From Luteolibacter luteus (GTDB lineage Bacteria; Verrucomicrobiota; Verrucomicrobiia; Verrucomicrobiales; Akkermansiaceae), in assembly GCF_012913485.1 (NCBI RefSeq), contig NZ_CP051774.1, forward strand, positions 372,001 through 436,000: 64,000 nucleotides of DNA. The letters run 5' to 3'. The position numbers and the translations under genes are program-made. Each line of letters starts with the position of its first letter. The stretch's first letter is position 1. The notes beneath the pieces are model-generated. The model was not told the DNA's origin and searched no databases. It was given only the letters and a program-made list of their open reading frames with translations. Positions 1 to 64,000 of this stretch are shown piece by piece.

Positions 1-2152
1 GGGCACTGGTGCCGCCGTCCTCATCACTTGCGGTGAAGGTGAAGCTCGCGGAGCCGTTGAAATTCGGTGCCGGAGTGAAGGTGAGATTGGCACCGGAACC
101 ACCAAGCGTGCCTGCGGAAGGCGGATTCAGGGAACCGGCACTGTATGAGATCGTATCGTTCGCACCCGCAGCATCGGTAGCCGTGAGCGTGACCGGGTTG
201 GAGCCACTGTCCTCCAGGACCGTGATGGTATTCGCATTCGCCACCGGGGCGACATTGGTCACGCTGAGGTTAAAGGAAGCCGAGTTGCTCAGTGCCGGAT
301 TGCCATTGTCCGTAGCAGTGATGGTGACCTGCGTCGGACCGGAAGGACCGTCCGCCGGAGTGTAGGACCACTGCCAGGTGCCTGCCGCCTCGTCCTTTAC
401 CACCGTGCCCGGACCCGAGGTGACCGCGAGGGTGACGGTGTTATTTCCCTGAGCATCCGAGAAGGTACCCGACTTGGAGGCGAGGCTTCCTTCCGCGACG
501 GTCACGTTTCCGCTGACAGCAATCAACGGAGCGGAATTCGCCACGGCAGTGGTGAAAGTGGCCGCAGACGTGTAGGCCGTTCCGGAAGCATTCGTGGCAT
601 AGGCACGATACGTATAAGAGGTGCCGCCATCGAGACCGCTCGTGTTCACCGTGAAGACACCGGTCGTGCCAGTGCCTGGCACGTTGACGACGCCGCTCCC
701 TCCGAGCTGCGGGTTCGAATTCGTAGCGGTCTTCGCATACACCACGCCGCGCGCGGTGATTGTCGCTCCCCCGTCCGCAGTGACATTCCCCCCGAGAGTG
801 GCCGCGGCGGATGTCACGCCGGTGCTGGTGGGCGAAGTGATGGACGGCGCTACCGACGGCGGAAGGATGTCCCCCACCGCCCACTGGAGCTGGCGGGAAT
901 TCACGGGATTGTTCGCCGGATTGCCACCCGTGTTAGCCGGATCCGTGAAGTGATCGAAGAGGAACATCGCCTTGCGGCTGCCATTGGAGCTGACCGTGGG
1001 AAAGAGGCCCGTGGCCTTGTTCCCCGTGAAAGCGGACCCCGTCTGCCAAGCGCCGCTACCGGCGAATTTCACCGCGTAGCTCACAATGCCGGGATTGGTA
1101 CCGGAAGTCTGCTGGCTGTAGACACCGATCACATCTCCCACGCTGTTTGTCGTCAGCGCCTGATGATCGAAGATTCCCTGGATCCCCAAGCTATTGCTGG
1201 TCGACAACGAGGCACCGCCCGCATTGGTGTGGTAATAGAAGTTGTAGTTGATGTCGCGGCGCCAGATGTGGACGTTGTTGCTGGGATCAACCGCGATGGC
1301 CACGCGGTTGCATGCTGCGTTTGTGCTGGCACCTGCCGCCAGGTTCGTCGGCGAGGCCGGCCAGCTTCCGCCGGCATTGGTGAGGTAGGCCAGGCTGCCA
1401 TCGGTACCGCTGCCGTTGGTTTCCCAGCAGAAGGCGAGGTGAGCCTTGCCGTTGTGGTCCATGGCGAAGGCCAGCCCCGTGATTTCGTTCGCACTGCCAT
1501 TGCCACCGGTCTGGCTGTAAACCGTCTGGCCGCTCCATGAGGTCCCGTTGAAGGAGTAGTAACGGATGGAATAGACCCGCGACGGCACACCGGATTCCCC
1601 GACGTTCGCGATCCGGAACGCAACATGCGGAACGTCGTTCTGATCGAGTTCCAGCTGTGGCTCGGCAAGCGTGTAGTTGATGGCCTTGTTGTCAGTCTCG
1701 AGATTGGTGAAGGTCCACGAGGAACCGTTGTTGGTGCTCTTTCCGTAGATGATGTTCTCGCCGTTGCTCAGTTCCGCGTGGAGCAGGACGTGGAAGTGCC
1801 CCTGGCTGTCCACCTTGAAGCCGACGCGCTCGCTGAGCATCTGGAAGGAACTGGTCACCACCATGCCAGGGATGATATTGGCAGGAATGGTGCTCACCGT
1901 GGTCCACGACGAGCCGTCCCAACGGATCAGCTTGTAGGTGGGCATCGCCTGGGCGACGCTGGCGACGATATTTCCATCTTTCCACAGGGCGTAAAACTTC
2001 CCGTCGGGACCGATGTCGGAGGCATTCAGGACGTTCGAACTGCCATCACCCAGTTCGACCATTCCATTGGTGAATGTCTGGGAGAAGGCGGAAGAGGAAA
2101 TCGCGAGGATGATCGCGGGTACAGCCGCGAAACGTGGGAGATAATGATTCAT
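1..2152 (-). CDS. Large secreted multidomain protein, 5' part only (runs off the window)
   Basis: The frame opens at an ATG at 2150-2152 and stays open to the left edge, about 717 codons without a stop, so the C-terminus is not visible. Residues 1-25 form a signal peptide ending near AISSSAFSQ. Residues ~26-425 look like a BNR/sialidase-like repeat region (repeated phrases such as WDGSSWTTV and NNGSSWTF). An FN3-like segment follows at ~430-520, then two cadherin/VCBS-like modules at ~540-620 and ~630-717 (TVLEDSG, SFTFTASDEDGG). This domain order is typical of very large cell-surface or secreted adhesins. The substrate is unknown. A sorting signal such as PEP-CTERM or a type IX domain would lie outside the window. 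Open frames on the plus strand here are shadows. Confidence 0.85.
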   Translation of the reverse strand, partial: MNHYLPRFAAVPAIILAISSSAFSQTFTNGMVELGDGSSNVLNASDIGPDGKFYALWKDGNIVASVAQAMPTYKLIRWDGSSWTTVSTIPANIIPGMVVTSSFQMLSERVGFKVDSQGHFHVLLHAELSNGENIIYGKSTNNGSSWTFTNLETDNKAINYTLAEPQLELDQNDVPHVAFRIANVGESGVPSRVYSIRYYSFNGTSWSGQTVYSQTGGNGSANEITGLAFAMDHNGKAHLAFCWETNGSGTDGSLAYLTNAGGSWPASPTNLAAGASTNAACNRVAIAVDPSNNVHIWRRDINYNFYYHTNAGGASLSTSNSLGIQGIFDHQALTTNSVGDVIGVYSQQTSGTNPGIVSYAVKFAGSGAWQTGSAFTGNKATGLFPTVSSNGSRKAMFLFDHFTDPANTGGNPANNPVNSRQLQWAVGDILPPSVAPSITSPTSTGVTSAAATLGGNVTADGGATITARGVVYAKTATNSNPQLGGSGVVNVPGTGTTGVFTVNTSGLDGGTSYTYRAYATNASGTAYTSAATFTTAVANSAPLIAVSGNVTVAEGSLASKSGTFSDAQGNNTVTLAVTSGPGTVVKDEAAGTWQWSYTPADGPSGPTQVTITATDNGNPALSNSASFNLSVTNVAPVANANTITVLEDSGSNPVTLTATDAAGANDTISYSAGSLNPPSAGTLGGSGANLTFTPAPNFNGSASFTFTASDEDGGTSA

Positions 2153-2245
2153 GGATTGCAAGGGTGAAAATCCGGACAAAAAGGTGCCGCGCCCGCCGGA
2201 TCGTGGATCCGGCGGGATGGGAAGCGGCGGGGACTCGCGTCGACT

Positions 2246-2887
2246 TCAGCGACGACGGCGCAGCGCCAACGGGGCGAGCGCAAAGAGCGAGAGCATCGGC
2301 AGCGTGGGCTCCGGCACCGCCGTGAGCGTCACGTTTCCGCCGGAGATTTCCCCCGCAAAGAAGGTGAGGTTATCCGAGGTGGATACCACGGGAGGCAGGG
2401 CCGAGAAGGTCCAACCATCGGCCCCGGTGAACAGGGCGTGCTCTGTGACATTCGAGAAGTCGGCTGCCGGAGCGAGACCGTCCGAGGTGTTGAAGGCCCA
2501 CCAGTAAATGGTTTGCCCCAAGAAAGAGTCGTCGCCATCCAGATCCCCTAGGGCAAGGCCGCTGTCTTCCCCGATGGTGACGATCACATCGTCGATACCG
2601 TCGCTGAACACCTGCCAGAGCGCGAAGAGTTCGGCGGGATTGTCCTGCGCATCGATCGCACTCGGAATGGATGCGAAAGAGCCGAGCTGGAAGTGCATGC
2701 CATCCGGAAGCGGCGTGATACCATCCGCGAGATGGAATGCCGGCTCTCCGGGAGCGGCACTAACAGTGACGGTGATTGCAGCTTGTGCGCCGGAAACTCC
2801 AAGCAGCAAAGCGATGGAAGCTGCTGCCAGAAAGCTGGTTCGTGAAGGGCCGGAATGGCCGGGACATTGAGTAAGCTGATGATGCAT
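2246..2887 (-). CDS. PEP-CTERM sorting domain protein
   Basis: A 213-residue exported protein. It has a signal peptide (hydrophobic stretch around residues 20-35, ending near GAQA) and a C-terminal tripartite PEP-CTERM signal: VPEP motif, short hydrophobic helix (MLSLFALAPLAL) and terminal RRRR. In the known family this tail is recognised by exosortase for processing and surface delivery. No exosortase gene lies in the window, so it must be elsewhere. The central ~140 residues (for example ALGDLDGDDSFLGQTIYWW) match no function I recognise. The gene sits just downstream of the start of the large secreted protein on the same strand, but about 90 bp apart and in the upstream position of the same transcription direction. 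Confidence 0.85.
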   Translation of the reverse strand: MHHQLTQCPGHSGPSRTSFLAAASIALLLGVSGAQAAITVTVSAAPGEPAFHLADGITPLPDGMHFQLGSFASIPSAIDAQDNPAELFALWQVFSDGIDDVIVTIGEDSGLALGDLDGDDSFLGQTIYWWAFNTSDGLAPAADFSNVTEHALFTGADGWTFSALPPVVSTSDNLTFFAGEISGGNVTLTAVPEPTLPMLSLFALAPLALRRRR

Positions 2888-3295
2888 GGGGTGGTGTGTG
2901 TCTAGCGAGGACCTTTGGTACCCCCGACCTTACGCCAACACGAACATTTTTTATCACATCATCGCGTAACCCCATCTAACAAATCTAACTCCAGATAATG
3001 GCATTCTTCATACAAAAGCCGGTTAGTTCATCCGGCGAGCATCGCCTCACAGGTCAAACAACTTACGCGGAGTCCTAGCGCTATGGGCGATCATCGGGGT
3101 ACTATCTTTTCCGCCACATTCACGTTCTCACAATATCTTCAGGTGGCCGAATTTGCGACCAACGCTGCGTTCCGATCCTCGGTGAGCACCGCAATTAGGA
3201 GTTCCCGGAAAACCAAGTGGCAAGGGTGCGGCAATCAAAATACGGATGCGGGATGAAATCCCCCCGCATCCGGAAACTTAATCATTTCCCTTCTC
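2888..3295. other. Intergenic region, no gene seen
   Basis: About 400 bp between the PEP-CTERM gene and the next minus-strand gene. It is less GC-rich than the flanks and codes for nothing convincing. The only clear structure is a 10-bp perfect hairpin at 3243-3272, listed separately. The promoter for the PEP-CTERM gene presumably lies near 2900-2990, but I cannot point to definite boxes. Confidence 0.6.
3243..3272 (-). terminator. Hairpin, probable terminator of the 64-aa gene
   Basis: Perfect 10-bp inverted repeat (arms 3243-3252 and 3263-3272, CGGATGCGGG) with a 10-nt loop, just after the stop of the minus-strand gene at 3296. On the minus strand it is followed by a short T-rich stretch (TATTTTG), so it is a plausible but weak intrinsic terminator. 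Confidence 0.5.
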
Positions 3296-3490
3296 TCAAT
3301 CTTCTACCGAAGCATTGAGCGCCTTCGACAACGCGGCGTCGCCACTCACAATATCCTTCCACTTAAGCTCGGGCCCCTTGCGGCGGCCTTTTTCGGTAAG
3401 CTTCAAGCCTTCCGGATCGATGGTCACGATGTAGGACTTTTCGTCGATCGTGATTTCCCGCTTCAGCGTTTTGTCGAGTTTGGTGGCCAT
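3296..3490 (-). CDS. Small conserved-looking protein, unknown function (64 aa)
   Basis: I place the start at the ATG at 3488-3490 (MATKLDKTLKREITID), because residues upstream of it in the longer frame look non-coding. The protein is 64 aa, charged and soluble, with no signal peptide or membrane segment. It reads as a beta-rich N-terminal half (EITIDEKSYIVTIDPEGLKLTEKG) followed by a helical tail ending in VED. No enzyme motif is visible. Such small lysine-rich proteins are often annotated only as hypothetical. The hairpin at 3243-3272 lies downstream. Confidence 0.65.
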   Translation of the reverse strand: MATKLDKTLKREITIDEKSYIVTIDPEGLKLTEKGRRKGPELKWKDIVSGDAALSKALNASVED

Positions 3491-3714
3491 AGCAGGGCAC
3501 CCTAGACGCGATACGCGGGGAGTCAAAGATCCCGAAGCGATCAATCCCATCAAGCTCCTGGCGGTTAATCACCGGCCTACGACCATCGCGTGCTCCTCCC
3601 CTGCCTCCGGTTCTGCGTCTGCGCAGACGCGGCCAGAAAACCGGCGAGGTCAACATTTCAGAACGAGCGACTCTCCGGATGCGCGGAACGTGAATCGAGA
3701 TTAGGTTAGACGCA

Positions 3715-3978
3715 ATGAAGAGCTCCGGAATGAAGATGCTGGCATTGACGGGAGTGGCATTTGCCTTGCCGGCCTTGGTTGATCGCGTGGCACGCCGTGT
3801 GGCCGGACGGGGCTTCTCTGCCATCACCGGAGCCGCCCCGCCAAGAAATCCGGCGACACCCGGAGTGAGCTGGGGACAAGCGATCCTATGGACCGCACTC
3901 GCAGGTGCCATTGGAGGTGTCGCACGGATGTCCGCCCGCCGTGCCTTGTCAGGAGCGGGGCTGCCAGCGGAAGAGTAA
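3715..3978 (+). CDS. DUF4235-like small membrane protein
   Basis: An 87-residue protein with two hydrophobic segments: residues ~8-25 (MLALTGVAFALPALV) and ~50-68 (WGQAILWTALAGAIGGVARM). Between them is a basic loop (DRVARRVAGRG). This two-helix layout with a conserved W-x-x-A...A-x-x-G-A-I-x-G-V pattern resembles the DUF4235 family of small inner-membrane proteins, whose function is not known. It starts at ATG 3715 and is convergent with the lipoprotein gene that follows; a terminator for the opposite strand lies in between. Confidence 0.65.
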   Translation: MKSSGMKMLALTGVAFALPALVDRVARRVAGRGFSAITGAAPPRNPATPGVSWGQAILWTALAGAIGGVARMSARRALSGAGLPAEE

Positions 3979-3988
3979 TACGAGCGGC

Positions 3989-4027
3989 AAAAAAAACGGA
4001 GGCCACGACACGCATCGCAGCCTCCCG
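3989..4027 (-). terminator. Intrinsic terminator of the lipoprotein gene
   Basis: Read on the minus strand, a GC-rich stem (CGGGAGGC pairing with GCCTCCG) is followed directly by a run of eight T. It sits about 30 bp beyond the stop codon of the lipoprotein gene at 4059. Confidence 0.8.
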
Positions 4028-4058
4028 GTATTGCTATGGCTTTCGGCAGCCGTAAGTC

Positions 4059-4502
4059 TTACTTCGTCGCAGCCTCCTGGATCTTCGCACCGATGAGGGT
4101 TTGTTTCTCTTGGAAAGCTTTCAGCAGTTCCGGATCAGATCCGATGATTGCCATGGCAGAGACGACGGCTTTTCCCATGCGTTCCTGCAGGGGCGCCATC
4201 TTCTCTTGAGTCTTGGCGATAGTGGCGGCATCAGGAGCGGCACCTTCCGCTTTCTTGGCTTTCTCAGCCACCTTCGCGAACTTGTCAGCGAGGCCATCCA
4301 TCTTGTCGATGGCAGCCTTGGCACTGTCCTTGTCCTTGATGCTTTCAAGGAGTTCACAGTAGTCCTCCGTCACATCGACCGAGGTCTCGACTGCTGATTC
4401 TGCCGCGGCTTCCTGGCGTGCTTCCTTGGAACAAGAAGTCATAAGGGCGAGGGAAGAGAATCCGGCGAAGGCGACGAGGAAGGGATTGAAGATGTTTTTC
4501 AT
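4059..4502 (-). CDS. Putative small helical lipoprotein
   Basis: The ATG at 4500-4502 gives a good lipoprotein signal: MKNIFNPFLVAFAGFSSLAL followed by a lipobox-like MTSC, cysteine at about residue 24. The mature protein of ~120 aa is rich in Ala, Lys, Glu and Asp and appears almost entirely alpha-helical (for example DKMDGLADKFAKVAEKAKK). It has no enzyme motif. It is probably anchored in a membrane facing the periplasm. Its partner is unknown. The gene is divergent from pyruvate kinase across a ~400 bp region. Confidence 0.7.
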   Translation of the reverse strand: MKNIFNPFLVAFAGFSSLALMTSCSKEARQEAAAESAVETSVDVTEDYCELLESIKDKDSAKAAIDKMDGLADKFAKVAEKAKKAEGAAPDAATIAKTQEKMAPLQERMGKAVVSAMAIIGSDPELLKAFQEKQTLIGAKIQEAATK

Positions 4503-4906
4503 TGGCCGCGCACTAACAGATCGGAACTTCAACATGTCAACGAACTGACTGTTAATTTTTGCCGAGCAATTTGCACGGATCAGTTGATACGCAGGCTATT
4601 GGCCTCGATTGCTCTTGAAGCCCCGCTACCCGCTTGAACGAGATGCCCGATGATCCAAGATGGAGTTCCGGCGCTGGCGGGAATGAGGTCGCCTCCAGAT
4701 ACGCGGAAGATTGAGCGTGGTCTTCGCTCCGAGGCACTGCCGCGCTTCGCAAGAGGCGCGCGGAGCCAAAGGTATTGGAGCCGGGTGCCCCGGACTCCCC
4801 TGAACGGCATTTCTTGGCCCCATGCGGGCGACAAATCCGGCACGAAACATGCAGTTCTAGGGTCTGGACTCCCCGCACCGGGCTGTCCACAGTTCTCCCC
4901 GACCTC
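4503..4906. other. Intergenic region with GC-rich quasi-palindrome upstream of pyruvate kinase
   Basis: This is the divergent control region between the lipoprotein gene and pyk. The frame of pyk extends upstream to 4775, but that extension does not resemble a pyruvate kinase N-terminus. The stretch ~4690-4790 is an imperfect long palindrome: GCTCCG at 4726-4731 pairs with CGGAGC at 4761-4766, and CCGCGC at 4740-4745 pairs with GCGCGG at 4758-4763. It could be a decayed REP-like repeat or an RNA leader. No recognised riboswitch is seen. Confidence 0.5.
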
Positions 4907-6310
4907 ATGTCTCGCAGAACGAAGATCATCATCACGCTCGGCCCGGCGACGGAAGCGGAGGAAACCATCGGCCAGCTCATCGACCTGGGAACCAACGTGT
5001 TCCGCCTCAACATGAGCCATGCGAAGCACGAGTGGGCCCGTGAGATGGCGCGCCGGGTGCGCCGGGCGGCCGCAGAGCGGGCCAAACACGTGGCAGTCCT
5101 TTTCGACCTGACCGGCCCTTCGATCCGCACCGGGGATCTGGACAAGCCCTACGAGCTGAAGATCGGGGACATGGTGGAATTCCGCAAGAGCACCGCAGCC
5201 CCCTCTATCCCGCTCACCACGACCGTGAACTATGACGGCCTAATGGACGATGTGGCTGAGGGCCGCACCCTGGTGGTGGATAACGGGACGATGCTGATGG
5301 AAATCAAGGTCCGCTACGATGACCGGATCATTTGCGAGGTGAAGACCGCCGGCAAGATGGGCTCACGCCGCCACATCAACCTGCCGGGCACGCGCCTGAA
5401 TCTGCCGGCTCTCACCGAGAAGGACCGCAGCGACTTGGCCTTGGCCGTGGAATGCGATGCCGATTACATCGCGGGCTCTTTCGTCCGCGATGCCGCGCAC
5501 GTCCGCGAGCTGCGAGAAGCCGTGGAGGCTCTGGAAGGCGGTGCCCAGATCGTCTCGAAGATCGAGGACCAGGAAGCCATCCGGAACATTGATGCGATCA
5601 TCCAGTCCACGGATGTGATCATGGTCGCGCGCGGAGACCTCGGCACCGAGGTGGACTTCGAAGAGCTGCCTATTCTCCAACGTCGTCTGGTGAAGCGCTG
5701 CCACGAGCTCGGCAAGCGCGTGATCGTGGCAACCCAGCTCCTGGAATCGATGATCCAGAATCCGACACCGACCCGCGCGGAGGTGACGGACGTGGCGAAT
5801 GCCGCTTACGAGGAAGCGGATGCCCTGATGCTTTCCGGCGAGACCAGCGTGGGCCTGCATCCGCTGCGCTGCGTGGAGGCCTTGGTGAAGATCAGCAATC
5901 GTATCGAGCGCACCGGGGGCCTCGGCTTCGGCCAGTGCGTGCTGCTGCGCGACGAGCGCCAGAAGGCCGCGCGTGCCGCGGTGACCTTGGTGGACTCGCT
6001 GCCGGATGCTCGCCTGATCGTGCTGACCCGCCGCGGTGTGATGGCAAACCACACGGCGATGCTTCGCCCGCGCACGAATGGCTTCTACGCTTTCACACCG
6101 AAGGACCGTGTCTGCCGCCAGCTGGCGCTGACCCGGAATATTGAGGCCTTCAAGCTGCCCTTCGCATCGACGATCGATGAGACGATCCAGCGTGCGATCG
6201 AGACGCTCCGTCAGGCGGACCTGGTGAAGACCGGCACGCCGCTGGTGATCGTGTCGGATATCCTTTCGGATCACTTCGCCGCGAACTCGATCCTGCTGCA
6301 CCACGCTTAA
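4907..6310 (+). CDS. pyk: Pyruvate kinase with atypical cation-site motif
   Basis: Catalyses phosphoenolpyruvate + ADP to pyruvate + ATP, the last step of glycolysis, in the cytoplasm. The start at ATG 4907 gives MSRRTKIIITLGPAT, the usual N-terminus, and 467 aa, the normal length. Visible motifs: RLNMSH (~32-37), catalytic lysine in IVSKIEDQEA (~218), metal-binding MVARGDLG and VATQLLESM with the catalytic threonine. The B domain is present. Oddly, the normally conserved DTKGPEIRTG is DLTGPSIRTG (~67-76): the Thr and Glu associated with K+ binding in the rabbit enzyme are Leu and Ser. The C-terminal allosteric domain is present. It appears monocistronic, with a hairpin downstream. Confidence 0.93.
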   Translation: MSRRTKIIITLGPATEAEETIGQLIDLGTNVFRLNMSHAKHEWAREMARRVRRAAAERAKHVAVLFDLTGPSIRTGDLDKPYELKIGDMVEFRKSTAAPSIPLTTTVNYDGLMDDVAEGRTLVVDNGTMLMEIKVRYDDRIICEVKTAGKMGSRRHINLPGTRLNLPALTEKDRSDLALAVECDADYIAGSFVRDAAHVRELREAVEALEGGAQIVSKIEDQEAIRNIDAIIQSTDVIMVARGDLGTEVDFEELPILQRRLVKRCHELGKRVIVATQLLESMIQNPTPTRAEVTDVANAAYEEADALMLSGETSVGLHPLRCVEALVKISNRIERTGGLGFGQCVLLRDERQKAARAAVTLVDSLPDARLIVLTRRGVMANHTAMLRPRTNGFYAFTPKDRVCRQLALTRNIEAFKLPFASTIDETIQRAIETLRQADLVKTGTPLVIVSDILSDHFAANSILLHHA

Positions 6311-6346
6311 GCAAGGAGAGCCACCTTACCCTGGCTTCCCGACCGA

Positions 6347-6374
6347 GCCCAACGAAGAACCGCCTTCGTTGGGC
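6347..6374. terminator. Hairpin between convergent pyk and MscS-type gene
   Basis: Perfect 10-bp inverted repeat (GCCCAACGAA / TTCGTTGGGC) with an 8-nt loop, about 35 bp after the pyk stop and 43 bp after the end of the convergent gene. There is no long T tract on either strand, so termination activity is inferred from position and stem strength. Confidence 0.55.
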
Positions 6375-6416
6375 GATACTTGCCCTCTAGCGGGCAGTCC
6401 TCGGAATTTTTCGCAG

Positions 6417-8066
6417 CTATACCGCCTGGTGGATCACCATCTGCGGGAAAGGAATGTCCCAGCCTTGTTCGTTGCAGACCTCGATGCAGGCCTGCTGGAT
6501 CATTCTCTCCAAGGCGGCATAACGTTGCGCGGCATCGCCAGCGAAATCCGCAATGACGATGTAGTCCAGCGAGCTCGCCGCGGCAGCCTTGAACTCAACC
6601 TTCACCGAGCGCACCTGCTCCCGGCCGAGCACTTCCACCAGATGTTTGTGGATCGCCTCCTGCAGCATTTCCGGGGCTTGGCTGGTGGCGATATCGCGGT
6701 GACCGTAGCCGATGCCGAAGCTGGTGGAAACGCGGAAGCCACGGGAGAGATTCTCCGGGCATTTCTCGACGAAGTCCGAGGTGGGATAAGTCTTCAGGCT
6801 GCCACCGAGGCGGAGCACGACAACTTGCTCCGGCGTCTGCTGGATCACCTTGCCGAAGCAGCCGTCATCCAGCCGCACCCAATCGTTCTCCTTCGTTGGA
6901 AACCATGGCTCCTTGGAGTCGGAAGGGCGGGAATGCAAACTTAGCAATTCCTTCACCGGAAGGCGCATGATGCCACCGGTGAGATCGGGATTACTAAAGT
7001 CGCAGTACATATTCAGGGCGTCGACGCGCCAAGGGATGCCCTCGTAGATCAGGCGCTCCCCTTGCCGCACCGAGCCGAGATTGAGGATCACGCGGATCTG
7101 GTCGATGTAGGGCGGCAGTGCGCGCTTCGAGGCCCAGAGCAGGCCGATGATGAAGATGATGGCGATCGCTAGCATTAGCCAATCGCCCTTAAGGTAGAAG
7201 ACCAAGGTGGCGGCAAAGAAGGCCAGCACGACCGAGGCGGCAGCAACGATGAGATCCGCAGACCTGGCCATCAATCCCCCGCCCCTCTTGCGATGAATCG
7301 GGCTTACCTTGCGAACGAGTCGGTAGACCCTGCGGGTCAGGAAATAGACGCCGAGGGCGATGCCGAAAGCCATCAGAAGATTCAGTCCGCGGCTGCGCCA
7401 GAAGTCCGAGAGCATTCCAGAGACAGCTTCCAGGGCGGAGGGCGTGTTTTTCTCGCGCTCCTCGATCTGGCGGGAGAGCGTTTCGGTTTCGCTGGTCGCT
7501 TCATCGACACGGCTGGACCAGAGCTTGCGGGCCGTTTCCAGTTCCTTTTTCACGCCTGCGTCCTCCACCGGACCGAGGGCCGACTGGATGCGTCCGAGAG
7601 CGGCTTGGGCCACCTTCTGGCGGCCGATCCAAGTGCGGAGTTCGGAGCGCAGTTCCTCCATTTCGCGGGGCTTGGCCGTGGCTTCGCGCAGTCCATTGAA
7701 GAGCGGCTTCAGAAGGTCCTTGAACTCATTGTCAAAGGTCGCCTCCTCCTCTGCCGCGCTTAGGTAGGACTTGTCCTCCACGCCAGTGGCCACGATGCGG
7801 AAGTTTTCACGAAGCTGCTGCAGGCGCTCGCGCTGGGCATCCACACGCTCGGTGATCTCCTTTTTCGCCTCATCGGTGGGAGCCTTCGTCAGCTCCGCAC
7901 GCAGGTTCGCGAGATCCTTCTCCGCGTTCTGGACGGCAGGCACCAGGCTTTCCAGCGTCTCCAGATTCTTCGTCACGTCCGCCGGCGGCGGCATCGCATC
8001 CGGCTTCTTCTGGGCAAGCGCACTGCCTATCAGAAGCAAGGAGACTAGGAATCGCAGGAATATCAT
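6417..8066 (-). CDS. MscS-family mechanosensitive channel with long periplasmic coiled coil
   Basis: A 549-residue membrane protein. A signal peptide (SLLLIGSALA, ~8-18) is followed by a ~200-residue charged coiled-coil region (~35-215), then transmembrane helices at about 225-245, 270-290 and 295-315. The C-terminal third (~325-549) is the MscS beta/alpha cytoplasmic part: GSVRQGERLIYEG, FGKVIQQTPEQVVVLRL, and the characteristic end GWDIPFPQMVIH. The family releases ions or solutes when the membrane is stretched by osmotic downshock. The extended N-terminal part resembles the long MscK/MscM-type members rather than minimal MscS. It stands alone on the minus strand, with ispE starting a separate unit upstream. 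Confidence 0.85.
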   Translation of the reverse strand: MIFLRFLVSLLLIGSALAQKKPDAMPPPADVTKNLETLESLVPAVQNAEKDLANLRAELTKAPTDEAKKEITERVDAQRERLQQLRENFRIVATGVEDKSYLSAAEEEATFDNEFKDLLKPLFNGLREATAKPREMEELRSELRTWIGRQKVAQAALGRIQSALGPVEDAGVKKELETARKLWSSRVDEATSETETLSRQIEEREKNTPSALEAVSGMLSDFWRSRGLNLLMAFGIALGVYFLTRRVYRLVRKVSPIHRKRGGGLMARSADLIVAAASVVLAFFAATLVFYLKGDWLMLAIAIIFIIGLLWASKRALPPYIDQIRVILNLGSVRQGERLIYEGIPWRVDALNMYCDFSNPDLTGGIMRLPVKELLSLHSRPSDSKEPWFPTKENDWVRLDDGCFGKVIQQTPEQVVVLRLGGSLKTYPTSDFVEKCPENLSRGFRVSTSFGIGYGHRDIATSQAPEMLQEAIHKHLVEVLGREQVRSVKVEFKAAAASSLDYIVIADFAGDAAQRYAALERMIQQACIEVCNEQGWDIPFPQMVIHQAV

Positions 8067-8097
8067 GCGCGGAACCTAGGCTCCACATGGCATTCGC

Positions 8098-8940
8098 TCA
8101 ACCTCCGATCAAACCCTGCCAAGCCCACAGCGTGGGATCGAGTTCGGCCCGCGCGGCCTCGATCAATGCGGTGGCGGCCTCGTCGTTCTTCAGGATCGCA
8201 AACATCGTCGAACCCGAGCCGCTCATCAGCGCACCGGCAACTTCCGGCCGGCCTAACAGCCATAACTTCACCTCGGCGAGGAAGAGGTGCTTTTCGAAAA
8301 CCGGACGCTCCAGGTCATTCACCAATTCGCCCCAGGGAAAGAGCTGCGGCGCATAGGGGATGCCAGGCAGCTCCTTCGAGGTGGACCAGCGCTTGTAGGC
8401 ATCCGGTGTCGCCACGCCGAAGCCCGGCTTGAGAAGCAGCACCGGCAGCTTGGGCGGCTCGTCGGCGGCTTCGATCTTCTCGCCGCGTCCGGTGGCACGT
8501 GCTGCCGGGGGCCCAAGGAAATAAGGAATGTCCGAGCCGATGGTCGCCGCGATCTCCATCAGCCTCTCCGTGCCGAGCGCATCGCCATTCAGACGATCCA
8601 CGGCAGCCAGCGTCGCGGCGGCATCGCTGCTACCCCCGCCAAGCCCCGCGCCATGTGGCACGCTCTTTTCCAGATGGATCGCCAGCGGCTGGAACCATCC
8701 GGCAGCAGCGCGGTAGGCAGCCAGTGCCTTTAGCACCAGATTCGAGCCGTCACCCGGCACTCCGGGATCGTCGCAGGAAAAAGTATCCGCATCCGCCAAA
8801 GTGAAGCTCAGCCGGTCACAAAGCCCCGGTAGGCGGACCATCAGGGTATCCAGCTCATGAAAGCCATCCTCACGCTTCCGCAGCACACGGAGGGAAAGGT
8901 TCAGCTTTGCCGGGGCATCGAGGATCAGAGTCTCGCTCAT
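8098..8940 (-). CDS. ispE: 4-diphosphocytidyl-2-C-methyl-D-erythritol kinase
   Basis: ATP-dependent kinase of the MEP pathway making isoprenoid precursors; phosphorylates CDP-methylerythritol. The 280-aa length is typical. The N-terminus has APAKLNLSLRV, with the conserved lysine at 12. The GHMP ATP-binding loop PHGAGLGGGSSDAAAT lies at ~95-110, IGSDIPYFL around residue 155 holds the catalytic aspartate, and MSGSGSTMFAI near 240 is the third GHMP motif. The start codon overlaps the stop of pgeF by ATGA (8937-8940), so translation is probably coupled. The marR-pgeF-ispE order means the regulator is transcribed first. Confidence 0.95.
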   Translation of the reverse strand: MSETLILDAPAKLNLSLRVLRKREDGFHELDTLMVRLPGLCDRLSFTLADADTFSCDDPGVPGDGSNLVLKALAAYRAAAGWFQPLAIHLEKSVPHGAGLGGGSSDAAATLAAVDRLNGDALGTERLMEIAATIGSDIPYFLGPPAARATGRGEKIEAADEPPKLPVLLLKPGFGVATPDAYKRWSTSKELPGIPYAPQLFPWGELVNDLERPVFEKHLFLAEVKLWLLGRPEVAGALMSGSGSTMFAILKNDEAATALIEAARAELDPTLWAWQGLIGG

Positions 8941-9686
8941 GGGGTTTCCTCGCGGACAATGAGGGCCAGCATGCGGCCGGTGCAGCCTTTTTCGATCCGG
9001 TAGCTGTAATGCGCTGTTAGATCGCAGGCGGTGTCCTCGCCTTCATCGTGGAATTCCCCCACCCCCGCTTCGCGGGCCTGGCGGCCGATCTCCGCAGCGA
9101 AATCGATCTCATAATGCGGCGGCCGGATGCAGGGGCCTAGCACGACCACCAGATCCTCCGGCTTGGTGCCGTAACGTTCCTTCATCTGACTGATCGCCTC
9201 GCCGAGGATTCCCAGCTCGGTCCCCTTTTTTCCGGAGTGGAGAAGCCCCACCGCCCCGGTCCCTCGATCCGCCAGCCAGATGGCGCCGCAGTCCGCGACG
9301 TAGATTCCCAGCAGCTCACCGGGAGCGGCGGTTACCAATCCGTCCATGCCTGCCACAACCGGCAGGCCATCACCCGCCATCTTCATCTGGTCCGCGGGCA
9401 GCGGCACGGCGGCCACGCCTTTCCCATGGACCTGCTCCGCACGCCACCAACGATCGGTGCGGAAATCACGGGCCACGATTTCCTCATGCAGCGGCCGCAG
9501 CCGGGCAAGGGTCTCATCGCGGTCGGTCGTCGGCTCGATGCCGTCCAAACGACCGATCCACCCGGCCCGGAAGCCGGGCAGGCGGTTGATCGGATTAAGA
9601 AAAGAGAGCGCCTCCGTCACGGGCACAAACCGTAACGGAGGCGCGATCGATCCGCCAAGGGGGTAATCGGCGGCCTCGTCGCTCAC
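8937..9686 (-). CDS. pgeF: Multicopper polyphenol oxidase/purine nucleoside phosphorylase family (YfiH/PgeF)
   Basis: A 249-aa member of the YfiH laccase-domain family. Members are described as purine nucleoside phosphorylases or as editing hydrolases in peptidoglycan precursor quality control; I cannot choose from sequence. The zinc-site residues are visible: His in WWRAEQVHG (~85), Cys in YVADCGAIW (~155) and His in GLLHSGKKG (~170). The usual HAGWRG is HSGKKG here, a divergent subgroup. The start is GTG at 9684-9686, overlapping the marR stop (GTGA). A 15-bp terminator-like hairpin lies inside codons ~14-26 and is followed by a T-rich tract, which is unusual in a coding region. Confidence 0.85.
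   Translation of the reverse strand: MSDEAADYPLGGSIAPPLRFVPVTEALSFLNPINRLPGFRAGWIGRLDGIEPTTDRDETLARLRPLHEEIVARDFRTDRWWRAEQVHGKGVAAVPLPADQMKMAGDGLPVVAGMDGLVTAAPGELLGIYVADCGAIWLADRGTGAVGLLHSGKKGTELGILGEAISQMKERYGTKPEDLVVVLGPCIRPPHYEIDFAAEIGRQAREAGVGEFHDEGEDTACDLTAHYSYRIEKGCTGRMLALIVREETP
9598..9645 (-). terminator. Terminator-like hairpin inside the pgeF coding region
   Basis: On the minus strand a 15-bp stem (arms 9631-9645 and 9609-9623, one U-G wobble, 7-nt loop) is followed by TCTCTTTTCTT. It has the form of an intrinsic terminator but lies within codons ~14-26 of pgeF, downstream of marR. It could attenuate pgeF-ispE transcription when ribosomes do not cover it. The structure is seen directly; the function is inferred. 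Confidence 0.6.
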
Positions 9687-10144
9687 GCGATAGCGCGCGC
9701 CCGAATGGCACGCTTCGTGTGCTCGACGGCCTCTGCCTGGTCCTCATCCATTTCGGACAAGATACCTGCGAGGTCCGCGGCAATTTCCTTCCGCATTTTG
9801 CTCACGAGTTCCACACCCTTATTGGTGATGCGGACCATGATCTTGCGGCGGTCTTCCGCGGCGTGGACGCGCTCGACGTACCCGAGCTTTTCCAATCGGT
9901 CGACGAGGCCAGTGGCCGCGGCTGTCGAATGGCCCATCTTTTTCGCGATATCCGACATGGTCAGATATTCTTCGCTGGAAAGGTAGGCCAGGAGGAAGAA
10001 CTGGGGGAACGACACGTTGCCTTTGTTGAGTTCGTTGGACAGGTTCAGGATACAGCTGCGCTGCGTGAACAGGACGAAGTCAGCGAGGCGATCTGCATCG
10101 GCATGCAATGAGGCGCTTGCAGCGCCCGAGGTGCTCAGTTTCAT
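9683..10144 (-). CDS. MarR family transcriptional regulator
   Basis: A 153-residue winged-helix repressor-type protein. The HTH spans about residues 50-100 (LSSEEYLTMSDIAKKMGHSTAAATGLVDRLEKLG) and the wing contains the family's D-R-R motif (AAEDRRKIMVRITNKG). Flanking helices would form the dimer interface. MarR proteins bind palindromic operators and respond to phenolic ligands or oxidants. The gene is first in a marR-pgeF-ispE chain with overlapping stops and starts. A dyad at 10239-10291, about 110 bp upstream, is a candidate operator. The ligand is unknown. Confidence 0.9.
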   Translation of the reverse strand: MKLSTSGAASASLHADADRLADFVLFTQRSCILNLSNELNKGNVSFPQFFLLAYLSSEEYLTMSDIAKKMGHSTAAATGLVDRLEKLGYVERVHAAEDRRKIMVRITNKGVELVSKMRKEIAADLAGILSEMDEDQAEAVEHTKRAIRARAIA

Positions 10145-10238
10145 GGCTGGTTGTAGTATTCATCTTTCGGGACATGTAAGGGAGCACAGCCTTTGCGAGG
10201 CGGAACCTAACAAGGATGCCGGACTGTAAGCAAGACCA

Positions 10239-10291
10239 AATTTCAAATTTCTCACCTAACATTGTGAATTAGGTTCGATCATTTTGAAATT
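10239..10291. promoter_or_regulatory. Nested dyad, candidate MarR operator or terminator
   Basis: Two nested perfect inverted repeats. The outer arms AATTTCAAA (10239-10247) and TTTGAAATT (10283-10291) enclose ACCTAA (10254-10259) and TTAGGT (10269-10274). The inner site is a 21-bp palindrome of the size MarR dimers usually bind. The element also touches the stop codon of the next minus-strand gene, so it may act as that gene's terminator. Confidence 0.4.
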
Positions 10292-10722
10292 CATGGCTTT
10301 GCAGGCACTTCCGCGGGACGTTTTTCTGGTTCAATTTTGGAATTGCCCTCCCCATTCTCTACAGGATTGCCGACTTCGGGGGAAGTGTTTGAATCGGCGA
10401 TTGGTCTATAATATACCGAATCCCCGATTTTCGCCAGTCCTGAACGAATATCCGCTGCGGCGTACTGCCCGAGCTTCTCCCCGGTGGCCACCAGGTTCGA
10501 GGTCCGCCCCTCCGTCCCCACTCCGGAAAGCAGCCCGCCATCCGGCACCTCCCAGTTTCCGTAAGATTCGATCAGCAGGAAATCTCCGCCTGAGGGGATC
10601 TGCGCCACCCGCCCGACGAGGCGCGGTTTTGTCTTCGATTCCTCCGGAACTTCCTCCTCCGATTTGAAAAGCGAGCACGAGGGAAGAAGCAAGGCAAGGA
10701 GGGGAACGAGGAGCATGCGCAT
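10291..10722 (-). CDS. Putative lipoprotein, unknown function (143 aa)
   Basis: The start ATG at 10720-10722 is chosen because it yields a clean lipoprotein signal, MRMLLVPLLALLL followed by the lipobox LPSC at ~16. The longer open frame would bury this signal. The mature part begins SLFKSEEEVPEESKTKP and contains a compact segment (RLVGRVAQIPSGGDFLLIESYG) resembling a small beta-barrel fold. The C-terminal ~35 residues are rich in Pro, Glu and Lys. No enzymatic motif is visible. It is divergent from tRNA-Ser and upstream of marR on the same strand, but separated by the dyad at 10239-10291. Confidence 0.7.
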   Translation of the reverse strand: MRMLLVPLLALLLPSCSLFKSEEEVPEESKTKPRLVGRVAQIPSGGDFLLIESYGNWEVPDGGLLSGVGTEGRTSNLVATGEKLGQYAAADIRSGLAKIGDSVYYRPIADSNTSPEVGNPVENGEGNSKIEPEKRPAEVPAKP

Positions 10723-10856
10723 GCTAGTAATAGCGCCACGGCTCCCCTCCCCATTCAAGCCTTCGGGAAATGAATGAAGATAATGAAGATTTCCTTTCAG
10801 CGATGGTTGACGTCCTTCGTCCGCTATGTTCAACCTCCGCGCGACGCAAGTTCCGA

Positions 10857-10947
10857 GGATCGGTGGCTGAGTGGTCGAAAGCACACCTTTGCTAAAGGTG
10901 CGTACCTCACAAGGGTACCGAGGGTTCGAATCCCTCCCGGTCCGCCA
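10857..10947 (+). tRNA. tRNA-Ser (anticodon GCT)
   Basis: A 91-nt class II tRNA. Acceptor GGATCGG pairs with CCGGTCC (one T-G pair), followed by discriminator G and an encoded CCA at 10945-10947. The D arm has GGTGGCTGAGTGG. The anticodon stem-loop CACCT-TTGCTAA-AGGTG gives GCT, reading AGC/AGU. The long variable arm has a GTACC/GGTAC stem, as expected for serine. The T arm is GAGGG-TTCGAAT-CCCTC. The 3' end is repeated in the tail elements that follow. Confidence 0.97.
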
Positions 10948-11125
10948 GCGTGTTTCACGCTGGATCTCCCCAAAAACAACAGAGGAGAATCACGCTCGTG
11001 TGTCCCCTAACAAGGCGGACCGGAAGGGATGAGAAGCTTGCGCGGAGCGCCGGGTTTGAATGCGGCGGGAGCAATCGCGACCACCCTACCGCGGCGCAGC
11101 CGCTGACTGGCATGGCCCGGAGGGC
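10929..11125 (+). repeat. tRNA-Ser tail repeat, copy 1
   Basis: A 197-bp unit beginning with the last 19 nt of tRNA-Ser. Next comes a perfect hairpin (CCAGCGTG-TTT-CACGCTGG) overlapping the CCA, and then at 11014-11030 a 17-nt sequence that is the reverse complement of the tRNA 3' end with one mismatch. The distal part contains a GCGGC-GCA-GCCGC palindrome near 11091-11103 and a short frame beginning ATG at 11029. Copy 2 follows directly. Confidence 0.85.
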
Positions 11126-11320
11126 AATCCCTCCCGGTCCGCCAGCGTGTTTCACGCTGGATCTCCCCAAAAACAGCAGAGGAGAATCACGCTCGTGTGT
11201 CCCTAACAAGGCGGACCGGAAGGGATGAGGACCTTGCGCAAAGCGCCGGGTTTCCATGCCGCGGACTCTCTCGCCACCCTACCGCGGCGGAGCCGCACAC
11301 TTGCATGGCACGCGGGGTCA
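11126..11320 (+). repeat. tRNA-Ser tail repeat, copy 2
   Basis: The second tandem unit, offset by 197 bp from copy 1. It starts with an exact copy of the last 19 nt of tRNA-Ser (11126-11144) without the rest of the tRNA. The next ~100 bp match copy 1 except for one substitution and one indel; the distal half is more diverged but keeps the GCGGC-GGA-GCCGC palindrome (~11284-11296). The right boundary is approximate. The inverted 17-nt partner is at 11210-11226. Confidence 0.8.
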
Positions 11321-11375
11321 TCCCCTTCGGATTCCGCTCGCTTTTCTACAGTTGAGGTGGCGCCCTCCTCCGTGA

Positions 11376-12092
11376 ATGGGCCAATACACTTCTCTTTATC
11401 TCGCCGAGCAAACGGACGAATCTCCGAGTGCCCGGAAGCTGTGGCTCTACGAGAGCAAGTACTACGTGGGGCTGCTTTGGCTGGCCTGTTTCCGCACGGA
11501 CGACATCGGGGGTACCGAGAGCACCAGTTGCCTGTCCTGCGAGGTGGGCAAGGCCCGCAGGCAATTTGAGGAAGGAATCGCGATTCTCAGAAAAACCTTC
11601 CCAGCTACCAATTTCGATGGCCCCACCCCGGGCTGGGATGGAGCTGATGGCGAGTCCGTCAAGGTGAACAACCCCGGCCGGGTAATGCCGGAGAAGTTGC
11701 GGGATGAAAGCTATGTGGATCGTTTCCGTCGAATCCTCCGAGCAGAGGGCTGGAACCGCCTGCTTTTGAATTATGGAGAATTGGGAATATACGGCGATGA
11801 CTACGATTCCCTGATCGAGCGAGCATTGAAAGGATTCGATGCTCCGGAGCAGTGGTTCCCGTATGAGAAAAGGATGAACTCCATCCTGAAAGCCAAGTCC
11901 CCCGAGTCCGGGGCAATGAGCTGGTGCTACGTCTTGAGAACGCTGTGTGGTCGGGCAGCCCATTCCGGGGTGAACAACATGAGCATCTCACCGAACTCTT
12001 CCGCTCTACTCCCGGAAGCGTGGACGAGAAGCCGATGCTGCTCGGCTATTACGCAGGCATTTGTCTCGGCTAACGAAAGACCGCCATCTTGA
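11376..12092 (+). CDS. Hypothetical protein, probably frameshifted near the 3' end
   Basis: The 238-aa frame starts MGQYTSLYLAEQ and reads as an ordinary soluble protein (FRRILRAEGWNRLLLNYGELG) up to about residue 178. After that the translation becomes Ser/Cys/Arg-rich and looks out of frame. The alternative frame from ~11900 gives a natural sequence (NELVLRLENAVWSGSP, then LTELFRSTPGS and MLLGYYAGICLG) ending at a TAA at 12071-12073. Adding one C to the C5 run at 11899-11903 joins the two. It is therefore either a recent frameshift mutation or a base-call error. The intact product would be about 232 aa. No known family is recognised. Confidence 0.65.
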   Translation: MGQYTSLYLAEQTDESPSARKLWLYESKYYVGLLWLACFRTDDIGGTESTSCLSCEVGKARRQFEEGIAILRKTFPATNFDGPTPGWDGADGESVKVNNPGRVMPEKLRDESYVDRFRRILRAEGWNRLLLNYGELGIYGDDYDSLIERALKGFDAPEQWFPYEKRMNSILKAKSPESGAMSWCYVLRTLCGRAAHSGVNNMSISPNSSALLPEAWTRSRCCSAITQAFVSANERPPS

Positions 12093-12102
12093 TCGCTGCG
12101 TC

Positions 12103-12143
12103 CTGAAAAACAAAAACCCGGAGCCGCGCTGCGACCCCGGGTT
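12103..12143 (-). terminator. Intrinsic terminator of the HU-like gene
   Basis: On the minus strand the stem AACCCGG / CCGGGTT (arms 12137-12143 and 12115-12121) is followed by a TTTTTGTTTTT tract. It lies 27 bp beyond the stop of the HU-like gene. Confidence 0.85.
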
Positions 12144-12169
12144 ACAGGAAAGAATCCAATCTGGTCCAA

Positions 12170-12499
12170 TCAGATCGCCATGTCCTTGAGCGCCTTCAGC
12201 GGGCGCACCTTGACGGCGACGGAAGCTGGCTTGGCCTTGAACATGACCTCTTCCTTGGTGAAAGGGTTGATGCCCTTGCGAGCCTTCACGGCCGGCTTCT
12301 TGATCGTGGAGATCTTCAACAGGCCAGGAAGGACGAACTCACCCACCCCGCGCTTGTCGAGGTGACCGCCAATGATCTCGTTCAGGCTTTCGAGAACCGT
12401 TCCCACCTGCTTGCGGGACAGTCCGGTTTCAGCCGCGATTTGATCAAGAATCTGGGTCTTGGAATAACGTTCCTTGATGGGAGCTTGCTTCTTAGCCAT
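12170..12499 (-). CDS. HU/IHF family DNA-binding protein
   Basis: The ATG at 12497-12499 gives a 109-aa basic protein (MAKKQAPIKERYSKTQILDQ). It has the HU alpha-helical dimerisation part (~12-55, TGLSRKQVGTVLESLNEII) and the beta-arm region (~56-109, VLPGLLKISTIKKPAVKARK), including the family signature G-x-N-P-x-T as GINPFTKEE. HU-type proteins bend DNA and shape the nucleoid or local promoters. It is a little longer than E. coli HU (90 aa), with an N-terminal basic tail. It is a single gene with its own terminator, and the ATG is well separated from the upstream GH32 gene. Confidence 0.92.
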   Translation of the reverse strand: MAKKQAPIKERYSKTQILDQIAAETGLSRKQVGTVLESLNEIIGGHLDKRGVGEFVLPGLLKISTIKKPAVKARKGINPFTKEEVMFKAKPASVAVKVRPLKALKDMAI

Positions 12500-12663
12500 G
12501 GACGCGGAATGAACGGTTAAGCCCTTGCTGTCAAGCGAGCTGAGCCCAATTGCGAAGATCGTTGCTAGATCGTCCTCGCGCATCCCGTCCCATGAGTTTC
12601 GCTCACGGAAACCCGTTCACTAAAAAGATCCGATCGCGGCGGCTTCACTCGCATCATCCGCAT

Positions 12664-12704
12664 AAAAAAAACAGGAGCAGACCTCCCGGCCCGCTCCTGC
12701 TTTT
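12664..12704. terminator. Bidirectional-looking terminator downstream of GH32 gene
   Basis: A GCAGGAGC/GCTCCTG-type stem is flanked by an A8 run on the left and TTTT on the right, so on the minus strand the GH32 transcript ends in a stem followed by a run of eight T. It lies about 25 bp beyond the GH32 stop. Confidence 0.8.
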
Positions 12705-12729
12705 AAAATTCACGGGAGACTTCCCGCCC

Positions 12730-14889
12730 TTACTTCCACACGGATTTCAGCGCGTGAATTTTCAGGGAGTCGAAGTGGACCGCACCGCCGCCGGTCGCGA
12801 TCCGAGCCGGTTTGATCCCCGGGGTCTGGCGGATGTAGCGGCTGACGTAGGTGCCGTTCACGAAGACTTCCATCGAGACGGTATCGACAAAGATGCGGAC
12901 GTTCAGCTTGCCATCCATGGGCTGTAGGGCACCGGCGGCACCGCTGAAGTTCTGGTCGGATTTCTTCCAGATCGCCGGAGCCTCGCCGAAGATCACGAAG
13001 CCCATTTCGGAGGACTCGGACTTGGCATCGATCACAGCTTCGATCTCGAACTGGCCACCCTTGAAATCGGAAAGCGGATCGGCATCGCCCGGAGAAATCG
13101 TGAAGTCCTTCCACTCCTTCGTGTCGGCGCGGAGCTTCGTCACCTCGGCACTCGGCTCGCTCCAGAGGCGCAGCTTGCCATCGATGCGGCGGAGGGTGAA
13201 ATCGATCGGCAAGGTCATCTGCAGATTGAAGGGTGCGCCATTGATCCCGGCACCTGTATCACGCATCCAACCGATGTGGACGCGGCGCTTGTCCGGAGCA
13301 TTGTCATAGCTCTGGCCCGCGTAGGCAGCGCCGAAGTAGTGCTGGTGGGGACCGCTTTCGACCTTGAAGTCCTTACCGTCGAAGCTGCCGAGCATGTACT
13401 TGCCCTGCGCGCCCCAGGCGACCCAACGGCTCTCCTTGGCATTTCCCTCCACTGGCAGCTCGAAGAAGTCCGGGCACTCGGCATCGGTGGGGATGCGGTA
13501 GCGGCTGGCTTCGTCCCACTTCACCAGATCCTTCGAGGTGTAGAGACCATACTCATCGCCATCGAGGTAAAGCGGCATGACCCAGTGGTTCGAGGGCTCG
13601 TGCCAGAAGACCTTCGGGTCGCGGTTTCCGCCCACTTGATGAGGGAGCACCGGGTTACCCTTGTATTTCTGGAAGGTCTTGCCGCCATCATCGCTCCAGG
13701 CCAAGGACTGGGTGGCCTTCAGCCCGGGGACATAGCTGTGTGTGCCCTCGGAGGTGTAGGCAAGCACCAGCGCCTCGCTGCCCTTGATCGGCAGGCTGGT
13801 CTTGCTCTTCGGAACCACGAAGCCGGAGCCGGAATACATGTAGCCTTCCGGGTCGGGCATCAGGGCGTCCGGGCCTTCCTTCCAGTGGAAGAGATCGGGG
13901 CTGATGGCGTGGCCCCAGTGCATGTTGTCCCAGCCGTGGTTGTAGGGATTGTGCTGGTAGAAGAGGTGCCATGATCCGTCCTTCCACACAAGGCCGTTCG
14001 GATCATTCAGCCAGCCGCGGCGGCTGCTGAAGTGGTACTGCGGGCGTAGTGGTTCCTTGTAGAGCTCTTCTTCACCCGGATAAGTGGCGCTGATCGCGAC
14101 CTTTTCCCATGCTGCGGCGAGATTCCCCGGGATCTTGCCGGTGATCTTGATACGACGTCCCTGGTAGTTCGCGAGATCGGTGAAGACCCAGAAGTCAGGA
14201 TTGTTGGAAAGCGCGATGTCCGAGTAGAACAGCGGCTTGTCCTCGCCATCCAAGGTGCCGAAGAAGCGGCGGCGCTCGCCATTGCCCTTGCTCACCGGCC
14301 AGATGAGGTAGCGCTGGTTAACGACGAATTCCTTGTCGATCGCCACCGTGGCCGGGGCATCGCTCTGGACGAGGTGGTCCACGGTGAGATGCCCCCAGGT
14401 CCCCTTCCGCTTGTCGATGATGTGAAGCGTGGCGTTCTTTCCGGCGAGGTCGGAGACATCCCAGCTTTCCCACTCCAGGCGCTCGCTGCCGCCGGGGTGT
14501 TCATTGCGGCCCATGGCGCTGCGCACAGTCTTGCCATCCACTTTCAGCTCGATGCAGGTCTCGCCGGGGAACTTTCCTCCACCGATGAGGAAATTGATGA
14601 ACTTCCGCTCAATCTTGAATTCGGGCGAAACAAGGGAGCCCTCGGCATCATCGCCACCATGGAAACCATTCGCGAGGCCGCGGTCGCGGAAACCGTCCAC
14701 CGGCATCTGGCCGGGCAGCGCGCCGCGGGCAGGTGCCTTGCCGAAGGCATCGCCGCTGACTTTCCAATCGCCGAAGCTATCGCCTTCGAAGTCCGCGATG
14801 GTGAGATCCGGCGAGGCCGCCATGAGGAGCGGTGCGGAGGATAGCAGCAGGAAAAGCGGGGAGCGGAGCAGGCGTGTAGGAGACATCAT
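12730..14889 (-). CDS. Secreted glycoside hydrolase family 32 (levanase/inulinase/invertase type)
   Basis: Hydrolyses beta-fructosidic bonds in fructans or sucrose outside the cytoplasm. The ATG at 14887-14889 is chosen since the signal peptide follows it (LLRSPLFLLLSSAPLLMAA); 719 aa. An N-terminal jelly-roll segment (~25-180, DFEGDSFGDWKVSG) precedes the five-bladed propeller (~255-570). Catalytic residues are visible: nucleophile in WLNDPNG (D~296), transition-state stabiliser in RDPKVFW (~423-429) and acid/base in ECPDFFEL (E~471). A C-terminal beta-sandwich (~590-719) is typical of GH32. The end product (exo or endo, levan or inulin) cannot be decided. It has its own terminator and no transporter neighbour. 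Confidence 0.93.
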   Translation of the reverse strand: MMSPTRLLRSPLFLLLSSAPLLMAASPDLTIADFEGDSFGDWKVSGDAFGKAPARGALPGQMPVDGFRDRGLANGFHGGDDAEGSLVSPEFKIERKFINFLIGGGKFPGETCIELKVDGKTVRSAMGRNEHPGGSERLEWESWDVSDLAGKNATLHIIDKRKGTWGHLTVDHLVQSDAPATVAIDKEFVVNQRYLIWPVSKGNGERRRFFGTLDGEDKPLFYSDIALSNNPDFWVFTDLANYQGRRIKITGKIPGNLAAAWEKVAISATYPGEEELYKEPLRPQYHFSSRRGWLNDPNGLVWKDGSWHLFYQHNPYNHGWDNMHWGHAISPDLFHWKEGPDALMPDPEGYMYSGSGFVVPKSKTSLPIKGSEALVLAYTSEGTHSYVPGLKATQSLAWSDDGGKTFQKYKGNPVLPHQVGGNRDPKVFWHEPSNHWVMPLYLDGDEYGLYTSKDLVKWDEASRYRIPTDAECPDFFELPVEGNAKESRWVAWGAQGKYMLGSFDGKDFKVESGPHQHYFGAAYAGQSYDNAPDKRRVHIGWMRDTGAGINGAPFNLQMTLPIDFTLRRIDGKLRLWSEPSAEVTKLRADTKEWKDFTISPGDADPLSDFKGGQFEIEAVIDAKSESSEMGFVIFGEAPAIWKKSDQNFSGAAGALQPMDGKLNVRIFVDTVSMEVFVNGTYVSRYIRQTPGIKPARIATGGGAVHFDSLKIHALKSVWK

Positions 14890-15002
14890 CAGCAGGTTGG
14901 GGTTGGATTGAGTTTTGTCGCGATGGACGCCCACCACTACGCGGCGGGTCCCCGTTCTTGGCGAAGAATGACCGACCTAGGGGAAATAGCTGAGTTTACA
15001 GG

Positions 15003-15890
15003 ATGGCCAAGCTGCAAAGAACAAGGAAACGCAGGGACTTGCCCGCCCGCCCCGCCCGGCCTATCACTCCCGCAGCAGTGACAGATCCCTATCTCGACCG
15101 CTTTTCGGGCATCGGCCGCCTCTACGGAATCCCCGCGCTGGAAAGATTCCGGCGGGCCCATGTGGCCGTGGTAGGCATCGGAGGCGTGGGCTGCTGGTCG
15201 GCGGAATGCCTTGCACGTTCGGGAATCGGGAAAATCACGATGATCGATGCGGATGACCTCTGCGTGACGAATACGAACCGGCAGATCCATGCGCTGGATG
15301 GCACCTACGGGAAGCCAAAGGTGGGCGTCATGGCCCAGCGGTTGCGGGCGATCCAGCCGGAGATCGTGGTGACCGAGCGGCAGGAATTCTTGTCAGACCG
15401 CAACGTGGACCACTTCCTGGAAGGCGGCTTCGATGCGGTGATCGATGCGATCGATGCGGTGCGTGCGAAATGCGTATTGCTCGCCCGCTGCCGTGAGCGC
15501 AGCGTGCCGGTAGTGGCCTGCGGTGGCGCCGGCGGGCGGCGCGATGTCACCCGGATCAAGGTGACCGATCTGGCACGGACTCGCGATGACGCGCTGCTGA
15601 TGGCAGTCCGGAAGCGGCTGCGGGATGAGCATGGATTTCCCAAAGCACCGATCGGCGAGAAGGTGAAAAAATTCGGGATCGAGGCGGTATTCTCGGAAGA
15701 GCCGCCGCTTTATCCCACCTGTGAAGGCGGCGTGAGCCATGAGCGTCCGCAGGATCTCCCGTCCGGATTGCGTTGTGATGCAGGCTACGGCACGGCGACG
15801 CATGTCACTGCGGTCTTCGGGATGATCGCCGCGGGACGGATCCTGGAGCTTTTGGCAGGAAACTGGGAGCAGCAAACGACGGAGGATTGA
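15003..15890 (+). CDS. tcdA: tRNA threonylcarbamoyladenosine dehydratase (TcdA/CsdL, ThiF-like)
   Basis: An E1-like ATP-dependent enzyme that cyclises t6A37 in tRNA to ct6A. The 295-aa protein has a basic N-terminal extension (~1-25) before the conserved RFSGIGRLYG (~33). The nucleotide-binding Rossmann part shows AVVGIGGVGCWSAECLARSG (~55-74) and IDADDLCVTNTNRQIHAL (~80-97), a signature of the TcdA group. DAIDAVRAKCVLLARC follows, and CDAGYGTATHVTAVFG is near the end. The catalytic-cysteine partner systems (CsdA/CsdE) are not in the window. It is divergent from GH32 with ~110 bp between. Confidence 0.9.
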   Translation: MAKLQRTRKRRDLPARPARPITPAAVTDPYLDRFSGIGRLYGIPALERFRRAHVAVVGIGGVGCWSAECLARSGIGKITMIDADDLCVTNTNRQIHALDGTYGKPKVGVMAQRLRAIQPEIVVTERQEFLSDRNVDHFLEGGFDAVIDAIDAVRAKCVLLARCRERSVPVVACGGAGGRRDVTRIKVTDLARTRDDALLMAVRKRLRDEHGFPKAPIGEKVKKFGIEAVFSEEPPLYPTCEGGVSHERPQDLPSGLRCDAGYGTATHVTAVFGMIAAGRILELLAGNWEQQTTED

Positions 15891-16110
15891 GGCAGAGGCA
15901 TCTTGGCAAGAAGCTTCGCGCGTGCCCGGAAAGGGCTCTACTGCTTGGGGCTTGAAAGTTGCCCCGGGCGGTAACGATAGGCTCGTCGCCATCGTTCGAA
16001 GGGTGCTCTCCTGCAGAGCCCGACATCTGGACCACGGAAATTTTCCGGTCACAGGGGATACGCCTCACCCAACAAAGGAATGAATCATTCATCTTCCATG
16101 ATTCATCTCC

Positions 16111-16863
16111 ATGAAATCACCATACTTATCCCCCCTCGCCAGCATCCTCTTCGCCTCGCTTCCGGCACTCCTTCCCGCCTGCGAGGTTAAAATCAACAAC
16201 GACCCGGCCTTCACGAAGTCGCCGAGCCTCAAGATCAAGTCAGTGGCCGTCGATTATGTGAAGGACCTCGATCTGATGGTCTTCAGCATGAATTTGGATG
16301 GACCCGCTGGAAAGACCGTGCCGAAAGCTGCGGGCCAGCTCGACGGAGCACCAGTGATGGCCTACGTTTTCCCCACTTCCCTGAAGGCCGCCGACGTCGG
16401 AATGGGAAATGCGGAAGGCATTGTGGCTCTGGCGATCACCTCGCATCCGGACTTCGATGACACTCCTCTCTGGGATGAGGATGCGAATGGCAAATACGAT
16501 GACGACAAGGTCATCTACCACACCCACTGGGCCCTGCTCACCAAAGACGATCGCGTGCCCGGCGGCCTGGCGGTGAAGGAATTCAAGAAGGAGGACAAGA
16601 GCGTGGTGCTGCCGCCGACGAATTGCGGTATGCCGATGTACTTGGATGCGGCAGGACACTCCGTGGTGGAACGTGGCAACACGATCAAAGCACTGGTCCC
16701 CGCCTATTATCTCCGGAACAAGACCAGCTTCAAATTCGACGGCGTGACTTGTTACATGCAGGTGAACACCTCGTGCATGGCGAAGCCGATGCTGGGGGTT
16801 TACGAGGTTTATTCCGTGGCCTCAGGAAACCTGAGCCTCCCCTACTCCACCGCGGCTAAGTAA
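16111..16863 (+). CDS. Putative lipoprotein, unknown function (250 aa)
   Basis: An exported protein with an N-terminal signal (ILFASLPALLPAC) whose LPAC can serve as a lipobox, cysteine ~25. The mature part contains a DEDANGKYDDDK stretch that could bind calcium, and four to five cysteines that may form disulfides (TNCGMP, GVTCYMQ, NTSCMAK). No enzyme family is recognised. The upstream 220 bp contain GGGCTCT (~15928) and AGAGCCC (~16015), a long-range inverted pair. It is followed at 28 bp by the OsmC gene on the same strand. Confidence 0.7.
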   Translation: MKSPYLSPLASILFASLPALLPACEVKINNDPAFTKSPSLKIKSVAVDYVKDLDLMVFSMNLDGPAGKTVPKAAGQLDGAPVMAYVFPTSLKAADVGMGNAEGIVALAITSHPDFDDTPLWDEDANGKYDDDKVIYHTHWALLTKDDRVPGGLAVKEFKKEDKSVVLPPTNCGMPMYLDAAGHSVVERGNTIKALVPAYYLRNKTSFKFDGVTCYMQVNTSCMAKPMLGVYEVYSVASGNLSLPYSTAAK

Positions 16864-16891
16864 GCAGCCTATCCTCACATTCCCAACAATC

Positions 16892-17311
16892 ATGAACCGA
16901 CATGCCTCCGCCCGCTGGAGCGGGACCGTCCAAGCCGGAAGCGGCGTCCTGACGACGCAGAGCGCGGTGCTTTCCGAGACGCCGTATTCCTTTCGTTCCC
17001 GCTTCGGCGATGGAACAGAAACCAATCCCGAAGAGTTGCTGGCCGCCGCGCACGCGGGATGCTTCACCATGGCCGTCTCACTTTTCCTCGGAGAAGCGGG
17101 CTTCACACCAGAGACACTATCGACGCGGGCCGATCTCAGCTTCGACCCGAAGGCGTTGGAGATCACGGCGATTCATCTGAGCCTGAGCGCGAAGGTGCCC
17201 GGACTAAACGATGAGATGCTACAAGAGCTGGCTGGAAAGGCGAAGGCCGGCTGCCCGGTATCCAAGGCCTTGCGTCCGGCAATCACCCTGGAAGCGAAGC
17301 TGGAGCCATGA
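16892..17311 (+). CDS. OsmC family peroxiredoxin
   Basis: A thiol-dependent peroxidase that detoxifies organic or fatty-acid hydroperoxides. The 139 aa carry both conserved cysteines: AAAHAGCFTMAVS (C~57) and AKAGCPVSKAL (C~120), plus the N-terminal W-x-G pattern (ARWSGTVQAGSG). Spacing fits the OsmC rather than the Ohr subgroup. Cytoplasmic. It could be co-transcribed with the upstream lipoprotein and the SDR gene that begins 81 bp later. Confidence 0.9.
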   Translation: MNRHASARWSGTVQAGSGVLTTQSAVLSETPYSFRSRFGDGTETNPEELLAAAHAGCFTMAVSLFLGEAGFTPETLSTRADLSFDPKALEITAIHLSLSAKVPGLNDEMLQELAGKAKAGCPVSKALRPAITLEAKLEP

Positions 17312-17392
17312 TTTGAAAGAAGGGCTTTGCGAAGCCCTTGCCGAAGGGGTGGAGTGATGCAGATTGCGCTGCAATTCACCCCGCCCCTTCCC

Positions 17393-18091
17393 ATGCCCAA
17401 ATCCGCCATCATTCTCGGTGCCTCATCCGGCATCGGCCTCGAACTCGCCAAGGTCCTCTCCGAGAAAGGCTATCGTCTCGGCATCGCAGCCCGTCGTTTG
17501 GAGTTGCTGAAGGCCCATGCGACTGGCGATCCGAACGTGGTTTCGGTCAGGGCCATGGACCTCTCCCGCGCGGATGCCAGCGGGATCTTCGCCGAGATGG
17601 CGGAGGAAATCGGTGTGGTGGACCTGGTCGTGATCAGTTCCGGCACAGGGCACCTGAATCCGGAGCTGCAGTGGGAGTTGGAGGAAGAAACGATCGCGCT
17701 AAATGCGATGGGTTTCGCGCGGATTGCATGCGTTGCAATGAGCATCTTCGAGAAGCAAGGTCATGGACACTTGGTTGGGATCTCATCAGTGGCAGCCCTG
17801 CGCGGCGCCGGTGAAGCACCTGCCTACGGGGCGACCAAAGCCTTCGCCTCGCGCTACCTGCAAGGCCTCCATCTTCGTGCAGGGAAATGGAGCGGAAAGA
17901 TCCGCGTCACCGATGTGCGTCCCGGCTTCGTGGATACACCGATGATGAAGGCGGACAAACCCTTCTGGGTGGCGAGTCCGCGAAAGGCGGCGGAGCAGAT
18001 CGTTTCGGCGATCGAAGCGGGCAAGCGAATCGTCTACGTCACGAAGCGCTGGAGCCTGATCGGCTGGCTACTGCGGCATCTACCGGAGTGA
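17393..18091 (+). CDS. Short-chain dehydrogenase/reductase
   Basis: Classical NAD(P)-dependent SDR. The ATG at 17393 places the dinucleotide-binding ILGASSGIG motif right at the N-terminus (residues ~7-15), so it is preferred over the longer frame. The 232-aa protein then shows the R-R pair of an NADPH-preferring enzyme (IAARRLELL), an NxxG-like position as SSGTGHL, catalytic Ser in GISSVAALRG (~137) and Y-x-x-x-K as YGATKAF (~150-156). The tail DVRPGFVDTPM is typical. A C-terminal hydrophobic stretch (WSLIGWLLRHLPE) may associate with the membrane. The substrate is unknown. Confidence 0.9.
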   Translation: MPKSAIILGASSGIGLELAKVLSEKGYRLGIAARRLELLKAHATGDPNVVSVRAMDLSRADASGIFAEMAEEIGVVDLVVISSGTGHLNPELQWELEEETIALNAMGFARIACVAMSIFEKQGHGHLVGISSVAALRGAGEAPAYGATKAFASRYLQGLHLRAGKWSGKIRVTDVRPGFVDTPMMKADKPFWVASPRKAAEQIVSAIEAGKRIVYVTKRWSLIGWLLRHLPE

Positions 18092-18103
18092 GGGAGGTGG
18101 CAC

Positions 18104-18472
18104 ATGGCCTGCATAGGGGATGGCATGGAGTTCTTCTTTCCAGGCGCGGCATCGATCTCCGAGGCACACCGGCTTCACCAGGAGCTCGCGGAGGATCTGA
18201 TTGAGACGACAGGCTGGGCGGTCACGCCGGTAAAGGTCTATGCGGTCCGCTACCGGGCGCAGGAGCGGGAGTTTCTGGCGCAGGTGGGAATCGTCCATCC
18301 GCCCTTCCCCGATGAAGCACCGGTGAGGGCGATCTTCGATACTCCTGCTGCCTTCCTGATCTGCACGTCGATCCATGGTAGCGGTGGAACCTTGCCAATC
18401 ATCGTGAGCCGGAGCGCGGTGTCGGACGTGGAATACTTCAACGGCATCCATGATCCGGTGGCGATCCGCTGA
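18104..18472 (+). CDS. Hypothetical protein, 122 aa
   Basis: A soluble 122-residue protein starting 13 bp after the SDR stop, with a strong Shine-Dalgarno-like AGGGAGG upstream of ATG 18104, so it is probably translated from the same mRNA. It reads as a mixed alpha/beta domain (HRLHQELAEDLIETTGWAVTPVKVYAVRYRA, AFLICTSIHGSGGTLPIIV). It has no signal peptide and no catalytic motif that I recognise. The HGSGGTLP segment could be a loop in an enzyme-like fold, but that is speculation. Confidence 0.65.
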   Translation: MACIGDGMEFFFPGAASISEAHRLHQELAEDLIETTGWAVTPVKVYAVRYRAQEREFLAQVGIVHPPFPDEAPVRAIFDTPAAFLICTSIHGSGGTLPIIVSRSAVSDVEYFNGIHDPVAIR

Positions 18473-18499
18473 GCCGGTGTATCGTGGATGCGGCACACC

Positions 18500-19303
18500 A
18501 TGAAGATCGCAAGCTACAACGTGAATGGCGTGAACGGCAGGCTGCCTGTGCTGCTACGATGGCTGAAGGAGGCGGAGCCCGATGTGGTGTGCTTGCAGGA
18601 GCTGAAATCGCCGGAAGAGAAACTGCCCGTCGCGGCAATCGAGGACGCGGGTTACGGTGCGATCTGGCAAGGCCAGAAAAGTTGGAATGGCGTGGCGATC
18701 CTCGCGAAGGATGCCGTGCCGGTGGAGACACGGCGTGGCCTGCCGGGTGATCCCGATGACACGCATAGCCGCTATCTGGAGGCAGCGGTGAATGGGATCC
18801 TGATCGGATGCCTCTATTTGCCAAATGGCAATCCCGCGCCGGGGCCGAAGTTCGACTACAAGCTCAAGTGGTTCGATCGCTTCATCAAACACGCGAAGAG
18901 CCTGCTGAAGCAAAAGGTGCCCGTGGTGCTTGCCGGCGACTACAATGTGATGCCAACGGATCTGGACGTCTACAAGCCGGAGAGCTGGCGGGATGATGCG
19001 CTATTTCGTCCGGAGGTGCGCGAGGCTTTCCAGAAGCTGCTCAAGCAAGGATGGACGGATGCGATCCGCACCCTGCATCCGGATGAGAGAATCTATACGT
19101 TCTGGGATTACTTCCGGAATTCCTTCGCCCGGAATGCGGGCCTGAGGATCGATCACTTCCTGCTCAGTGAAGAACTTGCGCCGCGTTTGCTAAGGGCAGG
19201 CGTGGACAAGGAAGTGAGAGGCTGGGAGAAGACCAGCGACCACGCACCGACCTGGATCGAGCTAGCCGGGAAGCCGAAGCGGAAGAGGGCGGCGAAGGAG
19301 TGA
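18500..19303 (+). CDS. xthA: Exodeoxyribonuclease III (AP endonuclease)
   Basis: A DNA-repair nuclease that cuts at abasic sites and has 3'-phosphatase activity, cytoplasmic and Mg-dependent. The start ATG 18500 gives the standard MKIASYNVNGVNGR. Other family motifs: CLQELKSPEEKLP (metal-binding Glu), WNGVAILAK, PVVLAGDYNVMPTDLDVYKP (catalytic Asp/Asn), TFWDYFRNSFARNAGLRIDHFLLS and the final SDHAPTWIEL with catalytic His. 267 aa, normal length, with a basic lysine-rich tail. It starts 28 bp after the preceding small gene and is convergent with the large ELWxxDGT gene. Confidence 0.95.
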   Translation: MKIASYNVNGVNGRLPVLLRWLKEAEPDVVCLQELKSPEEKLPVAAIEDAGYGAIWQGQKSWNGVAILAKDAVPVETRRGLPGDPDDTHSRYLEAAVNGILIGCLYLPNGNPAPGPKFDYKLKWFDRFIKHAKSLLKQKVPVVLAGDYNVMPTDLDVYKPESWRDDALFRPEVREAFQKLLKQGWTDAIRTLHPDERIYTFWDYFRNSFARNAGLRIDHFLLSEELAPRLLRAGVDKEVRGWEKTSDHAPTWIELAGKPKRKRAAKE

Positions 19304-19322
19304 TACTTCTACTCCATGGAGA

Positions 19323-22121
19323 TCATTCGATCTCCAATTCATGCAGCTCCCTGCCCGTCGAGGGATGGGCGGCGTGGAAATACAGCTTCCCATTCACCAC
19401 CTTCAAGTCCTCCGGAGCAGAGCCGAGCGGCCCCGGTTCAACATCCGCCACCAGCACCGTGCCAGCCTCCGTGCCATCGCTCCGCCAAAGCTCTGAGCCG
19501 TGGGCTACATCATACGCGGAGAAATACACCATATCTCCCACCGCCAGAAATCCTCCGGGCTGGGATCCATTCCTTCCCGGATTGATCTCCTTCAGCTTCT
19601 TCGTGCCAGCTGCGGTGCCATCCGTCACCCACAACTCGGAGACATCGTTGCCATCGATCCGCTCATGCCCGGCATAGAAGAGTTTGCCGCCCGCAATCGC
19701 ACCAAGCTGGGAGGCATGCTGCACGTAGCCAGGCAAGTGCGGCGTCGTAAGGCCTGATAGCAAGGGATAGGTCCCGGCTTCCGTGCCATCGCTACGCCAC
19801 CACTCCTCAGCATGAAGAACAGTGCGACCTCTTCCGGAAAAAATATGAATCCCTCCAAGATCAAACCCCGGACCCACATGATGAACGGTGGTCTCGGTGT
19901 AAGTCGTCTGGACCTGCACGGTACCCGCGGTAGTCCCATCACTTGTCCAAAGCGTTTCGATTCCCGTGGTTGGAATGCTCACGCCCATCGCAAGACGATC
20001 CCCTACCACCGTAAGGTTCACGGGACCCCCACCCGGATTGAGACCCCAGTCGTCCTTCACCACGACGGTTCCTTCAGGCCTGCCGTCGGTCTTCCACAGG
20101 GCGCGACTGCCATCGGACTGTTCGCGAGTGAAATACAGGAAGCCCTTGAAATCGACCATCCCCTCTCCCCCGCTCTGGGTCACCATCATGCCAGGCGCGA
20201 TCCTCAGGGTCCCCTCCTGCGTGCCATCGGTGCGCCATAGGCCGCTGGCAGCAGGATCATCCTCCACATTCGCCGCATAGTAGATCGCTCCGCCACTGGG
20301 CACAAAGCCGTCCAACCAATTCCGGGATCCGCTATGATCGTGAAGCAAGCGGGTGCCGCGGCGGCTGCCATCCGTCACCCACAACTCGTGACGCCCGGTG
20401 AAAGACGTGGTCACGGTGAAGAGAGCTTTACCGTTCACTTCTCCGCGGAAGCCTGCGACATCCATATAATCCGCCTGTTCCGTCTCCAAATATCGAGGAG
20501 AGATCCACAGCGGCTTCGTCTTCACGCCAGGAACCTTCGTGCGGTGCTGCTCGACCTGCCAAAGCTCGCTTTGGAGGCCATAACCGAATTTCACCATAGA
20601 GAGCAACTTCCCGTCCACCTCGGCATACGGCGTTGGTTCCTCGGTGCCGGAGTTTGCCTCGAAAGCAGAAGCCGTGCTTTTCCCGGGTTTCGTGAGCTGC
20701 ACGACCCCGCCACCTTGAGCACGGGTTCTCCAGAGTCTATCTGAAGCCTGCCAAGGCGCGGAGATGAAACATAGCTCGCCATTCAAGGCGGTAGCCTGAT
20801 CAAGGTAGCTGTAGCTATAGGGGTCATGGCCCCGCATGCGGACGACACGCCGGGTGCCAGCCACGGTGCCATCCGTGCGCCACCACTCCGGATCACCTCC
20901 GAGGACCAGAAAATACACGTGCCTGCCCGCCACCATGATGTGTTGCGGACCGACCGCATCGGCCGCGCTGGAGGTCTTCTTCAGCATCCGGGTTCCGGCT
21001 TCCGTGCCATCCGTGACCCAGAGAGCTAGCCCCCCGCCATCCCCTGAGGCGGAGAAATAAAGCGAACCCTGCCACATCTCCATCCAAGCATAGAGCGCAG
21101 GACCATAGATCATTCCGTCAGAAGGATCCTTCAGCGTGATCTCCCGCGTTCCACCGGTGCTACCATCGCTCCAGAACAGATGGCCCATGCCAAAGAGATC
21201 GTGTGCTGAGATATAGAGCCCGGTGGCGGTCGGAACCATGTCCATGATGAAGGGCCACTCCCCGGCGTCACCCGGCGTGATCTTCACCAGATCGCCGCCG
21301 TCCATGGTGCAAGACCACACGTGATTGTCCGAGAAATCAGCGCTCACACAGCCATAGATCCGCCCATTCGAGATCGCGATGCTGGTGGCATAGCCCGAGC
21401 CGGACGGAGTCATGTCGACGATTTTCCGCGTGCCCTCGGTCGTCCCATCGCTGCGCCAGACTTCACCTTCGTTCGCGGTGAAGTAGCAGATCCCCTCCAG
21501 GCTCTCGAATTGATGGACATACTCCAACAGAGGTCTGCCAGCCTCATCCTCCGGTTCGATGGGACGGGTCCCTTCGGGAGTACCGTCCGTGAACCATAGG
21601 CCGTAGCCATTGCCGGAGGACCACTCCTCACGCAAATAGAAGAAGCCACCTTCACCATTACCGGAAAGGGGTGTGAGATTGCCATCGACTCCTTCCGGCA
21701 TCTCCGTGGCGAACTTCGTCCCTGAGGAAGTTCCGTCAGTAATCCACAGCTGGTTTCTTCCGGAGGCCAAGGTGATGCGGACCATCACCGAAGCACCGCT
21801 GGCAATCGGTGAATCGGGATAAGAGCCCAGCGATCCCGGCACGATGTCCGCAAGCATGCGCGTCCCCTTCTTACTTCCGTCGGTCACCCACAGTTCATTC
21901 CCCGTGGCCAAGGTCGCCATGGGAAAGACGGAACGATCCGAGCCGAGCGGGACGATCCAATCGATGTCCGCGCTGAAATCGCCGGGCTGGCGGTTCAGGT
22001 CGATCAACCGCGGCGCCAAGGAAGACTCCCGCGCAGAAGCATCAAAGGCTCCCGCAAGGATCGTGAGGATCAAGCAGGGTATCGTGGCAGGCCGCAGGAA
22101 AAAGGAGCTCAGCGAGGACAT
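19323..22121 (-). CDS. Secreted ELWxxDGT-repeat protein (932 aa)
   Basis: A large exported protein. The ATG at 22119-22121 is chosen because it leads directly into the signal peptide (IPCLILTILAGAFDASA). The body consists of about fifteen repeats of ~45-60 residues centred on the ELWxxDGTxxGT motif (ELWVTDGS, GLWFTDGT, EVWRSDGT, ALWVTDGT and so on), ending close to the C-terminus. This repeat family likely folds as a beta-propeller-like chain and is found in large exported bacterial proteins of unknown role. No anchor or sorting signal is seen at the C-terminus. It stands alone on its strand between xthA and the tRNA-Asp region. Confidence 0.85.
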   Translation of the reverse strand: MSSLSSFFLRPATIPCLILTILAGAFDASARESSLAPRLIDLNRQPGDFSADIDWIVPLGSDRSVFPMATLATGNELWVTDGSKKGTRMLADIVPGSLGSYPDSPIASGASVMVRITLASGRNQLWITDGTSSGTKFATEMPEGVDGNLTPLSGNGEGGFFYLREEWSSGNGYGLWFTDGTPEGTRPIEPEDEAGRPLLEYVHQFESLEGICYFTANEGEVWRSDGTTEGTRKIVDMTPSGSGYATSIAISNGRIYGCVSADFSDNHVWSCTMDGGDLVKITPGDAGEWPFIMDMVPTATGLYISAHDLFGMGHLFWSDGSTGGTREITLKDPSDGMIYGPALYAWMEMWQGSLYFSASGDGGGLALWVTDGTEAGTRMLKKTSSAADAVGPQHIMVAGRHVYFLVLGGDPEWWRTDGTVAGTRRVVRMRGHDPYSYSYLDQATALNGELCFISAPWQASDRLWRTRAQGGGVVQLTKPGKSTASAFEANSGTEEPTPYAEVDGKLLSMVKFGYGLQSELWQVEQHRTKVPGVKTKPLWISPRYLETEQADYMDVAGFRGEVNGKALFTVTTSFTGRHELWVTDGSRRGTRLLHDHSGSRNWLDGFVPSGGAIYYAANVEDDPAASGLWRTDGTQEGTLRIAPGMMVTQSGGEGMVDFKGFLYFTREQSDGSRALWKTDGRPEGTVVVKDDWGLNPGGGPVNLTVVGDRLAMGVSIPTTGIETLWTSDGTTAGTVQVQTTYTETTVHHVGPGFDLGGIHIFSGRGRTVLHAEEWWRSDGTEAGTYPLLSGLTTPHLPGYVQHASQLGAIAGGKLFYAGHERIDGNDVSELWVTDGTAAGTKKLKEINPGRNGSQPGGFLAVGDMVYFSAYDVAHGSELWRSDGTEAGTVLVADVEPGPLGSAPEDLKVVNGKLYFHAAHPSTGRELHELEIE

Positions 22122-22306
22122 GATAACTAGGCCGGACAACGGAGTCGTCATGAAGGAGCGACTTCTCCCACGCCGAAGCCAGCAAAAATCAGGTTTCCAG
22201 TCCTAACGGCCCAGCCGGATCAGTTGAGTCGCGAAGCTCCTATTACCCTTTGGCAGACCTCATCGCATCCTCTCCGTCTTCGATCCGAAAAGGGATCACG
22301 CGAGCA

Positions 22307-22331
22307 CAAAAAAGCCGCCCCGAAGGGCGGC
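22307..22331 (-). terminator. Strong intrinsic terminator after tRNA-Asp
   Basis: On the minus strand the stem GCCGCCC / GGGCGGC has a TTCG tetraloop and is followed by TTTTTT. It lies 23 nt beyond the tRNA-Asp CCA end and probably ends the fabD-tRNA transcript. Confidence 0.92.
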
Positions 22332-22353
22332 CATTTTTACCACTCATAAAGAG

Positions 22354-22430
22354 TGGCGGAGCGGACGGGACTCGAACCCGCGACCTCCGCCGTGACAGGG
22401 CGGCATTCTAACCAACTGAACTACCGCTCC
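22354..22430 (-). tRNA. tRNA-Asp (anticodon GTC)
   Basis: A 77-nt cloverleaf on the minus strand: acceptor GGAGCGG pairing with CCGCTCC, D arm GTTCAGTTGGTTAGAA, anticodon loop CCTGTCACG with GTC, T arm GCGGGTTCGAGTCCCGT, and encoded CCA at 22354-22356. It lies 91 bp downstream of fabD on the same strand, ahead of a strong terminator, so joint transcription is possible. Confidence 0.97.
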
Positions 22431-22521
22431 GTTCGCTGTAGTTGAGTCGCCTTGCGGCGTGCGCCGAGGCTATTGGGGAGCTCGGCGCAGCGCAACACCA
22501 TTTTTGACTATTTCGTATCTT

Positions 22522-23448
22522 TTATTCGAGCTGCTCGGTGACGGCCTCCAAAGACGCCAGATCCTCAATGGAATACACCGTTGCGTCCTTTTCGATTTTT
22601 GCGACCAACCCGGCCAAAACCTTGCCGGGGCCAAGCTCGATGAAGGTGCGATGACCCTTCTCAACGAGCAAACGGATCGATTCGGTCCAGCGAACGGAGC
22701 CCGTGACTTGCTTCTCGAGCATGCTGCGGATCTCCGCGGGCTCCGAAACTACGGAAGCGCCGTAGTTGCACACCACGGGAATTGCAGGCGATTGCATGGA
22801 GACGCCAGTGAGTTCGGCGGCGAGCTTGTCCTGCGCGGATTGCATGAGGCGGCTGTGATAGGCACCGGCCACGTTCAGCTTGATCGCGCGGCGGATGCCA
22901 TGGTCACGGGCTTTCTCCACGGCCTTGTCGATGCCATCAACGGTGCCGGAGAGGACGATCTGGCCGGGGGCATTGAAGTTCGCCACATCCACATCGCATT
23001 CGACGGCGAGAGCCTTCACGGCATCCTCTTCCCCGCCGATGAGAGCGGCCATGGAGCCCTGCGTCGCTTGGCAGGCTTCTTCCATGAAGAGACCGCGGCG
23101 CGAGACGACCTTCAGGCCATCTTCAAAGGAAAAGGTGCCCGCAGCGCTGTGCGCGGTGAACTCTCCCAGCGAGAGACCGGCAGCGGCCACGGGATTCAGT
23201 GCCCCGACCCGCTCCTTGAGCAGGGCAAGCGCCACGAGACCGTGGAGGTAAAGTGCAGGCTGGCAGCGGGAGGTACGGGTAAGCTCCTCATCGGGCCCTT
23301 CGAACATAACCTGAGAAAGCGGGAAGCCGAGGACTTCATCGGCCCGCTTGAACAAGGCCTTGGCCGTTTCCGAGGCCTCATAGAAATCCTTGCCCATGCC
23401 CACTTTCTGGGCGCCCTGTCCGGAGAATAGAAGAACGACGTCGCTCAT
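22522..23448 (-). CDS. fabD: Malonyl-CoA:ACP transacylase
   Basis: Transfers malonyl groups from CoA to acyl carrier protein for fatty-acid synthesis. The ATG at 23446-23448 gives MSDVVLLFSGQGAQKVGMG, the usual N-terminus; 308 aa. The active-site serine lies in AAGLSLGEFTA (~90), a GLSLGE variant of GHSxGE. QPALYLHG, the conserved R in VSRRGLFMEEA (~117) and catalytic His in GAYHSRLM (~198) are present, as is GPGKVLAGLVAKI near the end. The gene lies 13 bp downstream of glycerate kinase on the same strand and upstream of tRNA-Asp. The other fab genes are not in the window. Confidence 0.95.
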   Translation of the reverse strand: MSDVVLLFSGQGAQKVGMGKDFYEASETAKALFKRADEVLGFPLSQVMFEGPDEELTRTSRCQPALYLHGLVALALLKERVGALNPVAAAGLSLGEFTAHSAAGTFSFEDGLKVVSRRGLFMEEACQATQGSMAALIGGEEDAVKALAVECDVDVANFNAPGQIVLSGTVDGIDKAVEKARDHGIRRAIKLNVAGAYHSRLMQSAQDKLAAELTGVSMQSPAIPVVCNYGASVVSEPAEIRSMLEKQVTGSVRWTESIRLLVEKGHRTFIELGPGKVLAGLVAKIEKDATVYSIEDLASLEAVTEQLE

Positions 23449-23461
23449 TGCGCCCGCTGTC

Positions 23462-24574
23462 CTAGCGGGCGAGGAGGCTGCGGAGCAAGCCCTCATGATT
23501 GGATATCAAGCGGCTCACCAGTTCCGGAGCCCTTTCAATGGACTCCGCGACGGGCAGGCCGAACTCCTCCAGGGAAAGGGCGGCATCAAAGAGCGGGCGC
23601 GCTGCATCCTCCACCCGGCCGGCCACGGCGATGACCGGAATCCCGGCAGCTTTCGCCATGGCGGCGACCCCTGCAGGCCCCTTGCCACCAAGGGTCTGGG
23701 CATCGAGCGAGCCTTCACCCGTGATCACGAGATCGGCCTCGGCGATGCGGGCTTCCATGCCGAGAGCTTCCGCGACGAGATTGAAGCCGGGCTCCAGCTT
23801 GGCACCCGCGAACCGAAGCAGGCCGAAGCCGAGGCCGCCAGCAGCACCGGCACCGGGAGTGCCAGCTTCCGTGCCGCCATCGGAAAGGCGTGCGAGATTG
23901 GCCAAGGTGGCATCGAGGAAAGCAACGTCCTCCGGTGTGGCTCCCTTCTGCGGACCGAAGATCGCGGAAGCACCGCGTGGCCCGACGAGAGGGTTGTCGA
24001 CGTCGCAGGCGACGATGATTTCCGGCAACGGGATCTTTCCGGATTCATCGACCTTGGCAAGTCGGACAAGGTCTTCAGGGATCGGCAGCAGGTCCCTGCC
24101 CTGATCATCGAGAAAACGCACGCCAAGGGCGGCGGCCATGCCTGCGCCGCCATCATTGGTAGCGCTGCCGCCGATGCCGACGAGCAGGCGGGTGGCCTCG
24201 GAAATCTCGATGGCATGGCGCATGAGTTCGCCGGTCCCGTAGGTGCTGGAGTGGCGGGGATCGCGTTCCTCCGCCGGCACGCGCCAGATGCCGCTGGCGG
24301 CGGACATTTCCAGGACGGCTACGGTCTCGCCCTGCTGGCTACGATAAATGCCGTAGCTCGCCTCCACGGGACGACCGAGCGGATCGAGGCAATGAGCGAT
24401 GACCCTTTCTCCCCCGCTACCGGCGAGCATGGCGTCCACAAAGCCCTCACCGCCATCCGCAATGGGGCAGATGCTGGCCTGCCACTCCACAGGAAGGCCG
24501 GAACGGATGGCCTCGCAGGCTTCCACGGCCCCCATGGAGCCCTTGAACTTGTCGCATGCGAGGAGGATTCTCAT
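23462..24574 (-). CDS. Glycerate kinase (class I, GlxK/GarK type)
   Basis: Phosphorylates D-glycerate with ATP to a phosphoglycerate. The 370 residues are typical of the type I family: N-terminal LLACDKFKGSM (~4-14), PIADGGEGFVDAML (~37), STYGTGELMRHA, VGIGGSATNDGGAGMAAALG (~130-150), ACDVDNPLVGPRGA and LVITGEGSLDAQTLGGKGP near residue 285. The product feeds lower glycolysis. It precedes fabD by 13 bp, so the two are probably one transcript. No glycerate or glucarate catabolic genes accompany it. Confidence 0.92.
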   Translation of the reverse strand: MRILLACDKFKGSMGAVEACEAIRSGLPVEWQASICPIADGGEGFVDAMLAGSGGERVIAHCLDPLGRPVEASYGIYRSQQGETVAVLEMSAASGIWRVPAEERDPRHSSTYGTGELMRHAIEISEATRLLVGIGGSATNDGGAGMAAALGVRFLDDQGRDLLPIPEDLVRLAKVDESGKIPLPEIIVACDVDNPLVGPRGASAIFGPQKGATPEDVAFLDATLANLARLSDGGTEAGTPGAGAAGGLGFGLLRFAGAKLEPGFNLVAEALGMEARIAEADLVITGEGSLDAQTLGGKGPAGVAAMAKAAGIPVIAVAGRVEDAARPLFDAALSLEEFGLPVAESIERAPELVSRLISNHEGLLRSLLAR

Positions 24575-24673
24575 GCGCCGAGTGTGGCGCAGGAGATGCG
24601 GGTGGGAACGCTGAAATGCGTGTCAGCTCGGGCAGGAATGCAGTCAGTGGCTATCGGGGATGCACAGGATTCC

Positions 24674-24701
24674 GGAGTGCGGCGGCATGCCACCGCACTC
24701 C
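24674..24701 (-). terminator. Hairpin downstream of the BSP peptidase gene
   Basis: A 9-bp perfect inverted repeat (GGAGTGCGG / CCGCACTCC) with a 10-nt loop, 10 bp beyond the stop of the minus-strand gene at 24711. No T tract follows, so it may be a terminator or an mRNA 3' stabiliser. Confidence 0.45.
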
Positions 24702-24710
24702 AAAGGGGCC

Positions 24711-26066
24711 TTACTGGATGCCGAGGCGTGCCTTGTTCTCGGCCTTCCACTCGGCGTCGAGTTCCTGCACGGTCTTGCCGGTCCACTGCTTCCAGAGGTC
24801 CTCGCTGTATCCCTTGTGGGTGGCGAGGTTCAGCTTCTTCATAAGGTCCTTCTCATACTTCTTGATCACGAAGTCATAGAAGTTCGCGGTCACCCGGTAG
24901 CTGGAGTCGTAGTTCGCGCGGGCGAAGTTGCCCTTGGTGATCTCCGCGCCCTTTGCCTGCGGCTCGAAGAGGAACCAGCGGATGTAGTCCGCCACGCCTT
25001 CCGTCACCCATGTAGGGGGACGGCGGCCACGGGTGGAGCCACCGGGGTTTCCGAATTGCACGACGTGCACGATCTCGTGGATCGCGCAGCCGACGGCTTC
25101 GCCACCGAGTTGGTCGCGCATGAAATTCGCATTCAGCACCACGTTCTTGCCGTTGGCGTAAGCCGGCACGCCCTGAGCATGGCCGGGGAGCTCGGTGGCG
25201 AGCTTCATGGTGAAGGTGATCGTGTCCGGCGGGGTGTAGCCGTCCACCGGGATCATCTCGATGATCTTCGGATACCATTCCTCCATCACCGGCATGAGGT
25301 GGACCTTCGCCCAATCCGCGAGGTCGGGGCTCTCGGTGGAGTCGAGGATGTAGCGGAACTTGCCATCCTTCGAAACGAAGGTCTCCACCTTCTTCTCGAA
25401 GCGCACCGGCTCGGCGGCATTGGCATCGACGATGTCGATCTCGCTGAAGAACGTGTTCCCCTGCCCGTTTGCTTGTTCGTTCGCCTTGATGTCGAAAAGC
25501 AGATGCTGGTAGTTGCCCAGCGGCTCGCCGCTTTCGGTGGCGATAAGAGCGGCCTGCTGGCCAGGCGCCTTGTCCGACGTGTTCACCTCCGCGACGAGCT
25601 TCCAGCCGACGGTGGCAGGATCGACGTCAGCGGCGGGCTCCGCATTGAAGCCGGCAGCGCTGCCATCGGACGCATAGAGCTTGTACTGCTGCGATGCACG
25701 GGCTCCCGGGTGCCAAGAGTAGGTCGCCACGTTCTTGATGGCGATCGCCTTGCCGAGGTCCGCGGTGATGCGGCCGCCCTTCTCGCCGATGGCGAAGAAG
25801 AAATTACCTTCCGGATCGTCCTGATCCCCGGGCGGCTTGCCGTCCTTGACCACGGGCAGCACGCCACAGGCGTCATCGGCCTTGCCGGAGATCACCTTGA
25901 AAGCAGCCTCGCTGCCAGCGTCGTTGATCGCGATGGCAGGGATGCCATTGACCTTGAAGGCCACGTCGGTGGCGCTCTGGCCGGTGGTGACTTTTACCGC
26001 TGGATCGGCAGCGAAAGCAGCGGTGGATGCCAGGAGAAGCGTGGCGAGTGAATAACGGGATTTCAT
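24711..26066 (-). CDS. Secreted basic-secretory-protein-type (BSP) metallopeptidase
   Basis: A 451-aa exported protein. The ATG at 26064-26066 gives a signal peptide (YSLATLLLASTAAFAA). The N-terminal half (~25-225) looks like a discoidin-type beta sandwich (AFAIGEKGGRITADLG, YKLYASDGSAAG). The C-terminal half (~240-451) is the BSP (plant basic secretory protein) domain with the zinc-binding HEIVH motif at ~330-334, preceded by CAI and followed by WVTEGVADYIRW. In this family the HExxH and a downstream residue hold zinc, giving a putative extracellular peptidase. The substrate is not known. The gene is part of the long minus-strand run, 110 bp downstream of a membrane protein gene. Confidence 0.82.
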   Translation of the reverse strand: MKSRYSLATLLLASTAAFAADPAVKVTTGQSATDVAFKVNGIPAIAINDAGSEAAFKVISGKADDACGVLPVVKDGKPPGDQDDPEGNFFFAIGEKGGRITADLGKAIAIKNVATYSWHPGARASQQYKLYASDGSAAGFNAEPAADVDPATVGWKLVAEVNTSDKAPGQQAALIATESGEPLGNYQHLLFDIKANEQANGQGNTFFSEIDIVDANAAEPVRFEKKVETFVSKDGKFRYILDSTESPDLADWAKVHLMPVMEEWYPKIIEMIPVDGYTPPDTITFTMKLATELPGHAQGVPAYANGKNVVLNANFMRDQLGGEAVGCAIHEIVHVVQFGNPGGSTRGRRPPTWVTEGVADYIRWFLFEPQAKGAEITKGNFARANYDSSYRVTANFYDFVIKKYEKDLMKKLNLATHKGYSEDLWKQWTGKTVQELDAEWKAENKARLGIQ

Positions 26067-26176
26067 GGTCGGATGGTTCGGAAAGGACGTCACAAAGACA
26101 GGGACCGGTTTAGCGCGATGGTTTGTTTGACCCAATCGGATGCCGGAGGCGGTGGAATCCGTCGATTCATTCCTGC

Positions 26177-26782
26177 TCACGCGGTTTTGTGATGGCGGAG
26201 ATAAGAGGCGAATTCCCGGTTCCAGTACCATCTGGATGCCAAAAAGGCGGCAGTCAGCCCCGACAGGAGTTCCAGGATGGGATAGCCGGCGACCCTGAAA
26301 AGGCCGCGGAATTCCCTGTAGTCCTGCCAAGCCCACGAATCGAGGGCCCACCACGTGAAAGTGGCGTGGAAGCTGGCCGCGATCAGAGCCCAGGTCACGG
26401 CGATCCCCATGTAACGCAGCACCTGGAGAAGATTCTTGGGACGGGGAATGCCAAGGAACACGGCGGACAAATACTCACGCTTGCTCAAGGAGCGCCCGTA
26501 GAGCTGGCGGGAGACAAACTCACGCCGGGTCTCAGGAAGGGGCGGGGAAAGCGGAGTCGCGGAGAAACGCCAGTAGGCAAACAGCGGAATGAAGACAAGG
26601 ATCATCACCCCGAGGATATTGCCGAGGAGCAGTGTCTCCGCGTCCGCTCCGAAGACCGTGACCATGGGATTGGCCTCCCTGCTGAGGTCGTGATTGAAAT
26701 GGAAGGTGGTGGCCAGATCGGAGGCGCGGGCTGCCGAGATCATCAGCAGCGTGATCAGAGCCGGGAGGGTTCGTTCTCGCAT
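26177..26782 (-). CDS. Hypothetical multispanning membrane protein (201 aa)
   Basis: Start taken at ATG 26780-26782 (MRERTLPALITLLMISAARA), which gives a plausible signal or first membrane helix. Further hydrophobic segments lie at about 47-68 (LLLGNILGVMILVFIPLFAYW), 117-137 (MGIAVTWALIAASFHATFTWW) and 155-178 (GYPILELLSGLTAAFLASRWYW). Loops are basic (SRQLYGRSLSKREYL). No transporter or enzyme motif is recognised. It lies 52 bp downstream of the GH127 gene on the same strand and may belong to the same unit. Confidence 0.65.
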   Translation of the reverse strand: MRERTLPALITLLMISAARASDLATTFHFNHDLSREANPMVTVFGADAETLLLGNILGVMILVFIPLFAYWRFSATPLSPPLPETRREFVSRQLYGRSLSKREYLSAVFLGIPRPKNLLQVLRYMGIAVTWALIAASFHATFTWWALDSWAWQDYREFRGLFRVAGYPILELLSGLTAAFLASRWYWNREFASYLRHHKTA

Positions 26783-26834
26783 GGCGGGGAAAGCGGCGGT
26801 CCCGGGAGTTTTTGTCCAAGCGGCCGGTTGGAAT

Positions 26835-29303
26835 TTATTCCTCCATCTCCACCCGCATTTCCAGAATCCCGACGGCGGCATTCCCCTTCGGGGTCATCTT
26901 GATGCGAAGGCCATCGACCGGGATCGCGCTGGCAGGGTGAACGACATTGTATTGATCCTTCGCCCGCTGATAGGCATCGGTAACGTAGAGCTTCATCGGC
27001 TCCCACTTGCCATCATGGCGCGTTTCGACCTCCCATGATTCGGGAAGCTGTACGCCGCCGCCATCGTCAAACCAGTAGAGACCCACGGAGCGGAGCTTGC
27101 CGGGCTTCTTGAGATCCGCCTCGATCCACTGCGGCTTTCCGGTCTGGTTCCAGCTGGTCCAACGCGGGATCGAGCCGTCCTTTGAATTGGACGGCGAGCG
27201 CAGGTCACCGATGGCATCGGCGAGATCCTTCTCGAAGGTATGGGAGGCGCGCACAGCCTTGAAGGGCGAGTCCTCTGCACCGGGCTGCGCCATCTCTTTC
27301 TTTCGCGGCAACCAGATCTCCATCTCCCCTGCCCCGCGATTGTTCCAAGCGTAGTAAGGGATCATCTTCAGGGTGCCGTCCTTGGCCTTGCCTTCAGAGA
27401 GGCGCTGCGCGGGAAAGGATAGTGCCGTGACTTTCGCGAGGCCGCCGATGTCCTGTTGCGAACGCTGCAGCTGAGAGGCGGGCAGCGGGGCTGAGACAAA
27501 GGTGTTCAGCACACCGCCATCGTTATCGACGCCTTCCGCGCAATAGACGAGAGGGCCGCATGTCACCGCGAGGCGATCGACGTTCGCCTTCACCCGCGGG
27601 TCACAACCTGCAAAGCGCACCGGCATGGCGAGTTCGAGATTCACCTGATCGCCCGCCTTCCATGTCCGGCGGATCACAGCGAAGCCCTTCTCCATGGTGG
27701 CGTTCTCCGGCTTGCCATTCACAGTCACCGTGAAGCGCGAGGACGGAGCCTGATCGAGGAAGCCGTAAAGTTTCCCCGGCATGAAGCGGTCACCGGTCCA
27801 AGTCGGGATGCGAAGGCGCAACGCGAAGTCCACTGGGGCATCCGGCCCAAGCGTAAGCTCGACCTTGCCGCTGAAAGGATAGCCGGTGCGCTGGGAGACC
27901 TTCACCTTGGCTCCGCCGACTTCGAGTTCGGTGGAGCAACCGGCATAGTGGGCCACGTAGAGATCGCTGGAATCCACGGCATAGATCATGCCCGCCACCT
28001 GTGGCAAGAGGCGAGCGAGGTTCGTGGGGCAGCACGCAGTGTGGAACCACTCGGCACGACCGGGCACGCCCTGGTTGAAGGGACGATGGCCATCCGCCTC
28101 CAGAGGGTTCACGTAAAAGAAGCGATTTCCTTCGAGGTTCACGCCAGCCAACACGTTGTTGAAAAGCGAGACCTCCGCGACATCGAGGTAGCGGGCATCG
28201 CGCTGATTGAGGAAAAGCCGGTGATTGAAGAAGACATTCCCCACCGCGGCACAGGTCTCGTTGTAGGCATCCGCATTCGGCAGCTCGTAGTCAGGACCGA
28301 AGCCTTCGATTCCGTGGATGGCACCAAGTCCTCCGGTAATGTGGATCAGCTTGTCGACCATGTTCGTCCAGATCGTCTCGAGCGCCCTACCATAGGCCGG
28401 ATCTTTCTCCAGACGGCCGACATCGGCCATCGCGCTATACATGTAGGTGGCGCGGACAGCGTGGCCCACGGGATCTTTCTGTTCGAGCACCGGCGCGTGT
28501 TGCTGCGCGTAGCTCGGGGCCATCGTGCCCTCCCCGTGCGGGACGTAGGTCACGCCGCGGACTTCCAGAAAGCGCCGGGCCATGTCGAGGTAGAGCTGCT
28601 CGCCCGTCACCTCATACATTTTCACCAAGGCCATTTCGATCTCCTGGTGACCGGGCGCTTGGTTCACCGGCTTGCCATCGTTGTAAGCGGGATCCCCTTC
28701 GAAGAAGACGTGGTTCACGTGGCGGGCATTTTTCTCCGCGACATCGAGGAGCTTCCGTTTCCCTGTGGCGCGATAGTAAGCGACCGCAGCCTCGTAGAGA
28801 TGGCCGACATTGTAGAGCTCGTGGCTGTGGACTTCGAAGGTGTAGGGCTTGTCCCCCATCTCGTCCTTCGCGCTGCCATTTCCGATCACGTGAGCCGGAT
28901 AGATGTAGCCATCCGGCTTCTGGGAAGCCGCGATCACATCCGTGATATGATCCATCTTCGCTTCGATCCCGGGATCGCGCTTCGACTTGAGCAGGTAGGC
29001 GGCCCCTTCCATCACCTTGTAGAGATCGGAAGTATTGTAGCGATGGGGTGCCGGCGGATTGTCGAGGTGCTTGCCCGCGAGGACATCGGCCGCGGCCTGG
29101 AGATGAGCGACGGCTTCCTCGGTTTTCCCAAACGCGAAAGGCACGAGCACGGTGCGCTGGCGATCGAGGCGCGGGCTCCAGAATTCGTCCTGAAGCAGTA
29201 CCCGATCAAAGGGGACTTCGCGGAGGCTTTCTTCCGCGGCGATCGCCGCGGAGGAGAAAATCGCCGGAGCAGCGAGGAGTGTGGTGATTCGAGTAAAGCG
29301 CAT
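26835..29303 (-). CDS. GH127-family glycoside hydrolase (beta-L-arabinofuranosidase type)
   Basis: Probably removes beta-L-arabinofuranose from plant or algal glycans; exported by a signal peptide (~1-22, LAAPAIFSSAAIAAE). The 822 aa contain the alpha/alpha-barrel (~30-430) and beta sandwiches. All catalytic and zinc residues of the Bifidobacterium HypBA1 enzyme have counterparts with matching spacing: Glu acid/base in HGIEGFG (~333), Glu and Cys in NETC (~349, 351) and the Cys pair in ACCPTN (~424, 425), of which the first would be the nucleophile. A C-terminal discoidin-like region (~700-822) is extra. It follows the DUF1501 gene on the same strand after ~380 bp. Confidence 0.9.
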   Translation of the reverse strand: MRFTRITTLLAAPAIFSSAAIAAEESLREVPFDRVLLQDEFWSPRLDRQRTVLVPFAFGKTEEAVAHLQAAADVLAGKHLDNPPAPHRYNTSDLYKVMEGAAYLLKSKRDPGIEAKMDHITDVIAASQKPDGYIYPAHVIGNGSAKDEMGDKPYTFEVHSHELYNVGHLYEAAVAYYRATGKRKLLDVAEKNARHVNHVFFEGDPAYNDGKPVNQAPGHQEIEMALVKMYEVTGEQLYLDMARRFLEVRGVTYVPHGEGTMAPSYAQQHAPVLEQKDPVGHAVRATYMYSAMADVGRLEKDPAYGRALETIWTNMVDKLIHITGGLGAIHGIEGFGPDYELPNADAYNETCAAVGNVFFNHRLFLNQRDARYLDVAEVSLFNNVLAGVNLEGNRFFYVNPLEADGHRPFNQGVPGRAEWFHTACCPTNLARLLPQVAGMIYAVDSSDLYVAHYAGCSTELEVGGAKVKVSQRTGYPFSGKVELTLGPDAPVDFALRLRIPTWTGDRFMPGKLYGFLDQAPSSRFTVTVNGKPENATMEKGFAVIRRTWKAGDQVNLELAMPVRFAGCDPRVKANVDRLAVTCGPLVYCAEGVDNDGGVLNTFVSAPLPASQLQRSQQDIGGLAKVTALSFPAQRLSEGKAKDGTLKMIPYYAWNNRGAGEMEIWLPRKKEMAQPGAEDSPFKAVRASHTFEKDLADAIGDLRSPSNSKDGSIPRWTSWNQTGKPQWIEADLKKPGKLRSVGLYWFDDGGGVQLPESWEVETRHDGKWEPMKLYVTDAYQRAKDQYNVVHPASAIPVDGLRIKMTPKGNAAVGILEMRVEMEE

Positions 29304-29681
29304 GGCGATTAAAATTGGGGGTCACGGAGCGGCGGTCTTAATGTCGACCGGCCCGCCTGTTCTGCCTGTTTAAAAGTGGAATAATAACAGGCATCCATTC
29401 CGGGGCACGAATCGGCAGCAGGCTAATCTTCCTCTCCGGAGCGTAGGCCATTGTGGATTTGGCGAGCACTTCGTTCTGCATGTTGAGAGTATCTGGCCGG
29501 CTCATCCTGCACGCGCGGATCATCTCTTTCTACTGCCACGGGAATGGGTGTGGCGCCCGAGCCGGTAGCTCGCAGCGCTTCACCACCAACTGCCATCGAT
29601 CGCCCCTCCGGGACGGCTAGAGCTGGAATCATCCGGTCACCAGAAGGCGGAACGAGCGCCGCGGCCACATCGCCCCACGGA
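29304..29681. other. Intergenic region within the minus-strand cluster
   Basis: About 380 bp between the GH127 and DUF1501 genes. One minus-strand frame of ~88 codons at 29423-29689 is open but reads as low-quality, repeat-like peptide, so I do not call it. The region is long for an operon spacer and may carry a GH127 promoter. No hairpin or known RNA is clear. Confidence 0.5.
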
Positions 29682-31190
29682 TCAGGCAATGATCTCCTTG
29701 ATCGGGTCCGCGCCTTCGACGCCGACGAGCTTTTGATCGAGGCCGCCGTAGAAATAGCTGAGGTGGTTCGGATCGAGGCCCATCTGCTGGAGTACGGTGG
29801 CGTGGAGGTTCTTCACCTGCACACGGTCACGCACGGCTTCACCGCCGAGTTCGTCCGTCTCACCATAGCTGGTGCCACCCTTGATGCCACCGCCGGCCAT
29901 CCAGGTCGTGAAGCCGTAGGCATTATGATCGCGGCCTGTGCCTTCCGCGTATTCCGCAGTGGGCTGGCGGCCGAACTCGCCGCCCCAGATGACGAGCGTT
30001 TCATCGAGCAGGCCGCGTTGCTTGAGGTCCTTCAACAGGCCCGCGATCGGCTTGTCGGTATTGCCCGCGTGGAACTCGTGATTCTTCACCAGGTCACCGT
30101 GGGCATCCCAGTTGTCATCGTTGTGAGCGCCGCCGGAATAGATCTGGATGAAGCGGGTGCCGCGCTCGACGAGACGTCGGGCGAGGATGCACTTGCGCGC
30201 GAAGTCATCGGTACGCGAGCCGTCCATACCATAGAGCTTCTTGACGTGCTCCGGCTCGTTATCCACGTCGATGGCTTCCGGAGCCGTGGCCTGCATGCGG
30301 AAGGCCAACTCGTAGGAGGCAATGCGCGCGGCGAGGTCGGAGTTGTGCTCGCGGCCCTTCATGTGGGACTTGTTGATGTCTCCCAGGAAATCGAGCAGCG
30401 AGCGCTGCTGCACGCGGTCCATGCCCGGGCGATTTTCCAAGTTCAGGATCGGATTCCCCTGGGAGCGGAAGACCACGCCCTGATAGCTCGCGGGCATGAA
30501 ACCGGAGCTCCAGTTCTTCGCACCGGAAATCGGGCCACCGGTCTTGTCGAGCATCACCACGTAGCCGGGCAGGTTCTCATTCAGAGAGCCGAGGCCGTAG
30601 TTCACCCAGGAACCCATCGAAGGCTTCCCGGTGAGCAGCGAGCCGCTGTTCATCATCAACATCGCGGACCCGTGGATCGGCGAATCCGCAGTCATGGAAT
30701 GGATAAACGCGATGTCATCCACGCATTCGCCCACATTCGGAAAGAGCTCGGAGACCCACTTGCCGGACTGCCCGTATTGCTTGAATTTCCACTTCGGACC
30801 GACCACGCGGCCTTCGTTCTTCTTGCCGCCGCGACCGAAGGTCTTGATCGGGATGGTCTTGCCATCGAGCGGATACATCTTCGGCTTGTAGTCGAAGGTG
30901 TCCATGTGGCTCGGGCCGCCATACATGAAGAGGAAGATCACCGACTTCGCCTTGGCCGGCAGCAGCGGCTGCTTCGGAGCGAGAGGATTGTCATAGCCCG
31001 CCTCGGCAGCGAAGGCCCCATCGCGGGAAAGCATCCCGGCGAGTGCAAGCGAGGTGAAGCCGCCCCCGATCTGGTGAAGGAATTCACGGCGGTGAATGCG
31101 GCCGCAGAAGTTGCCACCGAGCCTCCGGCCCAAGACAGAAGATCGGAAGACGTCAGACGTCGGACTGGAGGTCATCGGGTCGAGGCTCAT
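29682..31190 (-). CDS. DUF1501 domain protein, Tat-exported
   Basis: A 502-aa protein with a twin-arginine signal: RRs at ~34-35 in IHRREFLHQ, followed by a hydrophobic stretch (GGGFTSLALAGML). The rest fits DUF1501, an alkaline-phosphatase-like sulfatase fold common in planctomycetes and Verrucomicrobia: MYGGPSHMDTFDYKP (~90), GSWVNYGLGSLNENLPGYVV, LARRLVERGTRFIQIYSGG and VIWGGEFGRQPT. Biochemical function is not established. It lies 114 bp downstream of the cytochrome/DUF1549 gene, the usual partner of this family, in the same direction. Co-export and joint action are inferred from this recurring pairing. Confidence 0.92.
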   Translation of the reverse strand: MSLDPMTSSPTSDVFRSSVLGRRLGGNFCGRIHRREFLHQIGGGFTSLALAGMLSRDGAFAAEAGYDNPLAPKQPLLPAKAKSVIFLFMYGGPSHMDTFDYKPKMYPLDGKTIPIKTFGRGGKKNEGRVVGPKWKFKQYGQSGKWVSELFPNVGECVDDIAFIHSMTADSPIHGSAMLMMNSGSLLTGKPSMGSWVNYGLGSLNENLPGYVVMLDKTGGPISGAKNWSSGFMPASYQGVVFRSQGNPILNLENRPGMDRVQQRSLLDFLGDINKSHMKGREHNSDLAARIASYELAFRMQATAPEAIDVDNEPEHVKKLYGMDGSRTDDFARKCILARRLVERGTRFIQIYSGGAHNDDNWDAHGDLVKNHEFHAGNTDKPIAGLLKDLKQRGLLDETLVIWGGEFGRQPTAEYAEGTGRDHNAYGFTTWMAGGGIKGGTSYGETDELGGEAVRDRVQVKNLHATVLQQMGLDPNHLSYFYGGLDQKLVGVEGADPIKEIIA

Positions 31191-31304
31191 TGCAGGAAAA
31201 CAGAAGATTTGAAGGCGTCAGACGGAAGACAGGAGACGAAGAGTGATCGGCGGTTCGGGCAGGAAAACTCCAGTCTCAGGCCTGACGTCTTCCGGTCTTT
31301 TGTC

Positions 31305-34265
31305 TCAATCCAGATAGAAAAATTCGTTGAAGCTGAAGACGCCCACGCAGAAGCGCTGCAGCGCAAGCTCCGGGCTGAGATTGCTCTCGGTCTTCAAGCG
31401 ATTGATGAAGGCGAGCGAGAGCGCGATTTCGGATTCGTCCGGCTCGCGGGAAAGAACGAGTTGGAAAGCGCGGCGCACCTGAAGCTGCAGGTTATCCGGC
31501 GCCTCACGCTTCAGGCGGGAGGCGAGGGTCGTGGCCTCATCGTGAATGAACTCGCTGTTCATCATCGCGAGCGCCTGCGTCGGCACCGTCGTGGTGAAGC
31601 GCACCGGACAGGTGGTGTCGGTATCCGCCAGGTCGAAGTCGGTGAACAGCGGATGCAGCAGCGAGCGCTTCACCTTCACATAGATGCTGCGGCGGTTCGC
31701 CTGATCCGGCGGGCTCTTGCCCCACTTGCCGCCCTTGGTGGAGGACGTCGCGAGCACTTCCTCCGGCATTGGCACGTAGACACTCGGGCCGCCCATTTCC
31801 AGATTCAGTTCGCCGGTGCTGGCTAGGATCGAATCGCGCAGCTCCTCGGCCGTCAGGCGGCGCGGGTTGAAGCGCCAGAAGAAATCATTGCCCGGGTCTG
31901 CCGCAGCGGCCTTCGGCTCGGAGGCGATCGACATGCGATAGGCCTTCGAGTTCAGGATCAGGCGATGCATCGCCTTCACGCTCCAGCCCTTCGCGATGAA
32001 TTCGGTGGCGAGCCAATCGAGCAACTCCGGATGAGTCGGAGCCATGCCGAGATAACCGAAGTCATTCGGAGTCGGGCTGAGGCCGCGGCCAAAATGGTGC
32101 TGCCAGATGCGGTTCACCATCACTCGCGAGGTCCGCGGATTGTCCGGACTGGTCATCCACTTCGCCAAGGCAAGGCGACGACCGCTGGTCTTGGCATCTG
32201 CGACCGGCTCCGGGATGGCGGCATCTGCCCCGCCCCAGATCGCCGGGAAGCCCGGCTTCACTTCATCACCCTCCGCATGCGCGCTGCCGCGGAGCAGGAT
32301 ATGGGTCGGCGGCGGAGTCGGACTTCCTTCCGTGATGGCCATCACCTCGACTCCGGGCGAGGCCTTGTATTGGGAGATCTCATCCAAGCGAGTCACGCCA
32401 CGACGGTAAGTCTCCCGATCCCGGCGGCTGGCCGCACGCAGATCCGTGCGCAGGACCACATCGGCCGGAGTGAGAGCATCCACCTCCACGCCAAGGTCGA
32501 AGAACTGTCCGCCTTCGTGCTGCTTCACATGCACGGAGATCACATTCCGACCGGTCTGCAGCGCGGCGAGGAAAGCCTTGGGCGCGGGAATGCGCTCGTA
32601 TTCGACGGTATATTTCTCGCGGTTCAGCACGGGCTGGCCATTCAGGTAGATCTCGACGTCTTCATCGTGCGCGAGGTGCAGCACGACATTGGTCGGGATG
32701 ACATCGAGTCCGAAGCTCGTCTGGAGCCAGATATCCTGGCTGGTCCATGGCGTGCGGGCCTGCAGGCCGGGCACTGCCGTGCCGAAAGGGGCGTCCCCCT
32801 GCTGCCAGCGTGCCAGTTCGGCGCGGAAGCCCACCGTAAACCAATCCTCCGCCGGGGCACCCGTGGTGTAGAACCAGGTCGTCGGCTTGCTGCGGGCGTC
32901 CGTGACCAACCAACGGTTGGCATTCCCCACATTGTTCACCTTCTGCGCGAGCTCCGGCTTGGTACGGCGCAGATTGTCCAAGGCATTGGCCTCGGCGTTC
33001 TTCAGCCACTCGCGGATGCGGACTTCCTCCTCGGCATTCTTTGCCAGGGTCTTCGCCCGTTCCTCCGCGTGTTCATTTGTCGGGACGTATTCGGTTTGCT
33101 TGCCACCGCGGCCCATGGGTTCGGTGCCGCGGAAGAAGGAGACGAACTTGTAGTAGTCCGACTGCGGGATCGGGTCGCCCTTGTGATCGTGGCAACGCGC
33201 GCAGCCCGCGGTCATCGCGAGGAAGCCCTCTGTCACCGTGCGGACATTGTCGTCCATCACGTCGAAGAAGTGCTGCTTGCGATCCGCCGGATCATCATCC
33301 CAAGCCATGAGCCGCAGCATGCCGGTGGCAATCTGCGAGTCCGCCGTCTTCTCCGGCAATTCATCACCGGCGATCTGCTCGGCCACGAAACGATTGTACG
33401 GCTTGTCCTGATTGAAACTACGGATGACGTAGTCGCGGTAGCGCCAGACGAAGGGCTTGTCGTTGTCGCGCTCGAAGCCGTTCGACTCCGCATAGCGGAC
33501 GACGTCCAGCCAGTGGCGTGCCCACTTCTCCCCGTAGCTCGGCGAGGCAAGCAGGCGGTCCACCTGCTTGCTCCAGGCGTCCGGCGAGGTATCCGCCTCG
33601 AAGGCGCGGATCTCATCGAGCGATGGCGGGAGGCCGGTGAGATCGTACGAGAGACGTCGTAGCAGCGCCGCGCGCGAGGCTTCGCCCGCGGGCTTGAGGC
33701 CCTTCTCATCCAACTTCGCGAGGATGAAGGCATCCACCGGGTTCTCCGCCCATGCGGGATCGGAGACCTTCGGCGGCTCGTGGCGCTCCATGGCCTTGTA
33801 GGACCAATGGGACTTCGTCTTCTCGTTGACCTCCGTGACACCGGCCATCGGATCGTGGACCTCCACCAGCACGTCGGCATCCTCGGGCGTCCAGGGCGCC
33901 CCCATCTCCAGCCACTTCGTGATCTTGGCGATTTGATCGTCTGCCAGCTTGCCGCGTGGCGGCATCTGGAGGTCCTCGTTCTGATACGAGATCACCTCCA
34001 GCAGCATGCTCTTGGTGTGATCGGCCTCGTTGAAGGCGGGGCCATGACTCCCGCCCTTCATGAGTCCCTTCCGGCTGATGAGCTGGAGTCCGCTGCGGAC
34101 CTTCGGATGACCTTTCTCATCCAAGCCGCCGTGACACTTGAAGCAATTCTCTTCGAGAATCGGCTTCACCTCCTTGCGGAAGAACTCCACGCCCTCGCTA
34201 TCCGCGGCATGCGATAATGCCGCGGAACCGAAAAGACCGAGACCAATGACCCACCTCTGCATCAT
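31305..34265 (-). CDS. PSCyt1/DUF1549/DUF1553 cytochrome-c protein
   Basis: A 986-aa exported protein. After the signal peptide (GLFGSAALSHA) comes a c-type heme motif CFKCHG (Cys41, Cys44, His45) within the planctomycete cytochrome C domain (~25-125). DUF1549 follows (~155-365; LLRRLSYDLTGLPPSLDEI, ARHWLDVVRYAES). A middle segment (~470-580) looks like a galactose-binding module, and DUF1553 is near the C-terminus (~690-955; NRIWQHHFGRGL, TPNDFGYLG). A second CxxCH (CARCHDHKGDP) lies at ~350. It is likely a periplasmic redox-linked protein of polysaccharide use. Its start overlaps the IclR stop by ATGA. Confidence 0.93.
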   Translation of the reverse strand: MMQRWVIGLGLFGSAALSHAADSEGVEFFRKEVKPILEENCFKCHGGLDEKGHPKVRSGLQLISRKGLMKGGSHGPAFNEADHTKSMLLEVISYQNEDLQMPPRGKLADDQIAKITKWLEMGAPWTPEDADVLVEVHDPMAGVTEVNEKTKSHWSYKAMERHEPPKVSDPAWAENPVDAFILAKLDEKGLKPAGEASRAALLRRLSYDLTGLPPSLDEIRAFEADTSPDAWSKQVDRLLASPSYGEKWARHWLDVVRYAESNGFERDNDKPFVWRYRDYVIRSFNQDKPYNRFVAEQIAGDELPEKTADSQIATGMLRLMAWDDDPADRKQHFFDVMDDNVRTVTEGFLAMTAGCARCHDHKGDPIPQSDYYKFVSFFRGTEPMGRGGKQTEYVPTNEHAEERAKTLAKNAEEEVRIREWLKNAEANALDNLRRTKPELAQKVNNVGNANRWLVTDARSKPTTWFYTTGAPAEDWFTVGFRAELARWQQGDAPFGTAVPGLQARTPWTSQDIWLQTSFGLDVIPTNVVLHLAHDEDVEIYLNGQPVLNREKYTVEYERIPAPKAFLAALQTGRNVISVHVKQHEGGQFFDLGVEVDALTPADVVLRTDLRAASRRDRETYRRGVTRLDEISQYKASPGVEVMAITEGSPTPPPTHILLRGSAHAEGDEVKPGFPAIWGGADAAIPEPVADAKTSGRRLALAKWMTSPDNPRTSRVMVNRIWQHHFGRGLSPTPNDFGYLGMAPTHPELLDWLATEFIAKGWSVKAMHRLILNSKAYRMSIASEPKAAAADPGNDFFWRFNPRRLTAEELRDSILASTGELNLEMGGPSVYVPMPEEVLATSSTKGGKWGKSPPDQANRRSIYVKVKRSLLHPLFTDFDLADTDTTCPVRFTTTVPTQALAMMNSEFIHDEATTLASRLKREAPDNLQLQVRRAFQLVLSREPDESEIALSLAFINRLKTESNLSPELALQRFCVGVFSFNEFFYLD

Positions 34266-35080
34266 GCAGTCTGAGAAAGAACGGCTCCGAAGCGTCCCGA
34301 AATTTCATCCGCATGCGCCTTCACCATCGCGCCAAAGGCATCGAGCTGGCTATCAGGGATGCGCGATGAAGGAGCCGTGATCCAAAGAGCGGCAATGACG
34401 CTGCCGGTAGCACCGCGGATGGCGGCGCCGATGCAGGTCTGGCCTTCCATTTCCTCGGCCAGGTCGAAGCCATAGCCGCGGGCGGCGACTTCCTTCAGGT
34501 GGTTCAGGAAGTCCTCGTGGGAGGTGATCGTGTTCGGCGTGAAGCGTGGCAGCTTCAGACGGGCCACGCGCTCGGCGCGCTCCTTCTCCGGCAGGCCGGC
34601 GAGCATCGCCTTCCCCGGGGCTGCGGTGTGCAGGCAGAAACGCGTGCCGGGATCGACCGCGAATTTGAAATGATGGGTACCGAGCGCTTGGTCGAGCACC
34701 ACGCCTTCGTCATCGGCAAAGGTTCCGAGCAGTGCGGTCTCGCCGGTGGCATCGCGCAGGCGGCGCATGACATCGATCGATTTCTCGAAGAGGTTCGCGT
34801 CGGTGACGGACATGGCACCAAGCACGAGCAGACGCGGCGTGAGGCGATAGCGTTTGGTGTTCTCCACCTTTTCGAGGAAGCCCCGGTTTTCCAGCGTCAC
34901 TGCGATGCGGAAAGCACTATTCTTCGGGATCTTCAGTTCCACGCCCAGGTCACTCACATTGATTCCCTCGGGGCGGGAGCTGAGCAACTCCAGCATGACC
35001 AAGGCACGGTCGAGGTTCGGGACGATGTATCGAGCCCTCGGATTATCCGAGGTGTTTTCCCAGTCAGATTCGTTTGTCAT
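34262..35080 (-). CDS. IclR family transcriptional regulator
   Basis: The ATG at 35078-35080 gives a 272-aa protein. A winged HTH lies at ~20-85 (RALVMLELLSSRPEGINVSDLGVEL, AFRIAVTLENRGFLEKV) and a GAF-like effector domain at ~95-265 (ALGTHHFKFAVDPGTRFCLHTAAPGKAMLAGL, EGQTCIGAAIRGATG). IclR proteins sense small metabolites, often aromatic or sugar acids. The stop overlaps the start of the cytochrome/DUF1549 gene by 4 bp, so the regulator is translationally tied to that system and probably controls it. The AEC transporter gene lies 64 bp upstream on the same strand. Confidence 0.92.
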   Translation of the reverse strand: MTNESDWENTSDNPRARYIVPNLDRALVMLELLSSRPEGINVSDLGVELKIPKNSAFRIAVTLENRGFLEKVENTKRYRLTPRLLVLGAMSVTDANLFEKSIDVMRRLRDATGETALLGTFADDEGVVLDQALGTHHFKFAVDPGTRFCLHTAAPGKAMLAGLPEKERAERVARLKLPRFTPNTITSHEDFLNHLKEVAARGYGFDLAEEMEGQTCIGAAIRGATGSVIAALWITAPSSRIPDSQLDAFGAMVKAHADEISGRFGAVLSQTA

Positions 35081-35144
35081 ATGAAACGGCGTGCGCCGCT
35101 CGATACAAAGGAAATCCCCCCCTCCTTTCAAGAATCTAACGCGT

Positions 35145-36128
35145 TTATGATGTCAACCCGACCCACTTGCTACCCCACACGATCACGAAGGGTAAGGTGA
35201 ACAAACTGACCACGGTGCTGGCCAAAACGATCTGTACCGCAACGCCGGGGCGCCCCCCATAAATCTTCGCCAGCAAGATGGGGCTCATGGCGGCAGGCAT
35301 GGCAGCTTGCACGACAAGCACTTGTTTCAGTTCAAGAGGCGCCGGGAGATACTTCGCGGCGGCGAGCAGGAACATCGGCAAGACCGCCAAACGGACCACA
35401 CAGCCGCCCAAAACCACCCGCACGGTGGGCCGCTCATGGCCAACCATATCGATCATGATGCAGCCGGTCACCAGGATGGCGATCGGGAAAGCCCCTGCTC
35501 CGAGCCAAGCCATGGTCTGTCGGATGCCGCCGCCCAGCATGCTGCCTCCCTCAGCGGCCGGCTTGAGAAAGTGGTCCGCCCCGGTGCCGACCAGTAGCAG
35601 GCCCAGCAGCACGGAGACCACCGGGCCATTCACGAGCTTCCGCCACGGGATCTGCTTGTCCCCGGAAATGATCATCACCCCCACCGACCAGATCGCCAGT
35701 TCCACCCCGAGATTGTGGACGAAGAGAATCGCGACCGAGCCTGCCCACAGCTGCTGGACGACCGGAATGGCGGTGTAGCCGAAATTCTGGACCCCTGCGG
35801 AGATCGCGAAGGTCCGCTTGCCATTCCCCTTCTGGAAATTCAGCGCTCCAGCGGCCAGCCAGGCCCCGCCGAAGCTGATCACGGTAAGCAGGAATCCCAT
35901 CCCGATGCCCCAAAGGACCGAAGAGGGATCCCGGACGCTGGGAGCTCCCATGATCTTGTCGAGGATCAGGCAGGGGTAGAGAACATTGTAAACGAGGCGG
36001 AAGATCGGATCATCCTGATCCTGGCGCATCACCCCGATTTTCCGAAGCAGGGCCCCCGCTAAAATCAGCAAATAGACGGGCACGACCGCCGCCAGAACCG
36101 CCTTCGATGCATCCACGCGGCGCAGCAT
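35145..36128 (-). CDS. AEC family transporter (auxin-efflux-carrier-like permease)
   Basis: An integral membrane protein with about ten hydrophobic segments. I use ATG 36126-36128; a TTG 24 bp upstream is an alternative. The N-terminal helix (VVPVYLLILAGALLRK) and the central PxxxN-like region (NFGYTAIPVVQQLW) match the AEC fold, as does the C-terminal LVVQAAMPAAMSPILLAKIYG segment. Members export or take up organic acids and other small anions. Lying directly upstream of the IclR gene, it may transport the regulator's ligand or a catabolite; the substrate cannot be read from sequence. Confidence 0.85.
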   Translation of the reverse strand: MLRRVDASKAVLAAVVPVYLLILAGALLRKIGVMRQDQDDPIFRLVYNVLYPCLILDKIMGAPSVRDPSSVLWGIGMGFLLTVISFGGAWLAAGALNFQKGNGKRTFAISAGVQNFGYTAIPVVQQLWAGSVAILFVHNLGVELAIWSVGVMIISGDKQIPWRKLVNGPVVSVLLGLLLVGTGADHFLKPAAEGGSMLGGGIRQTMAWLGAGAFPIAILVTGCIMIDMVGHERPTVRVVLGGCVVRLAVLPMFLLAAAKYLPAPLELKQVLVVQAAMPAAMSPILLAKIYGGRPGVAVQIVLASTVVSLFTLPFVIVWGSKWVGLTS

Positions 36129-36501
36129 TTCCGCGGGGGCCGGAGCGGACAAGCCAGATCAGGGAGGGGCCCAGCGTTTTATGAATTACACGCGAAAATC
36201 GGGATTACGGGAGGCAAATTCGAAAAACCGCATATCCACTTATTTAATCCACCTCGCTATTTCCGGGATAATCGCGAAAAACCAAAGATAAAAATAATCA
36301 GGAAAATTGGAGCTAACATCCGCCATCGCCGTTATTAAAAGGAATTCCACCGCAGCATCAAATCCGTGAGATCAAACTAACAATCAGAGTATTCCATTCA
36401 CCCGAGAAACAAAACCCAAAAGAAACGCCCTCTCTATCTATTATTCTAAGTGTTAGACCATTCAACTTGCCGGAATGGAAACGGGGTGAAAATAGTGTCC
36501 C
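36129..36501. other. AT-rich intergenic region between divergent genes
   Basis: About 370 bp between the AEC gene and the large sugar-dehydrogenase-like gene. The stretch 36190-36470 is clearly more AT-rich than the rest of the window, with short runs of A and T, as expected of divergent promoters or recent insertion. I see no confident coding region, RNA or repeat. Confidence 0.55.
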
Positions 36502-39500
36502 GTGTTTTTCTCGATACCCCTCGTTATCCGAGGGACCAAACACCAGATCTTCCGTCTCGCTGGATATCTCCTCCCGGTTTTGTCCCCTATTGCCTCCGCT
36601 GCCACGGGGGCCATGACCAATCCCCAGCCCTCGCCCTTGCCCTCCGGCTTGAGCGTGGAGTTGCAGCCATGGCTAACCATCAGTCCAAGCAGCAGCAGCG
36701 CGCCGAAGGCCCGGATCAATCACCTGAAGCCCTGCCCGGATGACTCCCGTCTCTTTTGCAATGACCTGCGCGGGAAGCTCTGGGTGGCGGAAAGCAAGGA
36801 CTCCGGCTCGGCCACCGAATTCCTCGATCTTGGAGGGATCTTTCCGAATTTCATCCACACGCCGGGACTCGGCACCGGTTTCGCATCCTTCGCTTTCCAT
36901 CCGGAATTCCGGCAGGCCGGAAAACCGGGCTACGGGAAACTCTACACTTCCCACAGCGAGACCGCGACCGGGTCTGCGCCGGACTTGATCGCGCCGATCA
37001 CCCCCGACCTGTCCCAGCTGGGGATCGTGACGGAGTGGACGATGAGCGATCCCGCCGCGAACGCTCTGGGCACCCGCTACACGAAGCGCGAGATCCTGCG
37101 GATCGGCTTCCCCTACAATTTCCACGACATCCAGGAGGTCGAATTCGATCCGACCGCCCAGCCCGGGGATGAAAACTACGGCTGCCTTTTCATCTGCCTG
37201 GGCGATGGAGGCTCGGTGGTGCTGGACCGGCCGGAGAACATCGGAAGGATCGATTCGCCGCTCGGCTGCATCCATCGGATCACCCCGATCCTCGCAAGCG
37301 GGCAAAAGGCGGAGGACTTCACGCTTTCCGGCAACGGGAAATACTACATTCCCCGTAGCAATCCCTTTGCCGCGGCGGAGGATCCCACTCCCGGCGATGG
37401 CTGGGCGGTGGTGAGGGAGATCTATGCCTACGGCTTCCGGAATCCGCACCGCATCTCTTGGGACCGGGGTGGCAGCGGAAAGATGTTCTGCGGGAACATC
37501 GGCGAAAGCATGATCGAGGAGGTGGAGCTTGTGGTGAAGGGAGGCTTTTACGGCTGGCCCGCACGCGAGGGCGCCTACCTTTTCGACGTGGCGGACAAGA
37601 CGCATGTCTATCCGCTGCCCGATGCCGATGCCAGTGGCGCAAGCTATCCGGTGACCCAGTATGACCACGGAGAGGGCCGCGCGGCGATCGCCGGAGGCTT
37701 CGTGTATCGCGGAACTGAGATTCCCGCTCTGAGAGGCCGCTATGTCTGCGGAGACATCGTGAGCGGCGATCTCTTCGCCATCGATGAGGCGGGCATGAAC
37801 CCGGCCGCGCATACCGGCACCGGGGACACGCCGGCTCCGCCGAAATTCCTCGGGGTGAAAGCGAATGGCGTGGCCGCCCATTTCCTCACGATCCTGGGTG
37901 CCAGCCGTGCGGACTTGCGCCTCGGCCAGGACAATGACGGCGAGCTCTATGTGCTCTCGAAACAAAACGGGAAGATCTACAAGGTGGCACCGGATGCCGA
38001 GTCCGGGACCACACCACCGGAGGGCGATGAAGGTACCTGGCAGGCGCTCGGAAGCTTTGAGGATGGCACGATCGGAAAGGTCGCGCCTTCGGTCACCGGC
38101 ACTTCGGTGCAGGCGGTGAACGATCCGGTGCAAGGACCGGTGAACCGCGTGCTGCGCCTGCACTCGGCAGGCAGCACGATGGTGAATGCCCATGTGGCAA
38201 TCCCGAACATCCCGGACAAGGGCCGCGGGACGGTTTACTTTCGCTTCTTTCTGCCGGACCAGAATCATGAGCATTCATGGGGCCTGAGCGAGCAGGCGGA
38301 CCCAAACACCTCCTCGCATTTCAAGGTGGAGATGCGCTCGACCGGCAGTGATGCGGGACAAGTGGAAGTAAGGGATGCCGGGAGCTACGTTCCCGGCTTC
38401 GAGGCAGAGCCCGGCGTGTGGTATTCCGCGTGGCTGCACGTCAACAACGCCGGCGGGACCGGGAACGATAGCTTCGACCTCTATGTGAAGGGGGGCAGCT
38501 ATGGCGTGCCGACCCTGGTGAAAAGCGGTGTGGGCTTTCGCAGCGGGACAAGCTCGGCGCTGAAGACCTTTTTCTGGCGCCTGGCACCGGGCACCGAGAT
38601 CTATTTCGACGACCTGCATGTGGATCCTGGCCACAACAACCTGAGCGAACCGGTCGCAACGGATTGGAAGCTGGTGGATCGTTTCGAGGGCGAGGCGCCG
38701 CTTGATTCGTGGGACCTCCCGAACCGGACAGCGCAAGCCTCGCAGATCCTGAGCGAGCCTTCGGGCAACCGCTTCTTCCGGCATGCGGCATCTTCTTCCT
38801 CGACCGCGAATCCGAAGGCGGTCGCGGCGAAGCGGCTGCCCTTCCTGACCCAGGTGAGCAAGACCTTGACGATCTTCTACCGCATGCGGCTGCAAGGGAC
38901 GGATCTGAAGCAGAGCTTCGGCGCCAGCAGCACGGATCCCTCCAACACCGCGCTCTATACGGAGGATGACTTTTCCCCGCAGCTCCGCATCGCGGATGGG
39001 GAAATGAATCTCTACGACGGTCCGGCAGGCATCGAGGACTTCGTGGTTCCCACCGTGGATGGCGCGGCGGCTCCGCTGCTGGAACCGGACATCTGGTACA
39101 ACGTGTGGCTGGTGGCCTACAACGGAGGTGTGGCTTCAGGCGGCCAGACTTGGCAGGCGTATATCCAGGGCGGCGCTTTCACGGAGCAGGTGCAGCTTGG
39201 CGACACGCTGCACTTCCGCCGCCAGGCAGAGCTGCCGCTCACCCATTTCCTGAATATCGCGGCGAATGGCGGGTCCTTTGGCAACAAGGCGATCGATCTC
39301 GATGACATCCACGCCTACGAGGGCGCGAATCTTGCGGATCCCCTCGCCCCGGTGTGGACGGAGACCGTGCTGGAGAAAGCGGACGGCGGGGTGACGCTGG
39401 CACACCCGACGACCTACAACCGCGCCTTCCAGATGCAGGAGTCGGATGACATGAAGTCGTGGACGCCGCTGGGCCCGGTCGTTGAGGGAGATTCTTCCTG

Positions 39501-40146
39501 GCGGGAACTTACGGTGCCTATCGTACATCCGCGGCGCTTCTTCCAGGCGGCGGAGCTCTCCCGGCGGGATTTCCATGCCGCGGAGTGGTCCACGGATTTC
39601 CCGGGCACCACCTTGCCCCGCGGGCTCTCGCTGCTTTCCTCCAGTAGCTGGCAACAGACGGACGGACTGCTGACGCTCACCACGCCGGCAGCGCAGGTGA
39701 GCGGCATGGTGGCGCGGCCCGGTGGCTATGCCTTGCTACCGGGAGATTGGCGGAACCTGACGCTGACGGTGGAATCGAAAAGCAAGCGCTCGTCCTCCAC
39801 TCCCCAGCGCGATGTGGTGCTGATCTTCGGCTATGTCGATGAGGCACACTTCTACTACGCGCTGGTGAATTCCGCATCGAGCGGAAGCGCGATCGTCAAG
39901 GTGGCCGGGGATAGCACGACGAACATCCAATCGCCCGCGACCGTTGCCGGGAAGCTGACTTCGAATTGGCAGAGCCTCCGGGTCCTGCATCAGGCGACCG
40001 GAGCGATCTCGGTTTATTGCGACAATCTGAGCACCCCGGTAATGACCGCGACGGACACGAGCTATCCCGTGGGAAGGGCGGGCTTTGGAAGCTATGACGA
40101 TCCCGCCGATTTCCGGAGTGTCATCGCGAAGGGAGAGCAGCCGTAG
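36502..40146 (+). CDS. Large secreted PQQ-dependent sugar-dehydrogenase-like (GSDH-fold) protein
   Basis: A 1214-aa exported protein. The GTG start at 36502 puts a signal-peptide-like segment (AGYLLPVLSPIASAA) near the N-terminus; the exact start is uncertain. Residues ~60-500 resemble the glucose/sorbosone dehydrogenase beta-propeller (GTGFASFAFHPEF, LFICLGDGGSVVLD, REIYAYGFRNPHRISWD, VKGGFYGWPAREG). These dehydrogenases oxidise sugars with PQQ, but I cannot confirm every cofactor ligand. Residues ~510-960 hold two LamG/concanavalin-like modules, and ~1040-1210 a third. It is larger than ordinary GSDH proteins (~450 aa) and probably binds polysaccharides. It is convergent with the next giant gene. 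Confidence 0.8.
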   Translation: MFFSIPLVIRGTKHQIFRLAGYLLPVLSPIASAATGAMTNPQPSPLPSGLSVELQPWLTISPSSSSAPKARINHLKPCPDDSRLFCNDLRGKLWVAESKDSGSATEFLDLGGIFPNFIHTPGLGTGFASFAFHPEFRQAGKPGYGKLYTSHSETATGSAPDLIAPITPDLSQLGIVTEWTMSDPAANALGTRYTKREILRIGFPYNFHDIQEVEFDPTAQPGDENYGCLFICLGDGGSVVLDRPENIGRIDSPLGCIHRITPILASGQKAEDFTLSGNGKYYIPRSNPFAAAEDPTPGDGWAVVREIYAYGFRNPHRISWDRGGSGKMFCGNIGESMIEEVELVVKGGFYGWPAREGAYLFDVADKTHVYPLPDADASGASYPVTQYDHGEGRAAIAGGFVYRGTEIPALRGRYVCGDIVSGDLFAIDEAGMNPAAHTGTGDTPAPPKFLGVKANGVAAHFLTILGASRADLRLGQDNDGELYVLSKQNGKIYKVAPDAESGTTPPEGDEGTWQALGSFEDGTIGKVAPSVTGTSVQAVNDPVQGPVNRVLRLHSAGSTMVNAHVAIPNIPDKGRGTVYFRFFLPDQNHEHSWGLSEQADPNTSSHFKVEMRSTGSDAGQVEVRDAGSYVPGFEAEPGVWYSAWLHVNNAGGTGNDSFDLYVKGGSYGVPTLVKSGVGFRSGTSSALKTFFWRLAPGTEIYFDDLHVDPGHNNLSEPVATDWKLVDRFEGEAPLDSWDLPNRTAQASQILSEPSGNRFFRHAASSSSTANPKAVAAKRLPFLTQVSKTLTIFYRMRLQGTDLKQSFGASSTDPSNTALYTEDDFSPQLRIADGEMNLYDGPAGIEDFVVPTVDGAAAPLLEPDIWYNVWLVAYNGGVASGGQTWQAYIQGGAFTEQVQLGDTLHFRRQAELPLTHFLNIAANGGSFGNKAIDLDDIHAYEGANLADPLAPVWTETVLEKADGGVTLAHPTTYNRAFQMQESDDMKSWTPLGPVVEGDSSWRELTVPIVHPRRFFQAAELSRRDFHAAEWSTDFPGTTLPRGLSLLSSSSWQQTDGLLTLTTPAAQVSGMVARPGGYALLPGDWRNLTLTVESKSKRSSSTPQRDVVLIFGYVDEAHFYYALVNSASSGSAIVKVAGDSTTNIQSPATVAGKLTSNWQSLRVLHQATGAISVYCDNLSTPVMTATDTSYPVGRAGFGSYDDPADFRSVIAKGEQP

Positions 40147-40161
40147 CCGCCCTCCGGACAA

Positions 40162-43100
40162 TCAATTCATCAGCACGCGGAATTCATCCTGGGCGAGAGC
40201 CGTGGATTGCGAATGCATGAAGCTGGTGCGGAATTCGAGATGATCCAAGGCGAAGATCGGTGTCAGGGGTGGTGTCCAGCCATCCGCTCCCTCCACCTTT
40301 CCTTCGGAGGTGCGCAGCTTGCCCCCGCCGCGTTTCACCGCACAGAGCTTCCATGGCTGGTCGCCGTGGCGGTATTCCACCAGCATGGTGGCATCCGGCG
40401 GCAGTTCACCGCTGGCCTTCAGCTTGACCTGCTTCAAGCGCGGATGGTTGTAGGAGAAGGAATCCTCGGCCATCTCGACCGTCGGCAAGGCACCGACCTG
40501 GGCGATGATGTAATCCTCGATGTCCGGCGAGCCATTGCCGTTACCATCGCTGGAAGGATCCGCAACACCGGTCGAAGCAGCACCACCAAAGCGTACCCAG
40601 AGATCAAAATTCCCGCAATGCTGCAGCGGCACCCGTGCCAGACCGGACGCGGTGCCGATCCGGTCGACGAAGACCGCGCCGGCACCGACGATGCCACCCG
40701 AGTAGGTATCCAGCTCCACCAAGGGCGAGCGGGTCGCCACATCATGCAGGCTGGGGCTGGAGGTCATCCTCACGCCATCGGCTTCGGAAAAACCCATCAG
40801 CGGGAAGAAATCTCCTGGCATGGACTCGATGATCGGAGGCCGCTGGCCGCTGGGATCGATGCGGTGCGTCTTGTCGCCTTCGGAGACCAGCAGGTCTCCT
40901 CCCGGCTCCAGGTTCATGTAGAGGCCGAAGCCACCGCTCGGCTTGAGACCGGTGGGGCTGGTGAGAAGCTGCGCCTTCTTGAGGTTGGGCAACATCTTGA
41001 AGGCATACACCCCACCCACATATTCCCAGAGATCTTTTCCTCTGCCGCCGGGGTAGCGATAGAGGTGGGTCATGCCGGGGTAGCCGACGTAAAGCGTGTC
41101 TCCAGAGATCTCCATGGAGGTGCCGACGTTGTTCCCCACCATCTTCAACACCCCCGCCTGCTTGTAGTCGGAGCGGCGGTAGAGCTGCACTGCGCCAGGA
41201 ACGTTCGAGCCCTTGATCGTGGGATCGAAGCTGCTGCGCGAGCAAACCGCGAGGTAGTCGTCGGAGAAACGGATCATATCACCGAAGCCCGCGTAGGTGG
41301 ATCTCAGCGTGGTGCGGAGCTGGCCGGTCGCCTGCGAGTAGACGAAGATGGTGCGATACTTCGCGAGGATCTTCGGTGTGGTCTTCGGCAGATTGGGATA
41401 CTCCAACGCGGTGATGAAGAGATCCTTGCCGTCGCCATCGATGCTATTTCCGAAGCCGTTGTGCGTGAGGGTGGCAGGCGGCCAGATGGTTTGCAGGTGA
41501 GCACCCGTGGCCGCGTTGAAGACCTCCACACAACCGCGGCGGCGGCCTTCGGAGTCCTCTTCACCCGGGCTTCCCACGTAGAGTTTGTCCCCGATGATCT
41601 TCAATGCTCCGGCACTCAGGGATGAGTCCACGGAGGGATCTCCGACCAGGACCGAGCCCGCCTTCGGAGCGAAAGTTCCCGGCGTGGGATTCACGGCATC
41701 GATCTCGATCAGCTGGGCTCCCTGTGAAATCTCCAAGCGGAGCGGCATGACGCGGTCGGTGATGTCATAGCTGCGGAGCCAAACGGACTTCGCAACCATG
41801 CTGCCATCGGCGGGGACCGTGATCGACCCGCTTGGCTCGAAGGAAGGATCGAGGCGACTTCCAGGCCAGCCATCGGGTTTATTGAAAACCGACCACTTCC
41901 AGGTGAGGTCCACCCCGGCGTTCGAAGGCTCCATCAGATTGAATTCGAGGTGCCCGGAAAGCCCGCCTTCCGCCGGAGGATTTACCTTTATCGCCACGCC
42001 CGGGGTGCTGCGGATACCGCTGAAATCCCATGCTTGCTGGTGATAGTATTCCAGGAAGTGGTAGCGGACGCCTTCCGGAGTCGCCTTCAGGAAAGGATCC
42101 CGGCTGGAGCCGGTGCCGGGGCGTAGGCCCGTCATCAGGATCGTTTCCAGAACCGCGCCGGTGGCCGGTTCACTGACCTCCAGCTGAGGAGTCGCAGCCC
42201 AGGAATTCACGATGCGATAGCGCAAGCCGTCCCCCCCGATCAGATCGGTCGGCTCCATCACCGGCCAGCTCACGAACAGGGGTGGCTCCGGCACATAGCT
42301 GCGGGTCACGCCGCTGGCCTCGATCACGGCATAGCTGGAAGAACTCGGAACTACGATGGCTCCCGTAGCTTCGACAGCTTCCACGGAGATCGTCTCATGC
42401 CGCTCTGCGACCAAGTCACCCTGCAGGGTGATCACGAACTTCGCCTCGACCTCTCCCGGATTGATGACGACCTGTTCATCTTTCGCGAAATAATCGGAGC
42501 TTCCCGCGGAGCCACCGCTGCGGGTCCGCACGCGCACGCGGACCTGCTCCGTTGCAGGGCGATCCAGCCGTACCGGCACTTCGACAAGGCCGGAGACTTC
42601 GCTTCCCCTGCCCTCGCCGAGCTTCACCACGGGCGAGGCAGTCGTTGCACCGTCCACCACGCTTGGAGCTCCGCCCCATGTCGTTGAAACGAAAAGCTGC
42701 GACTGATCCAGACCATGGATTTCCGCACCGGTAGCCACGCGATCGCAGGTCACCGTTTCGGAGTCCATGAGATTGAAGTGAAGGGCGATGGGAGAATTCC
42801 CCTGACCTTCCCCATAGAAGCTACCGCGGATCCAAGCGCCTTCCGGGCTGGAGGTGAGGATGCCACCGTTCGAATCCAAGGCACCCCGCAAGGGATTCAT
42901 GCCCGGCGTGTAGGCGGGCGGCAATGTCACCGGGATTCCCGCTGCCTGCCCCGGAAGCAGCAGCAAGGGTCCGGCATTGTTTCCATACACCAGTACCTTT
43001 CCATTACAGACGGCGGCGATTTTCGTGAAGCCCCCTGCATAGGTCCAGGTGCCGGTTTGACCGGTAGTAAGGTTTCGCCAGATTACCGTGTCCTGGCCAT

Positions 43101-43665
43101 TCGAGTGAGTCACCCAGGCAAGCTCGCTGCCGTTGATCTTCGAGTCGTGGGCATACGGCGAAGCCTGCACAGGGATCGTGAAGGGATCACCGAGCCGGGG
43201 ATGCACCTGGATCTCGCCGGTTGCGAACCCCACATAGAAGTCCCCGGAGACCGCGAAGTTCAAAGCATGGAGATCCGACCACAGCACGGCACCGCTCTGC
43301 GCATCCACGATCGTCCGGGTCGGCATCCCTCCTTGGACGGGCACTTGGAATTCCAACATCCCGTTCTCGCAGCTCAGCGGCCAGATGGCGAAAGGCAGAT
43401 GATTCGGCGCTTGCTGCCAATCCTGCAGGTTGTTGTTCCAGCGGTAGCACTTGGCGATGGTCGCGGCCTGATAAGGATCCACGGGCGTGGCCTTGATCAG
43501 GCAGAGATCCCCCGTAACCAGGCCCGAGTATTGATTGGTGAACTCCGGAGGGAGAGGGCGCGAGGGCAACGCTTCCCGTGGCAGCGACGGGGCCGCGGCG
43601 GTGACGACCTGGGCGGGAGCGAGCAGAAGCGCGAGAAAAGCGGTCGGGAGGAGCGGATGGGGCAT
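40162..43665 (-). CDS. Giant secreted protein with Calx-beta and FG-GAP-like repeats (1167 aa)
   Basis: The ATG at 43663-43665 gives a clean signal peptide (LLPTAFLALLLAPAQVVTAA); the frame remains open upstream, but that part is not protein-like. Residues ~30-340 resemble a beta-propeller (WRNLTTGQTGTWTY, NGKVLVYG). A Calx-beta module lies at ~350-450 (VSGLVEVPVRLD, DYFAKDEQVVINPGEVEAKF). FG-GAP/integrin-like repeats occupy ~670-960 (KLYVGSPGEED, NGFGNSIDGDGKDLFI). The last ~150 residues form a separate domain. Such proteins are usually surface adhesins. No anchor is visible. It stops 15 bp from the end of the convergent GSDH-like gene. Confidence 0.82.
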   Translation of the reverse strand: MPHPLLPTAFLALLLAPAQVVTAAAPSLPREALPSRPLPPEFTNQYSGLVTGDLCLIKATPVDPYQAATIAKCYRWNNNLQDWQQAPNHLPFAIWPLSCENGMLEFQVPVQGGMPTRTIVDAQSGAVLWSDLHALNFAVSGDFYVGFATGEIQVHPRLGDPFTIPVQASPYAHDSKINGSELAWVTHSNGQDTVIWRNLTTGQTGTWTYAGGFTKIAAVCNGKVLVYGNNAGPLLLLPGQAAGIPVTLPPAYTPGMNPLRGALDSNGGILTSSPEGAWIRGSFYGEGQGNSPIALHFNLMDSETVTCDRVATGAEIHGLDQSQLFVSTTWGGAPSVVDGATTASPVVKLGEGRGSEVSGLVEVPVRLDRPATEQVRVRVRTRSGGSAGSSDYFAKDEQVVINPGEVEAKFVITLQGDLVAERHETISVEAVEATGAIVVPSSSSYAVIEASGVTRSYVPEPPLFVSWPVMEPTDLIGGDGLRYRIVNSWAATPQLEVSEPATGAVLETILMTGLRPGTGSSRDPFLKATPEGVRYHFLEYYHQQAWDFSGIRSTPGVAIKVNPPAEGGLSGHLEFNLMEPSNAGVDLTWKWSVFNKPDGWPGSRLDPSFEPSGSITVPADGSMVAKSVWLRSYDITDRVMPLRLEISQGAQLIEIDAVNPTPGTFAPKAGSVLVGDPSVDSSLSAGALKIIGDKLYVGSPGEEDSEGRRRGCVEVFNAATGAHLQTIWPPATLTHNGFGNSIDGDGKDLFITALEYPNLPKTTPKILAKYRTIFVYSQATGQLRTTLRSTYAGFGDMIRFSDDYLAVCSRSSFDPTIKGSNVPGAVQLYRRSDYKQAGVLKMVGNNVGTSMEISGDTLYVGYPGMTHLYRYPGGRGKDLWEYVGGVYAFKMLPNLKKAQLLTSPTGLKPSGGFGLYMNLEPGGDLLVSEGDKTHRIDPSGQRPPIIESMPGDFFPLMGFSEADGVRMTSSPSLHDVATRSPLVELDTYSGGIVGAGAVFVDRIGTASGLARVPLQHCGNFDLWVRFGGAASTGVADPSSDGNGNGSPDIEDYIIAQVGALPTVEMAEDSFSYNHPRLKQVKLKASGELPPDATMLVEYRHGDQPWKLCAVKRGGGKLRTSEGKVEGADGWTPPLTPIFALDHLEFRTSFMHSQSTALAQDEFRVLMN

Positions 43666-43863
43666 GGAGAAGTGCTGCTTATCTAGCAGGTAAAAACCGC
43701 AGCACAACATGGAATCATTTCCCCACAAAATCTTCACATTGGGATGACTCCTACAGTGGCCGGGGATCGCGGGGAAGATAGCGACAACATGCTTGGCTTC
43801 CCTACGTATTCCAACTAGGCTCAACTTAGTGTCCCACCCCGCGCCCACGTTTCTCCCTCCTCC

Positions 43864-44241
43864 ATGAATCCGCGGATCCTCTATGTCGTCGCCCGAATTC
43901 TCATCGCCAGTGTGTTTGTCGGCCTCGGTATCGAACGCTTGTTGGGAGCTGCGGGAGTTCTGATCGACCGGGGGGCGGCGACGGTGCCAGGCATCCTCTT
44001 CGCCAGCTTCGAGCTGGCCGCCGGCCTTGCGATCATGTTCGGCTTTCAGGTAGCGCGGATTTCCTTGTTGATGGCGGTCTTCCTCGCGGTGGATGCCTTC
44101 GTGGCCCATCCCTTTTGGAGATACGGTGGCCTCGAACAGCACGGCCAGTTGCTGCATTTCCTGAAAAACGTCTCCGCGATCGGCGGGCTGCTGCTTCTCT
44201 CTTGGATTGATGCCACCCAGGCGAGAGAATCGCGCTCGTGA
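43864..44241 (+). CDS. DoxX family membrane protein
   Basis: A 125-aa protein with four hydrophobic helices: LYVVARILIASVFVGLGIERL (~6-26), ILFASFELAAGLAIMFGF, ISLLMAVFLAVDAFVAHPFW and LLHFLKNVSAIGGLLLL. The R-x-x-x-x...G-x-x-R/K pattern of the first helix and HPFW followed by FLKN are typical of DoxX. Members are inner-membrane proteins linked to redox or thiol stress, with no assigned reaction. Its stop codon overlaps the start of the LtrA gene, so they are translated together. Confidence 0.88.
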   Translation: MNPRILYVVARILIASVFVGLGIERLLGAAGVLIDRGAATVPGILFASFELAAGLAIMFGFQVARISLLMAVFLAVDAFVAHPFWRYGGLEQHGQLLHFLKNVSAIGGLLLLSWIDATQARESRS

Positions 44242-45404
44242 TGGCGGAACGCGACCTGCTGAGGACCAAGAAGGGACATGAGGCCGACAAGGTCTCCTTC
44301 GTCGAGCTTTTCTTCGATCTTGTCTTTGTCTTTGCGGTCACGCAGCTCTCCCACGCGCTCATCGGTCATTTCTCGCCACTGGGCGGACTACAGACCCTGA
44401 TGCTGCTGCTGGCGGTCTGGTGGGTGTGGATCTTCACCGCATGGGTGACCAATTGGCTGGATCCCGAAAAGCTGCCCGTGCGGATCGCGATCCTGGTGAT
44501 GATGGTGCTGGGACTGGTGCTCTCCGCATCTCTGCCGGGTGCCTTTGCCGAACGCGGGCTCGTTTTCGCCGCGGCCCATGTCTCTCTTCAGGTGGGCCGG
44601 AGCCTCTTCTTCCTCTGGGCGGTGAAGGGGCATCCAACGCAGGTCCTCAATTTCCAGCGGATCCTCGCTTGGATGAGCACGGCTGCGGTGTTCTGGATCA
44701 TAGGTGGCCTGGCCGAGCCTACCGCGAGGATGGGCTGGTGGGCGTTGGCACTGGGCATCGAATACATTTCACCCTCGATGGGGTTTGCCACCCCCGGCCT
44801 GGGCAGGGCTTCCGCAAAGGAATGGGATGTCTCCGGACACCATCTGGCGGAACGCTGCGGACTTTTCATCATCATCGCCTTGGGCGAGTCGATCCTCGTG
44901 ACCGGAGCGACTTTCAGCGGCTTGGCATGGAGCGGCCCGGTAATCGCCGCCTTCGCCGCATCGGTGATCGGCAGCATCACGATGTGGTGGCTCTACTTCG
45001 ACACCGCGTCCGACTTCGGGACGAAGGTGATTTCTTCCGCGGAGAATCCCGGCCACCTGGCCCGGCTGGCCTACACCTACCTGCATCTCTTTCTGGTAGC
45101 CGCGATCATTCTCACCGCGGTGGGAGATGAGTTCGTACTGGCTCACCCCACGGGCCACTCCTCGCTGCAGACCGCCATCGCAGTGCTGGGGAGTGCCGCG
45201 CTGTATCTGTTAGGGAGCCTCGTCTTCAAGCGGGCGATCTCCGGAAAGGCACCGTTTTCCCACCTCACCGCCATCGCGGTCCTAGGGCTCCTGGTTCCGG
45301 CGGCATCGCATCTGGAGCCATGGGTCCTCACGAGTCTCTCCACGCTGGTTCTTTGCGGCGTCGCGGCATGGGAGAGATTCGCGCACTGCCTGCGCGAGGA
45401 GTAG
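44241..45404 (+). CDS. Low temperature requirement protein A (LtrA) family membrane protein
   Basis: A 387-aa integral membrane protein. The ATG at 44241 shares a base with the TGA of DoxX; a GTG three bases upstream is also possible. The family signature VSFVELFFDLVFVFAVTQLSH lies at ~18-38, followed by about ten hydrophobic segments and the conserved HLAERCGLFIIIALGESIL around ~205-223. LtrA was named from Listeria for growth at low temperature; its transport or enzymatic role is unknown. Together with DoxX it forms a two-gene membrane unit. Confidence 0.9.
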   Translation: MAERDLLRTKKGHEADKVSFVELFFDLVFVFAVTQLSHALIGHFSPLGGLQTLMLLLAVWWVWIFTAWVTNWLDPEKLPVRIAILVMMVLGLVLSASLPGAFAERGLVFAAAHVSLQVGRSLFFLWAVKGHPTQVLNFQRILAWMSTAAVFWIIGGLAEPTARMGWWALALGIEYISPSMGFATPGLGRASAKEWDVSGHHLAERCGLFIIIALGESILVTGATFSGLAWSGPVIAAFAASVIGSITMWWLYFDTASDFGTKVISSAENPGHLARLAYTYLHLFLVAAIILTAVGDEFVLAHPTGHSSLQTAIAVLGSAALYLLGSLVFKRAISGKAPFSHLTAIAVLGLLVPAASHLEPWVLTSLSTLVLCGVAAWERFAHCLREE

Positions 45405-45416
45405 CGAGAGCCTTCC

Positions 45417-45938
45417 TCAGACCTCGCGCCGATACCGCAACTCGTGCAGCGTGAAACCGGGGCGTTCCTTGGTCTTCTCCGCTCCATCGGGCTCGAAGCC
45501 GGCGGCAGCATAGAAGCGCTTCGCCCGCTCATTCGTGGCGAGCACCCACAAGGTGATCATCACGAATCCATGATCCCGCGCGTGGTCAATGGCAGCGCTG
45601 ATCAGACTCCTCCCCGCCCCACTGCCCCATGCGCAGGGCTCGACATAGATTGCCGCGATCTCCGCAATCTCCGGCGGCGCGGCAGTATCCCTGGAAGGCA
45701 GGACATCACAAAAGCCGACCACGTGGGCATCCTTCTGGGCAAGGAAGACCACCCCGTCCGGACCGGCCACGATGCGCTTCCACACCAAGGCCCTCTCCAA
45801 GGGATCAAGACCATCGAGAAACGCATCCGGCATCAGGCCACGGTAGGCCGCCTGCCAGGTCTTCACCTGGATCTCAGCGATACGAGCCGCATCGCAGTCC
45901 GACGCCTTTCGAACCAGATATGGCGAGGTCTCCGGCAT
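45417..45938 (-). CDS. GNAT family N-acetyltransferase
   Basis: A 173-residue acetyl-CoA-dependent acyltransferase. GNAT motif A is visible as IAAIYVEPCAWGSGAGRSLI (~91-110, with the R/Q-x-x-G-x-G/A pattern as GSGAG), and motif B as VLATNERAKRFYAAAGFEPDG (~131-151). The N-terminus (LVRKASDCDAARIAEIQVKTW) is typical. The acceptor could be a small amine, an antibiotic or a ribosomal protein; nothing in the neighbourhood decides it. It is convergent with ltrA, 12 bp away. Confidence 0.88.
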   Translation of the reverse strand: MPETSPYLVRKASDCDAARIAEIQVKTWQAAYRGLMPDAFLDGLDPLERALVWKRIVAGPDGVVFLAQKDAHVVGFCDVLPSRDTAAPPEIAEIAAIYVEPCAWGSGAGRSLISAAIDHARDHGFVMITLWVLATNERAKRFYAAAGFEPDGAEKTKERPGFTLHELRYRREV

Positions 45939-45994
45939 ATTCCCGATCTTTGCCGGATTTTATGCGCGATGTAAACTCCCACTTCCGGGGGAAT

Positions 45995-46927
45995 TCAGCG
46001 GTGCTGCTCGAAAAGCCACTCGTGCAATTTGACATCCGCATAGACCCGGCCGGCGATGCCGTGATCGCCGTCCTCGTATTCGGTGTATTTCACGTCACTT
46101 TTCTCCTTCTTCAGCGCCTCCACCATCCGCTGGCTTTGCTCTGGCTTCACCGTCTCATCCTTCGCTCCGTGGAAGACCCAGATCGGCACCTTTTTATAGA
46201 TCTCCGCCTTGTTCGGGTCCCCGCCCCCGGCGATCGGCACCCCGGCGGCAAAAAGCTTGGGCTCCTCGCCGAGGAGATGGAAAGTGCCATAGCCGCCCAT
46301 CGAGTATCCGGTCAGGTAGATCCGCTTCTTGTCGACCGCGAGGTTCTTCACGAGATCATCGATAATCTCCAGTACCGCGGCGCTGTTCTCGCCATCCCAC
46401 GACCCCTCCTTCGTGCACTGCGGCGCGATGATGAAACAGGGCCGCTTCCGATAGTTGTCCTCTTGGGAAAATGAACGGGCGTCGCCCGGCTCATCGGGCG
46501 TCATCACATCACCATTGCGGCCGTGCAGATAAATCACCAGCGGATAGCCTTTTTCATCCGCGCCACGCAGCTTCCGCGCCCCATAGAGGCGATAGGAAAG
46601 CCCGTGGCCCTCGGTCCGCAGCCACTCACCGGTGAGCAGCTTGGAAAAGGGATTGTCCTTGTCCGCCTTTGCCGCCTGCGCAGCCTCCCCTTCGGCTTGC
46701 TTCGCCACCCAATCGCGATCCTCTGCCGAAAGCGTATCCAGCGCGATGGTGAAGATCTTCTGGTCGCTCTTGCGGCGGATGGTCACCTTGCCGTCCTTCG
46801 AGCTCACGTATTCCGCGACGATCGTCTTCCCGCCATCGGAGGTCTTCCACTCCCGCGCCTCGGCGGCATTCGAAAGCGGTGACAAGGCGGCAAGGCCTAA
46901 AGAAATCGCGAACAGGAGGGCTTTCAT
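45995..46927 (-). CDS. Secreted SHD1-domain alpha/beta-hydrolase (esterase/PHB-depolymerase type)
   Basis: A 310-aa exported protein. After the signal peptide (ISLGLAALSPLSNAAEA) comes an SHD1-like module (~25-75, REWKTSDGGKTIVAEYVSSK), a small beta domain found in verrucomicrobial and planctomycetal secreted proteins. The hydrolase domain (~85-308) shows PLVIYLHGRNGD, the nucleophile elbow GYSMGGYGTF with catalytic Ser (~206), Asp in WVFHGAKDETV and His in EDGDHGI. This is the catalytic triad of feruloyl- or acetyl-esterase-like and prolyl-oligopeptidase-related enzymes. It likely acts on polysaccharide ester decorations or small peptides; the exact substrate is unknown. Confidence 0.85.
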   Translation of the reverse strand: MKALLFAISLGLAALSPLSNAAEAREWKTSDGGKTIVAEYVSSKDGKVTIRRKSDQKIFTIALDTLSAEDRDWVAKQAEGEAAQAAKADKDNPFSKLLTGEWLRTEGHGLSYRLYGARKLRGADEKGYPLVIYLHGRNGDVMTPDEPGDARSFSQEDNYRKRPCFIIAPQCTKEGSWDGENSAAVLEIIDDLVKNLAVDKKRIYLTGYSMGGYGTFHLLGEEPKLFAAGVPIAGGGDPNKAEIYKKVPIWVFHGAKDETVKPEQSQRMVEALKKEKSDVKYTEYEDGDHGIAGRVYADVKLHEWLFEQHR

Positions 46928-46984
46928 CGCCTAGCATCATCCTGCGTCCTGACACCCGCGCAATACCGCATCGCGGCACCACGC

Positions 46985-47518
46985 TCAGCCTTCGCGGGAG
47001 CCATCGATACGTTCGGAAAGCTCCCTGCGAGCCGCCTCGTAGTCTGCTACCGCGCTCTGGTAGCTACTGGCCTTCATGTAGCCCGAAACCGCGCTCCAAA
47101 TCCCGAGCCCGATCGCGATAAGACCGACCAAGCCGAACATGCCTGATCTCGCCATCTGAGAAACAGATCCTAAAATCATCACTCCGATGATGCTGAAGAC
47201 GATACCGGAGATCACGCTACCCACCGTACTCGGGATGTAGCGATGCCCGTTCTTCGAAGTCTGCATGAAGCTCTCCCGACGGACGGCCCACTCGCGATCG
47301 AGCCGCTCGAGATCGTTCTGCAGTTCGATCACCCGCAGATTCCCGGCCATGCGACAGGTGGTCTGCTCGATCTTCTCCATCAGCCGCGTGTGCGTGACGC
47401 TGGTATCATGGACGATTTCCAGTTTCGCATGGCAGTAGTTGCAGGTGGCGAAGCGGACCGATTCATCGATCTGCAAATCGGCACCACAGCCCTGGCAGCA
47501 CACACGCGAAACTTTCAT
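46985..47518 (-). CDS. Zinc-ribbon membrane protein, unknown function (177 aa)
   Basis: The N-terminus contains a CCQGC (~7-11) and CNYC (~26-29) pair, forming a zinc ribbon. A coiled-coil helix follows (~45-80, RVIELQNDLERLDREWAVRRE), then two adjacent transmembrane helices (~98-115 VGSVISGIVFSIIGVMIL and ~128-145 LVGLIAIGLGIWSAVSGY), and a short charged tail (YEAARRELSERID). The topology would put the zinc finger in the cytoplasm. No function can be assigned. It is transcribed in the same direction as the SHD1 esterase, 57 bp upstream of it. Confidence 0.75.
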   Translation of the reverse strand: MKVSRVCCQGCGADLQIDESVRFATCNYCHAKLEIVHDTSVTHTRLMEKIEQTTCRMAGNLRVIELQNDLERLDREWAVRRESFMQTSKNGHRYIPSTVGSVISGIVFSIIGVMILGSVSQMARSGMFGLVGLIAIGLGIWSAVSGYMKASSYQSAVADYEAARRELSERIDGSREG

Positions 47519-47598
47519 CTCGGCGCATCATGAAAAATCCGCGCCGATCCTGCACATGGAAAATCGCGGGGAGTGTGGAATGCGCTCGCTCGCCCGCC

Positions 47599-49425
47599 CT
47601 ATCCGCTCATCGCGCTCATCTGCCGCATGATGTCATTCATCGTGAGCCATCCGATCAGCTTCCCCGGCTGCGCGGTGGAAACCACGGGCACATGGGAGAG
47701 ATTCGCCTCGATCATCTTCTGGGCGGCACTACGGATCGACAGGTCCGTCGGCAGCGTGAATAGCTCCCGACCACCGATCAGAGCGGCGACATCCGGCGCT
47801 TCGCGATGCCGCTCCAGTTCGGCCCGGGTCACCACCCCGGCTAGCTGTCCATCCATCCCCAACACCGGATAGGCCCGATATTCGCAGCCAGCCGCCACCG
47901 CCCGGTGGAGTGCCGCTACAGGGGGCTCGCTGGAAAAAAGCGGAAAGACATCATAGGTCATGATGGCTTGGACCGGCAGCTTGCTGTAGTCCTGCGAGCC
48001 GCGATAAGCAGGCAGCCTCCGCAGGTTCACGCCATCCTGCAGGAGCAAGGCATCATAGATGCCCACCGGCTGGAGCTTTCGCGCGATCTGCCAGGCAAGC
48101 ATGTTCCCCGCCATCAGCGGCAGGATCAGCGAGTAATTCCCCGTCATCTCGAAGATGATCAGCAAAGAGGTGATCGGGCAGCGGATCACGGCGGCGAAGA
48201 ATGCCCCCATGCCGAGCAGCACGCAGCCTCCGATGACCCGGGCATCCTCCGGAAAAAGTGGCAGCCAGTTTCCCGGATGCACCACCGAGGTCAGAAGCAA
48301 CCCGATCAGCCCTCCCAGCATGCCGCCGAGGAAGAGCGTCGGCGAGAATAGCCCCCCCGAACCACCGCTCGAATAGGCAACCACTACCGCGAGAAATTTG
48401 AAGACTAGCAAGATGACGAGGACTCCCGCACCCAGTTTGAACTCGAAGGCGGCCTGCAAGCTATCATAGCCGATGCTGAAAACGGAGCTGCGCGGATCAC
48501 CGGCCTGCAAGGTGAGGAAGTAAGCAGCCAGCGCAAGCGCCCCGCACGCAAGCCCGCCCACGGCAGGATTGATCCACGAACATCCGAAAGGACGCAGCGC
48601 GAACCAGCTTCGCAACTTGAGCACGCTACTCGCGAAGAGATGACCTGATGATCCCGCGAGCAGCCCGAGCGGCAGAGCCACCAGCATCCAAGGTGCAGTC
48701 TTGAAGTCCTGAAAAATCTTCGCGGGCAGAATCGGCTCTTCGCCGAGAATCCCGCGCGAGATCGCGGCGGCGACCACTACGGCCACCACCATCCCGCCTA
48801 ACGCCTTCATTGAGAAATTGTCGAGCAGCTCCTCGAACACGAAGGTCAAGGCGGAGAGCGGTGCATTGAAGGCCGCGGCAATGCCTGCCGCCACTCCCAC
48901 CGGCAGCATCGCCTGCACCCGGGCAGGATCGCGGAAGGCCCATCGCCCGATGCGGGAGGAAATCGCGGCACTCAGGTGCACCGTCGGACCTTCACGCCCG
49001 AGGCTGTTCCCTAAGCCCACATAGAGTGCCCCGAGCACGAAGCGGCAAATGCCTGCCCGGGTGGATACCTTTCCACCATGGTTGTAGTAGGCGGCCTTGG
49101 TCTCTGGGATCCCGCTGCCCGATGCTTCGGAAGATACAAAGCGGACGGCAAGTCCCACCAGCAAGCCGGCCAGAGCAGGAGCCGCGAGCAGCACCGTACA
49201 AAAGCCTGGCGTCCCCATGCTGCGGGCGAAGTGCCACAGCGATTCAAAAAGCCCGTGGATCGCCAGATGAAATGCCACCGCGGCCAGACCACAGGCGGCT
49301 CCCGCGGCGAGGCACAGCATCAGGAAGCGCTGCCCATCACTGAAGCGCATCCGCAGCCAATCGGCCGCGGTGGTCCGCGCTCCCTCGTTGACAGGAAGGC
49401 CTGCGGCAATGGGGCTAGATGGCAT
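47599..49425 (-). CDS. ClC chloride channel/transporter with C-terminal CBS pair
   Basis: A 608-aa ClC-family protein (ATG at 49423-49425; an in-frame ATG 42 bp upstream is possible). About 18 membrane helices occupy ~35-455. Signature loops are visible: GSGIPETKA (~115), GREGPTVHLSA (~150, with the gating Glu), GGSGGLFSPTLFLGG (~365) and a later N-x-x-G region. The C-terminal ~130 residues form two CBS domains (VQAIMTYDVFPLFSSEPPVAA, LPTDLSIRSAAQKMIEANLSHVPVV). It moves Cl- or exchanges Cl-/H+. Its start overlaps the end of the GH100-like gene by 11 bp, joining it to the sugar cluster. Confidence 0.93.
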   Translation of the reverse strand: MPSSPIAAGLPVNEGARTTAADWLRMRFSDGQRFLMLCLAAGAACGLAAVAFHLAIHGLFESLWHFARSMGTPGFCTVLLAAPALAGLLVGLAVRFVSSEASGSGIPETKAAYYNHGGKVSTRAGICRFVLGALYVGLGNSLGREGPTVHLSAAISSRIGRWAFRDPARVQAMLPVGVAAGIAAAFNAPLSALTFVFEELLDNFSMKALGGMVVAVVVAAAISRGILGEEPILPAKIFQDFKTAPWMLVALPLGLLAGSSGHLFASSVLKLRSWFALRPFGCSWINPAVGGLACGALALAAYFLTLQAGDPRSSVFSIGYDSLQAAFEFKLGAGVLVILLVFKFLAVVVAYSSGGSGGLFSPTLFLGGMLGGLIGLLLTSVVHPGNWLPLFPEDARVIGGCVLLGMGAFFAAVIRCPITSLLIIFEMTGNYSLILPLMAGNMLAWQIARKLQPVGIYDALLLQDGVNLRRLPAYRGSQDYSKLPVQAIMTYDVFPLFSSEPPVAALHRAVAAGCEYRAYPVLGMDGQLAGVVTRAELERHREAPDVAALIGGRELFTLPTDLSIRSAAQKMIEANLSHVPVVSTAQPGKLIGWLTMNDIMRQMSAMSG

Positions 49426-50728
49426 GGGAAATTTCGGAAGGAACCGCCTCCAGATCGTGGCAGGCACGGATAAAGCCGGCAGCGCTCCAAGCTTGGTAGG
49501 CTTTCCCCATCGGGCGTCCCGTCATTCCATGGTGCCACTCATTGAATTCCCAAGGGAAAGACATCCCTTGCTGGCAAAGCTTTGCCAGCTTCACCAGTTC
49601 ACGCTGGGCAAGATCCGGAAGTCCAAGGCGATGGATGAAGCGCACCCACATCGATCCGACGAAGGGCCAGAGGCCGCCATTGTGATAGTGATTCGGCAGG
49701 TTCAGCAGGTTCACCGCATAGTAAGAGCGCCACTCGGGATCACCGGCTTGCACGGGTGGATAGAGGTTCTTCACCGGAAAGGGATCGTTGACCCCGGATC
49801 CCCATAGGAAGCGGAACGCCATCATCGCACGCTCCTTGTCGAGAAGTCCCGTGAGGAAGGCTAGCAAGTTGCCACAAACATCGCAGCGCCAGCTAAAGCT
49901 GAACGGGGAAACCTGAGCCACGAGGTAACGCGCATCGCCGAGCGAATATTGGGCATCGGTAAAGCTGTGCAGCATGGCTCCTTCTTCCGTGTGCGTGCTG
50001 GGCCAGAAAGTGGCCATGAACTTCTTCCTGACTCGCAGTGTCTGCTGGCGATAACCCTCCGCCTTTTCGTTTTCACCGAGCCGGTCGAGGAGCCTCGAAT
50101 AGCAATCCAAGCTGCGGTACCAAAGCACCTCGTCATAGAGCACGTGGTAGCTGAAGCCAAAGAGATCCGCCCAATCACTGGCCTCGGGGATCTCCAATAG
50201 CCCGCAGTTGTTGGAGTCGTGCGCCGCCAGCCAGTCCATCGCTTTTTGGAGGCGTCCGGCGTGGCGCTCCGCCAGGCTCCAGTCTTCACGAGCCTCACAA
50301 AGGTGGACGATTCCCACAATGACCCACATCACGCTGTCGATGCTCGCAATGCCGCCGACGCCCGCGTATTCCGGCACGCCGGTTTCGATGTGGACGTTCG
50401 CGGGGATCTGGCCATTCGGCCCTTGGTTGTCCAGCAGGGTATCAAAGGTGGCAATCTGCGCCTGGCGGATGTCCTCGTCCTCAAGATCGATGGTCCATAG
50501 TGCGGTCAACGCTCCATCCCGCGCCCAGACGGAGCGGTAGTTGGCATCGGTCCCATAGACGGTGTTGTCCGCCAGCGAGCACGCACTGAAGCCGGCTGGC
50601 GTCACGTTCTTCCGCACGACCTCGATCGCGCGGAGATAGCCATCGGCCAGCAAGCGGCGCTCCTCCTCGCTCAAGGCCCGGTATTCCTCCGGACGAAACA
50701 GGATCTTCGATGTCTTGCTCGCTTCCAT
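49415..50728 (-). CDS. GH100-like glycoside hydrolase (invertase / amylo-glucosidase type)
   Basis: A cytoplasmic (no signal peptide) 437-aa alpha/alpha-barrel glycosidase starting at ATG 50726-50728. NYRSVWARDGALTALWTID (~65) resembles the GH100 neutral-invertase Y-x-x-V-x-x-R-D motif with a catalytic Asp. The C-terminal FPWEFNEWHHGMTGRP...YQAWSAAGFI (~395-425) is placed like the GH100 catalytic Glu region. GH100 enzymes split sucrose; related proteins are annotated as amylo-alpha-1,6-glucosidases. The gene follows the GT4 gene by 7 bp and overlaps the ClC start. Hydrolysis of the disaccharide made by the neighbouring synthase is a reasonable inference. Confidence 0.75.
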   Translation of the reverse strand: MEASKTSKILFRPEEYRALSEEERRLLADGYLRAIEVVRKNVTPAGFSACSLADNTVYGTDANYRSVWARDGALTALWTIDLEDEDIRQAQIATFDTLLDNQGPNGQIPANVHIETGVPEYAGVGGIASIDSVMWVIVGIVHLCEAREDWSLAERHAGRLQKAMDWLAAHDSNNCGLLEIPEASDWADLFGFSYHVLYDEVLWYRSLDCYSRLLDRLGENEKAEGYRQQTLRVRKKFMATFWPSTHTEEGAMLHSFTDAQYSLGDARYLVAQVSPFSFSWRCDVCGNLLAFLTGLLDKERAMMAFRFLWGSGVNDPFPVKNLYPPVQAGDPEWRSYYAVNLLNLPNHYHNGGLWPFVGSMWVRFIHRLGLPDLAQRELVKLAKLCQQGMSFPWEFNEWHHGMTGRPMGKAYQAWSAAGFIRACHDLEAVPSEISHAI

Positions 50729-50735
50729 AGGGGGA

Positions 50736-52031
50736 TCAGGGAATGACTTCGGGGAATTCGTCCGGCACCTCGTAGATCCCTCGATAGCGATCAAAGACGG
50801 CAAGCGTTCGGCGGGCGATGCCGGTCCAGCCGAACTGGCGGCGGGAGAAGCGCGCCCCCTCCACGGAGAGCCGTTCATGCAGGCGCTCATGACGCATCGG
50901 CATCGCCAGCAGTGCCGCAAATTCACCCGGCTCCTTCGGATCGGCGAACAGGGCGTGGGTGCCGAAATCCACCGCTTCGTGAAGCCCGCCGTGCGTGGTC
51001 ACCACCGTGGGTGTCCCGCAAGCCATCGCCTCGATCGCGGTCATGCCGAAGGGCTCGTAGCGCGAGGACAGCGCAAAGACTCCGGCAGCACGATAGTAGT
51101 CCGCCATCTCCTCATCCGGCACGTAGCCGATCCATTGCACGGCGTCTGCGACACCGAGTTCGCGCGAAAGCCCTTGCCACTGCTCGACACGTTCACGGTC
51201 CCTCTCCGAGTCGGCTCCGATCGCCAGCTTGAGCCGGGCATCCGGCACGAGAGCCCGCAAGGACGGCAGCGAGGCGATCAACAGGTCGATCCCCTTGTTG
51301 GTCGCAGCCCGTCCCACGCAATAGACATCGTGGGCACCGAAGTCCAGGCGCTCCCGGATCTCTTGCAAACGGGATGGCATCACCGGGGTGAAGCGCTGTT
51401 CGTCGATCCCTGGCGGGATGAGGGTGATATGGCTACGGGGGATGCCGTAGTCCGCTTCCAGCAGCTCGCACTGCTGCTCGGTGGTCGCGATGACATGATC
51501 GCAATTCCGATAGACGAGAAACTCTTTCTCGATGCGCTCCGTAAAGCGGTAGATCCGCTCTACCTCTTCACGCGACCCCTTCATGTCCCTGCTCTTCCAC
51601 GTGCCGAGGGAATGCGGCGTGTGGACGTGGGGAATCCTCAGTTCTTCCGCGATCCGCTGGCCCGCCCAACCGGCGTCCCAATAGTGGGAACTCACCACAT
51701 CATAGCGCAGCCCGCGGTGTTTCGCCTCCGCCATGAAATTCGTCACGAAGTCCCGCAGCAGACCATGCATATCCTCCTTGCGGATGAAGCCCTTCCCGCC
51801 GAAAGGAATGCGCCAGACACGGAGATTCGGATTGAGGCGGTCCATCTCCGGCTGCTTGTCGAAACGCCGTGTCACCAGATCGACCTTGTAGCCGAGCCTC
51901 GCAAAGCGCTTCGCCAGCTCCAATACGAAGACCACCTGCCCGCCGGTGTCCGGCTTGCCGAGCTCAGGCTCCGCCGCCACGTAGCCATGGATCGAAAGCA
52001 TGAGGATCGAAGGTTTCGTTTCCCGTTTCAT
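50736..52031 (-). CDS. GT4 glycosyltransferase, sucrose/mannosylfructose-phosphate synthase-like
   Basis: A 431-aa cytoplasmic glycosyltransferase. The N-terminal domain has SIHGYVAAEPELGKPDTGGQVVFVLELAK (~13-41), the D-T-G-G-Q motif of sucrose-phosphate and mannosylfructose-phosphate synthases, and VVSSHYWDAGWAG and HTPHSLGTWK, also typical. The C-terminal domain carries the GT4 donor-binding E-x7-E: SSRYEPFGMTAIEAMACGTPTV. It presumably joins a nucleotide-activated hexose to fructose-6-phosphate. Sequence alone does not separate sucrose from mannosylfructose. Its start overlaps the phosphatase stop by ATGA. Confidence 0.85.
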   Translation of the reverse strand: MKRETKPSILMLSIHGYVAAEPELGKPDTGGQVVFVLELAKRFARLGYKVDLVTRRFDKQPEMDRLNPNLRVWRIPFGGKGFIRKEDMHGLLRDFVTNFMAEAKHRGLRYDVVSSHYWDAGWAGQRIAEELRIPHVHTPHSLGTWKSRDMKGSREEVERIYRFTERIEKEFLVYRNCDHVIATTEQQCELLEADYGIPRSHITLIPPGIDEQRFTPVMPSRLQEIRERLDFGAHDVYCVGRAATNKGIDLLIASLPSLRALVPDARLKLAIGADSERDRERVEQWQGLSRELGVADAVQWIGYVPDEEMADYYRAAGVFALSSRYEPFGMTAIEAMACGTPTVVTTHGGLHEAVDFGTHALFADPKEPGEFAALLAMPMRHERLHERLSVEGARFSRRQFGWTGIARRTLAVFDRYRGIYEVPDEFPEVIP

Positions 52032-52762
52032 CGCGCTTCCTCCTTTCCATCCGGCAGCGCACCCCAGTGGCGCAGACCCTCGATCACGCCCAAGGCGCTG
52101 GGCTGGGAAGCAAAGTAAGTCTTCGCGGGATTCACGCGATCGATCAGCTCGTGCCGTGAATTCGAGACGGCGATTGCCATGCGTGCGGCATTGAACATGT
52201 CCACATCGTTCCCGGAGTCTCCGGCGACGATCACACGCGAGGGGTCAAATCCCATCAAGCGCGCCACCCAGGCCGTCGCCTTGTCCTTGCCCGCGGCAGC
52301 AGGCAACACATCGAAGTCACTCTCACCGGAAGTCACCACCACGCTTGCGGGAACAAGATCGAGGACGCGTCTCCGGAACTCCTGCCAGCGTTCCGCGGGC
52401 ACATGATAGCTGGCCTTGTACACGCCCTGATGTTCGGGCCGGTGCGGGAGCATCCCGACGCTCTCCATGAATGCATCGACCGGCCTGCGATCCCACCCCC
52501 TGAACTTTTCCGTCCAATCGTTCCGGTCCACACCGTCCACCATGACTTCCGTGCCCATGGCCGTGATCAGGCCGTCGATCTTCAGTCCGGTGGGCAGGAG
52601 TGCCAGCGTGCGCAGAACGCTGGCACGGGGTCGGCTCGAATTCAAAACCAGAGCGACCCGAACTCCCAGCTCCGAAAGGGAGCTCACTCCCCCGTCATGG
52701 CCGGTGAGGGTCCCGTCCAGATCACTTACTAACAACCATTGTCTGCTTCGTGTTTCTTCCAT
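52028..52762 (-). CDS. HAD phosphatase, sucrose-/mannosylfructose-phosphate phosphatase-like
   Basis: The ATG at 52760-52762 gives a 244-aa HAD hydrolase of the S6PP group. Motif I is VSDLDGTLTGHD (~10-21, nucleophile Asp), motif II is NSSRPRASV, and motifs III/IV are in KDKATAWVARLMG and VIVAGDSGNDVDMF (~190). It lacks membrane segments. In sucrose or mannosylfructose synthesis the phosphatase removes phosphate from the product of the synthase, which is encoded directly downstream with overlapping stop and start. It is the first gene of a four-gene minus-strand unit. Confidence 0.85.
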   Translation of the reverse strand: MEETRSRQWLLVSDLDGTLTGHDGGVSSLSELGVRVALVLNSSRPRASVLRTLALLPTGLKIDGLITAMGTEVMVDGVDRNDWTEKFRGWDRRPVDAFMESVGMLPHRPEHQGVYKASYHVPAERWQEFRRRVLDLVPASVVVTSGESDFDVLPAAAGKDKATAWVARLMGFDPSRVIVAGDSGNDVDMFNAARMAIAVSNSRHELIDRVNPAKTYFASQPSALGVIEGLRHWGALPDGKEEAR

Positions 52763-53297
52763 GGGGCGCGTTCCGCGTGAATTCGCGGAACGTAATCGTC
52801 CCCCCGAATGAAAATCAGGGCACCTACCGGCGGCGAAGGGCCACAAGGATAGGCCGCGTGCAGGACCGGGCCAGTGAAAGTTGCCGAGCGGCCCAGCCTC
52901 CGCACTCGATTCATAGTTGTAACCTAACTCTAACAGAATCCGCGATCCGCCTTCCCTTCACCTCACAAACCGAAGCGCAAATCCCTGAAAAACAAAAACC
53001 CCTGCCCTGCTTCACCGGCGGCCCCATGACCCATTATAATCGATCTATCTGCGATGTATCCGGCGTTACAAAATTTCCGGAGCATAAATAAAGCAAATCG
53101 TCTTCTCGATGAATCCATACCTAAAGCGCATTTTGTAACGCAACTCGCCGGTCGCGACGGCTGGAAACCAACACTTTGTTAGCCGACCTCACTCGCCAGT
53201 CAGCCATTGTGGCGGATTTGGCCTTGCCCCTGCTTGGAAGAACCAGACACGCTTCACGGGCATATTTTCAGGATCACCGCTTATTACCCCATCAAGA
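52763..53297. other. Intergenic region with a spaced inverted repeat
   Basis: About 530 bp between the divergent sugar cluster and the 147-aa gene. It contains relatively AT-rich stretches (53040-53140) and the 12-bp inverted repeat described separately. I see no convincing gene; a promoter for the sugar cluster should lie near 52770-52900. Confidence 0.55.
53063..53141. promoter_or_regulatory. Perfect 12-bp inverted repeat, spaced by 55 bp
   Basis: GCGTTACAAAAT at 53063-53074 and its exact complement ATTTTGTAACGC at 53130-53141 flank an AT-rich centre. It could be two operator half sites, or an unrelated short mobile element's terminal repeats. No target-site duplication is obvious. Confidence 0.4.
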
Positions 53298-53741
53298 ATG
53301 GCTGAACTCGCTCCAATCCCCCCTGCTACATCCTCCGATATTTCGTTGTTGGCACCCCCCCCCCGGCAGCAATGGCCCGACGTGATCCTCACGATTGCGG
53401 CGAAAGGCCGCTTGCTGCCGGGCGCAGGCGGCAGGATCGGGGAGGCGGGCGATGCGGCCACCGGTTACGCCAGCGCGCGTCCGCTGCCGATATGGTGTGT
53501 GCTGGAGGAGCGGAGTCATCCCGGATCCGCTCGGTTCGCGGAACAAGCCTTCGAGCGCGCGCTCCACCTCGCCGCAGAGCATGGCTGCGTCTCCATCGGG
53601 GTGCTCGTCGATCCTCGCAAGGCCAAGCTGATGCCGGTGGAAGAGGTCACGGAAACCGCACTTCGGGTCTTCCGCGAGCTCTCGGGAAAACACCCCTTCC
53701 GGAGCATCCACTTTCTTCCGGCCGATAGCTTTATCCCCTAA
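53298..53741 (+). CDS. Hypothetical protein with a poly-C tract near the start (147 aa)
   Basis: A soluble 147-aa protein. The N-terminal ~25 residues are Pro-rich and encoded across a run of ten C (53345-53354). The remaining domain is alpha/beta, with VILTIAAKGRLLPGAGG (~28-44), ERALHLAAEHGCVSIGVLVD and a helix-strand end (VFRELSGKHPFRSIHFLPAD). The arrangement faintly resembles a macro-domain C-terminus, but the ligand motifs are not clear, so I leave it unassigned. It ends 4 bp inside the convergent acpS gene. Confidence 0.6.
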   Translation: MAELAPIPPATSSDISLLAPPPRQQWPDVILTIAAKGRLLPGAGGRIGEAGDAATGYASARPLPIWCVLEERSHPGSARFAEQAFERALHLAAEHGCVSIGVLVDPRKAKLMPVEEVTETALRVFRELSGKHPFRSIHFLPADSFIP

Positions 53742-54121
53742 ATGCCCAGGGCCACCGCATTCGCCGCAGCGTAGTGATGCGCGTGGCTCAAGCTGATCTT
53801 CACCTCGGCGATGCCCATCGCCTCCGCATAGGCCTTCCCGGAGCCCGTGAGCACCAGGGCAGGCTCACCGCTCTCCTTCCGGATGATCTCCATGTCCAGC
53901 CAGCCGAGTTCCTTCCCGATGCCGGTGCCGAAGGCCTTGGCGATCGCTTCCTTCGCGGCAAAGCGGGCGGCATAATGGATCTCAGGACGTCGCTGCGCCT
54001 CGCAATAGGCACGCTCGCTCTCGGTAAAGATCCGCGTGGCGAAGCGCTCGCCGAACTCCGCCATCGAGGAGCCGATGCGTTCCACTTCCACCACGTCGAT
54101 GCCGATGCCGAAGATCTTCAT
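53738..54121 (-). CDS. acpS: Holo-[acyl-carrier-protein] synthase
   Basis: Transfers the 4'-phosphopantetheine arm of CoA to apo-ACP. A 127-aa AcpS of typical length: GIGIDVVEVERI at the N-terminus (metal-binding Asp ~9), FTESERAYCEAQRRP, then the hallmark RFAAKEAIAKAFGTGIG (~53-69) with metal-binding Glu and catalytic Lys, and VKISLSHAHHYAAANAVA at the end. The stop of pdxJ overlaps its start by ATGA, as in many bacteria where pdxJ and acpS form an operon. Confidence 0.95.
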   Translation of the reverse strand: MKIFGIGIDVVEVERIGSSMAEFGERFATRIFTESERAYCEAQRRPEIHYAARFAAKEAIAKAFGTGIGKELGWLDMEIIRKESGEPALVLTGSGKAYAEAMGIAEVKISLSHAHHYAAANAVALGI

Positions 54122-54867
54122 TCCTCGGGCTCAGGGTAAGCAGCCATGAGGCCCTTCATCTCCGCCACCGCAGCCGTGAAGCCGACACGCATCGCGCGGG
54201 AGACGATGCTGTGACCGATGTTCAACTCGGCCAAGTGCGGCACGACGAAGAGCCGATGGAGATTCTTGTAGTTGATGCCGTGACCCGCATTCACCTGGAT
54301 CCCCGCGGCATGACCTGCCTTCGCAGCCTCGATCAACCGGGCGATCTCATGTTCCAGCTGGCCATCCACCGCATTCGCGAAGCAACCGGTGTGAAGCTCC
54401 ACCATCTCCGCACCGACGGCGGCAGCGGCTTCGATCTGATGCAAATCCGGATCGATGAAAAGGGACACGCGGATTCCATGCTCCTGCAGCTTGGCCACGC
54501 ATGCCTTCACCTCCTCGATGCGACCGGCGACATCGAGGCCGCCTTCCGTGGTCACTTCCTCGCGGGTCTCCGGCACCAGACACGCAAAGTCCGGACGCAG
54601 GTCCAGCGCCAGCGCCGTCATCTCCTGGGTAACACCCATCTCAAGATTGATCGGCAGGCCGCAATGCTTCCGCACCTCATAGGCATCCCGGTCCTGCATG
54701 TGGCGGCGGTCCGCCCGCACGTGGATCGTGATCGAATCCGCGCCGCCCAAGCGCGCATCGTGCGCGGCATCAAGCGGTGAAGGTTCCGCGTTCGGCGAAT
54801 CCGGCAGCAAGGCATAGCGCGCCTGCCGCAAGGTCGCCACGTGGTCGATATTAACGCCCAGAAGCAT
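54118..54867 (-). CDS. pdxJ: Pyridoxine 5'-phosphate synthase
   Basis: Condenses deoxyxylulose-5-phosphate with aminoacetone phosphate in vitamin B6 synthesis. The 249-aa TIM barrel begins LLGVNIDHVATLRQARYA (~2-19) and has ITIHVRADRRHMQDRD (~48-63), LPINLEMGVTQEM (~71), LVPETREEVTTEGGLDV (~98), VSLFIDPDLHQIEAA and GIQVNAGHGINYKNL (~190-204). All are family motifs. It is first of the pdxJ-acpS pair, overlapping by 4 bp. Confidence 0.96.
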   Translation of the reverse strand: MLLGVNIDHVATLRQARYALLPDSPNAEPSPLDAAHDARLGGADSITIHVRADRRHMQDRDAYEVRKHCGLPINLEMGVTQEMTALALDLRPDFACLVPETREEVTTEGGLDVAGRIEEVKACVAKLQEHGIRVSLFIDPDLHQIEAAAAVGAEMVELHTGCFANAVDGQLEHEIARLIEAAKAGHAAGIQVNAGHGINYKNLHRLFVVPHLAELNIGHSIVSRAMRVGFTAAVAEMKGLMAAYPEPEE

Positions 54868-54972
54868 GTCCCCGCCATACCGCCGGGGCCGGAGGGCTGC
54901 ACCTAAAAAATCTCCGCGCGGTCATTCCGTGCCCGGAGTCATTCCGCGTCGCATGCGTGTCTGGCAGTTGAT

Positions 54973-55788
54973 TCAGAAAGATTCCGCCACGCGCTGCACC
55001 GGCGGGACGACTGCGGAGATCGCCAGGGATTCCGGTACGGCAGATCGCGCGTTCGGCGCATTCCACGGTGAATCCGGCAGAGGCGGAGGCACGCTACCCG
55101 GAGAAGCCGCAGGCACTTGCGGCTCATCCGCTTCCGTTTCACCAACCACGGGCTTCCCACGCCGTGCCTTCAGCTCCTTGAGGTGAATCGCCCGGGTCGT
55201 CTTGCGATCGGTCATGCGATCCAGATCCTCCAGCTTCATGAAAGCCGTATAGACCGCCTCATCGCTCAGAAGCACGTGCCGACGCAGGCCGATCCAGCCG
55301 CACAAATCACTCCCGATCACATTCTCCGGCATCTCGGTCCGGAAATCGCCATCCACGAAGAAGACCAGCGAATGGACGTTCCGCTCCGGCAAGCCGAGGA
55401 ACTTCGCCACCGCCAGCACATGCAGGTGATTCTGAGGGAGCGGATTCGGAAACTGGGTGTTCCGGCCGTAGATCGATTGCGTCCACATCTTCTGACGGCT
55501 GCTTCCGAAGATCCATCCGTTGTAATACTTCGTCTCGATCACAAAGATGCCGAAGCGCGAAACGACCACATGATCGATCTGTGTGGTTCCGCTTCCGTCT
55601 GGCCGCGGCAGATAGAGATCGTGAAAGCTGCGATAAAACTGCTCGTTCAAGTCCTTCAGCCGGCCGGCCACGATCCGCTCGCCCTTCGCCCCCTTGGAGC
55701 GCCTTGGCTGCAAGGCCACCACCATGCCCAAGAGGCTGACGAACAGCCCGATGGCAATAGAAACGGCAATGGCGATGAGGATGAGCAC
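54973..55788 (-). CDS. Membrane-anchored NERD (nuclease-related) domain protein
   Basis: A 271-aa protein starting at GTG 55786-55788. Residues ~1-26 form a transmembrane anchor (LILIAIAVSIAIGLFVSLLGMVV). The NERD domain spans ~33-160: GAKGERIVAGRL, SGTTQIDHVVVSRFGIFVIETKYYNG and a conserved W/Q in KMWTQSIYG, matching the D...E-x-K nuclease-like core. A Pro-rich tail (~225-271) is probably disordered. NERD domains are thought to bind or cut DNA, but activity is not established for this one. It stands alone, downstream and divergent from neighbouring genes. Confidence 0.85.
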   Translation of the reverse strand: MLILIAIAVSIAIGLFVSLLGMVVALQPRRSKGAKGERIVAGRLKDLNEQFYRSFHDLYLPRPDGSGTTQIDHVVVSRFGIFVIETKYYNGWIFGSSRQKMWTQSIYGRNTQFPNPLPQNHLHVLAVAKFLGLPERNVHSLVFFVDGDFRTEMPENVIGSDLCGWIGLRRHVLLSDEAVYTAFMKLEDLDRMTDRKTTRAIHLKELKARRGKPVVGETEADEPQVPAASPGSVPPPLPDSPWNAPNARSAVPESLAISAVVPPVQRVAESF

Positions 55789-55886
55789 TGCATGAAACTA
55801 CGCAATTACCCTCAGGCTACCCATAACGTGATAGCGTGTGATATAATCAGGCTTGGCGAATCACCTTCACCCCCTAACATTCCACC

Positions 55887-56462
55887 ATGATCCGCGTATC
55901 CCTCCTTCTCGCGATTCTCCCCCTGCCCGCTTCCGCGCAGTCCTCCGGCCAAGGACAAAAGATGCTCGAGCAGGGAGTCAAAAACGCCATCGCCACCTTC
56001 ACCCCCCTTCCCGCCAATGAGCAGCGAAGGGTGATGGAGGAGTCCACGAAGTTCCTGGGCCGCTCCGTGAACTTCCGCGCCGATGGCACAGCCAGTTCGA
56101 TCTACACGCCACAAGGCCTGCACCTCGAATGGAAGAAGCTGGGGATCGGGAAAGTCACCTCCCAAGCGGTTTCCCAAGCAGACCAAGCAAACGGCATCCA
56201 GAGGCGCTACCTCGCTACCATCACCTTCGAGACATCCCGCAAGTGGGATAAGAAAGCCAACCAGTGGGGCCAATGGAACGATACCGGCTACATCCTCTTC
56301 CCCTCGGCAATCACCGTCGAGGAGATCAACGGAATCCTCACGCCGAAGTCTTCCATCCTCAAAGACTTCAACCCCGGTGTCGGCGGAGGCCCGGCGAAGG
56401 GGTTACAAGTTCCGGGAATCTATCGTGTGAAGAAGGACGGGAAGCTGGAGCCCGTGAAGTAG
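55887..56462 (+). CDS. Secreted hypothetical protein (191 aa)
   Basis: It has a signal peptide (LLLAILPLPASAQ, cleavage ~18) and a ~170-aa mature part that reads mostly beta-strand (RSVNFRADGTASSIYTPQGLHLEWKKL, YLATITFETSRKWDKK). No cysteine pair, lipobox or catalytic motif is visible. It starts at ATG 55887 after the GTG-start NERD gene on the opposite strand, sharing a ~100-bp divergent promoter region. Function unknown. Confidence 0.65.
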   Translation: MIRVSLLLAILPLPASAQSSGQGQKMLEQGVKNAIATFTPLPANEQRRVMEESTKFLGRSVNFRADGTASSIYTPQGLHLEWKKLGIGKVTSQAVSQADQANGIQRRYLATITFETSRKWDKKANQWGQWNDTGYILFPSAITVEEINGILTPKSSILKDFNPGVGGGPAKGLQVPGIYRVKKDGKLEPVK

Positions 56463-56571
56463 CCAAGCCGGGGACAAAACCCCTCTCCCAAAAACAGTTC
56501 GAGCGGACCGAACCGGTCCGCCCCACCGCAGAGCAGGGGCGCGAGCAGCGCCCCTTCCTTGATCAATCGCT

Positions 56572-58113
56572 TCAGTGCCTGAAGTGACGATGACCGGTGA
56601 AGATCATCGCAAGGCCCGCGGCATCCGCGGCGGCGATGACTTCTTCATCACGCATCGAGCCGCCCGGCTGGATGCAGGCCGTCGCACCGGCTTCGATCGC
56701 AGCTTGCAGGCCGTCGGCAAAGGGGAACATCGCGTCAGAAGCGATGACCGAGCCCTTCAAGTCCAAGCCTGCTTCCTTCGCCTTCCACACCGCGATGCGG
56801 GAGCTGTCCACGCGGCTCATCTGGCCGGCACCAATGCCCAGAGTGCGGTCGCTCTTCGCGTAAACGATGGCGTTCGACTTCACGTGCTTCACCACGCGCC
56901 AGGCAAAGCGCATCGCGCGCATTTCCTCTTCGGTCGGCGGACGCTTCGTCACCACCTTGCCCTCGAGGTTATCGAGGCCCAACGCGGTGTGGTCGCGGTC
57001 CATCACCATCAGCCCGCCCGGACAGGAGCGGACGACCGGTGCGCGCTTCGCGACGAGGTAGGCGTCGTTCAGCTTCATGATGCGCAAGTTCTTCTTCTTC
57101 TGAAGTACCGCACGGGCTTCCGGCTCGTAGTCCGGGGCGATGATGACATCCGTGAAAATCTCCGAGATGATGCGGGCCACGCCTTCCGTCAGCGGGCGGT
57201 TGCACACGATCACCCCACCGAAGGGTGCCTGGCGGTCGGTTTCAAAGGCCTTCTGCCAAGCCACGCGCAGGTCCTCATCGTCCTGGCCCACACCGCAGGG
57301 GTTCGTGTGCTTCAGGATGCCGATCGTCGGACGCACGAAGTCGAGGATCAGGTCCGCGGCAGCCTCGATGTCGAGGATGTTGGTGTAGCTCAGCTCCTTG
57401 CCCTGCAGCTGGCTGAAGCAGCTCTTGAAATCGCCATAGAGTGCCGACTTCTGGTGCGGGTTGTCTCCGTAGCGCAGCTCCATCTCGAGCGGCAGGCTCA
57501 CGGTGAAATTGCAGCGGGTCCCCTGCCCGCACTGGCCGAGGTAGTTCGAGATCGCCGCATCGTACTGCGAAGTGCGGAGGAAAACCTTCACAGCCAGCTG
57601 CTCGCGGAAGCCGATAGTCGTGTTCCCACCGTGCTCCTTCATCTCATCGACCACGCGCTGGTAATCGTTCGGGTCGGTCACCACGGTCACGGAGGCGTAG
57701 TTCTTCGCCGCGCTGCGCAGCATCGAAGGGCCGCCGATGTCGATGTTCTCGATCGCGTCCGCAAGGGTCACATCCGGTTTCGTGATCGTCTGCTCGAAGG
57801 GGTAAAGATTCACCACCACCAGATCGATCGGCGGGATATTGTGCTCCCTTGCCTGGGCCAGATGCTCCTTGTCATCGCGCTTGTGGAGCAGGCCGCCGTG
57901 AACCTTGGGGTGCAGGGTCTTCACGCGGCCTTCGAAAAGTTCCGGAGCGCCGGTGAATTCGGACACGTCCATCACTGGCAGGCCGGCTTCGCGCAGGGTC
58001 TTGGCGGTGCCGCCGGTGGAGAGGAGCTCCACGCCAGCCTCATGCAGCTGCTTGGCGAAGTCGGCGAGACCGGTCTTATCGGAGACGGAAAGAAGGGCGC
58101 GTTCGATGGGCAT
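56572..58113 (-). CDS. purH: Bifunctional AICAR transformylase / IMP cyclohydrolase
   Basis: Catalyses the last two steps of IMP synthesis, cytoplasmic. The ATG at 58111-58113 gives [20 protein letters not shown] and 513 aa, the expected length. The N-terminal IMP cyclohydrolase domain (~1-190) has [31 protein letters not shown] and [16 protein letters not shown]. The C-terminal AICAR transformylase (~195-513) shows [26 protein letters not shown] (catalytic Lys-His), [12 protein letters not shown] and the final [21 protein letters not shown]. It lies alone, 121 bp downstream of the FAH-family gene. Confidence 0.97.
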
Positions 58114-58234
58114 CGTGTCGAGAGGTGGTTTGAGAAATCGGGGCGACCCGCCCCGCGTAGTCCCCGGTAGGCCCGGCGGCAAGCGCGGAATGCAGGACCG
58201 CCCGGTAGCGGTTTTTCGTTGAAAATGGATCCGG

Positions 58235-59089
58235 TCAGTGGCTGGCGACGACCCGCTGGCGCATCTCGCCCAGGCCCTCGATGCCCAATTCCACGCAATC
58301 TCCGGGGGCCAGGTAGCGCGGCGGCTTCATCCCCATGCCGACCCCGGCCGGGGTACCCGTGGCGATCACGTCGCCGGGCAAAAGTGTCATGAAACGGCTG
58401 ATGTAGGACACCAGATGGCGCAGGCCAAACATCATGTCCCCCGTCCACCCGTTCTGGCGCAGCTCGCCGTTCACCTTGCACCACAGGCGCAGTCCCTGCG
58501 GATCCGGCACAGCGGAGGCAGGGACCAGCCACGGCCCCATCGGGCCAAAGGTATCGCAGCTCTTCCCCTTCATCCACTGGCCTCCCATTTCCTTCTGGAA
58601 GGCGCGCTCGGAGTAGTCGCAGAAGACCGAGTAGCCAGCCACGTAGTCCAGCGCGTGCTCCTCCGGCACGTGGGAGGCGGTCTTGCCGATCACCAGGGCC
58701 AGCTCGACCTCGTAGTCCAGCTTGTGGGCACCGGGCGGATTCACCACATCATCATAGGGCCCGCTCCAGCAGGTGCTGGCTTTCATGAAAAGCACCGGCT
58801 CGGTCGGGATCCCCTCACCGAATTCCTTCGCGTGATCGAGGTAGTTCTTCCCCACGCAGACGATCTTCGAGGGCCGGTCCACGGGCGGACCAAGCCGCAC
58901 CTCCGGAGGGATCTCCTCCGCGTCCGGACAACCGTCCTCCACCCAGGCCTGCAGGGCCTCCATGCCGCCAAGAGCGAAGAAGCCCTCGTCGTAATCGGTG
59001 AATTGCCCACCCACGTCGAGGCGGCGGCCGTCATCCAGGATGATTCCGGGTTCTTCCCGGCCAGGCTCGCCGTAGCGGATCAGTTTCAT
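58235..59089 (-). CDS. Fumarylacetoacetate hydrolase family protein
   Basis: A 284-aa enzyme (ATG 59087-59089). The FAH core spans ~60-280: [17 protein letters not shown] (~75), [14 protein letters not shown], the metal triad in [13 protein letters not shown] (E-x-E, ~130) and the later Asp in [13 protein letters not shown], then [15 protein letters not shown]. The family covers fumarylacetoacetases and various ring-cleavage-product hydrolases or decarboxylases, so the substrate is open. The C-terminus [22 protein letters not shown] is conserved. Confidence 0.9.
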
Positions 59090-59785
59090 GAACGCATACC
59101 TAACAGCGGTCTCCCCCTCTGGCAATCCAGCCACTTTCCGTTTTTTTTGCGTTCGTCACAAAGCACTGAAAATCCGCTGGTTTTTCGTTTCAAATTTGCA
59201 TCCCCGGCATTCAGGAAGACTTAAAACTTTTCAAAAGCTAAATTTTCAGCCAAGGATGGAGACGTGCACAAGGTGCTCTCAACACCTGTGCACATTGGAC
59301 AGGCCGTGCAGCGTATCCCTTACAATGGATTATTCTCTGGGGGGAGATCGATCCGATAGATTCGCCGCAGGAACCTGGACTACCCAGAAAGGGCGCGAAC
59401 TTTGACTCCGGGGGGAATCTTGTTCGCGCCCTTTCCTTTTCTCCTCGAAGCGCCTTTCGGCCACGCTTGCTGAGCCCCTTTCACACCGGGCCCCTCGCGT
59501 TCTCCCGGCTCACCGCATCGGATGAGTTAACTAAAACGGGAAAATCTGCACCAAAGGACAATATACCCGGAAGGCCCAAATGGGCAGCCTGCCGAGGACA
59601 AAAAAGCCGGAGAGCAGCATTCAAGCGGCAATGACCACCGGCCCACGGGATCGAACCACAAGCCGCCCGAGATATATCACACCTGAATATCAATATCCGT
59701 TTTCCAAGACTTGAACGAAACCTCCTGCCCATAAGCCACTCTCTCCTTTGTCCGGCATCGCGGAAACCTTCGCCAAATCCAAATC
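59090..59785. other. Long intergenic region with structured segment
   Basis: About 700 bp between the FAH-family gene and the outer-membrane protein gene. AT-rich sequence near 59140-59250 may hold promoters. The segment 59264-59435 contains two strong hairpins and a short open frame (listed separately). The rest (59440-59785) carries no convincing gene. Confidence 0.6.
59264..59435 (+). ncRNA. Candidate small structured RNA or short leader with hairpins
   Basis: Hairpin 1 at 59264-59293: GTGCAC-A-AGGTG pairs with CACCT-GTGCAC around a 7-nt loop, one bulged A. Hairpin 2: a 14-bp perfect inverted repeat (59387-59400 with 59422-59435) and 21-nt loop, followed by CTTTTC. Between them is a 26-codon open frame at 59325-59405. 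It may be a small RNA ending in a terminator, or the leader of a gene. It matches no family I can name, so the call is tentative. Confidence 0.35.
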
Positions 59786-60559
59786 ATGAAAAAAGCCATT
59801 CCCGTCCTTCTTTCGCTCGCCGCTATCTCCGCCCACGCGGGCCAGACCTATGAAGCCCCGCCGCGCATCACTCCCGCCACAGAGTCCTACTCGGGCTGGG
59901 AATTTTCCTTCGCTCTCTACGCACCCTTGATGGGACTGGATGGAGACGTCGGCGTGGCAGGCCTTGCCCCCGCCAACGTGGACCTCGATTTCGGCGACGT
60001 ATGGGACACCCTCGACGGCGGGCTCAGCGGAGCCTTCGAAGCGAGATACAACCGCTGGTCCATCAATCTGGATGCGATCTGGCTGAAGGTCTCCGATGAC
60101 GCGCTCCCTTCCGGCACCTCCTACCTCCGCTTTAATGAGGAAGAACTGATGGCGTCTCTCTCCGTCGGCTACGCCCTCGTCGACACCCAGACCACCACCC
60201 TCGATTTTCTCGCGGGCGCCGCGGTGACCAGCATGGATGTGGATCTCGATCTGATGACCGTCCCCACCGCGATCACCAGCGTCTCGGGCTCGCAAGAATG
60301 GATCGATCCCTACGTCGGGCTCCGCTTCCGCTACAATCTCGGCGATCGCTGGACGATTTTTGCCACCGGCCTCTACGGAGGATTTGACGTTTCCTCCGAC
60401 GAATACTGGCAGGCGATTGCCGGCATCAGCTACCGCATCGGCGAATGCACCTCCCTCGCCCTCGCCTACCGCATCATTTCCGTGGACTACAATCAGGCAG
60501 GCTTCACCTACGATGTGGATAGTAGCGGCCCGAATCTCGGGCTGGTGTTCCACTTCTGA
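59786..60559 (+). CDS. Putative outer-membrane beta-barrel protein
   Basis: A 257-aa protein with a signal peptide (VLLSLAAISAHAG, ~1-19). The mature part reads as alternating aromatic/hydrophobic strands with Tyr and Phe (GWEFSFALYAPLMGLDG, LSGAFEARYNRWSINLDAIWLK, FRYNLGDRWTIFATGLYGGFDVSS) and ends with a C-terminal phenylalanine (GLVFHF), the recognition mark for outer-membrane insertion. There are about ten strands. Function unknown, perhaps an OmpW/OmpA-like porin or surface protein. It precedes the PEP-CTERM gene by 68 bp on the same strand. Confidence 0.8.
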   Translation: MKKAIPVLLSLAAISAHAGQTYEAPPRITPATESYSGWEFSFALYAPLMGLDGDVGVAGLAPANVDLDFGDVWDTLDGGLSGAFEARYNRWSINLDAIWLKVSDDALPSGTSYLRFNEEELMASLSVGYALVDTQTTTLDFLAGAAVTSMDVDLDLMTVPTAITSVSGSQEWIDPYVGLRFRYNLGDRWTIFATGLYGGFDVSSDEYWQAIAGISYRIGECTSLALAYRIISVDYNQAGFTYDVDSSGPNLGLVFHF

Positions 60560-60627
60560 TCCTCTCTCCCGTTCTTCCCTCCTACCCCCTGAGAACACCA
60601 TGAAAACGACAACGCACTATCACCCTT

Positions 60628-61395
60628 ATGAAAGCGTCATGTTTGCTTCCGGTGCTCCTTGCGGGCATGTTCAACGCGCCCCGCGCAGGGGCTGCCACCA
60701 TCGTTCAGAACTTTGAGGCCGGGGAGGACACCAGCAACTGGGGGTCCACTTGGACAGGCGGCGCCATCGAGCCTGCCTTCCTCGATCTTGCCGCGGGCGG
60801 CGCGAATGCCGGCGGAGGAGCCAGCGATTCCCAGAGCTTCTCCCGGCAGTTCCGGAACAACACCGCGGACCTCGATGTCACCGCCGCCTATAGCATCACC
60901 ATGGATGTCCAGTTGGACACCTTCGATGGTCCGGCCGGCGGCCAGTTTGAGATCGTGGACGGTGCCTTTGGGAATGGAAACGCGGCCAACCTGCGGGTTA
61001 CCACCACCGCCACTCCGGGAGTCTTCACCTGGCAGGCCCGCGACAATACCACAGGCTGGCAAGATCTCGGCATCACTCTTGATCTCGCGAGTCCCTACCG
61101 CGTGGTGCCTACCATCGATCCGGAAAGCGTCACCTACTCCGCCGCGGTTCACGCCATCGATAGCTCCGGCAATGTGCTCGGCACCGGCTCTCTCGCAGAT
61201 CTGGCCTTCGATCAAAACGTCATCACCAACGGGCAGAATGGCACCCTGCTCTTCTACATACAGGCCTCCGCGGGAGGAACCAGCGCCCTCGTGGACAACA
61301 TCAACATCACCAGCGTTCCGGAGCCGGAAACCGCCCTCTCCATTCTTACCGCCGCCTTGGTGAACGCGCTGCGGCGGAAGCGCATGCCCTTCTAA
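60628..61395 (+). CDS. PEP-CTERM sorting domain protein
   Basis: A 255-aa exported protein. The signal peptide (LLPVLLAGMFNAPRAGA) leads to a LamG-like beta-sandwich (~25-215, IVQNFEAGEDTSNWGSTW, ITMDVQLDTFDGPAGGQFEIVDG). The end is the PEP-CTERM sorting signal: VPEPETALSILTAALVNALRRKR, with PEP, hydrophobic helix and basic tail. Exosortase is not encoded in the window. ATG 60628 is used; an ATG at 60600 in a different frame is not. The gene lies between the outer-membrane protein and the antiporter. Confidence 0.88.
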   Translation: MKASCLLPVLLAGMFNAPRAGAATIVQNFEAGEDTSNWGSTWTGGAIEPAFLDLAAGGANAGGGASDSQSFSRQFRNNTADLDVTAAYSITMDVQLDTFDGPAGGQFEIVDGAFGNGNAANLRVTTTATPGVFTWQARDNTTGWQDLGITLDLASPYRVVPTIDPESVTYSAAVHAIDSSGNVLGTGSLADLAFDQNVITNGQNGTLLFYIQASAGGTSALVDNINITSVPEPETALSILTAALVNALRRKRMPF

Positions 61396-61441
61396 CAAGG
61401 GACCACGGCCGCTCCGGACTCATCCCCCCAAAAAAACCGCC

Positions 61442-62683
61442 ATGCTCCAGGGAATCACCTTGCTCACCGCCTTCGCTATCGCGATGGCGCTCACGGTATT
61501 GTTGCCCCGGCTCATGGAGCGGCTTCGCCTCCCCTCGATCCTGGGCTTCATCATCGCAGGCTTTCTGCTGGGACCGGCGGTGCTTGGGGTTCTGAAGCAA
61601 GATGGACAGGCGATCACGCTCTTTGCCGAGCTGGGCAAGCTGCTCTTCATGTTCTTCGTCGGCTTCGAAATCGATCTGGACGACTTCAAGAAATCACGGG
61701 CGAAGGCGATGACCTTCGGGGCACTCACCTTCCTCCTACCGCTCGGGGCCGGCATCGCCCTCGCGCGCATTTGCGGCTACGCATGGAATCCGTCGCTGCT
61801 CATCGGTTCCATCATCGCCTCCCACACACTTCTGGCCTTTCCGATCCTCGAACGCCTTGGCCTCGCACGCCACCCGATGGTGATGACGGTAGTGGGCGGG
61901 ACCATCTTCACGGACATTGCCTCAATGCTGGTGCTCGCGATCACGGTTAGCGTGCATGAGACGGGCTTCACCTGGAGCTTCCTCGGGATCGAGCTGCTGG
62001 AACTCGCCATCTTCGTGCCCTTGGTCCTTTTTGGTGCCGGCAGCCTGGCGAGAAAGGCGATCATCCGTTATGGCCAGCGGGCGGAGGTCCGGGTCGTCAT
62101 CATGTTGGTGGTGATCACGGTTTGCGCGGAGGGAGCCCGCATGATCCGGCTGGAGGGCATCGTGGGGGCCTTTCTCGCCGGCATCGCGGTGAAGCGTGCC
62201 ATGCGCGGGAAGTTCGTGGTGGAGCAGCTTGAAATCGTGGCGAAGTCCCTCTTTATCCCCGCCTTTTTCCTCACCACCGGCTTCCTTATCGATCTCGCGG
62301 TGATGAAGCACAGCCTGCGGGAAAATCCGCTGCTCAGCCTCGGACTTCTGTTCGCGATCCTCGCAGGCAAAACGCTGGCCGCCTGGCTGAGCACCCGGAT
62401 CTTCCGCCAGTCGTCCGCGGAGATGTGGACCATGGCCAGCCTTTCCTATCCGCAGATGGCGGCCACCCTCGCATCCGCGGTGGTGGGCTACCAGACCTTG
62501 GATGCCGCGGGGGTGCGCCTGCTGGATTCCAGCTTCGTCAATGCCGTGGTGATCGTCATTGTGGTCACCTGCGTCCTCGGCCCTATCCTCACCACACGCT
62601 ACGCCACCCGCATGCTATCTGAAGCGCCCCCCGCTCCCGGGGGCACCTCATCCGATCCTCCACCTCGAGCCCTCGCCTCATGA
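61442..62683 (+). CDS. CPA2-type cation:proton antiporter
   Basis: A 413-aa membrane protein with about twelve helices. The Na+/H+-exchanger fold is seen in LRLPSILGFIIAGFLLGPAVLG (~30-51), LFAELGKLLFMFFVGFEIDL (~60), GSIIASHTLLAFPIL and GTIFTDIASMLVLAI (transport-site Asp region, ~160). LEGIVGAFLAGIAVKRAM (~240) and LIDLAVMKHSL follow. It lacks the cytoplasmic RCK/TrkA nucleotide-binding domains seen in KefB/C, so it is a short version. It probably exports Na+ or K+ for H+, contributing to pH and salt tolerance. The downstream gene overlaps its stop by ATGA. Confidence 0.87.
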   Translation: MLQGITLLTAFAIAMALTVLLPRLMERLRLPSILGFIIAGFLLGPAVLGVLKQDGQAITLFAELGKLLFMFFVGFEIDLDDFKKSRAKAMTFGALTFLLPLGAGIALARICGYAWNPSLLIGSIIASHTLLAFPILERLGLARHPMVMTVVGGTIFTDIASMLVLAITVSVHETGFTWSFLGIELLELAIFVPLVLFGAGSLARKAIIRYGQRAEVRVVIMLVVITVCAEGARMIRLEGIVGAFLAGIAVKRAMRGKFVVEQLEIVAKSLFIPAFFLTTGFLIDLAVMKHSLRENPLLSLGLLFAILAGKTLAAWLSTRIFRQSSAEMWTMASLSYPQMAATLASAVVGYQTLDAAGVRLLDSSFVNAVVIVIVVTCVLGPILTTRYATRMLSEAPPAPGGTSSDPPPRALAS

Positions 62684-63954
62684 ATATCCGCCACCTCCTT
62701 GCCTCCGCTTGCATCATCGCGCCAGCCCTTGCCCAGGAAGCCCCCGCCACCTTCGAGTCCGGGGTGCTGCTGAAAGCTTCCGACCTCCTCCCTGCAGACA
62801 TGCTCCGCGGCCCCTCCTATCGCGTGCGCGATCAGGTGCCGACAGATGGCTACATGGCCTACATTGATATCGATACCGATTTCGGCACCTTCCGCGCGAT
62901 CGGCGTGCCGGAGGCCAAGCGGCGGATCGTGGAAGCGGAGGCGATCCGCAAGCTGGTGGAAACCAGCAAGGGCGATCTCTTCGCCCAAGGGCTGAAACGC
63001 TCCGTCGAGCAACCGATCGATGCGGTAAAGAACATCGTGACGAACCCCGTGGAGTCGGTGAAGCAGGCCCCGAAGACCGTGGGCCATTTCTTCGCGAAGG
63101 TCGGCTCCGGGATTGGCCGCGGCGTCGCCAAGACCGTGGACCGGGTGAGCGAGGCGGCCCACGAAGATCGTGATCCCGGTCAATCCGCGGCAGCCGCAGG
63201 TCGAGGTCTGGGAAACGCCGCGAAGAGCGCGGCAGGCTTTGACAAGGCGAAGCTGGACACCGCGAAGCAGCTCGGCGTGGACCCTTATTCCGACAATGCG
63301 CGCCTGCAGGAAGAAATGGACAAGGTGACATGGGCCTTCTTCGCCGGCGGCCTGCCCTTGCGGATTGGCGCGGCAGCAGCCTCGGCCGGACTGGCAGTGG
63401 CCGCTACCGAGATGGTGGGCGTCCCCGCGGACACCTATGCCCTGACCAGCGGCGAACTGGCGCTACGCGATGAGCGGGCCTTGGCCGCCATGGGTGTGAG
63501 CTTGGAGGACATCAAGAACTTCCAGATTCATCCCGCCCTGAGCACCACCCGCCGCCACCGGATCGTGAGCTATCTGGAAGTCCTGTCGAAAGCCTCCGGC
63601 CGCGGACACATCGTGCAACTGGCGAACGGCTGCGAGGAAGCCGAGCAAGCGGAGTTCCTGATCTCCGGGCTCGCCATCCTGGCGGAGCGCCAGCGCTCGG
63701 GAGCCGCCGACTACGTTTCGCTGAAGGTGCTCGGCAGGCTGCCCGGTGGCCGCACGGCTGGAGGCCAGCTCCAGGTACCCGCCCCGGTCGATCACATCAC
63801 TTGGACGGAGGAAGTCGCTCATGTGGCCCATCGCGATGACTTGGGCAGCGATCCCAAGGTGCTGGTTCACACCGGCACCTTATCCTCCGCAGCCGCAGCC
63901 GGGATCAAGGCCGCCGGCTGGGAGCTCGTGGCGGTTCCCTATCCTTCGCGCTAG
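62680..63954 (+). CDS. Secreted hypothetical protein coupled to the antiporter (424 aa)
   Basis: It starts with ATG overlapping the antiporter stop (ATGA), so expression is tied to it. A signal peptide (LLASACIIAPALAQ, ~1-18) is followed by a compact segment (~20-85, YMAYIDIDTDFGTFRAIG), an Ala/Lys-rich helical stretch (~105-190, SVEQPIDAVKNIVTNPVESVKQAPKTVGHF), and a mixed alpha/beta end (~200-424) with Gly/Ala-rich helix (LRIGAAAASAGLAVAATEMVG). The overall helical, repeated SVKQ/VG pattern resembles nothing I can name. Periplasmic or surface location is inferred. Confidence 0.7.
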   Translation: MNIRHLLASACIIAPALAQEAPATFESGVLLKASDLLPADMLRGPSYRVRDQVPTDGYMAYIDIDTDFGTFRAIGVPEAKRRIVEAEAIRKLVETSKGDLFAQGLKRSVEQPIDAVKNIVTNPVESVKQAPKTVGHFFAKVGSGIGRGVAKTVDRVSEAAHEDRDPGQSAAAAGRGLGNAAKSAAGFDKAKLDTAKQLGVDPYSDNARLQEEMDKVTWAFFAGGLPLRIGAAAASAGLAVAATEMVGVPADTYALTSGELALRDERALAAMGVSLEDIKNFQIHPALSTTRRHRIVSYLEVLSKASGRGHIVQLANGCEEAEQAEFLISGLAILAERQRSGAADYVSLKVLGRLPGGRTAGGQLQVPAPVDHITWTEEVAHVAHRDDLGSDPKVLVHTGTLSSAAAAGIKAAGWELVAVPYPSR

Positions 63955-64000
63955 GCCTTTGGGGAGCCGGGCCTGATTCACCATCCCTGCTTTCGTTCAC

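Follow-up and report, generated by a model that had tools for sequence, protein, structure and literature searches.

A probable array of RtT-like RNA elements behind a tRNA-Ser gene of Luteolibacter luteus, with host-matched relatives behind tRNA and tmRNA genes of other bacteria

Introduction

Behind a tRNA-Ser(GCT) gene of the verrucomicrobium Luteolibacter luteus lies a tail of two tandem repeats that carry both copies of the tRNA 3' end and sequences complementary to it. What kind of element is this tail, and how does it come to match the tRNA that it follows? The window analysed here is a stretch of 64,000 nucleotides (contig NZ_CP051774.1, positions 372,001 to 436,000, forward strand), and a first-pass annotation made from its letters had likened the layout to the tyrT locus of Escherichia coli. 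The RtT RNA of that locus is stable, about 171 nt long, and released from the tRNA transcript. In the literature that we searched, RtT appears only as an RNA of E. coli and Pasteurellaceae with a loosely defined role, and a general description of tRNA-tail repeats was not found.

Results

Organisation of the tail

The features of the locus, all on the forward strand, are listed below.

10857..10947, +: tRNA-Ser(GCT), the host RNA (ARAGORN; Rfam RF00005, 57.3 bits)
10929..10947, +: 3'-terminal 19 nt of the tRNA (positions 58-76), which recur as a copy in the tail (direct repeat D2, 99% identical)
10945..10963, +: perfect 8-bp hairpin CCAGCGTG-TTT-CACGCTGG, overlapping the CCA (from the sequence)
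11014..11144, +: predicted structured element of unit 1 (136-position model R1, 115.5 bits, unit 1 itself being among the 14 units in R1; shuffle z -4.1)
11014..11030, +: antisense of unit 1, complementary to the tRNA 3' end at 16 of 17 nt (inverted repeats I2/I4; own-host test)
11031..11060, +: unit 1 core, GAGAA - variable hairpin - GGGTTTGAA, with helix P2 and a T-arm-like 5' half (consensus fold; GAAC/GGTT pairs in alignments A1 and A2)
11061..11125, +: unit 1 variable module, helices P3-P5 with GNA triloops, ending in C before AAT (consensus fold; P5 covariation; triloop count)
11126..11144, +: host 3' end as copied in unit 1, with the CCA; the second repeat begins here as well (direct repeat; 19 of 20 identical)
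11210..11339, +: unit 2, decayed (R1, 48.8 bits)
11210..11226, +: antisense of unit 2, with the same sequence as in unit 1 (inverted repeats)

The repeat comparison bore out the first-pass description of two tandem units that each open with the last 19 nt of the tRNA. The units are about 196 nt long with a spacing of 196-197; one pair of direct repeats (10929-11006 and 11126-11203) is 99% identical at a spacing of 197, and a second (11005-11100 and 11201-11296) is 78% identical without gaps. The 17-nt antisense GGCGGACCGGAAGGGAT, which has one mismatch to the tRNA 3' end, was verified at both proposed sites, 11014-11030 and 11210-11226. The perfect hairpin across the CCA was likewise seen twice, recurring at 11142-11160; a T run after the hairpin at 10945-10963 is absent, and a terminator scan gave none. 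The closing 3' copy of unit 2 (about 11320-11339) has decayed beyond recognition. A Pfam scan of six neighbouring ORFs in the window identified a laccase-type oxidase, a MarR regulator, an HU-type protein and a family 32 glycosidase, with no evident functional link between the tail and these genes.

Recurrence within the genus, and variants of the tail

The repeat was found again in related genomes, both behind tRNA-Ser and behind other tRNAs. A DNA search of 57 relatives gave matches in 13 genomes, every one of them of the window's genus. Most matches follow a tRNA gene, the hosts being Ser (four anticodons), Pro, Asp and Leu tRNAs. At these loci the unit usually closes with a copy of the end of its own tRNA, mostly at 17-19 of 20 nt, and most units contain an antisense to their own tRNA. 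A covariance model, R1, built from 14 genus units without E. coli sequence, detected the element in 16 of the 18 genomes of the genus, in 0 to 12 copies per genome and, in most cases, 35-75 nt downstream of a tRNA gene (Ser, Pro, Asp, Leu, Lys, Val); one R1 match (L071) looks like chance. The window's own genome contains a second intact tail, behind tRNA-Pro(CGG) (L037).

Several variants were also seen. An apparently decayed tail stands behind tRNA-Ser(GGA) of the window's own genome (L002). At three loci the interior module (model positions 50-117) occurs alone, with no adjacent tRNA found (L059 1501-1569, L168 668-730 and L169 640-706), and at two others it is doubled within one unit (L013 1535-1671, L025 323-465).

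The predicted fold and its strand

None of 200 dinucleotide shuffles of unit 1 folds as well as the unit itself (z -4.1). The complement of unit 1 also folds beyond its shuffles, and folding energy alone therefore does not decide the strand. Alignment A2 comprises 75 distinct units from the genus and close relatives; it was fitted to the model and so favours structure, a bias limited by slid-partner controls and by alignment A1. In the consensus structure over these units 90% of cells are paired, and 17 of the 26 pairs have two-sided changes, amounting to 188 cells against at most 41 in the slid-partner controls.

Two counts distinguish the strands. Helix P2 contains 70 G-U pairs against a single A-C, and sense-strand GNA triloops number 78 against 6 of the complementary kind, the corresponding figures for the flanks being 14 and 22. 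Because the G-U bias is so one-sided and the GNA loops cluster on the sense strand, these counts show the sense strand to be the one predicted to fold, in the direction of the tRNA transcript. In helix P1, which contains the antisense, G-U pairs are not in excess (33 against 44 A-C in alignment A2), and for this reason copying, rather than selection, might account for part of the match of P1 to the host.

Relation to RtT/RttR of E. coli

The proposed likeness to the E. coli locus held in both directions. In a relaxed Rfam scan the units matched the RtT family RF00391 across the entire model but under its cut-off (best 28.8 bits), the window scoring 18.2 bits over the full length against a gathering cut-off of 45. 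Conversely, R1 matched each of the three K-12 tyrTV (RttR) units at 26-28 bits. A search with RF00391 through 388 genomes of the window's phylum gave matches in 13 genomes, which represent 12 genera; one Verrucomicrobiota tail reached 54.1 bits, the sole genome above the cut-off. Of the 12 loci fetched, 11 had a tRNA (Ser, Tyr, Arg, Pro or Gln) just upstream on the same strand, and the 3' copies, where checked, were mostly 18 of 18. Among 14 control genomes E. coli alone gave a match. The RttR sequence is present in 4696 of 5426 E. coli genomes, and its annotated 3' end falls exactly on the CCA of the tRNA-end copy.

The two loci share tandem units of similar length that lie on the same strand, directly 3' of the tRNA, and each carry about 19 nt of the tRNA end. 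In both, an antisense to the own tRNA (GGGGAAGGAT in E. coli) runs into an ATGAGAA...GGTTCGA core and GNA-type hairpins. The RtT core, antisense followed by GATGAGAA ... GGTTCGA ... AATCC, reads GATGAGAA ... GGGTTTGAA in the window, one base off in the second half, which we counted as the same core. A tandem G-A motif has been described for RtT (PMC7657543); in the sequence between P1 and P2 of nearly all our units GA stands opposite GA(A). The differences are a distinct interior with P3-P5 modules in the window, a range of hosts in the genus (Ser, Pro, Asp, Leu, Lys and Val tRNAs) and a window score under the Rfam cut-off. Because of that score (18.2 against 45 bits) we do not place the window in RF00391. 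However, since every other testable feature except the peptide frame is alike and relatives bridge the gap, the window tail is, judged by its sequence, a divergent variant of the RtT tRNA-tail RNA outside the curated family.

The antisense follows its own host

The first-pass annotation had suggested looking for compensatory changes in the 17-nt pairing, and the antisense does covary with its own tRNA. We compared antisense pairing with the own host and with hosts dealt randomly, bearing in mind that the loci are related and their counts, here and at base 59, not independent. In the genus, pairing at positions 64-65 was 81% with the own host and 55% with swapped hosts (0 of 5000 deals as good), and at acceptor positions 66-68 it was 87% and 58% (0 of 5000). 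Far taxa behaved similarly, with 80% against 68% at positions 64-65 (0 of 5000) and 60% against 45% at positions 66-68 (1 of 5000). For the loci found with the RtT model together with E. coli, which include tRNA-Tyr and tRNA-Arg hosts with a differing T-stem, the figures were 88% and 73% (0 of 10000). The own-host signal weakens past position 68. A full mimic of an RNase P substrate, with a 12-bp acceptor/T stack, was also considered as a role for the pairing; this idea is weakened, the pairing fading at that point.

Base 59 is informative as to the source of the match. The antisense base is C in 6 of 7 cases with a host G59 and in 2 of 22 with A59 (p 0.0004, for loci that are related to each other), while the unit's own copy is always A59, even with a host G59. 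Since the copy within the unit keeps A59, the antisense appears to follow the tRNA itself at this base. A chance repeat is ruled out by the own-host test, by recurrence behind other tRNA genes and by the shuffle folding.

Occurrence in other phyla

We scanned one genome per species, 85,000 species in all, for the exact pattern GGGATGAGAACC-N(4-34)-GGGTTCGAA. Of the 57 stretches found, 40 had a same-strand tRNA or tmRNA at most 700 nt upstream; the pattern includes the T-arm consensus and so favours hosts with a CCC T-stem, but the RtT-model search, which is free of the pattern, gave the same picture. The first units of these 40 lie nearly all 27-116 nt from the host gene, and 28 of them carry a copy of the host end that agrees at 15 or more of 18 nt. 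The stretches come from Verrucomicrobiota, Bacteroidota (Cecembia, Algoriphagus, Sphingobacterium, Parapedobacter and others), Chlorobi, Proteobacteria and one Gastranaerophilales genome; two (L202 and L203) look like chance. Outside the genus the exact pattern is rare, with 6 of 396 Bacteroidota and Chlorobi genomes and 1 of 369 in another set.

In Sphingobacterium, tmRNA is the host of the same kind of tail (L115, L088, L107, L133, L137), with four tandem units of 130 nt behind the tmRNA at L115 400-950. In many Bacteroidota the unit sits beyond an apparent strong intrinsic terminator, and because this precedes them the units may be seldom transcribed.

Discussion

We consider it likely that the window tail is a tandem array of RtT-like tRNA-tail RNA elements. 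The order of the unit is constant: antisense to the host (about positions 59-68), GAGAACC - hairpin - GGGTTTGAA, variable module, CAAT, and the copy of the host 3' end (60-76). This architecture is found together with host tailoring, a sense-strand fold, recurrence in several phyla and a match with RtT/RttR in both directions. Transcription past the tRNA would yield a unit RNA that would fold and be trimmed at its CCA end, as in E. coli RttR, leaving a small RNA some 130-195 nt long. The number of copies could change when the repeated 3' ends recombine. As to its role, the tail might act as a processed RNA, as a switch on the tRNA or as a selfish tail, and its target might be the own tRNA or lie elsewhere.

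A different view is that the tail is selfish, mobile or driven by conversion, spreading among tRNA genes and adopting the 3' end of each target while being useless to the host. We regard this as possible, though on balance unlikely. Ser, Arg and Pro tRNAs and tmRNA are favourite targets of integration, which counts towards it, as do the patchy distribution across phyla and the range of 0 to 12 copies per genome. Interiors within a genome are also more alike than expected, tails at different tRNAs being 96% alike in one genome (G016) and 91% in another (G013). On the other hand, orthologous tails persist at one tRNA in several genomes (Pro-TGG, 0.89; Ser-GCT, 0.94; Asp), and the unit has no transposase or integrase of its own. 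Plasmid and phage records were searched and the element was not found; a virus-borne element was rejected, three viral pattern matches looking like chance, with neither a tRNA nor a 3' copy. Interiors are alike both at the same tRNA across genomes and at different tRNAs within a genome, and the effect of genome on their similarity (0.061; 0 of 2000 permutations) exceeds that of isotype (0.024; 3 of 2000). The tails therefore combine descent at orthologous tRNA genes with copying or conversion from one tail to another.

The tail might instead act as a switch on the tRNA. The antisense would take the 3' strand of the tRNA and the 5' acceptor strand would pair with the copy, so that read-through transcripts with the swapped 3' end would be held back or discarded. 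An alternative pairing of the acceptor/T strand with the tail had been proposed in the first-pass annotation, and equilibrium folds do favour it: the antisense pairs with the tRNA 3' strand at a mean of 0.73 in the genus, 0.79 elsewhere and 0.99 in E. coli, the acceptor 5' strand pairs with the copy at 0.77, and the swapped fold is on average 11 kcal/mol better than tRNA and unit folded separately. The choice of C opposite a host G59 (6 of 7, against 2 of 22 with A59) despite the A59 of the unit copy points the same way, although these cases are related to each other. However, a weaker swap remains in controls with shuffled linker and interior (acceptor-copy 0.73, antisense-tRNA 0.43, -6.7 kcal/mol), which qualifies that part of the proposal, and in the window itself (L052) the acceptor 5' strand pairs with the copy at 0.01, giving only the first half of the swap. 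A tRNA folds fast, whereas equilibrium folds ignore kinetics and tertiary contacts. We think such a switch doubtful.

A decayed integration site, in which the 3' copies would be att duplications that integrative elements had left behind, we consider improbable. The copies begin in the T loop, a usual crossover region and the point from which tRNA attachment sites of integrative elements duplicate the tRNA 3' end, and some tails lie at the far side of apparent inserted elements where the tRNA is partial or lost (L089, L063, L164, L170, L053). Unlike attachment sites, however, the tails have a conserved folded interior, with the GATGAGAA...GGTTCGA core common to several phyla and E. coli, an antisense tailored to the host and units of about 100-200 nt without an integrase; tails behind inserted elements look like bystanders, and the Pfam scan of six neighbouring window ORFs gave no integrase. 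The first-pass suggestion of a plain decayed att duplication is thus opposed by structure that is conserved across phyla.

Some loci without an intact tRNA deserve mention in their own right. Their tails share near-identical and foreign-looking upstream sequence that ends in a tRNA-like 3' end, in three sets (L053, L054, L055, L149; L043, L026, L159; L047, L166), as if integrative elements might have inserted between the tRNA and the tail. Elsewhere the 3' half of a tRNA stands alone before the tail, like one side of an integration (L089 1260-1300; also L063, L164 and L170).

A small basic peptide like tpr is, finally, an explanation to which we give almost no credence: an ATG within a GGATGAG motif opens a frame reading MRS in both E. 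coli and the window, but in the genus the length of the frame from that ATG ranges from 7 to more than 100 codons, and in E. coli the frame is broken in copies 2 and 3, which refutes a conserved peptide. The LPRRSR ending attributed to both window frames also fails, because the frame from 11029 (25 aa) ends there and that from 11225 reads through it as a 114-aa ORF (11225-11569).

Returning to the reading of the tail as an RtT-like array, RtT of E. coli would be one case of a far wider feature, found with many tRNA types and tmRNA in Verrucomicrobiota, Bacteroidota, Chlorobi and Proteobacteria. Tentatively, and with less conviction than for the window itself, we suggest that such tails could form a widespread, unrecognised and host-tailored class that sits on any RNA with a T-arm and acceptor (tRNA or tmRNA), adopts both sense and antisense sequence of its host, spreads between hosts within a genome and acts through a swapped 3'-end fold; in this full form the proposal is rather unlikely. 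The host-fitted copies supply many natural variants with which the action of RtT could be tested, and they raise the question of how an element follows the sequence of whichever tRNA precedes it.

Two other Rfam families touch on these loci. The model of sX4 (RF02223), a proteobacterial sRNA, passes from a tRNA-like stretch into GGGGGGUGAGA and gave 49.4 bits on the tRNA-Ser and tail start of an Oceanospirillales locus (L120 3608-3763), under its own cut-off of 70 and with the rest of the unit missing from the model; sX4 may be the same kind of RNA as the tail, which we note as a lead only. RF04351 (Plastid-psbl-rps4) scores up to 57.9 bits on the opposite, antisense strand of tRNA-Ser genes (L007, L019, L006 and L066-L069), and may be a reverse-complemented tRNA.
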